Assembly (NCBI RefSeq): GCF_032854445.1
Contig: NW_027017957.1
Coordinates: 62,001 to 126,000, forward strand
Source: Liolophura sinensis
Lineage: Eukaryota; Mollusca; Polyplacophora; Chitonida; Chitonidae
Direction: 5' to 3'
Length of the DNA stretch: 64,000 nt
Under the pieces are notes generated by a model. That model did not search any database and was not told the origin of the DNA. It worked only from the letters and a program-made list of their open reading frames with translations. The position numbers and the translations under genes were made by a program. Shown here in pieces: positions 1 through 64,000 of the stretch; position 1 is the stretch's first letter; every line of letters starts with the position of its first letter.

Positions 1-296
1 CAAAGAAAAATGAGGAAAGGGCAAGCAGGAACGCTTTCCGCTTATTATTGCCTAGTTTATTGCGGAGGGCTTATCCATCTTGTTCAGAAGGCTAGTGCTT
101 AGTTTTTTGCGTAATAAAATAAGCAGAAGGCTGATCAGTATGTAACAGAAACTTAGCGTGTTTAGTTACAGCTAGCTGAAGGCTCACCGACTCCTGCTTT
201 TCTAGGGGAATCACGCCAGTTTCGCGTAGACAGTCTTGGAGGTGGTCGCGATCCTTACAGTGGCGCGCAGATCCTTTTCCTAAAGGTTGTACTTGT

Positions 297-590
297 GTCA
301 GTGTCAGGAACCAGACACTTTGCTCCCCGTAGCGACAGCCGAAGATCAGATTTGACAGCATGTCTTCTTTCTTTTTCAGGACTGTCGAGGGCGAGCAACC
401 GGCGATTATATACAAGGTTTTCTCTCCTTGGAACCATGTAACAGGCCAGTAAATAGTCATGAAGTCGTTCAGGAACTAGACGCTCTGCACCACGTGGCAA
501 CAGCCGAAGACCAGCTCTGACAGCATATCTTCTTTTTATCTTCTCCTCCCCTTGGAACCAGGTAGAAAGCCAGTAAATAATCACGAAGCC
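297..590. repeat. Degenerate tandem duplication, unit about 120-165 bp
   Basis: Two imperfect copies of one segment follow each other. The pairs GGAACCAGAC (near 308) / GGAACTAGAC (near 472), ACAGCCGAAGATCAG / ACAGCCGAAGACCAG, and CCTTGGAACCATGTA (near 427) / CCTTGGAACCAGGTA (near 550) recur in the same order, with indels between them. The copies make overlapping open frames on the minus strand that I do not regard as genes. The rest of 1-296 shows nothing I can name. Confidence 0.6.
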
Positions 591-853
591 GACCGCAGGG
601 ATTTACAATGTAGGCCTCCGGTCATCCCGTATACAGGGGTTCTGTGGATAAGCCCTGTTGTACCGCACAATGGGACACAAGAAGACTTTGTACCAAAAGA
701 AGCCACGATTAGGGCCTTGAAAGAGCCAAGGATGGAAACTGTTTTACCACTTCCTGCCTGCCCACAGATGATTGTTGGGTGACGGTCTTTCGGCAGGAAA
801 TCGTAAATACAACGCATGGACAAGACGGCCATCTTCGATGTTGGGCTGAGCAT
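581..853 (-). pseudogene. P-loop helicase-like fragment
   Basis: A 90-codon minus-strand frame contains a clear Walker A motif, CGQAGSGKT, in the setting PTIICGQAGSGKTVSILGS, followed about 40 residues later by a CGTTG stretch. The spacing recalls superfamily 1 helicases of the Pif1/Helitron type, where the P-loop is followed by an [AP]TG[TK]AA motif. The rest of a helicase (DExx box, later motifs) is not visible on either side, and the flanking frames are short and inconsistent. I read it as a relic of a transposon-borne or cellular NTPase. The family call is a guess; the P-loop itself is seen directly. It could also be chance. Confidence 0.3.
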
Positions 854-1317
854 TCATGATATGCGTGAAAGATGTTCAAAAGCACTCGCTGCCTGTTCTT
901 GTTTTGTGACCTGAATGCGCCTGAAAGTACCGTGTGGCTGGTTGTCGTCAGTTGTCATGAGAATGAGCCCAAGAATGGAATTCTACTACGGACACATTAG
1001 GGCGAGGTGTTTCGCAAACATTGCAACTTCAGGACAGCCCTTACTGACGCGAGAGGCGGCGAATCATTTGTTCCAGATGGTACGTACCAGACCTTGACTG
1101 TAAAGTTGGTTGGCAACGCCCTTGATCGTGACCTGTACCTTTTGTTTTTTTTCGAGGTTTGTAGAAGGCCTCTGTTTCCAAAACAAAGATCATGTTCATG
1201 CTGTGGTTGGGGGTGTTGAAGTTGATGTTCCACAATGTTTCTCACTTGCCACGATTGCTTTTGTGGTGGCGGAGGACACGGTTATACGGTCTGGTCCTTT
1301 TGCACTGTTCTAATGTA

Positions 1318-1570
1318 ATTGTATGTTAAATGTGGCGACAACACACCATTTTCAGTATTTAGAGACCAGTAACGTCTAATAAATTGCAATTAACATTTCA
1401 CAATTTTTTATACCTAATTCTGCTTAAGCCATGGCGCTAGGGGGCGTGTGAACTGCTACTATTTATGTATTTACATGGACAGTTAGGATAAAACCCTAAC
1501 TGCGGTAAGCTGACAAGAGGCCGTATTTCAGCGGTTAATTGTGACCTATTGCAGCTATCAGACTTAATTT
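1318..1570. repeat. Copy of interspersed repeat family R1
   Basis: This stretch resembles parts of 28800-29130, 33050-33260 and, inverted, 34850-34980. Shared landmarks, in order, are CAGTAACGTCTAATAAATTG-like sequence, CCTAATTCTGCTTAAGCCATG, ACAGTTAG and GACAAGAGGCCGTATTTCA. No protein is encoded. The stretch 854-1317 before it holds only short overlapping frames on both strands. From 1571 to 2086 I see nothing I can name. Confidence 0.5.
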
Positions 1571-2086
1571 TACATTAAAAAATTATGTCTGTCAGTGACA
1601 TGCCCTATATACAGTTCAAAGAATATGTATATATCGACACCCGTAGGCCGGTGCATTTCATGCAGGTACGTGAGAGGGTTAGTCAGCACCAATTTATTCA
1701 CGGTTACGTTGCTGCTTGCGGGCGTTCTGTTTGTGCCACTATAACAGTGATGGGTTTTGTTATTCATCACATGAATGGTTTTCTATCCCTAAAGAACATC
1801 GTCGTTCCATTGAATTCAAATATATGGGAAGTTTGAAATAGGACAGAACAGTTGAGAACTGTCAACGTTAAGTTGCATTGTGTGTCTCTAATTCGTGATA
1901 TTAGTTTGATCTTTATTAAGAATTGTATGACTTGTTTACAAATTACACTACACATAATATAAGTACAGTATATCAAGTTACCAAATGGCTTTTACAACAA
2001 CAGATCAAGAAGAGGAATATATGAGTAACCATGAAGCTCATATTTGAGCCTTGGTCATCAGCTGCTGGACTGCTAAAGACAGAAAG

Positions 2087-2478
2087 CTAGATTTTGACAA
2101 GAGAGAGAGAAATTGAGTACATTTGTATTTGCGCCGTACAGATGTCGGCGTACAGGGTCCCTCTAGCCTCCCTCAAGATACTCGATGCCTCATAATCATT
2201 GTTCTGTTGCTGAAAGTCTCTGAGATTTGAAGGGCGCTCCGAAGTGAATAAATTCATCGATTCTGGTAACGTCGTCATTTTAAATTTGTTCCTGTTCCGA
2301 CGCCTGCGTGTTTTTGTACCGCCCTCATTTACGATGTCACTTTCCTGGGGCTTATAAGACGCAGCAGATGCAAAATTAAATAAACTTGCAGCGAGATGTC
2401 TCGCATCTGACGTCTCTATTCCGCCATTTTGAAGTTGAGTTTTGTCGCCAGAGATAATTACATTACAACTATTAGACC
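2087..2478 (-). CDS. Candidate terminal exon of the minus-strand Ig gene: cytoplasmic tail
   Basis: An open frame of about 130 codons on the minus strand runs from a TTTACAG acceptor (exon starts at 2478, phase 1) to a TAG at 2087-2089. It is compositionally protein-like and hydrophilic, with a basic run KTRRRRNRNKFK and two tyrosine motifs near the end: NNDYEASSIL and GTLYADICT. TLYADI fits the TxYxx[V/I] consensus of immunoreceptor switch motifs (ITSM). Phase 1 entry matches the phase 1 exit of the Ig exon at 4716. No transmembrane exon was found in the 2.2 kb between them, so assignment to the same gene is inference. The upstream frame would stay open a little further into a repeat if the acceptor were wrong. 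Function beyond a signalling-tail look is unknown. Confidence 0.45.
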
Positions 2479-3200
2479 CTGTAAATCTGGGTCGTTTTGG
2501 GGTGGATACAGACAGGAAAACCCCATTTTATTGACCTAAAATCCGGCTGGTGTGCACAACAGATGAACTTTGAACAGATTTGCTAGCCATTTAAAGCGGC
2601 ACAAAAGGAACTATTGCGATTCCATAGCCATTTCGTCACAGGTATGGATGGGACGATCAACATGGGTGGCCCTAAAAAGGAGGCAAGGGGAATATGAAGG
2701 CCAACATGTTCAACCAATGAAAACTGGGTGGAACGTTCATATATTGAATTCTCCTTGTACACAATGTCTTTCTACGGCAGTGTACACGATAGTGGATCTT
2801 TGAAAGATTTAATAGCACTTAATACGGGCACAAAAGAAACTAATGTAACTCCATGGCCATTGTTTCGGGTATGAATAGGACGATCCAGATGGGAAGCCCT
2901 AATTAAAGGTCATAGAGAACTTAGACCCCATATTTGCCCATTAAAAATTGGGGTGGAACGTTGATATATTGAAACGTTCGGGTACACAATGTCTTCGTAA
3001 AGCATCTAAAATAGGGGTTTTGTCACCAGAACCATTTAAATTACAGGTATTAGAATTTAATCTTCTGATGTATGTATGGGTCATTTTGGGGTCTGTACAG
3101 ATGAGAAGACACATGAATGCTAAGGCGTATTTTGGTTGTCATTTGGAGTTGATGCTGTAAGGAAGATGCGTTTTCCCCACTTCAGATCAGACTGGAGTGC
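2470..3200. repeat. Degenerate direct repeats, about 260-bp period
   Basis: Two blocks recur: one begins near 2598 (GGCACAAAAGGAACTA) and near 2827 (GGCACAAAAGAAACTA) and contains a GGGACGATC / GGACGATCC core; another, GTCGTTTTGGGGTGGATACA near 2490, recurs near 3080 as GTCATTTTGGGGTCTGTACA. GGGTGGAACGTT near 2728 recurs near 2950. Distances and order suggest an old tandem array. The stretch 3200-3950 contains short frames only, with no splice-supported exon I trust. Confidence 0.5.
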
Positions 3201-3954
3201 ATGATAAACGATTACTCAAGAGATTGAAGCGCACTTTACATAATGACAAGTGCAACTATTGCGAACTGAAAGCGATTTCTCCTCCAGTATGAATCAGAAC
3301 AAGTAAGAGTGAGCCTTTTCGTGGGGTCATAGAAAACAGAATATAACGCTGAGATCTTGAGTGCACGACGTGCACAATTGCTTTCGTGGAAGGCACAGAT
3401 TACAGTCTTATTACAACGGTCATTTTCATTCAAAATATATTTCTTTTCTGGCCTATATACATGTTTGTGAGTCCATTTTCGGGTGCAAATGCATGGACAG
3501 GAATAGATTTTTTCCACCTTAAGTTGGACTGGTGTAGACGTCGGTAGATCTTTCAAGGGGTTTAATAGTAATTTACCCAGGAAAAGTGGGTCTAACTTGG
3601 ACTTATAGATTTAATCAAGTTCATATCGGCGATTTATGGAGGCAGAAATGCCACAGTCAATTTCCAGCCTGAAAAATTCGAGCCAAACTTATTTAAAAAC
3701 CCACAAAAATAGACGAACGAGGAAAAAAACAGACGTGCGGCTGGCAACAGAAAGACAGATGGATGGGTGACGGTGGAACGGAGAGAGAACTTGAAATCCT
3801 TATACCACACCACAATATGTGTACAGAAGTATAGGCCTAACGAATGTCTTGTATATAAATAAATATATAGCAGTACGAGATCACCCCATTCTGGAGCGCC
3901 GATTACAAGAAGGAACCGGCAATAAGTAACCAGTCGCTAACGTTCGCTTCTTTG

Positions 3955-4330
3955 CAATATGGATGCAGTACCCCCACTACAACTTCCGTTTTTCGGGAAT
4001 TTAATTCTGTGTACTTTAGGATGTGAAGTCTTTTTTAGCTGCCGGCTTGCCATTTCTAGTGTACAGGTGCATGTATGGTATCAAAATGACGGAAATTGTC
4101 TAAGCTTTGGGCAGGTAGTTGTTGCCAGGCATCCGGCCCAGTTGCCAGCATAGAAAGGTCCAGATTTTGACGCTCAACCTAGATCAACATTTTTATGGTT
4201 TCTTTCTCACAGACTGGGCTAAAGATTATTAGCCAAGGAATGTTTGGGACTGAGTTATAGCGCTAAGCGTTAACATTGGGGCTTATGGAAAATTAATGGG
4301 AGTTTGTGGCCATGTCTGTGACGAATCTAG
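3955..4330. repeat. Paralogous segment shared with 52660-53140
   Basis: The two segments share, in order, GGGAATTTAATTCTGTG / GGGAATGTAACTCTCTG, TAGAAAGGTCCAGATTT / TAGAAAGATCCAGATTT, a TTTCTTTCTCACAG / TTGCTTTCTCACAG acceptor-like site, and GAATGTTTGGGACTGAGTTATAGC / GAAATGTTTGTGACTGAATTATAG. Each copy has a modest frame upstream of the acceptor-like site (65 and 101 codons), weakly alike at GNLILCTLG / GNVTLCVFG. They may be remnants of a duplicated gene or a transposable element. I do not call genes here. Confidence 0.5.
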
Positions 4331-4400
4331 CAAGGGAGATAGATTACAAAGAACGTGGTTGCACGATGTAAAGTGTTTGGTTATCTCCCTTTTGTTACAG

Positions 4401-4615
4401 GATTGTTCCGTTTGATGACATATCTTTTACACATAAAGAGTATGGTTGTGGTGTATACACTTGTGTCATGAGTAAGCGACACTTGAAGCCATTTAAAAAC
4501 ACACTATATATGGAAGAAATTTACTTACGACAAACGTCACAACTTTTGAAACATTTTAAGTGTAAAACAATGAAAATGTCAGAAAATGCTAATCACTTAA
4601 AACCACTTGAACGAG
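4401..4615 (+). CDS. Exon-like open frame with an Ig F-strand-like motif
   Basis: A good acceptor (TTATCTCCCTTTTGTTACAG) is followed by 71 in-frame codons without stop and a consensus donor (GAACGAG then GTAAGC). Entry is phase 2, exit phase 1. The translation contains HKEYGCGVYTCVMSK; GVYTC is typical of the F strand of Ig domains (GxYxC), although the expected Asp two residues before the Gly is missing. No matching B-strand exon was found upstream on the plus strand. It lies opposite the intron of the minus-strand Ig gene. It could be a leftover Ig half-domain or a chance frame. Confidence 0.28.
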
Positions 4616-4715
4616 GTAAGCTCGCAAAAAGTTGAGACATACCCAAGTTAATTAAAACAGATCAGTTTTGCCGCCTGTGTTGAATAAATAATATTTTACT
4701 TGGAATACAAATTAC

Positions 4716-5045
4716 CTTGGACATCCAGAGTAATATTGACATTCCTGCCTGCATACGAACATATCCATACTGCCCGGCCCGTGTCTACAGTGAAGTTCTG
4801 TATCGTCACTGTGTAAACCTCTTCACCATTGACATGTTGACATCCCCCTGATAACCCGGCTGGTGATTGTGATGATAGTTGTATTGATGGTGTACAGTTA
4901 TTGGCGGTGTATATACGGGAATTGCTATTATTATAGGTGTAAAACCAATTCGTTCTATTGCTGTCGCCTTCTGATCTCGATATCTCACACTGCAGGGTAA
5001 ACGGACGACCGAACACGACATCTCCTGGTGCTGTGATTTTCACAC
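4716..5045 (-). CDS. Immunoglobulin-domain exon of the minus-strand gene
   Basis: A symmetric phase 1-1 exon of 330 bases, bounded by a CTGCGTCAG acceptor and a CCAAG/GTAAT donor, encodes one Ig-like domain of about 110 residues. The B strand reads FTLQCEIS, the C strand NWFYTYNN, and the E-F region YTVTIQNFTVDTGRAVWICS: the Cys-Trp-Cys pin is intact, though the usual DxGxYxC is DTGRAVWIC. A second cysteine pair (NNCTPS, GGCQHV) could form an extra disulfide. Several N-glycosylation sequons (NRT, NCT, NFT, NIT) fit an extracellular protein. It follows the signal-peptide exon at 5948-5990 in frame. Role: an extracellular recognition or adhesion domain by family analogy; ligand unknown. Confidence 0.75.
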
Positions 5046-5464
5046 CTGACGCAGATAGTGCTATCAAAATAATAATAATTATGCTTAAATGTCTACTCAA
5101 ACAATAAAACAACGCAAAGAGAGATATTTTGACACTGGTAAACATCACCTGCAAAAACGTTTTTACTGTGATAGTGATGAATATCCATTTACTGATGACT
5201 ATGAATAAAATAGGTGTTAATTATTACACAAAGCAGTTAAACAAAAAGTGCAACATTAAACCCTTTCGTATATTTATTTTGACTGATAACAAAGATCGGC
5301 AAGGTCCCACTCAGAGCTCCACAAGTGTGAGAGCTAGTGAATGTACATATTTATATTCCTTACTATTCAAGCGGCTTTAATGACCAGATCCCAAACGTTT
5401 TAAGAAAGTTGTTTTTTGTTAACACTAGACGTAAATGTAGATGTGACATGTGTGCTATTGCTGT

Positions 5465-5610
5465 ACGTAAGAAAGTCTTCCAGCAGCCTGCGAATGGTGG
5501 AGTGTTTCCCCCGGACTATGCCCGGTTTCCTCCCATCTGGCCGCCCTCGTAAAAGGGAAATGTTCTTGAGTGCGGCGTAAAACACCAATCAAATATATAA
5601 ATAAATAAAT
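5465..5610 (+). mobile_element. SINE family A, 5'-truncated
   Basis: The 3' part of a tRNA-derived SINE: CAGCCTGCGAATGGT, GCCCGGTTTCCTCCCA, then TGAGTGCGGCGTAAAACACC and an AATCAAATATATAAATAAAT tail. It sits in the long first intron of the minus-strand Ig gene. Same family as the full copies at 44008, 48607 and 63746. Confidence 0.85.
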
Positions 5611-5947
5611 GTATGCTAATGAAGTAATCCATCTGACGAATAGAGACAAACTAATAAATCCATTTTTTATAGCCTTTATCTTTCATTTCTTCCAAGCCTT
5701 ATGCACGAAGGTCTGCCAACAAAGAGTGCCCGAATGTACATGTAATGAAGAAAGCCAATAGAATATTAGCGTGCGCAAGAAATCACTAAATCACAGTGGT
5801 AGTAAGGCCTAAATCATTACGCGAGGATGACTTGAAGATGACACATCTTGAAATCAATCAAAACAAATATTCTAACAGAAGCAGTTTAGTGGCAATGCAT
5901 ATACTTTAGGGTCTTAAGATAATGAGATCGCCAAAAGATGTACTAAC

Positions 5948-5990
5948 CTGCAGCTGCAAAATAAGCAATTTTAAGTAAATTGGCTGTCAT
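5948..5990 (-). CDS. Signal-peptide exon of the minus-strand Ig gene
   Basis: An ATG at 5990 opens a 43-base coding exon, MTANLLKIAYFAAA, ending at a consensus donor (GCTGCAG then GTTAGT) in phase 1. It joins the phase 1 Ig exon at 5045 in frame across a 902-base intron, giving mature-like sequence GVKITAPGDV. The leader is short but hydrophobic with an Ala-rich cleavage region. No upstream in-frame ATG is visible in the reading I followed. Signal peptide on its own exon followed by a phase 1 Ig exon is the common architecture of IgSF genes. Confidence 0.6.
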
Positions 5991-6876
5991 TGTCGTTATC
6001 AAATTCCCACAGCAGCAATGTCTTGATAAGTTATACACCGTAAAAGAATATTTGAAGGGCGACAACTCCCCAAGCATCATCCTCCCAAACGTATTACTTC
6101 ATTTTTTTTCGAGGCAGGCCGTCGTCCGAACCCCGCTCTCTGTGGAATGCCGGTAATTCCTGATATTCCTGAAAGATCCAAATGAAAAGCTATAAAAGTG
6201 GAAGTGTCATACAGAAAATGCTACACGTGGTCGCTGAACTAGCAGTTGTGAGCGGCATGGTGGCGAGATGTATCAAACACACATGGACTTACCCAGAAAC
6301 CGGGAACAGATTTTGAGTCATGCGCATTCACAGTCTTTTACATCATTGAACACATATCCTGAACAGACGTTGTTACGAGAGCTATCTATACAGAGTAATC
6401 AGACGTTGCTAACCCAGTAAGTACTGAAGCTGTAAAAGCTGTTAATAGCTACCTTATTTCACACCAGGTTAACTGTTTGATTTAATGGATTTTATTTAAA
6501 TTTAATTCTGTACTCGGGCATCTTCACTTCAGTGGCAATTAGTTTTATGGCGGGGAGAATCCAGAGTGCAAATATAGTGTAAATATATACAAATCAAATT
6601 GACGGAAATCAGGTCATCTTCAACAAGCTTTTGTCATGCAGCTAAAACTACCACATCGGCGCTGTCCCACTTCAATGTGTCCAATATATAGTCGCGTTGA
6701 TTTTCTGCCTTTGTATGGAACTGAACCCCAAGACACAGTAGTCTATATCACATCGACTGAGTTTTGTTTGACTTACCAGGAGCGTAATATTAATGCCTTG
6801 GATAAGCTGATAATTTTCGTGAGCGTCAAACCTCGCCGGCACTTTTTGCAGATCTTTGCAAGGTTATACATTATTT

Positions 6877-7319
6877 CTATCCTAACACAACAAAGGATCT
6901 GGCACTGTGTGGTGGTATTAACATAATATTAAATACTTCGTAAAGGGCCTGGTATGGCAGGGCGACAAATTGGCCCCGTTGGAAGCGAAACTGATCGCAA
7001 CTGAGTGTGGCAGCTACTGACATTCTCGTAAGGGCAATTCTTTTCTTCCGTTTCAAACCGCCCTTCCTGTTATGCCCTGCTGGAAATACAAATGACTCCG
7101 ACCCATTTCCGGTAACAGGAAAAAAAACTGCTGCCAGTTTGTCAGAAGGAAAGTGGACCCAGTGGCAATTATTTTGCTGACATTTTCGCTGTTCTTTTGG
7201 TCTGTCATTGGTATTCCGGCTCCACATGATGCCCACACGGCGAACCCTTTGAAGTTGTTACCTAATACATTTGCTGTAAGAACCATTGTACCATGCAAAT
7301 TCTTTTCCGTAATTTGCAA
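6877..7319 (-). pseudogene. Possible decayed Reeler-like domain
   Basis: Two overlapping minus-strand frames appear to be halves of one protein. The first (to about 7053) holds TMVLTANVLGNNFKGFAVWA, which resembles the VTL...FKGFLLQAR strand of Reeler domains (found in ferric reductase 1-like and defence proteins). The second holds NCHWVHFPSDKLAAVFFPV followed by GNGSESFVF, which resembles the later C..VTHS...W.AP..G...F pattern. Joining them needs a frame change, so either an intron lies between or the copy is broken. No signal peptide or partner exon was found. The likeness is by eye only. Confidence 0.25.
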
Positions 7320-8301
7320 TTTGCAATGACTTATGTGTACATTGACGCGAAAATTGCCATTTGTGTCTCACAAGAAATATAGAGCCTCAGGAAATCGGAT
7401 CCTAAAATACAACCTGTTACTTGCGCACGTTAGTTTCGTCTTAATTCTATCGACTTTTCCTTGACTTACGAACTACGTCTAACACAGTTTGACAAGTCAT
7501 TTATATCGTGTCTAGTTTAAAATGTTCTTATTTTCTCGTGTGAATGTATGTTTTCCATCACGTAGTCCAATGCTTTGACCTATTAGGCCTATATAGAGAT
7601 GGTGTGTACACTTTCACTGAAGATTACTCAAGATTATCTTTTGGTAGATCTTTCTTACCTCCAACTCGCAATCATGTTAAACCAACAGCACCACCAGCTT
7701 CCTGTCGCTCTTGTCATCACTTCGTGCACATCAGAAATGTCATATAGATGGAGTATACCGTGATAGAAACTGGAACTGCCATCATCCCTCATGGTCCAAC
7801 AGACCTAAATGTAACTTGTGTGATTTCTTCGGCAATATGTGAAGACTGCTGGGAGTTATTTGATGCACGTGTCTTGTATGAGTGATAGCACTTTTAGGAA
7901 GAGTTGTATGGTGCCCCGGAAAGTTGTTTAGATCTGCACTAGAGCTTCTCCACAACAACTGTCCTGTAAGTAATGATGAATGATCTGTATGACAGCTTTC
8001 TCAGTTTCCCATTGTATCTCGATCGGTATTGGTGTTAATCTGGCGGACGTTGTCCTAAATGGAATTATAATAAATATGGACAATCAATTCTTGGGTGCAG
8101 AATAACCAAACCTCATCCTCATAAGGAAATGGAGAAAATACATATTTGTTAAATGGCGGACACAAAATGGCTGTCGGTCTCAAAAGAGTTGCTATATAAA
8201 TTCACTGTACTAGAAATGTACATCAGCCTTATTTTAAGGTCTGTAAAATACCATGTACTTGCACCATGGCAGGTTAGTGGAAGACAACTAAACATGCACG
8301 A

Positions 8302-8644
8302 CCGGCCCGGATAGCACAGTTGGTAGAGCGTCCTCTTCGGGGACCGGTAGATCCAGGATCAATCCTTGATCGAGTCACACCTAAGACTCTAAAAGAGGAA
8401 GTTATAACTTCCTCGCTTGACGCTCAGCATGAAGGGGATAGTGCAACGACTGGTTGACCCGTATCAGTATAATGGCTCGGGCGGGGCGGCTTACTTGCCT
8501 TCGGTAAGTCGTCTCAGTGAAGCAGCACTAAATAAAAGAGCGGTGGAAATCCGTCCTGCAACAAGGAGGCACATTACACGTACATGCACCCTAATGATTC
8601 CTTCATCGTCATATGACTGAAAAATTGTTGGGTACGACTCACTA
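8302..8644 (+). mobile_element. SINE family B, near full length
   Basis: Begins with a tRNA-like head: CCGGCCCGGATAGCACAGTTG with box A TAGCACAGTTGGTAGAGCG and a box B-like GGATCAATCC. The body (GCTTGACGCTCAGCATGAAG, GGCTCGGGCGGGGCGGCTTA) ends with CATATGACTGAAAAATTGTT and GGTACGACTCACT. The same family occurs inverted at 35235-35589. Confidence 0.85.
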
Positions 8645-10503
8645 AACATGCACTAAAGCAGGAATCACGGATTCCGGTATAGCAACGACATATACACATA
8701 CACATGCACGTGCCTGGTAATTATAGAGGTTATTTACTGTACTTTCAATTTAATGGTAACACTTTATTACGCAAGCCTAGTAATAAAACAAATATAAGAT
8801 TTGAACTCTCTGTCTGAAAGTTACCTATTTCAGAGAGTTTGGTATTTCTGTGTACTAGAAAGGAGTGCCTTCGTCTTGCATTCCAAGCAATATGGTTTAT
8901 AAACTTGCCAGACAACAACAGAACATGTCGCATTATAATGGCAATTTTTTTTACAAAAGAGTACAAGGGCTAACCAAAAGGAAACTTTGAAAACACATAA
9001 AATGTTGTGTAAATGCCCGAATCACATGTATAAATCTAGGTTTAAGTTCCCATGAAAGTTTGGTGGCAATAGAAGAGATGTTTTTTCAGGAAGAACCCCA
9101 TCAAAATGCACTCTGAATGAAAGTGACTTTTGGTTGAAATAAAGCCCTGTGTTCATAATTAATAATTATAATTAATTGATCGACGTTAACTGAAACGGCC
9201 TAGTGCGCCAAATAATTTTTGGTCAAATCGGGATTAAAAATAGAATACATAAACCCTATCAGGAACCCCTAGTAAGGCATGATAGACAGGAAGTCATTCT
9301 GCGTGCTTAAATGAGCTTACACATGGTCTTTAGCCGTAAGTACAAAACGTTTTTGTCCATTTATTAGAGTCTATTTAGACAGCAGTACTTACTGGTCTAG
9401 AAGCAAGCTATATATTTAGCGCAAATGAGCTCGTTCGTGTCAGGGGAAATGATTTGGCAGCGTCTGCTCTGTTTTACCGATCCTATCTTTCTCATTGGCC
9501 CATAAATGATTATTACACTTTGATAGTGTTACAGCCATATCATGGTGAGAACTTCCTTAAAACAGAAAATCGTTTTCGATGAGATAATGAGATCTTCTAA
9601 AATCAATGGAAATCAAAATGTAAAAGCAGATATAATAACATAAACGTCAGTTATAATTCTAAATTCAAATTTACATTTTTAAAACATACATGTAAAACCT
9701 AGAAAATTTTGTACCGAAATATATAAAAAATTATATTTCAAAATGTAGATCAATGACACCATCACAAGCGACGCCTATCTGACTTTCCACTGCCATGCAT
9801 GTGTAACAACCAGCTTTGTATTAAAAGTCATAAAACCTACTGCTACAATTTTTTCTTCAAAATTTTAATCAGATATATCATATATCACATCATGCCACCG
9901 AATGAATTAAGAATATAAATATATCAAACTTTTTTTCATTTTTTTTCTCCAACTTTCCAAGATTATTACAATATTCAACGTTTTTTCCTGGGTAATCAGA
10001 ACGCTGCAAATTGTAATAAACTAGGAACTTTGGTGAAACAAAATATTAACAGAAAGAAGTTTGACATCGAATTCATTCCTGGGCGCGAATTGATTTATGT
10101 TGTATTTGTAAATTTGTGAATACGTATATTCCATTTTGCGAGTGGTTGTTTCCTTGGGTTATGTTTTATTTCACATAAAACGTCTGACCATAAATCTAAC
10201 TACTAAATCAGGTCTACACTGTACATACGGCATCGATAATCTGGGCCCGGTTTTATGAAGCTAACTTAATTTTAAGTCGCTATTTGGATTGGCTACACTA
10301 TTTGAATATTAATTTAATTTATACGCCTAGGGTCTATACGACATCATCCAATGACGGTGAAATTTAAAATGTAGTTAAACTGTCACCAAAAGATCGTCGC
10401 AAAATAAAATAACATGAAAATTGCACATGATTGTTCATGGATATTTATGCTTCTCTGATTCACTTTTATTCTTGTTTACAGTTAATTTATAAGACTTACG
10501 AAG
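8645..10503. other. Intergenic stretch between the divergent Ig genes
   Basis: AT-rich DNA without any frame or splice-bounded exon I can support on either strand. With 5991-8301 it forms the region between the two divergent start codons. Any promoters of the two genes should lie here, but I recognise no convincing TATA box or initiator. Confidence 0.5.
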
Positions 10504-10582
10504 ATGTCAAATGCATTCTTGCACTTTATCTCTGTGTGCTCTAGCATGCTTGTACTACAGTGGACAAGAGCACAAAATCCCA
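10504..10582 (+). CDS. Exon 1: signal peptide
   Basis: The ATG at 10504 starts a 26-codon leader with hydrophobic core (AFLHFISVCSSMLVLQW) and a likely cleavage site near TRAQ. It ends CCCA at a perfect donor, GTAAGT (10583-10588), phase 1, and joins exon 2 to read RAQNPSVSSVTDK. The preceding ATTTATAAGACTTACGAAG has no in-frame ATG in the same exon. Confidence 0.7.
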
Positions 10583-11889
10583 GTAAGTACCATAGGCATA
10601 GATCGATTTTGTAAACTTTCGTCATAATAAAAATGTAGCCTTGCCATTACAGCAATGCTGGAAAGAGGTAAATTTCAGCAGAGAAAGGATTGCCCTATAT
10701 TCGATTTAACAAATTGTACATAAGGCTATTTTCGCATGCTGCCACCCTGCCCGCTATGATACGGACCTAGTTACTGCGGCGTAACGTATTGTTCACTTAG
10801 TGTAAAAGACATTTCATGCACGACAACCTAACCCATCTACCTTTCTGGATCTACATACATGTATACAATATCTTATACGCAGTGAATAAATGCTTTTTTT
10901 GTAAAAGGTTCAAAACGCAAATACCGATTTACTTTGCTGAGATATTTTATGTTTACAGGATGAGTTTGCCCACCGTTCGTTTTATGGATACAAAGTACAT
11001 GTAACATATAACCAAATGACCAGACATAAAATAAGGCGCTGTGAAAGTTTTTTTTCCGGTATATGCACAAATTTCAAATACTCTGAGAATGGGTTTATCA
11101 ACTCAGTTGATAAGGTGACCAACGAGTGCACTCGCTGTGCATGTGAACGGGGTTACGTGAAAACTGAACCCTATAACTCAGACGAGATTTCCTGTACTAA
11201 TGAAATACAACCTAGCATAAAATGCCATGCCATACACCAAAAGATTTATAGTACCAATGTAAACAGTCAGCAAGTCAAATGCTGTCTCACCTTGTGTATG
11301 TTTAATAAAACTAATATCCAACTGTTTGCAAATAAAGATTCAAAGACATAGGTTGATATGTAAACAGCACTACTAACACCCATAATACAGCCTACGAATG
11401 ACGTAGGTGTTGGAAACAAGTCATTTATATGACCGATGCATATATATTTTGGCAAATAGCTACGACACAGAGCGGCAATATATCACGACGCTGACAGCAC
11501 AGTATTAAGTTGTTGTTGCACTGCCTACATGCTCCACATGCACCATTTCCGTTTTCGGGTTAATTAATTAATCGCTTCCATAAAAACTGATTTAAGTGGG
11601 TGCTGGTGTTATGTTTCTGAAAAAGCATCGAGACACATCTGAAAACTAGTCGAAATTCGTTGGTCTTGTCTTCTAAATCTTAAGCATTACGTTCATTTAT
11701 TTCATCGACCAAATTTTAAAATCATATGGTAAGTAAATACAACATACTATAATCATTACAATACCGTCCAGATTCGAATACCTTTTATAGTCCCGTTCAA
11801 AACATTTGGTCAACAAGCTAAGCATTTATTTAGTTGGCTATTAGTTACTGAATTTTTGGGCTAATCTTTCTCCCTGTTTTAAATCGCAG

Positions 11890-12189
11890 GTGTTTCCAGC
11901 GTGACAGACAAGTGTGATAAACTTTTCGGAAGTAAGATTGTCCTTAGGGGAACATTCGATGTAACCCCTAAAATTTCTGTAGACTGGCTAAGACCTGACA
12001 GCAATCTCGTGGCTTCCTGTCAGCCGGGCATAGGATGTGATCAGCCTGCGGCAGGATATTTTATATCCCAAAATAATTCAGGATTAAACTATACGCTTGT
12101 GATATCATCGACTAGCAACGTAGACAAGGGTCAGTGGACATTTACGGAGGACGCTAACAGCATTAACTTCAACCTCGCCGTACTATCAG
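11890..12189 (+). CDS. Exon 2: divergent Ig-like domain lacking the canonical cysteines
   Basis: A symmetric phase 1-1 exon of 300 bases with acceptor CCCTGTTTTAAATCGCAG and donor CTATCAG/GTTAGT encodes about 100 residues. Size, phase, the SVDWLRPD (C-strand Trp) and the later YTLVISSTSNVDKGQWTF (E-F region) look like a V-type Ig fold. However the B-strand position reads IVLRGTF and the F-strand position GQWTFTE, so both pin cysteines are absent (Gly and Phe). Other cysteines (TDKC, ASCQPGIGC) may form different bonds. One NYT sequon is present. Compare the intact Cys pair in the minus-strand Ig exon 7 kb away. Function presumably extracellular recognition; ligand unknown. Confidence 0.65.
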
Positions 12190-13821
12190 GTTAGTGTTTA
12201 CCACATGAATCGAAATTACACAATACATATATCTATATAAGTCCATTTACAGATCTAGCTAGCAATATTTTGCCTTTGGCATATGTGTTTGTTTCAGTGT
12301 TGAATTTCTAAGTTTGAGCGTTTTGCATGCGTGTGGCAAATCAGTCAATTGCAATTATTACTTGACTGTGTATATTGGGGTTAAAACACATTTTTTTCTT
12401 CCCCAAAAAGTTTTTTACCACGTAATTTTCTTTTTATATTCCAATTTTTTTTTGTCTTCCAAAATTTTTATTTTCACCATGTTCCGTAAATGATTGTTAC
12501 GTTTCCTGATAGGACAAGAAGGTAGACGGTCTGCTGGTGGTTTACTGGTGAAGATTGAAATCGACCCCAAAGATTTGGTGGCCAGGTTTTTTAATTTGTT
12601 TATAATTTGGTAGACGATACACTTGAAAAATTGGCAATTAAATTTCAGAAACGATACACTCAAAATCAGTATGTTATGAGGGAGATACTATTTTCAGGTA
12701 AAATACTTCATACGCATACAACCTTCCTCAGCTGTCAGAGCCCAGTACTTTGTTCAGCATGTGAGAATCAACCGATTGGCCAATGAGCCCCCCCCCCCCC
12801 CCCATTAATTGTCCACAAGCGACAATGTTAACGTTTAGTGCTGTAGCTCAGTTCCGAAACATTCCGTGGCCAAAAAGCTTTGGTGTATACCTGGCCCAGC
12901 CAGTGAGAAAGAAGCCATAAAAATCTTGACATAGGCAATGTAGACAATTATGGATTTTCAAGATTTTCTTGTTTACAGCAGTGATCAGAAAAAAGTTGAA
13001 GGGCAAAAGTGTCAAAGTATAAATCAAATGATAGGTAATTTATTTGACAATTCACTTACAAAATATAGGAAATGCCTCTTAGCAACATTTTGCAAAATTT
13101 GACTTACAGTGACACAGGGGGGTGTCAAAGCAGATTTTGAAAATTCCAGAAAAGTCCACTGTGATCAACATCAAAGTAAACATTTGCATCCAAATTGATC
13201 TAGAAGTTGTAATGGGGGTCTGTGTCCGACTGGAAAAAAAACATCTCCAATTTCTCCTGAAATTTTGAGCCAAATTTACCAACCTTGATAATTATTAATA
13301 ATACGGAAATAGGCATACATGAAGTTTTATTCCCATTTCTTTTTACAGTTTTAGTCACTAGAAATCCCGGTCTGCAGCTATCTGAAAGATGACATGTTCT
13401 GGGGCCTGGGCAGCCCCGGGGCTCTCGTCTATTGGGCTTGTGAAATAGTGTAAAATAATAATGTCAATCATATTGAAAAAAAAATATAAAACAAAAAAAA
13501 TTTATGTGCAATTATTGCTGTAATAATTTTAGTCTCCAATTAATTGCATGAAAAGCTTATAACTACATAATGTGTCTCCAGCTATCATAACGCAGGGGAC
13601 ACGAAAAAACCCTGACTTTAATTACTCAGAGGTAGGATCAATCGCTTAATAAACTACAAATCGAGAATGTCTTTACCTTTAACAGTGGATGGGACAACTG
13701 GCAGTCTTATACACGTAGTTAGTCAGCGTTGAAATCTCACCATATTTAATATTCTCTATGGAACATTACTAAAAACATCATTCTTAGGTTGTCTAGTTTT
13801 AAATTTCTTTTGTTCCGTTAG

Positions 13822-13958
13822 TAAATCTCACAACCGTGAATGTCTCCTGCGACTGGCCGCCTGATACGTCCATTATTGTGAACAGTGGCTCAGTCAGAAA
13901 TGTGACTTGTACATCTGAATGCATCTCTGGTAGCTCGATTCTAGACTTCAGCCTGAAG
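13822..13958 (+). CDS. Exon 3: first half of second Ig-like domain
   Basis: Acceptor TTTCTTTTGTTCCGTTAG, donor CTGAAG/GTAACC. It enters in phase 1 and leaves in phase 0, which fits a domain split by an internal intron. The 46 residues include TVNVSCDWPPD (B-strand Cys) and NVTCTSECISGSS, so it is cysteine-rich. It pairs with exon 4, which enters in phase 0. Confidence 0.65.
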
Positions 13959-14569
13959 GTAACCATACTGCTGCGACACATGTATTCTTAGTGATACGGT
14001 TTCATAATACTTCATTGGCAATGCACGCTCAAATTCAGCGATTAAGGTAATTACATGCAAAGGTCGTATACATGTACATGTACCAAACACTTGAGTTGAA
14101 ATGCTGTAAATATTGACGTCTTAAACACACACACACACACAAAACAGACAGGGAGTGTGTGGATGTCTACTCCCAATGACTGCGGGTCCTTTTTTGGATG
14201 ATCCCCAATAAAATGACTACTGTGCGTTTGGGAAAATAAAAAGCTTTTGTAGTTTTTCGCTGAAGATTAGTTGTCTTCCACCCATATGATGTACATACAC
14301 GTCGTGTAAGTGAAACCATAAAGTAAATATAATCTTACACATGAGTCCATTTAGTAAAAAGTTTTGCTGTTTGTTACCCTTCCTGCGGTAACAGACCTGA
14401 TAGTCTCAATGGGACAAATGGGATCAAATATTAAGTTAATAATCAGTACCTCACCCGTATTGCGTGAGGACGGATTCTTGTCATGACAGTGTTCTCACTT
14501 CGTTGGTTTACATTGCTATATCACACTTTAAATGTTTTCTGTAACCAAATTTTCATTTAAAACATCCAG

Positions 14570-14753
14570 GATGCAGATGTTAGCTTCGCGAACTACAGTA
14601 CATCTGACCAGTGTAACTGTGGCGGTCGTAGTCGTACCTCAATCATCTCCTTGGACAATAGTCAAGGACAGGAGCCGGGAAACTACACACTATGCTATGT
14701 GTTAATAGATGGAGAATGTACCGAAACACGTGAATGCAAATCAGTTGTCCTTG
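14570..14753 (+). CDS. Exon 4: second half of second Ig-like domain
   Basis: Acceptor AAAACATCCAG, donor CTTG/GTAAGT, phase 0 in and phase 1 out. The 61 residues contain DQCNCGGRSRT, then EPGNYTLCYVLIDGECTE, a good F-strand (GNYTLC) with one extra pair of cysteines after it (GEC, REC). Two N-linked sequons (NYS, NYT). With exon 3 this gives a domain of about 107 residues with eight or more cysteines, more than a plain Ig domain, so another disulfide-rich fold is possible. Confidence 0.65.
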
Positions 14754-15210
14754 GTAAGTGTGAATTGGTTTTATGAAGATTATATATAGATTTATCAACG
14801 ACGAATTCATTTCTAAATATAGAGTGGCGATACTTGAAGGCAAGGAAACAATAAAAATAAAGCGATTATCAGTAGAAAGACCATTAAAACTTATCTTTTT
14901 TATATTTTATTCACTAAATTGAAAGCATTCACATGTTGGATTAATAGACAATGGTGATAACTTACGTCACCTTTGGCGTTACATGGACGTTTTCTGGCCC
15001 GAAAATATGTATTCAGTGTCTGCTTTGACTAATTTTCAAAAGAATTGTGTTATCTGTCATATTGTGCTAGATCTCTTGATTTAAGACAGGCTAATAAAGC
15101 GCCGTAACTAACCTTTATGGGCACCGGCACGGTTCCAGGAAACATGGAGAATTCTGTGGCGAGATATAAATACTCGCGTATACACGCTTACATGTAAAAC
15201 AGTATCTATG

Positions 15211-15359
15211 TGAAACTCTGCCAGCAACCTGCGGATGATCGGTGTTTGCCCCGGTCTTTTCTCCTGTATCCTCCCACCGTAATGATGGGCGACGTCGTAA
15301 GAGTGAAATATCATTGATTACGGGGTAAAACACAAATGAAATAAATATATAAATAAAAT
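15211..15359 (+). mobile_element. SINE family A, 5'-truncated, in intron 4
   Basis: CTGCCAGCAACCTGCGGATG, CCTCCCACCGTAATGATGGG, then GGGGTAAAACAC and an AAATAAATATATAAATAAA tail. Confidence 0.8.
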
Positions 15360-15999
15360 AGTAACTTAACTCATAATTCTGAACACTACATCTCTCCACT
15401 ATGTTGAGTTAAGAATTTGTATGAGAAATTTAAGATCTGTCTTCAGGAGAATGAAATAAGCTGTGTGTCCCTTGTGCTACTGTATTGTCAATTCAAGATC
15501 ATATTACGCTGAAACGGTCACACATGTTCGCAAAAACAACTCTGACACAACACCTCTCCTGAATCAAGAATCTAAAGGGCCTTAATCTGGAAATTCCAGT
15601 TCTATGATTGAAGTGCATGTGTATGTTATCTCATTTTGAATTGATTTAAGCTGTGAAATGCTTGAAAAATGAGCGATTTTTGATTTCCGTTCAGCTGCGA
15701 CCTTATTATCACTGAATGTCCAGGTGAAAATGTCAGCTTTGTCCTTAGATAATACCTATGCGTGTCCGAAGGGACATCCTCAGTTTCCATAACTGGACTT
15801 TACAGCAGTCAATGATTATCACAATAAGAAGAGATCAATCAGGGAGCGGTCCATACAAATCAATAGACACTCAAGAGAGTCAGCTGTAGCTACATGTACT
15901 CAATACTCCAGCCGGTGTCGGGAAACCAAACAGTTATAATCTATTTCTTTTAGTGAGTAGCCTATATACATTTCTCTGTAAAATAAGTCATACACGCTA

Positions 16000-16330
16000 C
16001 CAAAATTAGCTTTATTTAGTGACACGCAACAACACAAGCTTTACACATGGATGTGTTGGAAGTTCACATTCTTGCAAAGAAATCAAACAAGTGCATTTTT
16101 TCTAATCCATAATGTTAAGCTCTATAAGCTTAGTTTTGACATCAAGAACTCATTGCCTCTGGTGACATCATAATTGTTTAAAAAAAAAAAAAAACATTGG
16201 CATTCTGGGGAATGGGCGTGGAGAGTAATTTGTTTTACAACTGGTACATGTACTAGACAACCTGCTGTAAGAAAAAAATGCGCACAGTAACACAGCCTAC
16301 ATTACATTCTTAGCGAATAGACTACAAGTT
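16000..16330. repeat. Interspersed repeat family R2 copy
   Basis: This segment is clearly related to 34440-34760: CGCTACCAAAATTAGC / CGCTACCAAAATTGCC, TAATGTTAAGCTCTATAAGC / TAATGTTACACTCCATAAGC, ATCAAGAACTCATTGCCT / ACCAAGAACTCATTCCCT, GGGAATGGGCGTGGAGAG / GGACAATGGGCGTGAAGAG and AACACAGCCTA in both. It lies within the 3.2-kb intron 4. No coding capacity seen. The rest of 15360-17380 is AT-rich intron without features I can name, apart from an A14 run near 16180. Confidence 0.65.
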
Positions 16331-17382
16331 TCCTAACATCCAACTTTAAAACCATAATTCCGTGACATAATATGCTACAATAGATACAATTATGTTCGTG
16401 CATTTAGGTTATATTATACGAAAACATATAAGCAATTTCAAATATGGCAGAGGCAAAATCAGGTTTTGCAACTAAGATCGATAGCCATTTTAGTTAACCA
16501 ATGTCGCCCTCAGTCAAAACATGTAGAATTCCGCCCAGTATCCAGCATGCTTCTGGTTCTTTAATAATTATGACTTCACTCGAGGCAATGGGTTCTTGCC
16601 GTCGAAACGGGGCTAATGGACTTTAACATTATGAATTAGAAAAGGTGTTCTAACGTTTTCCATGCAACAATGTGAACTTCAAACATATCAATGTGTAGAG
16701 CTTATGTTGTTAGGTGTCACTGAATAAAAGCAATTTTAGTAGCCAGTATGACTGATTTTACAGCTTTTTACAGACAGTTGAAAATAGGTGACTGTCTAAA
16801 ATAAATAGACAATAGTAACTGTTTAGTGGAGGTTATAACATGAATACCTTTGCGGATCAGTTTTATTTCTACCTTGTTGCCACGGGAATCTGAAGCGTGT
16901 AAGCTTAGCAGATAGAAAACCAAGAATAATCTAAGATTTCTGATTTAGGTCCAGAGATTCAAAAAATTCAGATATGATATTTTCGATAGTTTTAGTATTT
17001 TTTTCTAAACCTGCTTTGCCTGCCTGATGATGTAGCTGTCATACTCGGTTTTCTTACGTGAAAAAAAAATAGCCTATCAGTTTCTCCCGATCTAATCAAA
17101 ACATACGTCCTTAGGTATCAAAATGGTTATGGAATCTTGCCACACGTAGTAAGACAAAAAGATTAATTTGCGTGTACCCCTCTTAATGGTCATGGTGATA
17201 AACAGATTTCAGGACGAGCGAGTCATTTTCTCTATTTACTGGAGAAACTCAAAATTGGGGGAGAGACGACGTCGTTTAGCCGTTGATAACAGCCTTGTAA
17301 GAGTCCTTTGGTGCGCAAACTTTACCTGATAACATAACTTTATTTACCTAATTTGGGGTTTAGGCTCAACTGTTTTACTTAG

Positions 17383-17524
17383 AAGTATGGGTGGAAGGGG
17401 CATTGCCCGGGGAAAACCCATGACCATCGGCTGGTGGGGAAGCCATCATGAGTTCGATGGAATTGGTGAGAGGTTACTGTGTTACTACGTTTGCACGCTA
17501 ACTGTTTCGCCACGGAGAACCATC
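17383..17524 (-). mobile_element. SINE family A, internal and tRNA-side fragment
   Basis: GGGTGGAAGGGGCATTGCCC, then GAAAACCCATGACCATCGG, GGAAGCCATCATGAG and a decayed tRNA-like end (TGCACGCTAACTGTTTCGCC). It abuts the copy at 17564, so two partial copies lie in a row. Confidence 0.6.
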
Positions 17525-17563
17525 CCCCATTACCCCAAACTGTGAACGCATAAAACATGTTCC

Positions 17564-17727
17564 ATTTATTTATTTCTTTCATTGGTGTTTTGCGCCGTAC
17601 TTAAGAATATTTCACCGATACGACGGCGACCACCATTATAGTGGGGGATGCCGGGCAGAGCCCGGTGGAAACCCACCAACGATTCGCAGGTTGCTGAAAG
17701 ACCTTCCCACGTACGACCGGAAGAAGG
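17564..17727 (-). mobile_element. SINE family A, inverted
   Basis: Starts with TTTATTTATTTCTTTCATTG (tail, reverse), then TGTTTTGCGCCGTACTTAAG, CGACGGCGACCACCATTATA, GAGCCCGGTGGAAACCCACC and TTCCCACGTACGACCGGAAG. It ends about 200 bases before exon 5. Confidence 0.85.
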
Positions 17728-17934
17728 TGTTCCATAAAAACCATCTTACTTGTATATCTTACACATGTCACTGCATATGTGTTTAATTCAGACAAACAAA
17801 TATCAAAAAGGAAAAAGAAAAAGGCTAGTTTTTAATGATCTTTCTATTGATGCTTACCGCATTTTTATGTTTATTTCGCCTTTAGTGGTTATAAATAAGC
17901 TGAAACGGTTAAAATGTTAACCGTTTGTTATTAG

Positions 17935-17976
17935 GTATTATTCCACGTAATGAACCTTCTCGAGAAGTTTGTTCCG
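17935..17976 (+). CDS. Exon 5: short linker exon
   Basis: A 42-base phase 1-1 exon between GTTTGTTATTAG and TTCCG/GTAAAA encodes IIPRNEPSREVCSG. It must splice out at 17976 because the frame meets a TAA shortly after. Its acceptor pyrimidine tract is modest. It starts the membrane-proximal stalk and carries one unpaired cysteine. Confidence 0.5.
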
Positions 17977-18036
17977 GTAAAAACCCATGCAAAGTATAAC
18001 GTTGTAGCTTGTTACGGTCTAAGGTCCATCTTACAG

Positions 18037-18177
18037 AGTCACCCACACTATCCACGTCGAGTTTAGAGCTGACAACTCTAACCAGCTTGACTACTGATGT
18101 CACTTTCACTGATTCCACCAAGAGCACTGCTAGTTTAACCTCCCACACACCTGTTTCTGACAATGTCGTTAATGGTG
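18037..18177 (+). CDS. Exon 6: Ser/Thr-rich stalk exon
   Basis: Acceptor GGTCCATCTTACAG, donor AATGGTG/GTAAGC, 141 bases, phase 1-1. It encodes 47 residues rich in Ser and Thr (SPTLSTSSLELTTLTSLTTD, then STKSTASLTSHTPVSDN), typical of an O-glycosylated mucin-like stalk. The alternative AG two bases later would give a stop, which favours this acceptor. Confidence 0.65.
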
Positions 18178-20303
18178 GTAAGCATGATCGGTGTAGTCTG
18201 CCAGTGGTGTGGATTTTTAATTTAACAAGTAAATTACCACGTCTGAGTATTTTTGCGGTGCTCATTTTCTGGTTGCATTTGTATATTGCTGTCTTTTTAT
18301 TTGCCAACCTGTTTATTTGTCATGATGTATTTAATATAGTCTCTATATCTTTTGCCATGGAAGTTTATTTCAGTTTTGCTTCACTATTTTATAGAAAAAA
18401 TAAAACAAAATAGTTTGTCTATATACTGCCACATTTACACTACGAGACCTAAACTTCTTTATCCAGACCGTCACATCGTCTTAATAGTCTTTAAGTAAAC
18501 TCCATTCTCTGCCTGGATAATACCAAAGCTCACGTTCTGCCTCCTACATACTTCTTTCTTTGTAAAGTCGTAAGTCCTGTCTTTTTTGAAGACAAAGAAA
18601 CCACTAACGCAAACTAATGCAAAATATCAGTTGAAAAACCATTAAACACTGCCCACAAATATAGTTGAATGTTTGTTTTCTTTCAACCCGTTAAAATGCA
18701 TTTTAAACTTTGGATTCTACGGTAATCGTTTCCGACCATACTGGGACCTGCGACGTCGCATCAGGTTTTTATCACTTACCGCACGTGCTGGATTTCATTA
18801 TTTTAAGTGCATAAACGTACAGATCTGTGAAAGCATTCGCGGAATGGACATTGAAATGAACTCTGAGTCACTGCAGACCATCGTAGAATCTGATGTTTTA
18901 AAACCCTTTTACTCGGTTGGAAAAATTGTTTAAAAAATAGACCGAACCATTTTCCTGGACAGTGTTTAATGATTTTTCATCTAATATATACTTCATTTTG
19001 GTAGTTTTTTCGCCTATAAACTTGAGCCCATAGTTGGTTGTACCAACTGGGAATTTACATCAGCACATTATATGCTGAACATAACTCTGATAATCGATTC
19101 GCCCATGAATGCGTTTGACGATTACTGGATTTTTACACTCTTAAATATTACATGCTGAAAGATGTTCTTAAAGATCTCAAAGCTGAAGGTCGATACTACA
19201 GTGTGCATAAAAGAGGTGCTTGTGCATAACCCGCCATTTATTGTAATCTGCTTGAAAACAGTGAATCAGTACATCATCCATATGTACTTTTTCCATGATT
19301 GTGTTCTCCAGTGGTAGTAGATCTCTTTTATTTTTTCATTCAACTTATTTTGGCCGACAATTTGTTGGAGTTGATTTTTCGGTAGAATGATATTTCTAAT
19401 CGAACGAACCGAGTCGGACATAACCGATTAATGTAAATTTCTTTAATTCGAACGTACTGACAAGGAACAAGACAAGAAAGAAGTAAATTTGCTTTTAAAA
19501 TTAGATGTGGAAAAATCATGTCTATTACGTAAAAGCTGAGGAAATATGGGCTCATTGGCCTGACAAATGATTTTCTGGGCATTTTTCAACTTTACTTTTG
19601 TCCTGTGCGAGTGCGCATATAAAAAGGATATACTAGTAAAGCATAAATTGTATTTATTTTTAGTTTATTTGATTGGTGTTTTACGCCGTACTCAGGAATA
19701 TTTTACCTTTACGACGGCGGCCAGCATTATGGTAGGGGGAAACCGGTCAGAGCCTGGGGGAAACCCACGACCATCCACAGGTTATTGGCAGACCTTCCCA
19801 CGGACGGCCGGAGAGCATAAAATGTAATACATTGAAATTCGATCACACTAGCAAATAAAACAAAATAATTTCTTTGTTCCAGGATACAGAGTTATCCAGT
19901 GTAAACTAGATAGTTAAAGTGCATTACGTGGTCAGTTTTAACCTAAGTTACATGATTGTACCCAAAATCTCATAAGGTTTTATTTCTTCACATTTATGAG
20001 AGAAAATGTTTCACAAGGGCTACCCAGAAATAATATCTGTCAATGCTATATCCCTAATGTTGAGTTCTATAGTCTCTGTTTTCAAAACTTTAAAGAATAC
20101 ATTTTTTTCTGTGATACCTGTGCCGTATTTCAATTTTTCGATGTACAAGTATGTATAAAGGCAGTTTTTGTAATCACTTCATAGCCGTACAACCTACGTG
20201 TAGAAATAAATCCTTAAAGTAATTTTGAAACAGCTTAAAAGTTAGTTGTGTCGTTTGGTCAGTATGCATGCCGTGTTTTAACGATCATTGGACTTTCTTC
20301 CAG
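18178..20303. other. Intron 6
   Basis: About 2.1 kb without a supported exon apart from the SINE at 19651. Modest open frames on both strands (for example 18673-18933 plus) have no splice or family support. Confidence 0.4.
19651..19818 (-). mobile_element. SINE family A, inverted
   Basis: TATTTATTTTTAGTTTATTT tail, then GATTGGTGTTTTACGCCGTA, CGACGGCGGCCAGCATTATG, GGGAAACCCACGACCATCC and CTTCCCACGGACGGCCGGAG. Confidence 0.9.
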
Positions 20304-20345
20304 ATCCTACGACAACAACTATTCCTTCCACACCAACAAATACTG
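20304..20345 (+). CDS. Exon 7: Thr/Pro stalk exon
   Basis: Acceptor GGACTTTCTTCCAG, donor AATACTG/GTAAGA, 42 bases, phase 1-1. Encodes DPTTTTIPSTPTNT, plainly mucin-like. Exact same length and phase as exon 5, so it could be skipped or repeated without breaking the frame. Confidence 0.65.
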
Positions 20346-20995
20346 GTAAGATTTTGTTCTGAGCAGGTAGTGGGCTTATTAATACAGCACAACATTTTAC
20401 ATGCAGATTATACTGAGAAATCAACCCAAAGCAATGTGGCCACCACAATTTCTGTTTGTAATGTCTAGGTTATTCGACATTATTTGTATGCTTGCAAGCT
20501 CTACACTTGTGTTAGTATGGTTAACACAAGCTCTCACTGGGCACTATCACCAGGCTGGCTATTAAGTTCTACATAAGCCACCCAGTAGCGAGCAACTGGT
20601 CACCCCTGAGTTTCTTGTGGTGCGTGTGAGGAATAATCGTAATGTAATGAATGTTCCAGTCTCATGGTCAACTTATACAAAGACCGGTGCAAATAATTCA
20701 GCTCTCTCGACAGATTGGATTGAAATACTGAAAACCTGCTACGGGTGTGCTTGGGATTCAATAGCAATGGACAAAAGGACTTCACCCCCTTTGGTTCTGT
20801 ATGAGTACCAAAGACTAGGCCTTCTAGTCTTTGCAATTTTCATAATGACACGTTATCCTCTTGTTTACTTAACATGTGTTTAACCTAGAGGCCCTGTTTA
20901 AAAACAAGGGTAATTGACTGTCATTTACATGTACAATGTTCCAACAATGTTATTCACTGGAATGCTGAACAAGGTTGTTCTAAAACAATTTCCAG

Positions 20996-21055
20996 AAGCA
21001 TCTACCCCTTCTTCGGCCGTAACGAGCAAAACTTCATCGATAAGTTCAAGCCGTG
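20996..21055 (+). CDS. Exon 8: Ser/Thr stalk exon
   Basis: Acceptor AAAACAATTTCCAG, donor AGCCGTG/GTAAGA, 60 bases, phase 1-1. Encodes EASTPSSAVTSKTSSISSSR. A frame-preserving cassette like its neighbours. Confidence 0.65.
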
Positions 21056-21529
21056 GTAAGACTGCTCTTACATCTACTTGATTTGTACACGCTCGTTTTG
21101 TCATTACCACGTGTTTTTAATCGTATTGTTTGCTCGCCTTGTGCAAGATACACGGTCTTGATGCAAACTTTATTCTGCGTTTTGCTCCAAAAATGACATT
21201 CAAATTTTCTAAAAACGGATGCAGAGAGGCTCAATATCTCATCCACCATGTTAAAAGTGAATTTAGAGGATGTATATCATTGACAGGGTAAATACTTTTT
21301 CGATGTATTCCTCTTGGATAGTTGAATTTTTTGATGGGTAAATGAAAAGACAAATCTATTTCTCAAGACTTTTAAATTATGTTCAGCTCCAGTAAAATTA
21401 CCTGATATACGGTTTCCGTATTTCTACATCATTCACTGAAATACCATAGATTTTTCAAATCGCAAATAAGGAAACGGAGAGCTATGAGAAGTTCTTTGTG
21501 TATTATGCAACTTATTTTTGACCTATCAG

Positions 21530-21580
21530 GTACTGCACCCACAGTCCGAATCACAAGTAATACGACTTCTCAGCCACCCG
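21530..21580 (+). CDS. Exon 9: Ser/Thr/Pro stalk exon
   Basis: Acceptor TTTTTGACCTATCAG, donor CCACCCG/GTAAGG, 51 bases, phase 1-1. Encodes GTAPTVRITSNTTSQPP, with one N-linked sequon (NTT). Last clearly mucin-like exon. Confidence 0.65.
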
Positions 21581-21981
21581 GTAAGGCCATTCTTTCGTCC
21601 CTGAACCAGGCCCTACACACCTACACGTTCAGATCACACTTCCTAGTTTCTCAAAGTCTTTAAACCTTGTTCGTTGGGGACTGCTGAGAACACTTTCCCC
21701 CAAGTCCTCCCTCTTGCATATGCACCAGACTGGTACTATTGTGCCCACAGTCGTACTATATTCTGCCGATCAATCTTCGTAGTCATCAGATTACCACAAG
21801 TGTCATCATAGTAATCTATACGGTAGACGTATCTTCTGAGCAGAGAACCTCTCAAAATAACGCTTTCCAACTTCTTGACAAACGCTACAACAAAGCGACA
21901 AAAACTGGTTTGACGTTTGGCAAAATGCATCATTTTCAATATCTCAATTTTTGTTTACAACTACTGTTTTACAGATTGTAG

Positions 21982-21983
21982 TC

Positions 21984-22014
<31 letters not shown>
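21982..22014. repeat. (TA)n with adjoining (TG)n
   Basis: A run of ATATAT for about 24 bases followed by GTGTGTGTG, in intron 9. Confidence 0.9.
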
Positions 22015-22528
22015 GGTTTCTTTTTTCGATAACAAACATCTGTAGTATATGGAATAATATGGAACATGCAGGTACATGCATTATATACGTCTCAGTTTGT
22101 TAGTAATTGTGAAAAGTTAGAAATTATTTCTTTAAGAATGGCGCTAAACAACGATTAAATAAATATTATTTGTGTCTGAAGCTTTGTGTGTTGGTGTTAG
22201 CATGTGTATTGTGTTTCCTTTCCTTACCATCTCCCTTGCTATGACAAAAATGTTTACAAAGGAAATATCTGTGTCGTTTATAAGGTAACATTTCTCAGAT
22301 TCTCAACCCTGTCCCTGTTTGTTGCTCTGACGTCGCTTAACATTAGCCACCTTTGACTTCTCTCATCATTTTCATTATTTTTACTTCCTGATACAAGTCA
22401 CATAAAACCATGCATAATATTTTATCCCTAGGTACACGTACATGTATTTTACTCTAAGTATTATGGAAATAACTATATGGCGTCTAACCTTGATTAACCG
22501 ATGATATTTACTCTGTTTTCCTTTTCAG

Positions 22529-22543
22529 TACGTTCGAAGAATT
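22529..22543 (+). CDS. Exon 10: 15-base microexon
   Basis: A very strong acceptor (ACTCTGTTTTCCTTTTCAG) lies only 15 bases before a perfect donor (GTAAGT). The included bases, TACGTTCGAAGAATT, are phase 1-1 and add VRSKN. If spliced to the acceptor at 25180 the junction creates a TGA; if spliced to 23883 or 27449 the frame stays open. It fits the basic juxtamembrane position after the stalk. Confidence 0.5.
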
Positions 22544-23882
22544 GTAAGTATGACAGAGTCGTGATAATAACATTTACAGCTTGTCACATAAATGTCACAT
22601 ATTGCTTTTAAAATACATTACGCCTTTGGGTCAGACAAAAGAGAGATATTTATGATATGATAATATTTAAATCTAGATATAAAATTTTTTGTAGTCATAT
22701 TTCAGTAGGATACAAGTCATTAGATACCGACATAGAAAATGCATCTTTACTCAGAAAAGAGCGAGTCGACATACATTACAAAACATGTGCTTATATTAGA
22801 TTAGTAGTTGCGGCCAAAAAAAAATTATGTATGCAATTTGCACATATGACGTTATGTCAGCGTCAGCCTATACTGCATGTACATATACATTGGCCATATT
22901 GATGCCGGCGAGTGTTTTGTTTTGCATATTGCCAGTTTGTGGAAACAACAGCAACGGCAATCGGTGTACAAGGGAGTTTATGTTCCAGTGGTGGTTTACA
23001 TAAGTTGAGACCATACCGATAAGATAGAATTCCACTCTATCTGATATGTGCTGTCAGAGGGAAGACAACAATTGGATAATAAACTAATAGACCTGTGTCT
23101 CGCTTCACTGGATCTGGAAATTTGCATATTACCCTAAAGCGTACAGGACATGGAATTGTCCACCGAAAAATGCAAGGCTAGTTTTTAAAGCTGTGGGGAA
23201 TTATTTATGTAGGATCCACAGATTTTAGGCTACAAACTTGTGGCAATAGCTCTCTGTGGATTGACTACGGTTGATTAAAGCAGCCTAAATCCCTGAAACA
23301 CATCGTATTACCTTGGCGCAAATCATTCCATGGAATGGAGTCGCCATGTAAACTAATATGTGTATGTATGTACAGGACATTGAATCGACATATGAAAGCT
23401 TTTACTAATGTCATATATACAAAAATTCTATTCCACCACATCTCTATGAAAACCCCACAATAACATTGAATAAAAACCAAATATTCACAACGTAAGAGTA
23501 TTTAAGATTGACCTTGTTATGTGCTAAGAATGAATGAATGACTATGGCTTACAAATAACACGGACAAGCGTGCAAATTTCTTTCTGTTCCTGACATGTAT
23601 AAATTATCATATAGAATAGTTCCGTGTACATCTAGGGCACCACATTTTACTTTTTGGGAAATCACTACGCTTACAAGATGTAACAGACATCAAAATAATT
23701 AATTTGATTCTATGTTTTCCAGAACGTTCCTAACTGTTCTTCTGGGGATACAGAAGGGTTATATTGTGTCATTGTCTGGGCCGATACGTGGACAGTTAAA
23801 AAAAGTTCTGCATTTTCTACCCAATGTCATTGTTTTACAAGAAAATAAGATAGAATGTCTAGGTATTTTGCTAAGTTTGTAG

Positions 23883-23951
23883 TCTTGATTATGTGTGCTG
23901 TGTATCTCACATGTGCATTGAGGGTTTTATTAATGGGTTGGTTGTTGTCCT
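23883..23951 (+). CDS. Candidate transmembrane exon
   Basis: After an acceptor CTAAGTTTGTAG a phase 1 frame reads LIMCAVYLTCALRVLLMGWL then LSC, about 23 mostly hydrophobic residues with a single Arg. A donor-like GTGTAA after 23951 would leave in phase 1 (69 bases); otherwise the frame runs to a TAA at 23972. Its position between stalk and the possible tail exon at 27449 is right for a membrane span, but both splice sites are weak and an Arg in mid-helix is unusual. Alternative: chance frame. Confidence 0.22.
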
Positions 23952-24298
23952 GTGTAAAACAGGCACAAAAGTAAAATCCAGATATATTAATCATTATTTC
24001 ACTTGTCATCGGGACCAACCTACACTGATAGCTTTGGTCCGTGTTTTTCTCCTAGACTTCTAGTCGACATGAACAGCGCCAATTTATTTAGATAGCATAA
24101 AGGTTTTGAACTTGGAGTTGCGTTACATGCATCAATACTGTACATATCTGACGAAAACAAACTTCCTCGAAATCGAGATTATTTCTGAGGCCAATGTATG
24201 TCTTTAGAACCATCCATCGAAACTGGACAATACGCAAAGGAAGCAGTCGTTGTCGAATAATGGCGTCATTATGTAAGAAGGTTATCGCCATTCGCTCG

Positions 24299-24413
24299 AG
24301 GTGTTTGATCTCGGTTTATACGCCTGGTAAGCAGTAACATAATAAACCTCGCGCTGAAGCCCTCGCTCTATGATGTAACCGCTTACCAGGTGTATAACCG
24401 CGATCAAACACCT
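24299..24413. mobile_element. Short palindromic (MITE-like) element
   Basis: AGGTGTTTGATCTCGGTTTA with TACGCCTGGTAAGC on the left is matched, inverted, by GCTTACCAGGTGTATAACCG and CGATCAAACACCT on the right; pairing continues inwards (AGTAACATAAT / ATGATGTAACC), giving arms of about 43 bases around a short loop. No target duplication recognised and no coding capacity. It lies in the plus-strand gene's long intron. Confidence 0.6.
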
Positions 24414-25179
24414 CAAACTCAGGTGAAAATCAATACATAGTGTCTGTCAGTACCCAAGCCTACTTTTTTATGAATGGTATCCAGTATTGTGGCAACACTG
24501 CATGTCCACATAATTATGTGTACCAGCAGTACCCAAATTGTGTATTGGGTGTACAGTTGATACACATGCCATTGTGGATGTGCACAATTGTACACAGTCA
24601 CTTTTATAGTTAGATTTAGAGTACGTAGTGTATTTTAATAAAATCTAACGCTATGTGCGGCTATTGTTATTGCTCTGTCAAAAGCTTTCCAGCTGTAACA
24701 CTATGTAATAATATAGATACCATAAATCCAAGCATATTCTGTCATTTACTGCTACACACGACAAATATGTGTCAGACAGACAAGGACACGTCCAAACTGG
24801 TGATTTCTAATGGTTTACATGATTTTTGAAATGTACATTTACACGTAATTTGTTTTGATAATTGGGTAATTATTTGCCGGATTATACACTATTTTCAAAG
24901 GTTAAGCATATTATTTAAAACAGCTGAAAAGCTGTCACTCTTGGTAGATTCAGTTGTTAAATGTATTAAATAGAATGACGATGCTACCCAATTGCTTACA
25001 GCTAGGGTATGTACAACAGTCACATTTTAATGATGTCTGTCTCCAGCAACCAAAAGAATTAACCGTCATGATCTAATTGATGTTGTTTTTGACAAGTGTA
25101 TGTACTATACATGGCCATTGCAGTCGTCATTCATTACATGTATTAACTCAATTTGTTTCCTTATTATTCATTTTTGTAG

Positions 25180-25220
25180 GAGATAAAACACAGCAAAACC
25201 AAGTTATGATGTCCACATGA
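25180..25220 (+). CDS. Possible alternative terminal exon
   Basis: A strong acceptor (CCTTATTATTCATTTTTGTAG) opens a phase 1 frame, DKTQQNQVMMST, ending at TGA 25218-25220. Spliced from exon 9 (21580) it would give a secreted form lacking membrane and tail. An AATAAA follows at 25394. No other support. Confidence 0.25.
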
Positions 25221-26125
25221 AGCCAACGAACGGAGCACCCTTATCGAGCAAGAAGAAACCTGGAATATAAGAGGACATGGGAGCTGAGTCGACATAAACA
25301 CGCAGGTCTTCAAATGTAGTACAAAGCTTTGATCCCTCCAAGGTCAAGCAAAAACGTTTCAGCGGTGAATGTTGACAGTAAATTATATATTGAAATAAAA
25401 AACGTGTTAATTGGAGAGTTTTATACAGTGATCGTTTGTTTCTAACCACGCGGTAACCAAACTTTAAGATAATATAATGCTGTCGTCCATTCTAGTGTCC
25501 GCATATTTGCTGTGGTTAAAACATATGTGAAAAAGGTGTAAAGAAGCAATTTTATCAATTTATTTCTCAGAAGTGTATCCTGGATGCACCATAATGTTGT
25601 ATTTTTGTTGTGTTTTGGCGTCCTGACATACACAGTGTTATCTGCGCCTTTTGTGCTGCAGCCTTTGGCATCTGGGATTACATCTGCCCCACTTTTTATC
25701 TGTGGTAACTTTTACAACTGTGCGTGTAGGATACAGCCAACAGTAGAGTTGAGCTGAATTGCCTTTTATATGATCATGAATATTTAGGTTTCAGAGAAAA
25801 AAAAACATGGCAAAACATTCAAAAATATCAAGGTGCTGTGTTGGTTAAATTAGGTGAAGCAGTGATGTTTGCCATGCAAGGGTGAGACCCTTCCGGTGCC
25901 TGCCTGTAATTTAAGCAAAATCATCCTTTTATGTGATTTTTTATCGATCAGTTATCAGCTTTTTCCATCATTATACAAAGCCTTTACGTATGCTTTTACA
26001 CGATTAATAACACTTATGATCGGGCGTAATAGTGTGTGACCACCTGAATGACATTTTTACACTGTAAAGATATAGGATTGATACCGATATGCTGCTGTCT
26101 TCTCAACACCATGAATCGCATATTG

Positions 26126-26228
26126 CGGGGGACCGGTTTCCACCCACCGTAATGCTGGCCGTCGTCGTATAAGTGAAATATTCCTGTGTACGGCGTTAAA
26201 CACCAATCAAATAAATAAATAAATAAAT
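26126..26228 (+). mobile_element. SINE family A, 5'-truncated
   Basis: GACCGGTTTCCACCCACCG, TAATGCTGGCCGTCGTCG, TGTGTACGGCGTTAAACACC and an AATCAAATAAATAAATAAAT tail. Confidence 0.9.
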
Positions 26229-27448
26229 CGCATACTGTAGGTTATAAATGCATTTCCCGGTTTCATGAAGAGCATTACTGGCGGAGTAAGCTCTTAACTA
26301 CGATGACAACGTATGTCATAGAGATAAGAAGTGCACTTATTTCCATGGGCTCCTTACCACTAAGTATACTTCTAGAACTTAGCATATCACCTGGGCATAT
26401 CAACTGAATAGTATGTGAACATCTCTCTATAATCAAACACGTCATTCTCGGAAACAGAGTAGAGAGTCTGATGTATGCATAGATATTGTCCAAATTATTT
26501 CCTCTTCATATTCAGAATTTGCAATAGGCTTTATATTACCCACGATTATGAAAATAAGAAATTTTTGGAAAGCTAGTAGCAGAAACTTTGGTGCAAATTG
26601 TGAAGAAAATATATTCATCAACAATCAGTAAATACAATTAGAATATTATTTACAAAGCGTGTTCTTTTAGATACATAGTTAATGGAGAAAAAGACATGAA
26701 AACAGCAGATAAATGTTTGGGTGTTTTTTTTTTGGGATTTGTAAGGTACTGTCAACATTACAAATTTTTTCTTGTGTCGGAGTGATTTTTCTGTGCAGTT
26801 CAAATATATCATGGCAACAGATATTTCATGCATGTATTTATATTCAACTGTTTTGGCACTGTTTTACATGTCAAATATTCTTGTAAAGCACGAAATAATG
26901 ACACGTTTATTGCAGCTTATTGACATGCTTTTTTATCAATGTTTATCATTTTGTTCATACCTATGTATGCTTGTTTCGCCATGTACTACTTCGTGGTGAT
27001 CTTCAGGGTCACCATAGAAACAGGAAGATACACGGATAGTATTTGTAACACCTGAACGAACACCTGCGTCAATTGGGTGTTTGCGTAATATATACATACG
27101 CATTTTTCTGTCAAATATACCTTGGCCTCTTTTCGAAATGTGCGGATGCATGCGAAATACGTACATACGCATTTTTCTGTCAAATATACTGGTAGAGTTT
27201 GCTTTCATGTACAGTGAGGTATGTTAAAATCCACGGCTAACCCTGACCGTACATCGTGACTAAAACTAGGCTGTCGTTTAAAGCAGGTGTGGTCATGGTA
27301 ACTGTCAATTCGAGTCCAGATAGAAATAAGAGGCCTTTTCCAGACTATGTGGGTTTTAGCACACAACGCTTTTTTGTCGATCAATAAGCCGCCCCAGGTT
27401 TTGTACGCTTACGTCTATGCTTTAATCTTAACTCACATCAAAACACAG

Positions 27449-27538
27449 GTATCTCTACAACCTGTCCTGACCTAGCACGAAGTAAATGGAACAAAGTCTA
27501 CGCTATGGTGATTCGGTATAGATCTCCGAGTAGCTTAG
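27449..27538 (+). CDS. Exon 11 (tentative): cytoplasmic-type exon with a VYAMV motif
   Basis: A 90-base phase 1-1 frame between ACATCAAAACACAG and TAGCTTAG/GTATGT encodes STTCPDLARSKWNKVYAMVI then RYRSPSSL. KVYAMVI holds a tyrosine with Val at +3, a plausible SH2-binding site, in a basic, Ser-rich setting. Phase agrees with the rest of the gene. The acceptor's pyrimidine tract is weak and no paralogue was found, so this is a reasoned guess. Confidence 0.38.
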
Positions 27539-27743
27539 GTATGTCTAAGGTGAACCCTCAACTGAAGAGTTCTTATGACACGCCTATGTACTACAGCTAA
27601 AATACCATGCTTTGTGTAGACTATTCTGCATTCCAAAGTTTGATATACTCACACTTTTTTGCGTATTGCCCTGGATTGTTCTAATTCAGTGAATCGGGTA
27701 TTTGTCCTGTCCGTCTGTATGAGTGTCTGCCCTTCAATACGCA

Positions 27744-27808
27744 AATGCTGGCCGTTGTCGTAGAAGTGTAATACTCTTGAGTACGGCTTAAAAAAAATAA
27801 AAAAATAT
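27744..27808 (+). mobile_element. SINE family A, 3' end only
   Basis: AATGCTGGCCGTTGTCGTAG, TCTTGAGTACGGCTTAAA and an A-rich tail. A similar short end lies at 29140-29182 and another near 30727-30760. Confidence 0.7.
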
Positions 27809-28799
27809 ATCTAAAGACACAAAAATATTTTTTCAATGAGTATCAGAAAAAGACTACAAAGATTTTACATAAAATAAACTACCCACCCCCCACCCACCCA
27901 CCTCCGCAAAACCCCCAGTAAATGGGAATCCACCTGATTATACAAAATGTGCAATGGAAATATACCTGCTGGAAATCAACAGTCTGCGGTTGGAGGAAAT
28001 ATGGTTTACAGCACTCATGTGTAAACCACTGCTCTTTGGCAGCTACATGTTTATTTGACATGGATTTAAATGTGTAGCGAATCCATGACACATAACTACA
28101 AAATGAACACATCGGATTGCCGTGGTGACACAGGAAGCGATATATGCATGTTAAATCTGCACAATATTTTAAACCAAGACTATCTGCTAACAGATGTCGA
28201 TGGTTTGCACACTTTCAAAAGTGGTTAAACTCGTCCATTGGAATGCAATGCGTTTGAATATCTTTCGTTGGCTGGTCTTCCAGAGCCACTGAAGGAAGCG
28301 ATTCATATATAGCCAGCAGTATGGGATATCTAGCCTGTAAGTACAAACCGAAGCGTCGGGGACCGTAATGATATGCTCATACAATATCGACTTCACGCTT
28401 CCATGTCTCATGGCTCAAAAATGTATTTTTTCAAAATTACGTTTCCTTTGATTGTCTTTGACACAGTGTAACACAATGGCACAATTCCTAGCAATTCCTT
28501 ATCAAATTAACGACATGAAGACAAAGTTTGACGTTGTTCCTACTTGGATAGCACTAAATGAACGTGTATATTTCGCATACTGGCATTTGTTGGATCATGT
28601 ATATTGAATTTTTTTCATTTTTTATAATAAGTCATTTCCTCTCCGGGAAGAATATAGGAAGAATATGGGAAGATAAAATCATTGCTACGAAAACTATAGT
28701 GTGTGAAACATATTCCTTTAAACACCTTCAGGGTGTCATGGAGCGACCCTTACATATCACCACAATATTTCCCTTACATATCACCACCTTTATTTTGTA

Positions 28800-29182
28800 A
28801 CTATCTGCTATTTCTTACAAACGGCCTGATTTTGTATGTTAGGCTATTTTGGACATGTATCTTGAATGTTTATTTAATGTGATGACAACATAGCATTTTG
28901 AGTAATCACAGACCATTGACTTCTAATAAATCGCAGACAACGTCAATGCTTTTTTGTTACCTTTGTACATGTATGGTTCGGCCAAGGTTTTAGCAATTGT
29001 GTAGTTGCTAGTATTTCAGCTTTTTGTGAACAGCAAGAATATAACCCTGAGGTAAGTTGACAAGAAGCCGGATTTCATCGGTTGACCATTTGCAAAGTAT
29101 CACATCGTCGTTCCTGTTCTGGATTTACTCTCTATGCTGTAGGCACCTTGAGTACGGCATAAAACATCATTTAAATAAGTAC
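28800..29182. repeat. Repeat family R1 copy with a SINE end
   Basis: CATTGACTTCTAATAAATCG, TAACCCTGAGGTAAGTTGAC and AAGAAGCCGGATTTCATCGG match the 1318-1570 copy in order; CCTTGAGTACGGCATAAAAC at the right end is a SINE family A terminus. Other sequence between 27810 and 31064 gives no supported gene apart from the short candidate at 30297. Confidence 0.5.
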
Positions 29183-30296
29183 ATAATTATATTGTAATTA
29201 TCGACTTGGAACACCCCATCCAAATAGTAATCTGCTTTGTAATTGAGTCTAATTCCGATAAACCCTAAAATTGGGATTGTGCTTGTACATGCATCGTGTT
29301 GAATCAGATCAACACGTCGGATAGGGCGATGTAAACAATTACAATCAAAGCTCAACTGATATACTGCATATAATATTATTAACAATAATTTATAAATTAG
29401 CCTTATACGTGATCTTCATACTCATAATTCCTGCGCCAGAAACATTCTTTGCGTCATTATTTAAAACTGTTGCGTTATTCTCTGTAAATGCATCAGTCCT
29501 AACTTTTTGCTTTAAATACTTTCGTAGTTCTCCGGTCGCCAAAATATGGCTGAAATATTGTCCACGTGATGTTCAGCCATTATCATGCTCTCATACTATC
29601 AAAGAGAATGTTATTAACGTATATCTATACTCAGTGACAATACAAATGCTCTTTCCCAATCTGGCTGCAACAAATGTAAATCAAGTGAAATGAAATAATA
29701 ATTGTTTTTGTTGCATCGTAAAGTGTTCAGTAATTTCCAAACAATGTTCTCGGTCAAATTATTAACCATCTTTGTAGTTTTCAGAAACGAAATTGTTGAA
29801 TGGTTCGAGCATTGTGATGACATCGGAAACTGCAAAGATATTGGGACACTTAGAGTATTTTATGAAAAATGTTCACATCTGGAGTAAAATACATGTACAA
29901 ATATAGATGTGCATACGAGTCAAAAATTCTACCCATTCATATAATGATCTTGCCATGCAGTTATTTTGTTTTTGACCACATTTATACCACAACAGGAAGT
30001 GCAAAATACACATTAACAACCTGAAACAGATATTATACATAGAGTGAATTAATAATTATGGCCTCTCTAAGCCACTTCTGCGGATATCATACGTGGAAAG
30101 AATGGATATAGCTTTACACCACAGTAGATATCACGATGACACATAGAGACTGGATCATCTCATAAACTTGATTACTATTACTTAACCTTGGAAACAATGA
30201 CTCCAGACAGTTAAAAGTATATTCCCTTAGTTTTCCATCGGTATCCAATGTCTTGATACATGTATCAGTGTCAAACTTGTAATGTTATCTTTGTAG

Positions 30297-30352
30297 CCAA
30301 AGTTATACCTAGAATGCATGGAGGGAAGGAGTTAAGACCAGATCACAATTAA
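30297..30352 (+). CDS. Possible alternative terminal exon
   Basis: Acceptor AATGTTATCTTTGTAG opens a phase 1 frame, AKVIPRMHGGKELRPDHN, ending at TAA 30350-30352. It could replace exon 12. Only splice site and phase support it. Confidence 0.2.
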
Positions 30353-31064
30353 GTGTGGTTTAATGTTGATATCGTTGTTCACAGAGAAGGGTTAATTACA
30401 ATCATGCTTCATAATAGACAAACTAGGAGGGTACACGCTGGCAAAGTTCAAATGATTGTCCACACTATGAGATTGCAGAGTTGGTTATAGCTGGAAGTGA
30501 ATTTTTCGAAAACAGAAATGAGCGTACTTTCTTGGGAATTTCATTGAGACAATATGGTACATATAATAACAATAACCTCATTATCAATGATCTTTAGTAT
30601 ATAATGAGTACATATCGGCGTGACACATTCTCTATGTGCTATGTCGTTTTAGAGGCAGCAGTTTAAGCATGGAATCCCCTTTAACTGATGAAAAACAATT
30701 TCATACTATTGGGTTACCTGACCACACCGCCGTCGTATAAGTAAATACATAAATAAATACTTGACCACCGGTTACCTTGTAACAGAATTTGAAATTCGCT
30801 CTGTGGCCTGGGATACCTTGTGTTGTGAAAGTATCTAGATAGTTGAAACATCAATATATATCCACAACGCACAGTTTAGCGCCTCGCCTTTAGGGTTTAA
30901 GCCTACTTAAGTATAGAAATGGCAATATGAATGGCAGAGGCTTTTAGATGCTACTTAACTTTCTCTTGTATTGTGTAGGCAATGGACAGGTCTAGCTTAT
31001 GGGGAGTGAATATTTTTAGGAAGGTTTCACTTTGTTCATGTAATAATAAATGTCGTCTCTATAG

Positions 31065-31183
31065 GTGTATATCCGGACAAATTTATATATCTCGGAGCAG
31101 ATAATCTACAAGAACTGACACATAGTAAACTCTCCAGTGTACCATTGCGTGCTGTACTCTCGAGTGACCTACATTCAGAATGA
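31065..31183 (+). CDS. Exon 12 (tentative): terminal tail exon
   Basis: Acceptor TAAATGTCGTCTCTATAG opens a phase 1 frame of 39 residues, GVYPDKFIYLGADNLQELTH then SKLSSVPLRAVLSSDLHSE, ending at TGA 31181-31183. Two tyrosines (GVYPDK, FIYLGA) are in acidic or polar settings. It completes the gene model in frame. No polyadenylation signal was seen close by. No paralogue in the window. Confidence 0.38.
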
Positions 31184-33050
31184 ACTGAATTTTAGCAATG
31201 TGTTCTGGGGACAGACTGTTTGACAAGTTACGTACCTACAGACACAGTAAATCACAACATAGAACGTGAGGGAGAGTCACCTAGTATTTTCATGGCCTCA
31301 GAATGTCAAAACGCAGAATGCTATTGGTAATTCCAGTACGTGTCAACACTCATATCAGTAATGGCTGGCTAAACAACAAAGTTAAAAAAACCCTACAGTT
31401 GTCAAGTTTTAGTTTGGCTTCATGGTGTTGGTGATTGATCTTCGTTCAGGAAATAGCCTTTACCCATGTCTGGAATCGTGACAGCACAGTTTTGTATAGT
31501 TAATACGACCACCCAAACAAAGCGTTACACAACCTCTCTGCGAGCACATATTTATTTACTTAATACCAATTTGTATTTTACGATGTTTGAGCAGCCTAGC
31601 TGTAGGCCTAAGAAAGTAAAAACACCACGCAAAGGACAGTTGGGCTATTTTTGCTCGAACTTCTAAAATGTAGTTCACTGTTTACCTACCAGTCTGTCAG
31701 ATGTCACGGCCTCTAACCTATCACCAGGTACTACTATGTACTGTCAAATGTAACTTAGTGGGTTTTCTACGATTGGGTACTCCCTTTTGTGAGTTAAACC
31801 AATACACAAATATGTATATTGTCTGCTTTGAAAAACATATGTGTGCTCGCCGAACTAAAGGGCAGCGGTGAAGAGAGAATACACCTAAAACTACCCTCAG
31901 TAGCATGTTTAGATCTATGCAGGTTATTGCAAACCACCCAGTATTACCTCAGTTATAAAGGACCAATACGTCTATGCACATCTGGTCTGGTTGCAAACAC
32001 CAGGTTTGGAAACAAATGCAGAATACGCAACAATTTGAAGACATCAAAATGATCAGAAAGTCAAGAGGCAGCAGACGTGCTGGAGTTTCCCATGAAAAAG
32101 GTGCGTGACCTTATCTACAACCAGGAAGGTATCCATGACAACCACATGACCCTTTAAAATTCCTTTTGCTGACGTCGTATTTACACGCACAATAAATGCC
32201 ATGCTCAGCGACGCAGTGTTATTTACAAAATGTGCACATGTACAAATCTACCTGCCACAGGACAAAGAATCTTCTTTATTAATTTTTTCTCCATTTGTAG
32301 CGTAATTCGGTTCTCGGACCGATGTCCATCCCGCCATGGGAATACCGTCGTTTTTGTCCTGTTTAAATGATTATCAGCTTGTCCCTTAACACATATAACA
32401 TTGTCAACATAGTGGTATATTCCTCAACCCCGTTTGCTTGGTTTACATTCAAAAATGGCTGCCATGTACGTGGGATTTTAACTTAATCACAAAGTAACTG
32501 GGACACGAGTTTAAAAAATAGCCAGACCAGAGACCAGACTTAAAAAATCCTGTGTGTCAGTGTATGGTAGTGATTATAATTCATTTTATTAACAGACAAC
32601 AATATCCAATAACAGTTTTCCTTTCTACACTTTAGTCAAACAAGTTTATACGGCTAATACATGTAATAATACTGTGAAGGACTTAGATCAATTTCAACAG
32701 CAAAATCACAAATGCATATGCTCACTAGGGTTGTCTCCCCTGAAACAACTCTCTTTTTCTCATTGTAACTTCGCGGGGATACAGAAATTTTAATGCTAAT
32801 TTTACAAGAATTTCGGAAGTAACATGACAAATAGTTTTTTTCAACAGGTTGATATCATTCGTGATAAATTTATACTGCTGCCTTACTGGATAGGATAGTA
32901 AATATCACGACTTTTTCCGGAAACAACATCGGAATGTACTTGGTTTCCTCTGTCTACCCCTTGAAAAGTTAAGCCCAGGCAATGCTATTTGAAAATGTAA
33001 AAATTAAGCCTATATTGGCAATGTTGTAACATAAATATACTACAACAGAA
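31184..33050. other. Non-coding stretch
   Basis: No supported exon. The open frames here (for example 31819-32052 plus) lack splice or family support. Confidence 0.4.
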
Positions 33051-33260
33051 AGAGTAAGGACAGAACAGCTTTTTCTTACCTAATTCCGCTGAAGCCATAG
33101 TTCAAGGGACTTGTAAGTTGCTACTATTTTATCATTCACATCGACAGTTAGAACAGAACTATGGCTGAGGAAAACGTTGACCGTATTTTACCGGTTACAT
33201 GTGACCATTAGCTAGCACCCCACCGCCGTCGCTGCTCTGGTATTACTCTCTATGCTGTAC
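33050..33260. repeat. Repeat family R1 copy
   Basis: TTACCTAATTCCGCTGAAGC, TCGACAGTTAGAACAGAAC and GACCGTATTTTACCGGTTAC match the 1318-1570 copy. An inverted relative lies at 34850-34980. Confidence 0.5.
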
Positions 33261-33448
33261 GTCTGTATTATTTCATAGTATTATCGGTGAAATCTGGCCT
33301 CATGTCACGAGGATTAGGGTTTTAATAATAATGATACTTTGTTTCAGACACCAAGGTATATATGAAAAGGTTTTGGAACAGGAGTAAGAGAAACGCCAAA
33401 ATGTTAAAAGCACATGACATCTTGGCTACATTAATGTACAACAGGCAA

Positions 33449-33652
33449 TATTTATTTCTCCGACTGGTGTTTTACGCCGTGCTGAAGAATGTTTCACTTA
33501 GACGACGGCGGCCAGCATTATTGTGGGAGAAAACCGAGCAGAGCCCGGTGGAAAGACACAACTATTCGCAGGTTGTTGGTAGACCTTCTCACGTACACCA
33601 GAAGAGGAAGCCAGCATGAGCTGGACTTGAATTCACAGCTACCGCATTGTGA
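33449..33652 (-). mobile_element. SINE family A, inverted, first of a pair
   Basis: ATTTATTTCTCCGACTGGTG, ACGACGGCGGCCAGCATTAT, CCCGGTGGAAAGACACAACT, GAGGAAGCCAGCATGAGCTG. It lacks the outer tRNA part and directly abuts the next copy. Confidence 0.9.
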
Positions 33653-33915
33653 GATTTATTTACTTATTTATTTGATTGGTGTTTTACGCCGTACTCAAGA
33701 ATATTTCACTTATACGACGGCGGCCAGCATTATGGTGGGTGCAAACCGGGCACAGCATGGGGGAAACCCACGACCATCCGCAGGTTGCAGACCTTCCCAC
33801 TTACGACCGGAGAGGAAGCCAGCATGAGCTGGACTTGAACTCACAGCGACTGCATTGGTGAAAGGCTCCTAAGTCATTACGCTGCGCTAGCGTGCTAACC
33901 GACTGAGCCACAGAG
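33653..33915 (-). mobile_element. SINE family A, inverted, full length
   Basis: From the TTTATTTACTTATTTATTTG tail to a tRNA-like head: box B region TGGACTTGAACTCACAG and the head GCGCTAGCGTGCTAACCGAC TGAGCCACAGAG. The 3' tail, conserved GATTGGTGTTTTACGCCG end and tRNA-derived head make it a complete SINE. Confidence 0.9.
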
Positions 33916-34439
33916 ACTGTTGTAGCTTGAAACGAAACTGCCTGAAATTATTGCATCTAAGTAAAAAGTGGTTCAAAGAGTCTTCCACTGGGCAATGGTC
34001 AAATAGTCCAGTGCCGTGTAAAATTAATCAGTGCAGATGTGCATGTAATGGACATACTCCGGAGACAATCCTATAGATAAATATATCAGCCTTGCGACTT
34101 CTCAGCTGAATTAAAGCATAAAACACAGACGGTTCCCAATCATGATAAAATTAACAATCACTTGTTGCATCCCGGCTTCATATATGGTACTGTATAAAAG
34201 AAAACGAATCTCCGCTGGGCAGTAAGCGAAGCCTATTAGAGTACTCTCCCTTGAAAGTGAGCTAAAACGTTGTTGGCATTTATTGGTGCTGAAATGCTTA
34301 AAACTGAAGTATATCACCCCCTCCCCCCTCTCCTCCCAGCACATCTGGACGTGTCAATAATTATTTAATATTCACAGAGTTAGCTCTGTTTCTTTAGTAA
34401 GCTCTCACAAAGGCCTGTAAAAGTTATTGTCAACGAGAT

Positions 34440-35200
34440 CCCAGCAAACACCTTTGCTCGCTACCAAAATTGCCTTTAGTCAGTGTCATGTAACAATCAA
34501 AGCTCTACACATTGATACGTAGGAAGTCCATATTATTGCCAAAAGTTGCAGTTAGAATGCTTTTGTATACATAATGTTACACTCCATAAGCTTAAATTGA
34601 ACACCAAGAACTCATTCCCTTGGGTGACGTAATAATTAATCAAAAGCAAGTTGCATGCTGGACAATGGGCGTGAAGAGCATTTTGCTTTACAATGCCATA
34701 CAACAACACAGCCTATACTACTCTCTTCGAATAACTAATAACAAAATGACTAAATGTTTTATTATCCTTCTCTAATACTATAAAAGACGTACACGTGGAC
34801 TAAACCCAAAGTTGCAAATTCAGTATGGTAATTGGCAAATGGTCACACATAACCGGTGAAATACGGACTCTTGTCAGATTTAACTCAGTCGATAGGGATT
34901 ATTCTAACTGTTCTTGTGAGCGCATAGATAGTAGCAAATTACAGGCCTGACACCATGGCTAAAGCAGAATTAGGCAAAAAGGATGCAGTGATGATAACTG
35001 CGATTTGCTAGAAATCATTGGTCTAGAAATACTCAAAATGCTGTATTGTCATTACATTTAGCATACAATCACATTAAAATAATGCAAGGGGACCAGGCTT
35101 CGGGACGCTTAGTCCACCAGCAGAATCGTGGTTTACGCAGGAATACCATATAATTAAAGAAGTACAGGACTCACTAAACGAATGCAGCGACAACAGTTTG
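34440..35200. repeat. Interspersed repeat families R2 and R3
   Basis: The first half matches 16000-16330. The second half carries the R3 landmark GGACCAGGCTTCGGGACGCT then TAGTCCACCAGCAGAATC, found also near 42030, 43890, 47055 and 62335, with the preceding TCTAGAAATACTCAAA block near 35020 and 46990. No coding frame. The copies vary strongly, so the family is old. Confidence 0.6.
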
Positions 35201-35234
35201 ATAGCTGACACGTAGCCGGAGCAATTCGGCCTCA

Positions 35235-35589
35235 AGAGTGAGTGAGTGAGTGCTTCGGGTTTAACGTCGTACTTAACAATTTTTCAGTCATATGACGACG
35301 AAGGAATCCTTTAGAGTGCATGTGATGTGCCCCCTGGTTGCAGGGCGGAATTCTGTCACTCTTTTACCTAGTGCTGTATCACTGAGACGCCTTATCGAAG
35401 GCAAGTAAGCCGCCCCGCCAGAGCCATTATACTGATACGAGACAACCAGTCGTTGTGCTACCCTCTTTATGCTGAACGCCAAGCGAGGAAGTTACAACTT
35501 TCTCTTTTAAAGTCTTAGGTGTGACTCCACCCAGGATTTATCCTAGATCCGGAAGAGGACGCTCTACCAGCTGTGCTATCGGGGCCGGT
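35235..35589 (-). mobile_element. SINE family B, inverted, full length
   Basis: AGAGTGAGTGAGTGAGTGCT at one end, TTTTTCAGTCATATGACGAC, AAGTAAGCCGCCCCGCCAGA, GAACGCCAAGCGAGGAAGTT, and the tRNA-like head CTCTACCAGCTGTGCTATCG at the other. Confidence 0.9.
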
Positions 35590-36209
35590 TACCATGGCTT
35601 GAGCATTACGTAAATAAAGAAAATGCAGTTAAGTTAACTGCAATTTCTTAGTCGTCACAGTCCTTGAATTACAAAACATTCGGTGTTGTCATTACCTTTA
35701 ACATACAATAATATTAAAAAGTGCAAACGGACCAAGCCTCATTATTGTTGTACTGTTTCCACGGGTTAAATCAGATCTGTTGACAGTTTACATCAGTAAA
35801 GCTTTTATGTCCAGTGTGCATGTAAATGCTTATATAATAGCAACACCCTCTAGCTCCATGGTTTATGCACAGTAAATAGAATCACTGAAGAAATACAAAA
35901 ATAAAGTCATGTGTCTCAAGCGCTTTTACTCAACTATTATTTTAAATATCGAGGTTATCTAGCATGGTGCTTTGACTTCACATTGTATCAGACTGAATTC
36001 ACCGACACACTGCTTCCGATATTCTTGTAGATTACTCTATCTTAAAAATACTCCAACGAAGTAAACTGCATGATTCCAAGCGATTTATTTGAAGAAAAAT
36101 TAAAAATGAATTAAAGCAAAAAGACTTAAAGTATTCTTGACAGACCATACGTGCAATGGATATTTACATCACCCAACAAGGAAACATTGTAAATCTGTTT
36201 AGATTATGT

Positions 36210-36262
36210 ATGTGATTAACATTTTACGCCGAATTCAAGAATATTTTACATATGACTGGTAA
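36210..36262 (-). mobile_element. SINE family A, short decayed end
   Basis: GATTAACATTTTACGCCGAA then TTCAAGAATATTTTACATATG. Only the 3' terminus remains. The stretch 35590-37414 otherwise shows an R3-like block near 35640-35740 and no supported exon. Confidence 0.5.
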
Positions 36263-37424
36263 TGGTTGTTGATGGAGGAGACTATGTGGTAAACCTCTGC
36301 AATTCGACAAATTCGATTTAATGCGGTCAAAGAATCATCAAGAACCAGATTCCAACATGCGGTTTATTTGGCCATTGAACAACGGGATGCGACGAATCAG
36401 AGGCTTGAGTTTACTGGCCTAGAGAAAACATTTGATGACTATCAAAGAATAAATTACACTGCCAAAATTATTTTATTAGATTGAGCTAAATGTTACACTA
36501 CATCCAAAGAGGGGCGTTTTTAAACGATCTGTTTATAATATGGTTTTTGATGAAAATTTAGAATCAATGCGACAACACTCGATAAACTTACACGGCCAAA
36601 GTTAGGTTGTAAGAAAACATCGCATGAGATGATACCTTTGTCATTCATTACCCAATGGCTATTTTTTTCCAGATGGGTCTTCAAAGCGTTTTCAAATTAC
36701 ACAGACTGAAGTTAGCTTGTTACAAGGTGCTAACTGTTTGGTTTTCCTCGCATTTAAATGATAGGTCACTATTTCATCGTCTTCTGAAGTCATCCAGTTT
36801 CAGGTGACGTGAGCAATCGAAGTAGCACTGATTAGCCAGTGGTAGTCTGGCACGATAATTTCACTAGTTGATCGTGACAACAATGGTGTATTGCCCTTGA
36901 GTGGTAGCTCGAAACAATGACCGGCAGGACTGATTCACAGAAATTAAGGTTGAATAAAACGCGAAGGTGATCCTGTCAGATAATACCTCTAAAAAGATTA
37001 TTTGAAAGAAAAGCTTAATTAGCACAAAACACCCTGTATAACTTAGAAAGAAAATAAATTTAGAACATACACCACAGGGAGGTAATACCATTTTTGTAAC
37101 AAAATTTTCTTTGTATATCTGATCATAACGCCAAACAAAACAAACTAAAGCACAGACGACGTTAGGTGCTGTCTAATTTAGTAATAACTTTCATATATTC
37201 GTTGATTCAATAATTATCAGTTTCGCGTGGAAGAGGCGTAGTATAATTTCTGGGGCTGGTTTTTCACTCTCGATTGTCAGCATATGCATTTAATTTTCAT
37301 CATTAACGAGATATATCCCTCGACGCGAAAAGTTTTCACCTATTTTTCTTTTATTCGCGCTCATTATTATAATCAGTAATCAGTTTGTAATCCCTCATTC
37401 ATGCACATGTAATCCTCACCAGCC

Positions 37425-37715
37425 CCGAAATTTTCCATTCACTAAACGTTATATCGATGATCTGCCAGTTTTAAACAACCCACATGTAGTAAAGGATGTA
37501 AAAGACATTTACCCATTTTTGCTGGAATAAAAGAAAACCACACACTCTCCGGATGGTACATTCTATCTGGATCTATATTTGTACAAGTCTATGCATCGAA
37601 ACAGACATTCATATACCAGCCGTCAACCAATAAAGCAGTTCCGGGTTAATAATCCCAAGGCCAATTCCCAAAACGACGTTTAACACAAATTATCAAAGAA
37701 CTAAGAAAGTTTATA
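37425..37715 (+). pseudogene. Reverse-transcriptase palm fragment (YIDD)
   Basis: An interrupted plus-strand frame reads FTKRYIDDLPVLNNP, then DIYPFLLE, a stop, KKTTHSPDGTFYLDLYLY. RYIDD is the YxDD active-site motif of reverse transcriptases; the following LNNP, IYP.EL and KKTT....FYLDL pattern is known from Penelope-like or related invertebrate retroelement proteins. Only the palm fragment is present and it contains an in-frame stop. Its 3' flank (ATACCAGCCGTCAACCAATA, CCCAAAACGACGTTTAACAC) is a repeat found also near 51420 and, inverted, near 43650, 50900 and 59280. Confidence 0.55.
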
Positions 37716-37967
37716 AAGTACGAAAATAGGAGGTAATCATACAAAGAGAAGTTGTCGTCAATTTTTAAAGATGTAGGAAAGACACAAGGTATGTTCTAGG
37801 CGACTGAGTGAAATCAGCCTTAACTTTTTTCCATAGGGTTACACTTACATTTTGTAACTTGCTCTGTAGACTAAATATATACACTCATCACTGACATAAA
37901 ACACCACTGGGTATTGTAATCAGCCATAAGATATTCGTCCAAGCTTTTCACTTCTGACAAGTAGTGT

Positions 37968-38002
37968 TAGGGGTCTGTATAAGTATCATCACACACACAC
38001 AT

Positions 38003-38048
<46 letters not shown>

Positions 38049-38120
38049 AGGGACTCTATAAGTATCATCACACACACAGAGTTAGGGGACTGTATAAGTA
38101 TCATCACACACATAAGTATA
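37968..38120. repeat. (CA)n microsatellite within a small minisatellite
   Basis: A pure CACACA tract of about 50 bases sits inside three copies of GTTAGGG(G)ACTGTATAAGTATCATCACACACA. The long Cys-Val frame on the minus strand is an artefact of the repeat. Confidence 0.9.
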
Positions 38121-38512
38121 TCTCCTGTATCTGAATTGCGTGATAGCAAAAACAAATAGGGCCGAATTCATAAAAGTCGTTTAAGGTGTGTGCAGTTAAA
38201 ACGCACTTATCTTTTACACGGAGGATAAAACACTATTGTCCGCGGACAGCTAAACGACTGTCTAAACGATAAGTCAGGAGCTTCGATGATCGTCCGTTTA
38301 GCTGTCCGCGGATTACTTGTGAATGAATGCCTGTCGTCTCATTGTTCGGTACGGTATGCGTGGTGTAAGACGTCATAAAAGTAAGTATAATACAAATAGA
38401 CAGCGGGAGTGAAACATACTCAAACAGCGCCAACAGTGTGATGTTTGAAATATGGTCACACTAAACCGACGATACCACGCTGAATGTACTGTGCATTTCC
38501 AATTCATCCAAA

Positions 38513-38984
38513 ATGTCAGGAAATAAGAGAGGGGAAAATTTTTCCTATGAGCAGCGAATGGGTCTCATTGAGATAATTAAGGTCGACCACACTGTCCTAG
38601 AAGATAAGAGTTGTGACACATCGGCCAACAGAAAGAAGCAGGCAGCATGGGAGAAAATCTCCAAAGAAATGTCTGCTAATTTTCCCGCACTACCAAAATC
38701 GTCTGCGAAGGATCTACGAGAGTTGTGGAGGAGGATGAAAACAAAGGCAAAAGCGATGGTTGAGCGAAAAAAATCGATCTGCACAAAACTGGTGGTGGAG
38801 CGGCTGATGTTGGTGAACTTGGCCCTGAAATCATGGCTATCTTGGCAATCATTGCTGCGGATCTGGAGCAAATACATAACGATGTAGATGATGATGCAAT
38901 GCCAATGTTTGAAGGATTGGCACAAGCACAAACAGGCATCGATAATGTTACAGCATCGACTAGCACGACGGACTTACAAGAAAG
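38513..38984 (+). pseudogene. Harbinger Myb/SANT-like DNA-binding protein, exon 1, frameshifted
   Basis: The N-terminal part (GENFSYEQRMGLIEIIKVD, AAWEKISKEMSANFPAL, AKDLRELWRRMKTKAK) is a Myb/SANT-like trihelix domain of the kind carried by Harbinger elements and related NAIF1/MSANTD proteins, which help the nuclease reach the nucleus and bind DNA. After residue about 84 the sensible frame changes at a run of seven A near 38766; the second frame reads GELGPEIMAILAIIAADLEQ and continues to a donor AAAG/GTATTT at 38984. A homopolymer indel is the likely cause; sequencing error cannot be excluded. Confidence 0.7.
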
Positions 38985-39277
38985 GTATTTCAAAACTTTT
39001 CATCGCAATGTGGTATCTTGATAGTACAGTAATTATTACAGCTTTTATTTTCTGACTTATCCAGCAACGGTTAAGTGCCTCATAGAACTGTCTGCAGTAT
39101 AATTTTCACTGTAAACCGGACCTTATGTGCAGATTGTATGGTGAATCAGGAAGGAAAGAATATTCCAAAGTGTTTAATACCGAACAATAAATGGGCACCA
39201 TAGCAGGTTTTTCTTCTTAAAACATTGTTATTTATTCTTTAAATAATCAAAGTACATATATCATTGTTCTATTACAG

Positions 39278-39400
39278 GGCAAATCGAGAATGTTCCGAGA
39301 ACATTTCTTCTGCCGAAGAACACGAGGAACTAGAAGGTCGTGGCGCCCTTGATATAACGCAGAATACCCAACCATCCAAGCCTACCCTCATATCAACTGG
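39278..39400 (+). pseudogene. Harbinger Myb-like protein, exon 2
   Basis: Acceptor TGTTCTATTACAG and donor AACTGG/GTAAGA bound an acidic, Ser-rich frame (CSENISSAEEHEELEGRGAL). Entry in phase 2 agrees with the exon 1 donor at 38984, but the exit phase does not fit exon 3, suggesting a second disruption or a slightly different splice site. Confidence 0.5.
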
Positions 39401-39488
39401 GTAAGATGTGTTTCTTAAAGGGTTGCACTTCGCACTTGAGCTGCTGTCATCTACATTGTTCATATGTATTCCTTACTGCACTTTTCAG

Positions 39489-39686
39489 GGAAAAAAGACA
39501 CGTCATGAGTCGGGACCGGTACTGCAGAAGACGACTGAAGTATTTTCTTACCTAAAAGAGGAACATGAAGCAAAGATGGCGTTGATTGAACTTCAAAAAG
39601 AGGCAGCAATATGCAAACGAAAACCCTACGAAACGAAATCTGATTACTACAAAGAAAAACTTAGACGCAAGCGTATTGAATTGTAA
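39489..39686 (+). pseudogene. Harbinger Myb-like protein, exon 3
   Basis: After acceptor CTGCACTTTTCAG the frame reads TEVFSYLKEEHEAKMALIEL then YYKEKLRRKRIEL and stops at TAA 39684. The charged, heptad-like C-terminus is typical of the Myb partner protein. The 39687-40101 stretch to the nuclease end carries only short frames. Confidence 0.6.
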
Positions 39687-40101
39687 AATGATTTCTATTT
39701 TTGAATTAAATAAGACATTGTCCAGAAACTGTTTGCTTTGTTTTGCTCACTGATGGAAATGTTGCACAACGAATATCTGTCGAAATAGGTTGCCTCGTAA
39801 GTCCGCTTCAACCGCGTTCAGTAGTCCAATTGGTTCCTCAAGGCTTTGTCTCGGCAGGTCTGGCTCAGGCTCAGGCTCAGGCAGAGGATCATGTCGTCGT
39901 CTTGCCAGGTTATGTAAGCAGGCAGTTGCAACTATAATAGCCATGTTGTGATCCAGCTGAAATTGAAGCGGCGATTAATGTACACGTATTGAAATCTAAG
40001 TACCGTATATGAAATAAAGCTGAAATAAAAGTGACTTATGTGAGGGAACGTTATTATTTTAGTGTCGTCAGTTCTACGTCACACCCGACTAAACCACCGT
40101 A

Positions 40102-41045
40102 TTATAATGGATTATACTGTGAAACAATTTTAGAACTCCTCTCATTTAGGAAAATATTAAGCAAAAACGGATAATATTGTTTCAATGATTTCCAAACAGT
40201 TTCTGCGGACAAATCGTTTATTGTGGTTTTGTGAAATAAACTGACATTGCATTTACTTACTGAACACCTCAGATGCATTCCCTTGGAAATGCATGGAAAT
40301 CTTTTCTTCCAAATCCCAAATGCTCTTTCAATCACTCCCCTTGTTCTTCTCTGAGCAGTATTGTAACGAATCTCTGCTGGTGTCATCGGATTGCGAATAG
40401 GAGTGAGCAAAATACCTTGGCATTCTCCTGTCTGGAATTTACGGAATAGTTCCGACTCCTCAAATACCCGAGAGTCATGTGCTGAACCATACCATCTTGC
40501 AACAACGTTCGTGAAGATAAGTTGATGGTCACACATAAGCTGACAGTTGAGGCTGTATTATCCGTTCCTGTTTATAAACCGTAAAGCATCCCTGCCACCA
40601 GGATTTACAATTGCTACATGGGAGCCATCGATAGCGCCAATAACACCGGGAAATGCGTAATCTCATAAAACCCCTTGCAACTACTCGTCTTTCTTGCAGT
40701 GTGTCGGGGAAATGAATAAACTGCCTTTTCCTGGCACAAATCGCGGCAGTGACACGATGAACAGCCCTGCAACACGACGCTTGTGACACTCCACACGTCC
40801 CCAACATCCATCTGAAACGATGCTCTCGCATAGAATCGTAATGCAACTGTTAACTGTTGAAGAGGAGTTAGTGCATGATTCCTCCTGGTTGCGGGCAGCA
40901 GGTCATCTTGTAATAAATTCAGCAGCCAACGAAACGATTCTTTGGAGATCCTGTAACGTGTGATGAATTTTGTATCATCGTATTTCTCTAAGGGATTTAT
41001 TCTATTCTCAAAAACCCTGACGGCATGCCCATGATCACGGCGCAT
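40102..41045 (-). pseudogene. Harbinger HARBI1-like DDE nuclease, multiply frameshifted
   Basis: Going from 41045 downwards, pieces in three frames form one transposase: RISKESFRWLLNLLQDDL and LTPLQQLTVALRFYA (N-terminal helical part), then CRAVHRVTAAICARK, then a first catalytic Asp in GAIDGSH (near 40612-40632), a second in GSAHDSRVF (near 40463-40490) and the Glu in RGVIERAFGIWKKRF (near 40300-40345), ending KCNVSLFHKT and a tail. All three DDE residues survive, but at least two frame changes and an in-frame stop near 40552 break the protein. In active copies it cuts and joins DNA at the TIRs. Confidence 0.75.
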
Positions 41046-41577
41046 CTGTACCTTTCCCCTGCCTCGTCCTGAGCAAACTCTGACACTGCTAGGGCATCCA
41101 TGTCAGCACCGTTCTGCACTAAACTTAGAGCGATTCCGTATGTAAAGTACTTAGTCGGAGCAGTTAAACATACCCCTCACTGACGATTAAACATTCCTTT
41201 GTTGTTTAGACGCGTGTGGTTAAATTTTGATCGGGTGTCATTTAATCACATCTTGTGAATCGGCGACTAAGATTAAATAGGCGATGATCGCATGATTAGT
41301 GCCTTTACACGCGTGTGAACTTTAAAACACCTTTATGAATTCGGCCCATATTGTTTTGACCATTCGGATGGTGGAAAATGGTTTGATAATTGTTGCACAT
41401 CTCGGATTAACAGAGGCTCACCTGATACATGTACAAGGGCTAAGCAATTGTAAAGAAAGAATGGTTCGTGTTTGCGCTTAGCTGAAAATCAAGGGAGAGT
41501 AAGAAGAATACAATTATGTCTATAAATGGATGGATTCTATATAAAGAGTAAATATGTTTCATATCGGAACATTCCTC

Positions 41578-41645
<68 letters not shown>
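41578..41645. repeat. (TA)n microsatellite
   Basis: About 65 bases of uninterrupted AT dinucleotides. Confidence 0.97.
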
Positions 41646-41647
<2 letters not shown>

Positions 41648-41769
41648 GTTGTTAGACAAATCAAGTGCCTCAAACTGCACAGGTATATTTGCATGTAAAT
41701 CAGTCAGTTTCACCTTGTTGCCTGGGTTCGACTGGTCGCCGAATCGGTAGACACAGTTATGCAATTTCT

Positions 41770-42440
41770 AGTAGACAGTCTAGTCCATAGTGAAACCGGC
41801 ACTCCTGCAGTTGTGTCTTTATGGCTACAATTGAATTATTTGTAAAGAAAGTTTTTCCAATGACATCAAAATTTAGCCGCAGAACTGTTAACCTCTGCAA
41901 TATGGCTTAAGAAGTCTGTGCTCTGCGCCAAGCCCAGTAAACACGGAAACCATTTCCTGTCGTATACAGGATTTTCTAATCACAACAATATACTGGACAT
42001 CACTAGTCTAGATTTACATAAATCTAACTGACCAGGTTTCGAAGATCCTTAGTCCACCATGAGAGTTCTAGCTTTAATATGCAGAAATACGGGTAATCAT
42101 ATACTTAGCCCAATGTGCTAACGTGTTAAGTTGTAGGGGAGTGTTCTTCAAAGTATTAGAAAACAATGTTGGAATATGTCAAACACGGTACCTAAAGTTA
42201 TTGTAATCTTAATAGCCCTTTAAAGGACTCAACTATAACATGTACCAGATGAAAAATTTTCCGAACTTCAATGCCTTCATCTCTCATTTTAAACAGATGT
42301 GTACAGTGTATGCCAGATGGGCTGAGGTTTAGTACCGGTAACCACTCCCACTGGTACATCTGTGAAAACTGCGAGTATAGCACAAGAACTGGCTAGCTGA
42401 TCAGGGAAATAACTTAGAAATGTCCCAAAATCATGTAGGG
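41770..42440. repeat. Repeat family R3 copy
   Basis: AGACAGTCTAGTCCATAG, GTTAACCTCTGCAATATGGC and GACCAGGTTTCGAAGATCCT match 43087 (AGGCAGTCTAGTCCATGG), 43200 (GTTAACCGCTGCAATGTGGC) and 43895 (GACCAGGCCTCGGAGATCCT). No gene seen. Confidence 0.6.
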
Positions 42441-42579
42441 TTATGTATCTTTTTAGACGTTCCAGGTCAATAATCGTTCAAAATGTATCTCTGTTGTGCT
42501 TTGATTGTGAGTGTTTATATATCCATCGTGGCGATGTAATTCAACACGATGAATACATTCTCCCTACCCCCAGATCACA

Positions 42580-42807
42580 CGGAGTTATACACAATCATGA
42601 GGCAGAGCTACAGGGATTCTGAACCCTCGGCTTACGCGGAGTTATACACAATCATGAGGCAGAGCTACAGAGATTCTGAACACTCGGCTTACGCGGAGTT
42701 ATACACAATCATGAGGCAGAGCTACAGGGATTCTGAACCCTCGGCTTAGGCGGAATAATACACAGTCAAGAGGCACAGCTCCAGCGACTCTTAACGCTCT
42801 GTCCACA
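42580..42807 (+). repeat. 57-bp tandem repeat (about four units) able to encode a YTIM motif
   Basis: Units start at 42580, 42637, 42694 and 42751, exactly 57 bases apart; three are near-identical and the fourth is decayed. One plus frame stays open over the first three: ELYTIMRQSYRDSEPSAYA repeats. YTIM matches the YxxM consensus for PI3-kinase SH2 binding and YAEL a Y+3-Leu site. The flanks (ATTCAACACGATGAATACA; GCTCTGTCCACATTTACTT) are homologous to 51655 and 51720, where a single ELDSTMSRA unit is found. Either a tail-exon relic or a repeat-family accident; no splice sites support expression. Confidence 0.6.
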
Positions 42808-43079
42808 TTTACTTTAGATTAAGAGAAACGTACCCATTATAAAATTTTTAAAAAATTGGATTGAGGGTGTTTTATCGAATAACCTTGACACACTAGTTCT
42901 TGCAGTAATTACTTGTGGTGTTGATTGAACTTGTCACTCAACACGCAGTGTCCAACAAATGCTACAAGGCGAGATATGTTCACGCTATATGCAGGACCCT
43001 ACGGTATATTTCTGTTTATTAAATACCGATACAAGTAGTGCTGAAATTCTATCAAGTAAATTTGTGAGGAATTGTACTA

Positions 43080-44000
43080 TAGAGGCAGTCTAGTCCATGG
43101 TAGAGCAAGCGTTCGTACTGTTGTCTCATCATTAGTACATCTGGCATTTTTGCAATGAGACTTTCCCCAATAAAATCAGAATTCAGCAGAAGAAGCGTTA
43201 ACCGCTGCAATGTGGCTTTAGAACTGCACACGGGAAATCACGCCCAAACCGGATTGAAAGATTCAAGTTGCTTTATTTTCTTCGAAAACATATCAAGATA
43301 CAAATGAGCTATGCACTTTATCCCCTGTCATGATGATTCAGATCTTCTGAGAATGTCGTCGATACGTCAATCTATTAGCGTCGATGGAAATGTCATGTGG
43401 CAATGTTTTGAGCGTGTCATGTAGCCATTGTTTACCGCTGGAATATAAAAAATCGAATTCGATTAAAATCATTTTGTTACAATATAAATATAGACTTAAA
43501 GCACAGAGATTTAAACCAGGGAAGCAACAACAGTGAAATACGTTCTCTTTCACCCATTCACCTAGAACACACTTTGGGTCTTTTCAACTTCATTGGAATC
43601 TGTTGACTGCTTCTTTTTGCATGATTCCGTCGTATTTTTGTACTTCATATATTTTCTTAGTTCTTTTCCAGTTTCTGTTAAACGTGGTTTTGGGAATTGG
43701 ACTTGCGATTATCCACCTAAAATGTCCTTCTTGGTTGACAGCAAAGTACTCGTCCTGTAGCACCAAGGCCACAGCGGATTTAGGTAGAACACATTTTAGT
43801 GGAGACAGAATTTATTAGACATCACAAGTCTAGATTTACTTAAAATATATTATGTCATCACATTTAACATACAATGAAAATAAATAATGCAAAGGGACCA
43901 GGCCTCGGAGATCCTTAGTCCACCAGCAGAATCCTAGTTTATGCGACAATACAAGAGGTCCGACACTCAGCCCATTGTCCTATTGTGGCAGGTTATAGAT
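43080..44000. repeat. Repeat family R3 copy with inverted retroelement flank
   Basis: R3 landmarks at 43087, 43196 and 43890 as listed for 41770. Between them 43640-43760 carries, inverted, the repeat that flanks the YIDD fragment (TTTCTTAGTTCTTTTCCAG, GTTTTGGGAATTGGACTTGC). Confidence 0.55.
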
Positions 44001-44007
44001 GAAAAAG

Positions 44008-44250
44008 AGGTCTCCTTGGCCGAGAGGTTAGCAAGCCAATAACCCAGGAGCCTGTCACCAATGTGATCGCTGTGAGTTCAAGTCCAGCTCAAGTTAGCTT
44101 CCTCTCCGGCCGAATGTGGGAAGTTTGCTGGCAACCTGCGGATGGTCAGGGTTTTCCCAGTTTTTTCCCACCGTAATGCTGGCCGCCGTCGTACAAGTGA
44201 AATATTCTTGAGTGCGGCGTAAAACACTAATCAGTTATTTAAATAAATAT
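44008..44250 (+). mobile_element. SINE family A, full length
   Basis: tRNA-like head GTCTCCTTGGCCGAGAGGTT with box B GAGTTCAAGTCCAGCTC, body TCCTCTCCGGCCGAATGTGG, GCTGGCAACCTGCGGATGG, and end TGAGTGCGGCGTAAAACACT with an AAATAAAT tail. Head and tail both present. Confidence 0.92.
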
Positions 44251-45582
44251 AGGAGAAATGTGTAAAAGGTTACAAAACGATGTTGGAATACGTCAAACAC
44301 GGCACTTGTACTTATTGTAATCATCACCACCGTTTAAAGAACTTTTGATATTTGAGGATGTTTTATCTATGTCTATAGCATGTACCCGATGAATAGTTAT
44401 CTGATCGAACTCTGGTGTGCGCACGTGACATTTTGACTAGATGTGTACATTTTATGTTAAATAGATGGATGTCTAATTTCTACTGGCACTGAAACATCTG
44501 TGAAAACTGCGAGCATATCCCAAGCACTGAAGGACTGATCACTGGTAAATCTTAAAAATGTCCACAAAGTATGCACAAATATAGATCATATTAAACAATA
44601 GGCTAATCCTTGCATTTTCCAAAAATGTTTTAAGGAACCAATGAAGAGTTCTGTAACTATGTCGAGTATATAGCACAGGTATGCCCATAAGTTCTAATGA
44701 ATGACACCCGTCCTTCGTTACAAACGGACTGGTTTGTAAAGAGCAAACTGCCATCATCAACAGAGAATACATTAACACAAATACTTATTTCTGGGCACTG
44801 GAAGTAAATGTGTATCTCAAACTGAGGAACTCACGACTTTTCAGCTACACCGCTGTGACAACCAGTAGATTTTGAGTCTCACTTCACCCAGTATTTTCAT
44901 CTGTTTCCAAATCTAATGAGACACAATTCTGGATGTTGTCTGAGAGAATATAAATTAGTAATATAGCAATATCATAGCAATTTTTGCTTTGTCCGGCTCC
45001 GCTCCATGGGCTATAACTCAGTATTATTTTTGTATCACTGAAATATCTTCCCTTAGACAACACGAAACCGGTGCTTCGTCTTTCTTCATTAATAAGCCAA
45101 AGCTTTGCATCCTTTTTCATTCTGAGACGTTCCAGCAGTGGTGCAAGGGCACTGTGCCTCACAAAGAGTCCCGCTAGGCGTGGGTATATTTCTCTGTGGA
45201 ATTAGTTGCATACATGGAGTGTTCGTGTAAAACCGAAACAATCAATCTCAGTCAATCCACGGTACCAATGGTGGAGAACATTGGGGTGACTGGAGTAAAC
45301 CACCGACCTTCGACAGCTACCTGGTCAGTCTCCTGATTCAAGGTAGAAGACAAAACAACGAGAGAAGGAATACATTGCAGGCCTACGCTCAAAGAATAGC
45401 CTATGGAAATTAAAAAGGGACAGATAACTGTAATAAAATAATAGCTTTATTATTTCTTGTATTGGCAAAGACAAAGTGTGAATGGCTGAGCAGAGAGACA
45501 TAAGCTCACTCATTGGTGTGCATAGAAAAACACAACTGATACATGCCGGTACCTTTTTCCTGATTATATACGTTATCATGAA
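44251..45582. repeat. R3-related sequence
   Basis: Blocks here recur at 47160-48480, for example CTGATCACTGGTAAATC (44535 and 47350), ACAGAGAATACATTAACAC / AGCAGAGAATACATCAACAT and GTTCCAGCAGTGGTGCAAGG / GTTCCGGCAGAAGTGCATGG. The two stretches are diverged copies of one long repeat. No supported exon. Confidence 0.5.
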
Positions 45583-46912
45583 TATTTACATTTTAAAATT
45601 TATTCAAACACTTGTGTTATGTATGACTATTTAACGTTTTCATGTACTGTTAGTCTGCGGACCTTTGTGTTGTATGTTATAAGCATAACAGGCCCTGTTA
45701 TATATGTACAGTGCGGACCTGGCCGAAAGCACCTCGTTCAATGCTCTGTTTATTTAACTGGATGTTCACTGGCTGTTAATTCTGTGTCTAAGAATAGTTG
45801 AATCCACCTGGACCGTATATAAGCCGTGTTTTCTGTGCAGAGTGGAGGTATTTTTGCTGCATCCACTGGGAGCCAGGAGAGTGTGAGACGCTCTCGTATC
45901 GAGTCCATTATTTTGATATGAGCTGGTGATGCCAGTTTCATTTGGGAGGACAGTTTTTTATGCCGGCACCGTTTATGTACCACAGTAGTACTGATGTCTG
46001 GTTTATGCGAATTTCTGCGGAAGTCACGTTTATTGGTGTTCGGATCTTGATTATGATTATACAGTGTGGACTGTGTAATTTGTTTAACACGCTGACCTCA
46101 CCTGACCGATAAGGTCGTCAAGGACTCTAAACTGAAGTTTTCAGTTTTGCAAAGGACGTTCGTTCTGCCACAAGGTGACATTACTCTACGTCTCTGAACG
46201 GCTCGTTTGTGAGCTTCTGCGGGAGCTTGACTGATCTGAAGTGGATTATACCTCCATGCCTGTATTTACCCTGTGTTGTGCTCTGCGGGTGTGACGTCAT
46301 TCAAAGGCTTGATTGTTCCAGTTCTGTGTAACCTGTGTTCGTGTTCGCTAACCGGGCGAAGTACCTGTCTAGGACAATTTGTGACTTGTGTGGATTGTGT
46401 GTTTATCCCATGATCTTTACGTTGGATTTCCTGGAATACATTCCTTGGGATGCAAAGGTGAACTGGAAACTTGTAAAGACCGGTAATACTGATGTGTATG
46501 TTGTTGTTGTTGTTGAACTGTCTGTAAAACTGTACGTCTCATTTTATATATAAAGCATTGTTTACATTGTAATATTGAGTCACTGAGTCTGTTTTCTGTT
46601 GCCGTTTTCAATACCGTAACACTTGTTTTCTCAACATTCCACTTCTTCCACACTTGGTTAACCAAATCGCTCACTTGAAATGTACTTAGGAGTGATCTCC
46701 CCTTGGTTACAAATTAATGCGATCAATTCAGTTGCTCATACAGCACAGGCCTATTTACATTTTAAAATTCATCCAAACACTTGTTTTCTCATCATTTCAC
46801 TTCTTCCACACTTGGTTAACCAAATCGCTCACTTGAAATGTACTTAGGAGTGATCTCCCCTTGGTTACATATTAATGCGATCAATTCAGTTGCTCATACA
46901 GCACAGGCCTAT
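45583..46912. repeat. Tandem duplication, one unit split by a solo LTR
   Basis: Unit 1 is 45583-45614 plus 46622-46753; unit 2 is 46754-46912. Both read TATTTACATTTTAAAATT, CAAACACTTG, TTTTCTCA, CTTCTTCCACACTTGGTTAA, AGTGATCTCCCCTTGGTTAC and CAGCACAGGCCTAT. Unit 2 shows the uninterrupted site CAAACACTTGTTTTCTCA. Confidence 0.9.
45615..46621 (+). mobile_element. Solo LTR of a retrotransposon (1007 bp)
   Basis: Starts TGTTATG and ends CGTAACA (TG...CA), flanked by CTTG at 45611-45614 and 46622-46625. The empty site in the neighbouring tandem unit has a single CTTG, confirming the borders. A TATATAAG lies at 45816-45823 and a TATAAAGC poly(A)-type signal near 46549. No internal coding region remains, so it is a recombined solo LTR, probably of the Ty3/gypsy group (inferred from the TGTTA...TAACA ends only). 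Confidence 0.88.
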
Positions 46913-48600
46913 ACGCCTAAAAGTAGCCATGTACTCGTCCTTTAGCACCATGGACCAAGCAGAAATAGATATCAAAATTATGACACGTCATTAGTCTAGA
47001 AATACTCAAACTGCTGTGATTTCATCATATTTGACACACAATCACTATCAACGATGTAAAAGGACCAGGTTTCGGGTACGTTCATCCCACCAGCAGATTC
47101 CTAGTTTATACAAAAAGCCCGACATAGTGTGCTATCGTGGCAAGTTATAGGGATGAGTCTAACAGAGTATTTATAGTTCTTGTGATCATATTCAAGGCTG
47201 AAATGACAATGTATATTTTAGGACATATTTTGTTTATTCATAGCATGTTTCGTCACATTTTAACCAGAGGTGTACATGCTATGTGGAATGTTTAGTGGCG
47301 CTAGAATGTCTGAAAACTTTGAGTATATCGCCATTTAAACACCATCAAACTGATCACTGGTAAATCCTAGAAAAGTCAAAAATTATATACAGGTATACAT
47401 TGTATTAAAAAATAGCGACATCTCTGAATATTCCAAGAATGTAAATAAAGAACCATTGGATAAATCAGTAATTATGTTAAATACAACACAGATATGCCCA
47501 GATGTTCTGTTGAATCACAGTGGTCCTTGGCGCCACACTGACTGGGATGATCAGTGACCGGGGTGAGATTGTGGTGTTGACAAGATGAATCCTAGACGTG
47601 CACTAAAAGACTTATTTCACAAACAAGGAAATAACAAGTGATATCATCAGCAGAGAATACATCAACATAAATACTGAAATCTGGACGCTGAAAAAACAAC
47701 ATGTGTATTTTGAGCCCAACAACTGCCGACTTATGGACCTACATAGCTATAACAACCAGTGAGTTGTCGACCCACCCGACCTCACTCGATCCAGTATTTT
47801 CACTGGTCTCGAGTGCATGTAATTGTTTCAAATGTGAGAAATTCAAAATATTCTGGATGTTCGAGAATTTAATCTGAAATAGAGCAATTGGTTCAGTCTT
47901 TTTCCTAAAGCTCTATTGGCAATAACTCAATATTATTTAGATAACAAATCTCTAGAGCACACCTTTCTATCCTTTCCTATTCAGAGACGTTCCGGCAGAA
48001 GTGCATGGCACTGAACAAAATCCAATAATTCGGTTTACATACTTAAATGTTGCAAATAGTAACAGCGAGGCGAGTGTATATTTCTTTGTGCAGTTAACTA
48101 CCTACATGGGTCTTTTATATAATTCCGGAACAAGAAATGTTGATAACCCATTGTAATACAGATGCAGGTTTGATGTTTATGGGCGGGAAACACCCATGTG
48201 CGTGGGGTAAAGTACCTGACAAGCCTCCTGATTTAACAACGTAATTGAAACACCGATAGATGGGATACACTAGTCTGGTAAAACTCGACGAATAGTCTAT
48301 GAAAATTAAAAAAGGACATATAATTAAACTGAAAATAAAGGCTTTCTATGCTCTTCAAAAATGTCCAAGTACTACACCTTTAAATCTGGCTGACTACCGA
48401 GGCATACGCTCACTCACTTGTAGGAAAACACAGTTGCCACAGATTTTTTCTGATTATACACGTTATAAATAATATGTACATATTAATACTTAAACATTTT
48501 TTTCTGTACTGAACAATGACATTGGGCCGTAAATTACTCTGAATCAAATATTCCGGAAATTCAACAATACTGCATAGCGCAAATAAGACCAGTGAGGTTG
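46913..48600. repeat. Repeat family R3, long copy
   Basis: Starts with the TCTAGAAATACTCAAA block (46995) and the GGACCAGGTTTCGGGTACGT block (47055), then parallels 44251-45582. No supported gene. Confidence 0.5.
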
Positions 48601-48606
48601 AGTTTT

Positions 48607-48864
48607 GTTTATTTGATTGGTGCTTTACGCCGTACTCAAGAATATTTCACTTATACGACGGCGGCTAGCATTATGGTGGGTGGAAACCGGGCATAGCCTG
48701 GGGGAAACTCACGACCATCCGCAGGTTGCTAGCAGACCTTCCCACTTACGGCCGAAGAGGAAGCCAGCATGAGCTGGACTTGAACTCACAACGACCGCAT
48801 TAGTGGGAGACTCCTGGGTCATTACGCTGCGCTAACGCGCTAGCCAACTGAGCCACCGAGGCCC
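48607..48864 (-). mobile_element. SINE family A, inverted, full length
   Basis: GTTTATTTGATTGGTGCTTT tail end, ATACGACGGCGGCTAGCATT, CCGCAGGTTGCTAGCAGACC, GATTGAGC-type body, and tRNA-like head GCGCTAGCCAACTGAGCCAC CGAGGCC. Complete copy. Confidence 0.92.
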
Positions 48865-50600
48865 CACGAGTTTTGTTTAAGACCACGACGTCTTCCTTTT
48901 CGCACCTTGCAAAGAGGCAGGTTTATGCATCGAGGATTTGTTGAACTTAGGCTTGTAAAGGCCCAGTTACATGTATTCCTAAATCACGAGTGGCAAAAAT
49001 TAAAGGAAAAGGAAAATGATACAGCAGACCCCAAATGGAAGACAGGCTTTCCATTATCAAAAAGATTGAATGAATAACTGGGGCTTTACGCTCGTCCGCA
49101 ATACTTCAATCATATATATCTATTGACGAAAAATGGCGATTCAAAGTGTTGATGAAAGTGAAAATAGAATATATTGATGATTGTATTTTCCCCTCTGGTC
49201 TTCATTTACTGGAACAGGTGACAACGGTATTGATATTGAGAGAATTGTGAAAGCACAGATTTTTCTAAAATTGTTTTCTGAGCTTTAATGGCATCACTGT
49301 TCAGTTTAGTAAGATTTATTCCACCAATAATCTTTGACTGCAGACAACACCTTACGAAATGTGCCATTGTTATCTACATATATTTATTGATATATATATA
49401 ACTAACACCTCAAATGCACAGTTCATATAGATCATTTTCTGAGACAGTCCAATGTGTTATTCTGTTTGAAAGCTAATTATTATTTAAAAATATCAAGACA
49501 CCATAATTAAAGGATATATAAAACCTAAATAGAAAAAATATATTGTATATCAAAACATTAAGGGTGATATCTGTGGAAAATAAAAAGTATCTTATAATAT
49601 TATAAAGTGCATATTTAATTGACATGTAAATGTGTGCAAATATCAGCACAACATAGCTTGTCTCCAAATAGATTATACATTATTACTTTTAAAAGTAATT
49701 TAAAATTGTCACTTATAAAAGCTATATAATATGGTACAATAAATGTAGTAAGTACATGTGCTTTAAGGTTTGAGTTTGTTAGAACTACATTCGGGGTGAA
49801 ATTAAAATACCCGATTGTAACCTGTTTAGTATGATATACGTGTATGCATGTGTTAACATAACTTCTTAAACATCTCATGTTGTGTATACACACAAAATAA
49901 ACACATTTTAAAAATAATCAATGAATAACTGCAAAGGTAAAACAGCTGCAATTCAAGGAAGAGTACACAATACATTGCAGTTTACAGTGAAATATGTTAG
50001 AGTAATAGACATAGACTTAGTAGGAATACAAACTTATAAGGTTTTGTGCACGTCTCATGTGTAATTTTGTTCAAAATTCTGAAATACATCTAAGAGAGAT
50101 CAATTTCGAATGGCATGCCACCGTTACGCTAGACTCTCACACTTAGTAAGACGTAAACCACCAAGTTATTTTGAAAGTAGCAGGGGTTAAACTATATTTT
50201 CATTTTAGGAAGCTAAAACCCTGTCGTCCTTGAAGGAGACGGCTATGTTAAACTGGTGTGCAGGTATGACGATATATACGCTCTCACAAAACCTTCTGGA
50301 ACAAACTATCCGATCACGTATTCGATCTCCACACAGAATTTATATGTTATCAAGGAATGACCGCATTGACACAGTTTTTTTTTCATTCATTTTCTTGGCA
50401 ACGGAAAAAGACAATGAAAAAACTATATACTGTTAACGCATGGCAACTGAGCTATCCAATCAGAAATACCGTTGCCTGGAAAACAGCAAGCCGTTCCATG
50501 GAATACCGCGTGTTCATTGGTTCTCTAAGTCAGGGTATAAGATCACTAGCACCTGTTCTCATATGAATACGACTATATGTAGGAACTATTAAGGAGTAAT
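48865..50600. other. AT-rich non-coding stretch
   Basis: No supported gene, RNA or repeat that I recognise. Confidence 0.4.
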
Positions 50601-50609
50601 TCTCACCAG

Positions 50610-50720
50610 GCCCGATTTTTCTCATTCATTAAACAGCATATTGATGATCTGCTAGCTTTAAAGACTCGATATATAGCAAAGAGGAAAGATGCAGATTCTC
50701 CAGATGGTACATCTTAATTC
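50610..50720 (+). pseudogene. Second YIDD-type reverse-transcriptase fragment
   Basis: FSFIKQHIDDLLALKTRY followed by DSPDGTS and a stop is a diverged relative of the fragment at 37425 (RYIDDLPVLNNP, HSPDGTF). The catalytic HIDD keeps both aspartates. It lies just before the inverted repeat of 50770-51950. Confidence 0.45.
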
Positions 50721-50769
50721 CGACCTACCACAACAGGGACAGTTTCAAGTTTGACAATGTAAATTACCT

Positions 50770-51950
50770 TTACCAGCAATATACCGACGGGTCTTTTATA
50801 TGGCGTGTACATATCTCGCCTATCATCATTTATTAGATGCTGTTAGTTGTGTGATGATTTCAATCAACGTTGTATATGCATTATATACTTTCTTAGTTCT
50901 TTGGTGATTAGTGTTAAACGTCGTTTTGGGAATTGGCCTTGCTTGTATTGACATGGAAAGTCTTTATTGGTTGGCGGTTGGTATACGAATGCTTGTTTGG
51001 ACGCATGTATATATTATTTAAATGTTTAGTTAAATCTTTTCTTTTTTATGACAAAAAAGAGAATAGAAATCAAGTTACGCTAACACGGGGGAAGTACCCA
51101 TTTAGGGTAGTACCGAATATCCAGAACCCACTCCCTATACTGACAAGGCTTACTTCAGAGTAATTTACAGGCAAAAGTCAATATAGGGGTAGGTTACTAC
51201 ATTCCGGCTTTAATTACATCGCTGTCAGTAGTACTTACTTTGTTATGTCAACTTACTATATGGCCTTAAATCGTCTAGTTAACTTATTTTGTCCTAACAA
51301 TTAATGATTCCCAAGGTGGCAGGGAAAGAAGAGAAAATAACCCAAAGATACCTATATCGGCATAAAGCCGTGTTCACAGGGCGCGATTTGCCACCCTGAC
51401 TCGCAGAATTCGATAAACGCATTCGTATACCAGCCATCAACCAATAAGAACGTTCCTTGTCAATAATCCCAAGGTTAATTCGCAAAACGACGCTTAACAC
51501 AAACGACCAAACAACTAAGAAAGTATAACACAAGCTACCAAAGAACTAAGATAGTATACACTTACACCAGCAAAGTTGTCAACAATAAAATATGTGTCTC
51601 ATTTGTCGCTTGATTGCAACTGTTCATATATCCAAAGCCATCCAATTCAATACGATGAATACTTAAACCCAGCACTGGACAAAGTACCTTCACAGACAGA
51701 ACTGGACAGTACCATGAGCAGAGCTCTGTCCACATCTACTTACACGAGTATTATACCGACTTCAGAACCTGGAGTGAAGGCGTCTAATGGAACAACCGTG
51801 ACACAACATCTTTCTCAGCATCAACCTGTGGCGTTAATTGAGATCGTCGAACAACAAGCAGGATCTAACAAATGGTCCCAGGCAAGAGATGTACACGCCA
51901 TATATAGGCCCCTTCGGTACAATATTGTCTTAGTAAGGACAACCTAAAGC
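50770..51950. repeat. Large imperfect inverted repeat
   Basis: 50880-50990 (TTTCTTAGTTCTTTGGTGAT, GTTTTGGGAATTGGCCTTGC) is the reverse complement of 51415-51560, and 50770-50860 (GGCGTGTACATATCTCGCC) is the reverse complement of 51850-51930 (AGAGATGTACACGCCATATA). The right arm carries about 300 extra bases, which encode the frame listed at 51576. Confidence 0.6.
51576..51947 (+). other. Unassigned 123-codon open frame with tyrosine motifs
   Basis: The frame contains IQYDEYLNPALDK, TYTSIIPTSEPG and ALIEIVEQQ, reminiscent of a receptor tail, and ends at TAA 51945. But most of it is repeated: 42480-43030 (decayed, with the 57-bp expansion) and, for its end, inverted 50770-50860. That points to a repeat family or duplicated gene relic rather than a working gene. 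No convincing acceptor precedes it. Confidence 0.3.
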
Positions 51951-52301
51951 CAAAACTGAAGTTATCTCTCCTGCCGCACAGTCCGCGAGAGAGGAAACCT
52001 TTAGGTTTGTGCAGAACCTGTGGTTTCCTTCAAATCCAGTAAATATGTTCCACATCATTTGCTATACATGGATTGTTTAAAGCCAGCAGATTAAGAAAAA
52101 AAAACGTTTAGTGACTGAGAAGGATCGGACAAGGTGAGGACCACTCCCAAATAATTTCTGCACATAGCCGTCTTCATACCAGAACAGGTGTAGGTCAGCC
52201 AAAATGGGGGCACAATTTGTTGTCCAAACCACAGGCGTTCCGCTCGTTGATTGAGGAGGAATGGGGTTGTGCTTTGATTATAAGGCTATTTAGCTTTAGG
52301 A

Positions 52302-52462
52302 ACTCTGATGACCGTACCCTTCATCAGCACCATATACGATTGACGGTCCCCACTCCTCAAAGGCAATCCTGGCGTAGGTCGTCATGTTCTCAGAAGGGTG
52401 TGTGATGGGTTTGTTGCCCACGAGTTTCGCATCCGCGTCCACCAGTACGCAAGGACCTTTCA
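52302..52462 (-). other. Exon-like minus-strand open frame of unknown identity
   Basis: After an acceptor ATATCATCTCTTCCAG the frame MKGPCVLVDADAKLVGNKPI continues through NMTTYARIAFEEWGPSIVYG to a stop after GYGHQSS. A second frame from the same acceptor (DERSLRTGGRGCETRGQ) is also open, for 24 residues. I cannot decide which, if any, is coding. It lies downstream of the tail-cassette copy at 53626 on the same strand and might be its continuation. Confidence 0.22.
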
Positions 52463-52659
52463 TCTGGAAGAGATGATATATAACAGATAATAACGATTAA
52501 AATATCGGTAGATCAATCTTGTACTACAAACCCTTAACCAATTAGTAAACCTGTTCAAACTGTACTGTCTTGAAACTGTGCGTTCTATCATCGAAGGTTA
52601 ATTCATCTTTTCTATTACCGAAGACATATTTGAGCATAATGAACCTATTTTAACGTTTG

Positions 52660-53140
52660 TATCGTAGTACCTCAAAGCTGTATCATAATGTCACACTAGG
52701 TTTTATCCCGTTTACTCCACAGTTGTTCCGATTCGTCACACTTAGCAATTTCTCAGAAATGAGTACGCTATTAGCACCGGCGTTTCTTGGGAATGTAACT
52801 CTCTGTGTTTTTGGGTATCAAGTCCTTTTTCGCTTCCATCAGGAGCAGGTTCGAGTTTTAAGGATGAATTTAAAATTCTTGTCAAGAGGACACAAGGCAG
52901 GTGGTGATCAGACTGTGAGTGACGTCCCCATGGCGTTTCTAGGCACATCTGCCAGCTGCTAACGTAGAAAGATCCAGATTTCGTTGGTCAACATTTGTCA
53001 AGATTTTCATGGTTGCTTTCTCACAGGAAGGGCCAGGTATTCACCTAATCTTATCGGCCACGAAATGTTTGTGACTGAATTATAGCACTAAAAGTTAACA
53101 TGGTGACTTGTGGAAATTTAATATGTTTCTGAGTAATATA
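52660..53140. repeat. Paralogous segment shared with 3955-4330
   Basis: See 3955-4330. The same acceptor-like site lies at about 53025, and the upstream frame here is 101 codons. Distance between the two copies is about 48.7 kb. Confidence 0.5.
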
Positions 53141-53625
53141 ACGATGAGGATTCATTAGGTGTGTGTACATATACTGTATCTTCTTGTGGCAGGGCAAGTC
53201 CATGCCGCCAAAGTACAGCCGCCACTGCCGCCACTGAACCATCATGCCGAGGATGATATGACACCCCACTGAGTCAACCCACCGTGTCACAACCGGGCCA
53301 ACCAATCATGTTTCCTTGCTCTAACCTCTCAATGCTGAGCGCCAAGCAAGCAGTAGCAAGTACCATTTTTAAAGGCTTTGGTATGACCCGAATTGGGTTT
53401 GATCCTCGGGTCTCCAGAATTCAAGGCGGACTCTTAGGTAATGATATACATGTACATGCTATAGTGTTATACAACCTCACTTCTTGGCATCTCAAATAAA
53501 TGTGCTAAGGTGCCCATGTCACGTGCATAAATTGCAGATAGCCGTAGGGTACTTTTGTCATGCATAATTAGATGTTTATCTACGTGTGTCTGAATTGCAA
53601 ACGCGAGAAAACAGCAAACGTGTAC

Positions 53626-53731
53626 CTGGTCAGGTCTGCGGTTTCCAAGCGGTCATCGTACCCGGAGTTATAATACATCACTTCATCCCCAGCAGAGGCC
53701 GCATTAGCAAAGGTGCCCACAGAAATTTGGC
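53626..53731 (-). CDS. Tail-cassette exon, type 4, copy 1
   Basis: A 106-base exon between TTTGTCTGTACACAG and TGACCAG/GTACAC, phase 1 in and phase 2 out, encoding GQISVGTFANAASAGDEVMY then YNSGYDDRLETADLTR. The copy at 60053 keeps length, phase, splice sites and the NSGYDDRLET core, with changes mostly in the first half: the pattern of a coding exon under constraint at the tyrosine end. The several tyrosines, acidic setting and absence of cysteines suggest a cytoplasmic signalling segment. No downstream partner equal to 59570-59613 was found for this copy. Confidence 0.6.
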
Positions 53732-54389
53732 CTGTGTACAGACAAAGAGACACATAAACGTGTAAACTAGCTGCACGAAACTATTTATCTCAGAATGCTT
53801 TTTATCTGCATTATCGTGTATAGAATATCAATTTACTATTCAAGGAGATGGTATGGATAGCTGTGGATTTTCCAAATGTTCGCTTTCACTGAAATCTCAT
53901 CTTAACGTCATTCTAAGGTTACATTACTTGCTTATCCATCAAACAACTTCTGTCTCAAACGTTGTTTTATGTGAGGAACATGTATAACACCGTACAACAC
54001 AGGAAAATGAGCCACACAGCTTGTGGTACTTGATGGCGATAAGCAAACAACGATACTCGTGTGGCGGTTGCGTAGTCCGATATTCGTTGCACACAATTGT
54101 ACCTGCCTCCGATATGGTGTGCATGTCTGAACATCGTATGTAGGAAAGGTGTCAATAACTTGCCATGATATCATTGTTTTATGTCAAGCACTCCCGTCCC
54201 TCCATATAGAGGAACAAATTAACATTAATCGAAACTTATCTATTTCGATAAATAAATAATGGATATCAATAAATCTTTATCAATAAATATCGTTAATTCA
54301 TTTATCGAAAACGCTACTTTATTTATCGATATGGCTAATTCATTTATTGATGAATACAATTCTCGATTAAATGTTAATTTGGCCACGCA

Positions 54390-54571
54390 TACCTCCACGC
54401 CGTAAGTGGGAAGGTTTGCCAGCGCATGGTCGTGGGCTTCCCTCGGGCTATGCCCGGATTCCACCCACTATAATGCTGGCCGCCGTCGTATAAGTGAAAT
54501 ATTCTTGAGTGCGGCGTAAAGCATCAATCAAATGAATAAATAAATAAATAAATAAATAAATACCCCCACGC
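54390..54571 (+). mobile_element. SINE family A, 5'-truncated, with visible target duplication
   Basis: The element (54401-54560) is flanked by TACCTCCACGC and TACCCCCACGC. The other duplicate copy, near 60818, has the empty site ATACCTCCACGCATAA, so this SINE entered after the segmental duplication. Confidence 0.92.
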
Positions 54572-56275
54572 ATAAGACAGAGCGTTGTTGTATGGGTGAA
54601 CACTGCAGTTAAACAATAAGAAAAAAAAATAGGAAAAATGTGACACATGGTGGAACAAATTGTGCTGGCCACGACTTTAGGGGGTCAAAAAGATTTCATG
54701 TTAATGAATGGGATATGGATGTAGCAATAAAGGATCCAAGACCTATTTTCAAAACAAAACGTCATTTCCAAAGGAAGCCATGTGCAGAAAGCTGATCAGA
54801 GCAAACATAAAGCATAAGAAATGGCAGGACGTCATGTTGCTCAGTTTGGCTTCATATAGATTGTTTCATGGGCCATTCATGGTGTGCCTGCACAAGTCGA
54901 GATGATAGGCAAGATGTGTCGTAATATTCATCAAAATTGGCGCATTAGTATTTGGGAAGTGATGCATGGACAAAATCGTGTCTATAGACGAACAAACTTC
55001 GTCGAGCGGGGTATAATAATGCAATATACTCATGTCCAATAATCACACAACAGCTTTAACTGTAACAATTCGATTTATTAAGTTTCTTTACTTCAATTTC
55101 TACAATTTTTGCCTAGTGTAATGTGAAAAAAAAACAGATATGTTTCTGTCTCTTTATCATCACTATTATTTCATTGATATTGTTGACATTATATCTAGTT
55201 ATATATTAGTTTGTCAAAGGTGCCCTTAAATTATTGACACGAATGTCTCTAATATTATTTGCATTAACATAAAATGTATGTGGTAAAACAGAAGATTGTG
55301 CTTGTAACGCATATGTAAAGTGTTTAGTGTACAGGGGAATCAAACAGACTTAGAAAACTCTTAATTTCCACGAAGTGTAAAAAATAAAGTAGGCTGGTGG
55401 TGGATACAAACTCAACAAAAACATGATCACACCTAAACGACTGAACTCTGTACCGACCTCTGGTGGTCCATTGTTGGCTGCCGTAGAGCATAAGAAAGTA
55501 AGTATATTTACACTGTACATGCATATGTAACTACTTTAAAAGCACATCTGTTTCCTAATAGCAGAAATGATTTGTCTTCTATAAACTATATTCTTATTTC
55601 CAAGCCGGTGACTCAAAAGTTAGCCTTATTTATTTTATATTTTACACTTGTCAGTTTTCATAATACACCTGTACAAGTAATTTGTCTCATAGTTTCTATT
55701 TTCTCCCACATTAATTAAACTACGGGGCACAATTACTACATCTGTTAACCTGAATACACAGATGTAATATCTAGTAAACATTCCAAACCCTTTCAAATGT
55801 GGAAAAAGCTATGGTCAACCGTTTTTAATTCTAAACAGGGTTATAATTTATGCACACATTTAATTCGAATACGAAAATAATGCCGAACATACAACAATGT
55901 GGTTTAAAATAAGAAAATACCAAAAAATGTTCTTTTTTGTACATGTGTATTCCTGATAAATTATACCCGACTGTGGGGAAATACATCACATTAACATTAC
56001 TTCGAAAGATATCAAACTATTGTACGTTAACAACAAGGCTTGGGAAGTCTTGTAAATATTAGGACGGTGATTTTAAAGCCTGGAGTTGTATTAGGACATA
56101 ATGCCAAAATACTTTACAATTGCTTACAGTTCAGAGTCTCGTCTGCAACTGCGATTTTTTGGCAAGCTTTGAGTGTAAATATACTGTTAATTTGTCCGCA
56201 CTGCTGCATATTATTTTTAGATTCGATTCAGTGTTTCTTGCAGTAAATAAAAAATATTTAAAAAGTAATTCTCAC

Positions 56276-56335
56276 CTTTTCCATCCTTTGGTTTGCCTTT
56301 GGTAAGACCAGTTTTGTCACCTTGCATAGAATTCC
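56276..56335 (-). CDS. Tail-cassette exon, basic type, present only in copy 1
   Basis: A 60-base phase 1-1 exon between GATTATTTGACAG and GGAAAAG/GTGAGA encodes GNSMQGDKTGLTKGKPKDGK, a Lys/Gly-rich linker without tyrosine. Its position in copy 2 is replaced by the foldback element at 61481-61921. Supported by splice sites and phase only. Confidence 0.42.
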
Positions 56336-56631
56336 CTGTCAAATAATCCCAAAATGTAATTAGACTAAAAAATTAAATAGAACACCTTTAGCATATATAG
56401 ACACCTAGCCTCAAGTATAATTACAGCAATTACAGAGCATGTCTGTTTTGCTCAGCAAAACATTTCTCATCTGGTATTGATTAAGACTTAATGGAAAGTA
56501 CAAATGGTGAATAAGTATGGAGACAAGCACATACTGGTTCGGATTTTACTTTACATAATAACTATGCTATACTTCCAATAAGTGCATATAGTTGTGGTGA
56601 TATTTCGTCTGTGACTTGTGCTATCGTTTAC

Positions 56632-56925
56632 CTGACTCTAGCTTGAAAATCCACTTAGCTTTACCGAAGGCACGTTGAAAAAAGGCAAAAATGGAACACA
56701 ACCTGATTCACCATACATTCATGCATTGTATGAAAAGAAATCAGATGATAAAAAGAACTACAACTCACAGAGAACATCCAGAGCAGAGACGAGTGTGGTC
56801 CGATGAAAACCTACATCTTGGCAATTCACGTCAGTTACGATTATTATTTTAACTGCTTATGTGAATGCTTTAATAGAGGCAAGTCGTACAGCTCTTAACA
56901 CCGTAGTTTAAAAATAAATTCTTTT
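56632..56925 (-). other. Further exon-like fragments in copy 1
   Basis: A phase 1 frame after CATTCACATAAGCAG reads IIIVTDVNCQDVGFHRTTLV and runs to TTCTCT/GTGAGT near 56771; the matching sequence in copy 2 (near 62090-62140) has small deletions that break it. A 27-base piece (56632-56658, KWIFKLES) ends at CAG/GTAAAC; in copy 2 that donor is GGAAAC. These may be weak or dying exons, or not exons at all. Confidence 0.2.
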
Positions 56926-57277
56926 TAAAAATTCATTGATGATAAACGGCTATTAATAAGGCAGCTACTTCGAATCCAGTTCTAGGTCTAGTGCGGCCTT
57001 GAGCGAGAAGGTTTGTGAGGTACATGACGTTTAGCAGTGGTCTGCATGTGGCACTGGCACTCTGGTTTCCTCAACTCATCAGTCTTAGCCTCATAATACC
57101 AGTCAAGTACAAATGTACAACAAATCCGATTAAAATTATGTCAAACTGATTAACAAAATATTATCTGTCTAATTCCATTGCTTGATGATTGAATGAAGTT
57201 GGCTTGGAATAATAATAAACGCGTGGCAGAAATAAAATATCAAACATGTAGCGCTTAAGGAAATCAAACCTGTTTCC

Positions 57278-57327
57278 TCATTGGCTTTCAGTTTTGTTGA
57301 CTTCGTCAAACACTGAGCCCTCTGGAG
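57278..57327 (-). CDS. Stop-bearing tail exon, type 2, copy 1 (VFDEV)
   Basis: After acceptor TTAATGTTTAG the phase 1 frame reads APEGSVFDEVNKTESQ and ends in TGA (57278-57280). Copy 2 (62963-63012) reads APDGPVYDEVNKTESQ and ends in TAA at the same place, so a stop is kept although the codon changed. The tyrosine of the motif is Phe here. Entry phase equals that of the type 4 and basic exons, so this exon gives a short tail when included. Confidence 0.6.
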
Positions 57328-57592
57328 CTAAACATTAATTGTAATGAAATATGTTTCATGTTCCTTTCCCTTTTGTTATTTCCCTTTTCCGATGTCAGGT
57401 AAGCGGCTTTTCACGCACAACCTATTGCAATGCACATTAATCTACTTATGACAAATTTGTGATGTTTTATATATAAGGAACGTTATACTTTTGCTGTTAA
57501 AACTTTGGAAAATATCCCCTTTTTGTGAGGTTGAAAAAATAGCCACAAAAAAAAAGAAAACATGAAGGTTTGCTAGCAGCTATAAAACTGAC

Positions 57593-57655
57593 CTTTTGCA
57601 GTTTTGCTGATTTTCTTTGCTGTATTTAATTCTGCATAGACCCGTGCTGCTGCTT
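57593..57655 (-). CDS. Tail-cassette exon, type 1, copy 1 (VYAEL)
   Basis: A 63-base phase 1-1 exon between ACCTTTATTTTCAG and GCAAAAG/GTCAGT encodes EAAARVYAELNTAKKISKTAK. YAEL fits the Yxx[L/V/I] SH2-binding pattern of ITIM/ITAM-like tails, although the residue two before Tyr is Arg rather than a hydrophobic one. Copy 2 is identical in length, phase and splice sites and keeps VYxELNTA. Confidence 0.65.
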
Positions 57656-58512
57656 CTGAAAATAAAGGTGATACACTGTAATGTAAATGTATAAATATAT
57701 GGAATTTCACCATAGACGCGATTAAACTGTGGACGAAAATTCCTGTGAATGCAAGTGCTTATTTGTACCTCGTTTCACTGACCACTAAGCACTATTGAAG
57801 ACAAAACCCACGATTGCTTTATTAATAAAAAAACACCAGTAAATTGTATTTCCGGTATACTGGACATATATGAGCATCGAGGGTAACACTGGAGACGAGA
57901 ACTTGCTGTAACATATTTCAGAGTCTATAAACCATAAGAATGGGGTTCACCAGTTCAATACAGAGTGAAGTGAATCTTGTTGCCCATTAAAGTAGTGGTC
58001 TCTGCTTTTTTGAATTACAGTATAAGCTATGGTTATTTAAGATCACTTGCATTGCTATTAAAATGATTTCTATTTTTATTAAAAATAGAAATTTTTATCT
58101 ACTGTACAATATAGTAGGGAAGATTTTCTCCACCTTGCAGAAGACCGGTAAGCCTCATTAGACATTTTTTACCTACTTCCTGTATCTTTTAAATTTTTCG
58201 CCCACCAAACTAAGAATTTCTCCGATCGCTGATGACAACCTTACACACGTATTTTCGGAACGGTAAATTCGCTTTGATGACATTTTTTCAAGGTTATGTA
58301 GAATTTTATCATAAAAACTGAGTAACAGACAGGCAATAACATCAGGGTAGAATTTATAGGCAACTGGTTTTTGTACCAATAGTTGTAAGTCCAAAGCATC
58401 AGCTAAACAGGTTTATGCGTAAACTAAGAGGATGATTCATTACCGTTCTATTAGCGTTTGAGATAGATTATCATTCAATTAATCCTGGTTTATATATAGC
58501 TGAACTGCTTAC

Positions 58513-58546
58513 CTTTATTCTTGTCAACAACAGCATACAACCAAAA
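58513..58546 (-). CDS. Possible tail exon with YAVV motif
   Basis: Before a strong donor (AATAAAG/GTAAGC) the frame FWLYAVVDKNK is open and leaves in phase 1, joining the type 1 exon to read YAVVDKNKEAAARVYAEL. The acceptor (ATATATATCAG) implies phase 0 entry; the frame in fact stays open upstream to about 58620 (MDQMTSGYDADN), so the true start is uncertain. If real it supplies a second tyrosine about 14 residues before that of YAEL. Confidence 0.35.
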
Positions 58547-59012
58547 CTGATATATATATCTCAAATGTTTAGTTAGAGCACAATTATCCGCGTCGTACCC
58601 GGATGTCATCTGGTCCATAGCAAACATTTTGTCCTGTTTTCATTTCATTTTATTCACATATAGACAAATACACATATTTTTCCAAGTTATAAAAATTACT
58701 CGTCAGGAATACCAGCCCAGAGAGCATCATGGTCTCCAACACAAAAACTATCTTCTGATAGGAAAATGATTTTGCTGCATTTCTCGCTTTGTGGCGTTTA
58801 GTATACACTGTGTGGTTTGTGACTCTCTTGTGACTTACAATTCTTTTGTAAGTGAATATGGAAAAAGCGTTTAGAATCTCTGGCATTCTGGTTTATGAAT
58901 GTGTCCAATTTGGCTTAACCCATGACATGAGCCCGTATATTCATCGTGTTGAATGAGGGCGCCATGTTGGATATGTAAACTATTGCACCAAAATGCTACG
59001 GAAATACATATT

Positions 59013-59222
59013 TTATACTGGAAATGGCATTGCGTAAGGATTTACAACTTCTTGGTTTATTGTCAGGACTTTTCGATACAGACAATAGCATCGTTATAAA
59101 GTCACTTGAGATACTATTATAGTTATCAAGTCACTTGATAACGATGCTAGTATCTACATCGAAACGTCATGGCAATAAACCAAAACGTTGTAAATCCATG
59201 AGCAATGCCTTGTCCAGTGTAC
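59013..59222. mobile_element. Foldback element, arms about 95 bp
   Basis: TATACTGGAAATGGCATTGC, GGATTTACAACTTCTTGGTT, CTTTTCGATACAG and ATAGCATCGTTATAAAGTCA on the left are matched, inverted, by TGACTTGA-side sequence CACTTGATAACGATGCTAGT, CATCGAAACGTCATGG, AACCAAAACGTTGTAAATCC and GCAATGCCTTGTCCAGTGTA. Only about 17 bases separate the arms. It lies between the two duplication copies. No coding capacity. Confidence 0.8.
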
Positions 59223-59569
59223 TTCCGTGCCCACTTCTAAATGCCACTAAAACAAGTTACATATTTTATTAACGACTTTTGTTGGTTTGTGTCAAACGTC
59301 ATTTTGTGAACTGGTATTGCGATTATTGACGTCGTACGTACATAAAGGTTACCGGCTGGTATAGGGATGTCCATTTTGACGCATAGATTCATGTGGGTGC
59401 CATTGAGCTGACGTGTTGCTGAGATATCACAGACACCTTCTAAATTATAAGAGGCTTTTCGTTTATAAAAAAAAATTGCAAGAATCAGAATTAAATATAC
59501 TTTGCATTAGCATACGCTGTTATAAACCCAGACAGAGAGCTATATCCTCTTCTAATGGGGTATGCTTAC

Positions 59570-59613
59570 CTGAGTTGGGTATCAGATCCACCTTCTCATA
59601 GACTCCAATTTTT
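59570..59613 (-). CDS. Tail exon, type 5 (VYEKV)
   Basis: A 44-base exon between CATGTCTTATTAG and AACTCAG/GTAAGC, phase 2 in and phase 1 out, encodes KIGVYEKVDLIPNS. Phase 2 entry matches the unusual phase 2 exit of the type 4 exon at 60053, reading TTDLTRKIGVYEKVD across the junction. Its phase 1 exit matches the type 1 exon of copy 1, so the duplicated cassettes can be joined in one reading frame. VYEKV is another Yxx[V] motif. Confidence 0.5.
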
Positions 59614-60052
59614 CTAATAAGACATGGGAATGTATTTACGATAAACAGCTTGAAGAAATAAACATCTTGCTCAATTGAATCTTAAGCGACGTGTAGTAAC
59701 ATCAAATCTGCAATACACTACACAAAATGTATGACTACCCTTACTAAATGTTTCAACCTGCAAAAAACTGCTCTTTCAAAAGATGTATTATCCAAACATG
59801 CGAAAGAAAGGTTAACTTTGAGTCTAGTTATGAACATACATAAAACATGGAACCGGTATTTTATTTTCTGTAACAAAAAGAGGCGGATTATTAGGTAATG
59901 CTATCCATTTACATGGTATAATGTTATGCCACCTCATTTCGCTGCATCTCAAATAAATATGCCCCTGTGTTCCTGTCACGTCCATACTTTGCACATAGAT
60001 GCTATTCTACGTGCGTCTGAATTACAAACGCAAGAAGACAGTAAACATTTAC

Positions 60053-60158
60053 CTGGTTAGGTCTGTGGTTTCCAAGCGGTCATCGTATCCGGAGTTATTA
60101 TACGTCACTTCATCCCTAGCAAAAGCCTTATTACCAAACGTGTCCACAGAAATTTGGT
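60053..60158 (-). CDS. Tail-cassette exon, type 4, copy 2
   Basis: Same 106 bases and phases as 53626-53731, with acceptor TTTGTCTTTAAACAG and donor TAACCAG/GTAAAT. Encodes DQISVDTFGNKAFARDEVTY then NNSGYDDRLETTDLTR. Continues in frame into 59570-59613. Confidence 0.62.
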
Positions 60159-61249
60159 CTGTTTAAAGACAAAGACATACATAAACGTGTAAACTACCTG
60201 TATGAAACTGTTTATCTTATATATGTATATATACATGCAATGAACAATTTACTGTTCAAGAAGATCGTGTGGATGGCTCTGAATTTCCAAGTGTTTGCTT
60301 ACATTGAAATATCATTTTAACATCATTTTAAACTTACATTGTTTCCTTATCCATCAAACAACTTCTGTCTCAAACGTTGTTTTATGTGAGGCGCATGTAC
60401 AACACCATACCTTACACTAGACACAATTTGAAGATGAACCACACAGCGTGTGGTCCTTGATGGCAATAAGCGATTAACCACATTCATGTGGCCGTTGCGT
60501 AGTCAAGTATTTGTTGCATACGATTGTGTCTGTCTCCAGTATGGTGTACATGTCTGAACATTGTATGTGGGAAAGATGTCAATAACTTGACATAATATAA
60601 GCGTTTTATGCCGAGCATTTCCGACCCTTCATATGGAGGACCAAATGAACGTTAATCGAAAATTATCAATTTCGAAAAATAAATTATCGATATCAATAAA
60701 TCTCTATCGATAAATATCGTTAATCCATTTATCAACATCTCTCATTCATTTATCGATATGGCTAAATCATTTATTGATGTGTACAATTCTCGATTAAATG
60801 TTAATTTAGCCACTCATACCTCCACGCATAAAACAGATCATTGTCGAAAACTGCAGTTAAACAATAAGAAAATAAATAGGAAAAATGTGACACATGGTAG
60901 AAAAAAATTGTGGTAGCTACTCCTTTAGGGAATATAGAAGATTTCATGTGAATAAATCGGATATGGATAAAGGACCCAGTGTGAATTTCGACATCCGTAT
61001 ATCAGTCGCAGACTACGAGACGTTCCTAAGTCGATGTCTAAAAAGTCTAAAAACAATTGCCAAATTGCCATTAGTTTTAAACATGCACAAGTTGAGATGA
61101 TAGGCAAGATGTATGGTAAGTTTCATGAAAATCGGCGCAGTTGTTTTGGTGAGGAGATGCATGGACAAAATCGTGTCTACAGACGGACGTACGAACAGAC
61201 AGGATTATATATTACAGTAAGCCTCCTAACGCCTTCGAGCGTAAAGGAT

Positions 61250-61277
61250 GGCGGGGGGGGGTGCGGGGGGGGGGGGT
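61250..61277. repeat. Poly(G) tract
   Basis: GCGGGGGGGGTGCGGGGGGG and more G: a low-complexity run of the sort that is often misassembled. A comparable poly(C) run lies at 12788-12803. Confidence 0.9.
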
Positions 61278-61480
61278 ATAGTAATGATATACACTTATAT
61301 CCTTTAATCATACAAAATCTTTAACTGTAAAAATTCGATTTTTCCAGTTTTTTTACTTCAATTTGCGCAATTTTGCCTAGTGTAATATGAAAAAGAATAT
61401 CAGACATGTTTATCCTCACTATTTAATACTTCATATATATTATTGACATTATATCTACATGTCGTTATATGTTAGTTTTA

Positions 61481-61921
61481 GACAAGTAGAGATGTCATTT
61501 TTAGAAAGTGGATTAAGTAACAGTATTATCGTTAAAAGGTATTACACTTTCTGAATATAGCACAGATCCTAGTGCTGAAATTTAGTTGAAACAACTGCGG
61601 GTTTCGAACCAGCGACCTCAGAGCCAGGCACCAAATCGCCAGCAATACATATCAACCACCTAGATCACTCGACCAATAGGTCTTCCTCTGAGAAAGAAGG
61701 AAGTTGACCGGTTGAGTTTACAGCGAACATGCATTACCCCTCTGATGATCACAAATGACACAACTCCCTTAGACGAATATATCAGACAAGTACAGATGTC
61801 ATTTTTAGTAAGTGGTTCGAAACCCGCAGTGGTCTCAGCTAAATTTCAGCACGAGAATCTGTGCTATATTCAGGAAGTGTAATCCCTATTAACAATAATA
61901 CTGTTACTTAATCCACCTTTC
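61481..61921 (-). mobile_element. Foldback element with an internal tRNA-like promoter
   Basis: Arms of about 108 bp (61504-61611 and 61813-61921) are inverted copies: GGATTAAGTAACAGTATTAT, CTGAATATAGCACAGAT, GTGCTGAAATTTAG, CTGCGGGTTTCGAACCA. Inside, read on the minus strand, are a box A-like TGATCTAGGTGGTTGAT and a perfect box B, GGTTCGAAACC. A 31-bp direct repeat (GACAAGTAGAGATGTCATTT / GACAAGTACAGATGTCATTT) stands at 61481 and 61785. It is absent from copy 1 of the duplication. Confidence 0.75.
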
Positions 61922-62962
61922 GTTTTCGTTTCCCTGGTTCTGGCATGGAAACACCCTTAGCTTTACCGACGGCACAATGAAAAAAAAGGCAAAAATGGAA
62001 CACAACTTGATTCACCATTCATTAATTTATTGTATAAAAACAAATCAGGTGATAAAAAGAACTACAACTCACAGAATACATCCAGAGCAGCGACCAGCGT
62101 TGTTCCATGAAACGTACATCTTGCCAATTTACGTCAGTTACGATTATTAAATGCTGTTTATGTAAATGCTTAAATAGAGGCAGGTCGTAAGCCCCTATGA
62201 CCGGAGTCTAAGCAAAATTAGATTTAAAAAATCCAGTGATGTCAATTGTGATTTGATAGACGTCTACGGTCTAAAATTATTTAAAATGCTGTAGTATACA
62301 ATAAATATTTTTTACGTGAAACCATAGTAAACCGACCAGACCTTGGTGGTGCTTAGTCCACCAGAATGTTGGTTTATGCAAAATATGTGTACAATATAAA
62401 ACAATACATATAGAGTAAGACCAGAATCCTGACGGTAAACGGTCACATGAAGCCAGTGAAATCCGGTCTGTCGTCAATTTGTACCAGGGTTTTACTCTAA
62501 CAATTCATTAAATAGGAGCAACTCACGCATCCCCTACCGTCGCGGACTTGTTACAACAAATGCAGTGATGTGTGAAGTAAGGAACTTAGTACTGTTCTGT
62601 CCCCAGCTAAACCGCTAATGATAAATAATGCTGCAGACATGAATCCTTCTCTAACTCTAGTGCGGCCTTGTTTGTCAGATACGTGCCGTTGAGCGGTGGT
62701 TTCCACATGGCACTCTGGCTTCCTCAACTCATAAGCCTGAACGCCTTATACAAGTAATAGGTTCTTGTGCACGGCAACAAACACCAGTCAATTAAAGATA
62801 TACTACAAATCCCATTAAAATTATATCTAACTGGTGAACAAAGTTCTATTCTTCTAATTTCATTGCTTAATGCATGGAGGAAGTCCTCTTGGAATTATAA
62901 TGAACGCTTGGCAGAAATAAAATATCAAACATGTGTCGTGTAAGGAAATTAAGCCTGTTTTC

Positions 62963-63012
62963 TTACTGGCTTTCAGTTTTGTTAACTTCATCATACACTG
63001 GACCATCTGGAG
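62963..63012 (-). CDS. Stop-bearing tail exon, type 2, copy 2 (VYDEV)
   Basis: Acceptor CAATTAATTTTCAG, phase 1, frame APDGPVYDEVNKTESQ, stop TAA 62963-62965. VYDEV is an acidic tyrosine motif with Val at +3. Inclusion of this exon after the type 1 exon would end the protein with two such motifs (VYTEL and VYDEV), 30 residues apart. Confidence 0.62.
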
Positions 63013-63279
63013 CTGAAAATTAATTGTAATAAAACATTTTCTACGTTCCTATTGTTACTTCCCTTTTCCGCTGGGAGGTAGGCGGCGTTTCACGCACAAC
63101 CTATTGCAATGCACAATAATCTACTCATGACAAATTTGAAATGTTTAATATGAAAGGAACGTTATACTTTGGCTGTTAAAACCTTGGAAAATATCCCCTT
63201 TTTGTGAGATTGAAAAAAAAAACAAAACAAAAACACTAATGAGAAAACATAAAGGATTGCTAGCAGCTATAAAACTGAC

Positions 63280-63342
63280 CTTTTGCAGTTTTGCTGGTCT
63301 TCCTTGCTGTATTTAATTCTGTATAGACACGTGCTGCTTCTT
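63280..63342 (-). CDS. Tail-cassette exon, type 1, copy 2 (VYTEL)
   Basis: A 63-base phase 1-1 exon between CACCTTTAATTTCAG and GCAAAAG/GTCAGT encodes EEAARVYTELNTARKTSKTAK. It differs from copy 1 at a handful of residues while keeping VYxELNTA and SKTAK. Membrane and ectodomain exons of this gene would lie beyond the window's right end. Confidence 0.66.
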
Positions 63343-63745
63343 CTGAAATTAAAGGTGATACACTGTAATGTATATCAATCAATATATGGAATTTCACCAT
63401 AGAATTTCTTTGAATACAAGTGCTTATTTGTACCTCGCTTCACTGACCACTAAGCACTGTTGAAGACAAAATCCACGATTGCTTTATAAATAAAAAACAC
63501 CAGTAAATTGTATTTCGGGTATACTGGACATATATGAGAATCGAGGGCAACACTGGAGACGAGAACTTGCTCTGACATATTCAGGAGTCTATAAACCATA
63601 AGAGTGTTGTTCACCAGTTCATTACAAAGTGAAGTAAATCTTGTTGCCCATTAAAGTAGTGGCGTCTGCCGTTTTGAATTACACTATAAGCTATGGCTAT
63701 TTAAGATCACTTGCAGTGCTAGTCAAATGATTTATAATTTTTAAT

Positions 63746-64000
63746 GGCCTCCGTGGCTCTGTCGGTTAGCGCGCTAGCGCATTGTAATGACCCAGGCGCC
63801 TCTCACCAATGCGGTTGCTGTGAGTTCAAGTCCAACTCATGATGGCTTCCTCTCCGGCCGTAAGTGGGAAGGTCTGCCAGCAACCTGCGGATGGTCGTGA
63901 GTTTCCCCCGGGCTTTGCCCGGTTTCCACCCACCATAATGCTGGCCGCCATCGTATAAGCTAAATATTCTTGAGAACGGCGTAAAACACCAATCAAGTAA
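63746..64000 (+). mobile_element. SINE family A, full length to the window end
   Basis: tRNA-like head GGCCTCCGTGGCTCTGTCGG TTAGCGCGCTAGCGC with box B GAGTTCAAGTCCAACTC, body CTCTCCGGCCGTAAGTGGGA, and end GAACGGCGTAAAACACC with AATCAAGTAA at position 64000, where the window cuts the tail. Confidence 0.92.

Follow-up and report, generated by a model that had tools for sequence, protein, structure and literature searches.

Vertebrates have receptors in which tyrosine motifs are swapped or added. Such receptors have likewise been described in tunicates (PMC12065747) and arthropods (PMC6851185). In the oyster Crassostrea gigas, CgIgIT2 (IgIT) is described as having five Ig domains, one transmembrane segment, and a tyrosine motif in the tail; the motif is called an "ITAM" in the relevant text of the review, and a title in its reference list speaks of an "inhibitory" receptor (PMC11999971). 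The FcoR genes of the tunicate Botryllus are described as multiple type I receptors of the Ig superfamily (IgSF) encoded at one locus, whose tails carry ITIM and hemITAM motifs and the core Y-x-x-I/L/V (PMC12065747). Hydractinia has the Alr family, 41 clustered IgSF genes whose V-set and I-set domains are called unique (PMC11999971), and candidate Alr genes carry ITIM/hemITAM-type motifs (PMC12065747). In Penaeus, the Dscam tail is described as composed of many small exons, several of them optional, with alternative stop exons and with tyrosine motifs in single exons (PMC6851185). Among the titles listed for one open-licence library (8 of 9 papers), none dealt with chiton immune receptors.

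We analyzed the window, a stretch of 64,000 nucleotides from the chiton Liolophura sinensis, together with its surroundings. Our preferred reading, which we give a joint probability of about 0.68 as a whole, is that the window holds the 3' half of a type I membrane receptor gene, encoding five Ig-like domains and a small-exon tyrosine tail, in which a block of the elements L, X, A, B, and G was doubled in the ancestor of four genes and is read in series. The gene lies on the minus strand, and its 5' start is located beyond 64 kb, outside the window. Its predicted exon order is five Ig-like exons, a transmembrane exon, and small tail exons, the last at about 52.3 kb. The transmembrane exon (73612-73487, minus strand, in coordinates continued beyond the window) is hydrophobic with RRRK, and the predicted tail starts at 72.8 kb. 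Four of the five Ig-like exons matched Pfam families (C2-set_2, I-set, Ig_3, and I-set); Ig-like exon 1 gave no convincing Pfam match, and its Cys and Trp columns are conserved in the alignment. The count of five comes from open frames, by which a further exon upstream of 93.8 kb could be overlooked. An Ig or EGF ectodomain had been named as the search target in the initial annotation, and at exon level we found Ig exons and a single transmembrane segment adjoining the tail exons upstream in the same orientation. A scan of six exon peptides gave no match to any EGF-repeat family at E up to 0.1, which rules out an EGF-type (MEGF/Draper) ectodomain for these six. Compared by architecture only, oyster IgIT and the chiton gene are both molluscan and share five Ig domains, a transmembrane segment, and a tyrosine tail; the passages on IgIT in PMC11999971 mention neither a tandem family nor duplicated tail cassettes, both of which are features of the chiton genes.

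Matches in the genome numbered 17 for the transmembrane exon, 19 for Ig5, and 20 and 23 for A-type and G-type exons, the latter two counts including the query. Six of the 17 transmembrane matches lie in tandem on the window's contig (C18), and the doubled cassette is present in four of the six genes carrying them. As presented in the cited passages, Alr of Hydractinia, a cnidarian, is likewise a clustered IgSF family, a likeness drawn at the level of gene clustering and domain type. Within the chiton family, the N-terminal Ig domain (Ig1) varies strongly from gene to gene; the Ig1 exon of the next family gene, at 4720..5043 (C18:66720-67043) on the minus strand, was aligned with the family Ig1 exons. 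Because Ig1 differs so much between genes, these sequences suggest that the receptor serves recognition and has a modular tail.

The exons with VY(A/T)EL, V(F/Y)DEV, and GYDDRLE that the initial annotation had read as motif exons are present on the minus strand at the positions it gave. In the upstream cassette, exon A2 (63280..63342, EEAARVYTELNTARKTSKTAK, phase 1-1) is an open exon of 63 nt flanked by AG and GT, exon B2 (62963..63012) reads PDGPVYDEVNKTESQ before a stop TAA and is terminal or decaying, and exon G2 (60053..60158, DQISVDTFGNKAFARDEVTYNNSGYDDRLETTDLTR) has phase 1-2. Exon L1 (59570..59613, KIGVYEKVDLIPNS, phase 2-1) would link G2 to A1 without breaking the frame; this VYEKV linker had been recognized by its fit to the phase 2 exit of G2, and it is itself duplicated, with a further copy, L0, outside the window (65303-65260), which exon V (67963-67855) rivals for the same position. 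Element X (58570..58632), with MTSGYDADN in one frame, is conserved between the two blocks and in further genes; its splice frame is inconsistent across copies, which rules it out as an ordinary exon. The downstream cassette comprises exon A1 (57593..57655, EAAARVYAELNTAKKISKTAK, phase 1-1), exon B1 (57278..57327, PEGSVFDEVNKTESQ and then a stop TGA), and exon G1 (53626..53731, GQISVGTFANAASAGDEVMYYNSGYDDRLETADLTR, phase 1-2). Exon N (56276..56335, GNSMQGDKTGLTKGKPKDGK, phase 1-1), which has no tyrosine, occurs in the downstream block only, and exon M (55458..55477, ANNGPPE, phase 1-0), whose donor appears weak by eye, would enter exon T in frame. All of these window exons, as well as X, are on the minus strand, as is the terminal exon T (52296..52463), which is entered in phase 0 and reads MKGPC...MTTYARIAFEEW...GHQSS before a stop, with an ITSM-like motif. 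Exon T was absent from the earlier reading. Its frame is open through the motif in 15/15 family copies, and the A class is intact with its Tyr retained in the 18/18 copies listed. As presented in PMC6851185, Dscam of Penaeus resembles the chiton gene in a tail of many small exons with tyrosine motifs in single exons; it differs as one large Ig/FNIII gene, and the passages concerned say nothing of duplicated motif blocks.

The claim that frame, splice sites, length, and phase are kept in both copies holds for A (63 nt, phase 1-1) and G (106 nt, phase 1-2) but fails for B. In B1 and B2 the reading frame stops at one shared codon position (TGA and TAA, respectively), and B1 lacks GT at the position of B2's GT, with another GT further down. 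B1 also has Phe in place of Tyr, so that one tyrosine motif per exon in both copies does not apply to it. Among 18 family copies of exon B, one of which (C162) was read in a separate comparison, the acceptor AG was lost in five, the stop was at the same codon in 11, and one had an earlier stop. The shared stop and the acceptor losses rule out exon B as a fully kept cassette. In several family genes, exons B, K, and M are disrupted or absent.

Collinear direct repeats extend over 53.4-58.1 kb and 59.9-63.7 kb, with blocks of 72-93% identity at a spacing of 5.30-6.46 kb. The collinear duplication described in the initial annotation is thus present, but the unit exceeds 4 kb: L and X belong to it, and its period is roughly 5.3-6.5 kb. 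In each of three trees (A-B, G, and L), the upstream cassettes of the four genes grouped as a single clade (100/100), indicating that the block was likely doubled once, not repeatedly, and ruling out a separate doubling in each gene. The closest-gene pairings differ between the upstream-cassette and downstream-cassette trees; therefore, whole-gene copying is not the full story. In two of the three trees, gene g213, which has a single cassette, was grouped among the downstream copies. This placement and the discordant pairings suggest exchange between genes, as would be expected if the doubled block were a drifting by-product of tandem duplication and unequal crossing-over whose apparent conservation reflects youth and frequent conversion. 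We consider this explanation quite unlikely. Pooled over four genes, identity between paired cassettes was 243/252 (96%) for A, 359/418 (86%) for G, and 162/176 (92%) for L, as against 3551/4335 (82%), 1985/2860 (69%), and 1435/1754 (82%) in the respective flanks; exons were more alike than flanks in 16/16 paired comparisons, and the pooled gap of 10-17 points argues against drift. These 16 comparisons and the number of A-type and G-type matches in the genome exceed what chance would give. At the splice sites of A, G, L, and T, one dinucleotide change was counted over 14 sites where about 20 were expected from flank rates (four trees), which shows splice-site constraint, whereas the acceptor of exon B showed five changes. 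Upstream copies are separate from downstream copies in the trees, so inter-cassette conversion was not wholesale. The drift explanation would accommodate the decay of the downstream cassette in gene g599, where G is truncated at its 5' end and L has lost its tyrosine, and the absence of faster third codon positions in A, G, or T. It would also accommodate dN/dS between paired cassettes, a check named in the initial annotation together with intron divergence: dN/dS was 0.56 (bootstrap range 0.28-1.16), indistinguishable from 1, while exon divergence was clearly lower than flank divergence.

Phases permit a single open frame from the transmembrane exon through both cassettes to a stop with B skipped, although this consistency is weaker than it appears because the skipped exons were picked by the analyst. 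The predicted cytoplasmic tail has about 250 residues, and tyrosine is present in 10 of its 18 small exons. Cassettes might instead be mutually exclusive or optional, with one used per transcript, so that doubling adds choice and not length; this we regard as a serious possibility, somewhat short of even odds. Exon B closes the frame in both copies and would give alternative short tails, S3 may continue to L0 or to m-V, and M and G1 are each possible before T; precedents are reported in shrimp Dscam, where some tail exons are optional and stop exons alternative (PMC6851185), and in Botryllus FcoR, where splicing swaps motifs (PMC12065747). However, A2, G2, L1, and A1 are phase-compatible in series, and exclusion is not forced by the sequence. 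The motifs themselves bear on a different alternative, that the Yxx[LIV] exons belong to a neural or adhesion receptor and act chiefly in endocytic sorting (Yxx-bulky signals) or as SH2/SH3 scaffold sites instead of being immune-type motifs. A Yxx-bulky pattern was fitted by 19/19 A, 16/18 B, and 12/13 L peptides, and the best-scoring solved chains by sequence were neurofascin, MDGA1, and contactins, below which an Fc receptor-like protein was listed, all consistent with such a function. On the other hand, the terminal TTYA.I fits the ITSM pattern TxYxx[VI] in 14/15 T copies, that of the window gene being in frame only via M. Moreover, a large tandem family with so variable a first Ig domain would, to our knowledge, be unusual for neural or adhesion receptors, and we judge the sorting or scaffold explanation unlikely. 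The Yxx[LIV] motifs reported earlier are present in two isoforms assembled for the window gene (both without B exons), one of which has the ITSM-like TTYARI, but their assignment to the ITIM/ITAM type was not borne out: neither isoform contained a strict ITIM ([ILVS]xYxx[ILV]) or an ITAM (Yxx[LI] x6-12 Yxx[LI]), and a strict ITIM or ITAM tail is rejected for these two. Across the family, a strict ITIM was found in A 0/19, L 0/13, H 0/4, B 1/18, G 1/19, and T 1/15, and the C32 gene, which has two additional A exons, showed it in one of them; judged by eye, B2 (GPVYDEV) does not fit it. According to the cited passages, Botryllus FcoR resembles the chiton family as multi-gene Ig receptors with Y-x-x-I/L/V tails, its motifs being swapped by splicing, and differs in belonging to a tunicate, in having Ig and sushi domains, and in its canonical ITIM/hemITAM, the motifs compared on the chiton side being strict ITIM and ITAM in the two assembled isoforms.

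Under the preferred reading, with cassettes read in series, the block L-X-A-B-G was probably doubled once in the ancestor of the four tandem contig genes, and the frame at the new G2-L1 junction would leave the doubled exons readable through, so that the tail would gain extra Yxx[LIV] and YxN sites. Ligand binding would then most likely lead to tyrosine phosphorylation and recruitment of SH2 proteins, with optional exons fixing the number and kind of sites per receptor. B may serve as an early tail end, and the choice between M and G1 would decide whether the ITSM-like exon T is read. In the window gene, T is in frame via M only, since the phases of G1 and T do not match; in that gene, and in those that lack M, T may go unread. 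A molluscan recognition system diversified at both ends, by variable Ig1 across the tandem family and by a combinatorial tail, would go further and seems to us somewhat unlikely; the B stop, the G1-T stop, and M-T with the ITSM-like motif would then be three ends among which one gene may choose. If the exons are used, the same motif-swapping logic would operate in a mollusc, and tail lengthening would amount to the copying of whole phase-matched motif exons, one exon-end frame permitting serial cassettes. The chiton locus offers a concrete place to ask whether motif number tunes signalling. As to the proposal that a receptor tail grows by duplication of motif cassettes, Ig and transmembrane exons do lie upstream and the predicted tail has gained motif exons, but the block doubling looks like one event. 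Duplication in the predicted tails is seen at several scales, namely that of the 5.3-6.5-kb block, that of the S-H exon pair (in the C1 gene as well as the window gene), and, in the C32 gene, that of individual exons.

Self-comparison of the window showed that 53.4-58.1 kb and 59.9-63.7 kb are direct repeats in one order, 72-93% identical at a spacing of 5.30-6.46 kb, in agreement with the two collinear copies proposed by the initial annotation, and the motif exons that it named were present at their places on the minus strand. These exons form an upstream cassette (A2-B2-G2) and a downstream cassette (A1-B1-G1), joined by exon L1. The further claim that the exons were kept in both copies held for A and G in length, phase and splice sites, but not for B, because B1 and B2 carry a stop at the identical codon, B1 is without the GT found in B2, and its tyrosine is changed to phenylalanine. 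An interspersed repeat, 87% alike at 54419-54531 and 63884-63996, lies within or beside the cassettes and by eye also in L001 at ~6900-7060; at 46618-46912, a 137-nt match occurs twice with 98% identity, 158 nt apart.

The cassettes belong to the predicted tail of a minus-strand gene that starts beyond 64 kb (continued window coordinates). Five Ig-like open frames were located on the minus strand: Ig1 at 93839-93318 with no convincing Pfam match, Ig2 at 87176-86808 (C2-set_2), Ig3 at 81856-81557 (I-set), Ig4 at 80791-80303 (Ig_3) and Ig5 at 76041-75433 (I-set). The transmembrane exon TM (73612-73487, minus strand) lies upstream of the tail exons, and no further Ig exon was named up to 124000, with frames judged by eye only. 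Among the best 60 of 164 distinct solved chains (E up to 0.1), neurofascin, MDGA1 and contactins were the top ones by sequence and Fc receptor-like protein 5 stood lower; judged from sequence, the likeness to neurofascin, MDGA1 and contactins is general Ig likeness.

After TM, the candidate tail exons are S1-H1, S2-H2, S3, m, V, L0, A2, B2, G2, L1, A1, B1, N, M, G1 and T, with a tyrosine in 10 of the 18. The S-H pair is itself doubled, with the motif FENV in one copy and YENV in the other. In a frame assembly, the phases of TM-S1-H1-S2-H2-S3-L0-A2-G2-L1-A1-N-M-T agreed and the predicted chain was open to the stop; an alternative route, S3-m-V-A2, was likewise phase-consistent. Placing G1 before T ended the frame immediately (DLTR*), and including B ended it at NKTESQ*. 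By eye only, V resembles G (SVTPFGNK/SVDTFGNK). The terminal exon T was open through its motif in 15/15 copies, with phenylalanine for tyrosine in the C93 gene. It is entered in phase 0, which matches G of the C32b/C162 type, where G by eye ends in another frame; in the window gene, this entry phase fits M, not G1. M was not found in three genes of the same contig, C18 (g213, g303 and g518, named by TM position in kb), and by eye it is interrupted by a stop in g599 and lacks its GT in C93. Since the phase 0 entry does not fit G1 of the window gene and M is missing or broken in several genes, some genes may not read T.

Family members were searched as DNA or protein in the genome (609.46 Mb in 632 contigs; contig C1, 96,433,062 bases), first published under Liolophura japonica according to PMC11068029 and renamed L. 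sinensis by correction (PMC12441733). Only the best candidates were scored, and row counts include the query's own place; the matches listed comprised 20 rows for A, 23 for G, 17 for TM and 19 for Ig5. Six minus-strand TM matches were spread along C18, at 135.6, 213.0, 302.9, 423.4, 518.0 and 599.2 kb. A neighbouring minus-strand gene of this family at ~47-67 kb of C18 was marked by Ig matches, its first Ig exon at window 4720-5043 (Ig1 match) and the others beyond the window's left end (C18:46933-54912). Four of the six C18 genes had two A and two G matches each, although one G match among these eight covered only part of the exon. Family tails were compared as 19 pieces, the 423-kb gene's tail in two parts only. 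Exon A kept both splice sites (AG and GT), its 63-nt frame and its tyrosine in 18/18 copies, and G was open in the expected frame in 18/19, including the downstream G of g599, the first part of which is unrelated sequence. Among 18 B copies, the acceptor was lost in five, and a stop lay at the shared codon in 11 and earlier in one. Single motif exons multiply too: four successive VYAEV/VYADI exons, two of phase 1-1 by exon scan and two others that fit by eye, occur in the C32 gene (15.5-17.2 kb). By eye, this gene (VYAEVNKP/VYAEVNKT) suggests that A and B derive from an old duplication. These data indicate that duplication of candidate tail exons in this chiton tandem Ig receptor family is real.

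In trees of the A-B (18 rows), G (19 rows) and L (12 rows) regions, all four upstream cassettes formed one clade with 100/100 support, and a single doubling in a common ancestor followed by gene copying is the simplest account. Three placements complicate it. The A-B and G trees placed the lone cassette of the 213-kb gene among downstream copies, but the L tree grouped it with genes that likewise have a single cassette (100/99). Pairings in the A-B tree, all starred, differed between the cassettes (upstream, 135 with 518 and 303 with 599; downstream, 135 with 303 and 518 with 213), suggesting gene-to-gene exchange. The single G of C172 adjoined the upstream clade in the G tree (84/97), so that the doubling may predate the C18 genes.

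Pooled over four genes, identity between paired cassettes was 243/252 for A, 177/199 for B, 359/418 for G and 162/176 for L, and in flanks 3551/4335 (A-B), 1985/2860 (G) and 1435/1754 (L); exon exceeded flank identity in 16/16 single comparisons. Parsimony changes per site (columns <70% filled excluded), averaged over codon positions, were 1.0 in A, 0.9 in B, 1.1 in G, 0.8 in T and 0.5 in L, and in flanks 1.61 (A-B), 2.12 (G), 1.38 (T) and 0.69 (L). Among 14 splice-dinucleotide sites in A, G, L and T there was one change versus ~20 expected from flank rates, and the B acceptor had five changes in two sites. Third codon positions of A, G and T were no faster than others, which counts against codon-level constraint. 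The paired-exon dN/dS check proposed by the initial annotation gave 0.56 (bootstrap 0.28-1.16), a range that reaches 1, yet exon identity was the higher throughout. The ratio was 1.08 for A alone between paired cassettes, 0.60 (0.41-0.95) over nine diverged rows and 0.96 (0.60-1.88) for T alone. Rows with misregister, frame difference, replacement or stop had been dropped before these counts (all C162; T of C1; G and B of C310; G of C32b; downstream G and upstream B of g599), and all rows are related, so the counts are not independent.

At the putative recognition end, Ig1 gave 57 genome rows, some of them fragments. Mean identity was 0.60 for Ig1 versus 0.80 for Ig5 in 13 genes compared for both, with dN/dS of 0.92 (0.71-1.19) and 0.70 (0.47-1.11). 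In 14 Ig1 exons, segments between conserved anchors had dN 0.58 and dS 0.53 (ratio 1.11, 0.77-1.53), versus dN 0.12 and dS 0.23 in the framework (0.53, 0.32-0.88). Boundaries were set by eye from the alignment with exon ends outside both sets, and eight columns between the sets, in neither, gave 2.70; dS is unequal between segments and framework, for which misalignment or conversion could be the cause. This pattern suggests that Ig1 is a variable recognition domain, falling short of proving positive selection. A second cluster at C1:58264712-58589326, on both strands, holds 30 of the 57 Ig1 rows and many Ig2 rows, with no Ig3 (0/18 rows) or Ig5 (0/19 rows) among the matches listed for C1:58.26-58.59 Mb; downstream of Ig1 matches in one gene of this cluster, different Ig-like frames were seen by eye.

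In the tabulated family peptides, some entered by hand, Yxx[LIV] occurred in A (19/19), B (16/18), L (12/13), T (14/15) and H (3/4), and YxN in G (18/19) and H (3/4). By the generally known ITSM and ITAM patterns, 14/15 T peptides had an ITSM-type match, and a pattern scan of two assembled window isoforms found no ITAM. YDEV and YxN would be expected to prefer particular SH2 adaptors. The strict ITIM, as printed in PMC6851185, was found in 0/19 A peptides and in neither of the two isoforms. Motif types and described relatives, namely oyster five-Ig receptors, Botryllus FcoR and Dscam tails (PMC11999971, PMC12065747 and PMC6851185, respectively), make it likely that a ligand binding to the variable outer domain would cause tyrosines in the tail to be phosphorylated and SH2 proteins to dock there; extra sites in L, A and G would come with the second cassette, and the tail would be made shorter or different by optional exons. 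A further exon with a tyrosine, K (GLYAVVDK), lies at window 58505-58554, C172:20140-20202 and C32:18148-18209; by eye, the C172 and C32 copies (the latter of phase 1-1) look intact and the copy of the window gene looks broken. Element X (~63 bp; window 58570-58632 and L001 ~500-560) recurs at 90-99% identity to the window copy in further blocks and genes, and by eye resembles part of exon G without a consistent frame, blocks differing by 1 nt.
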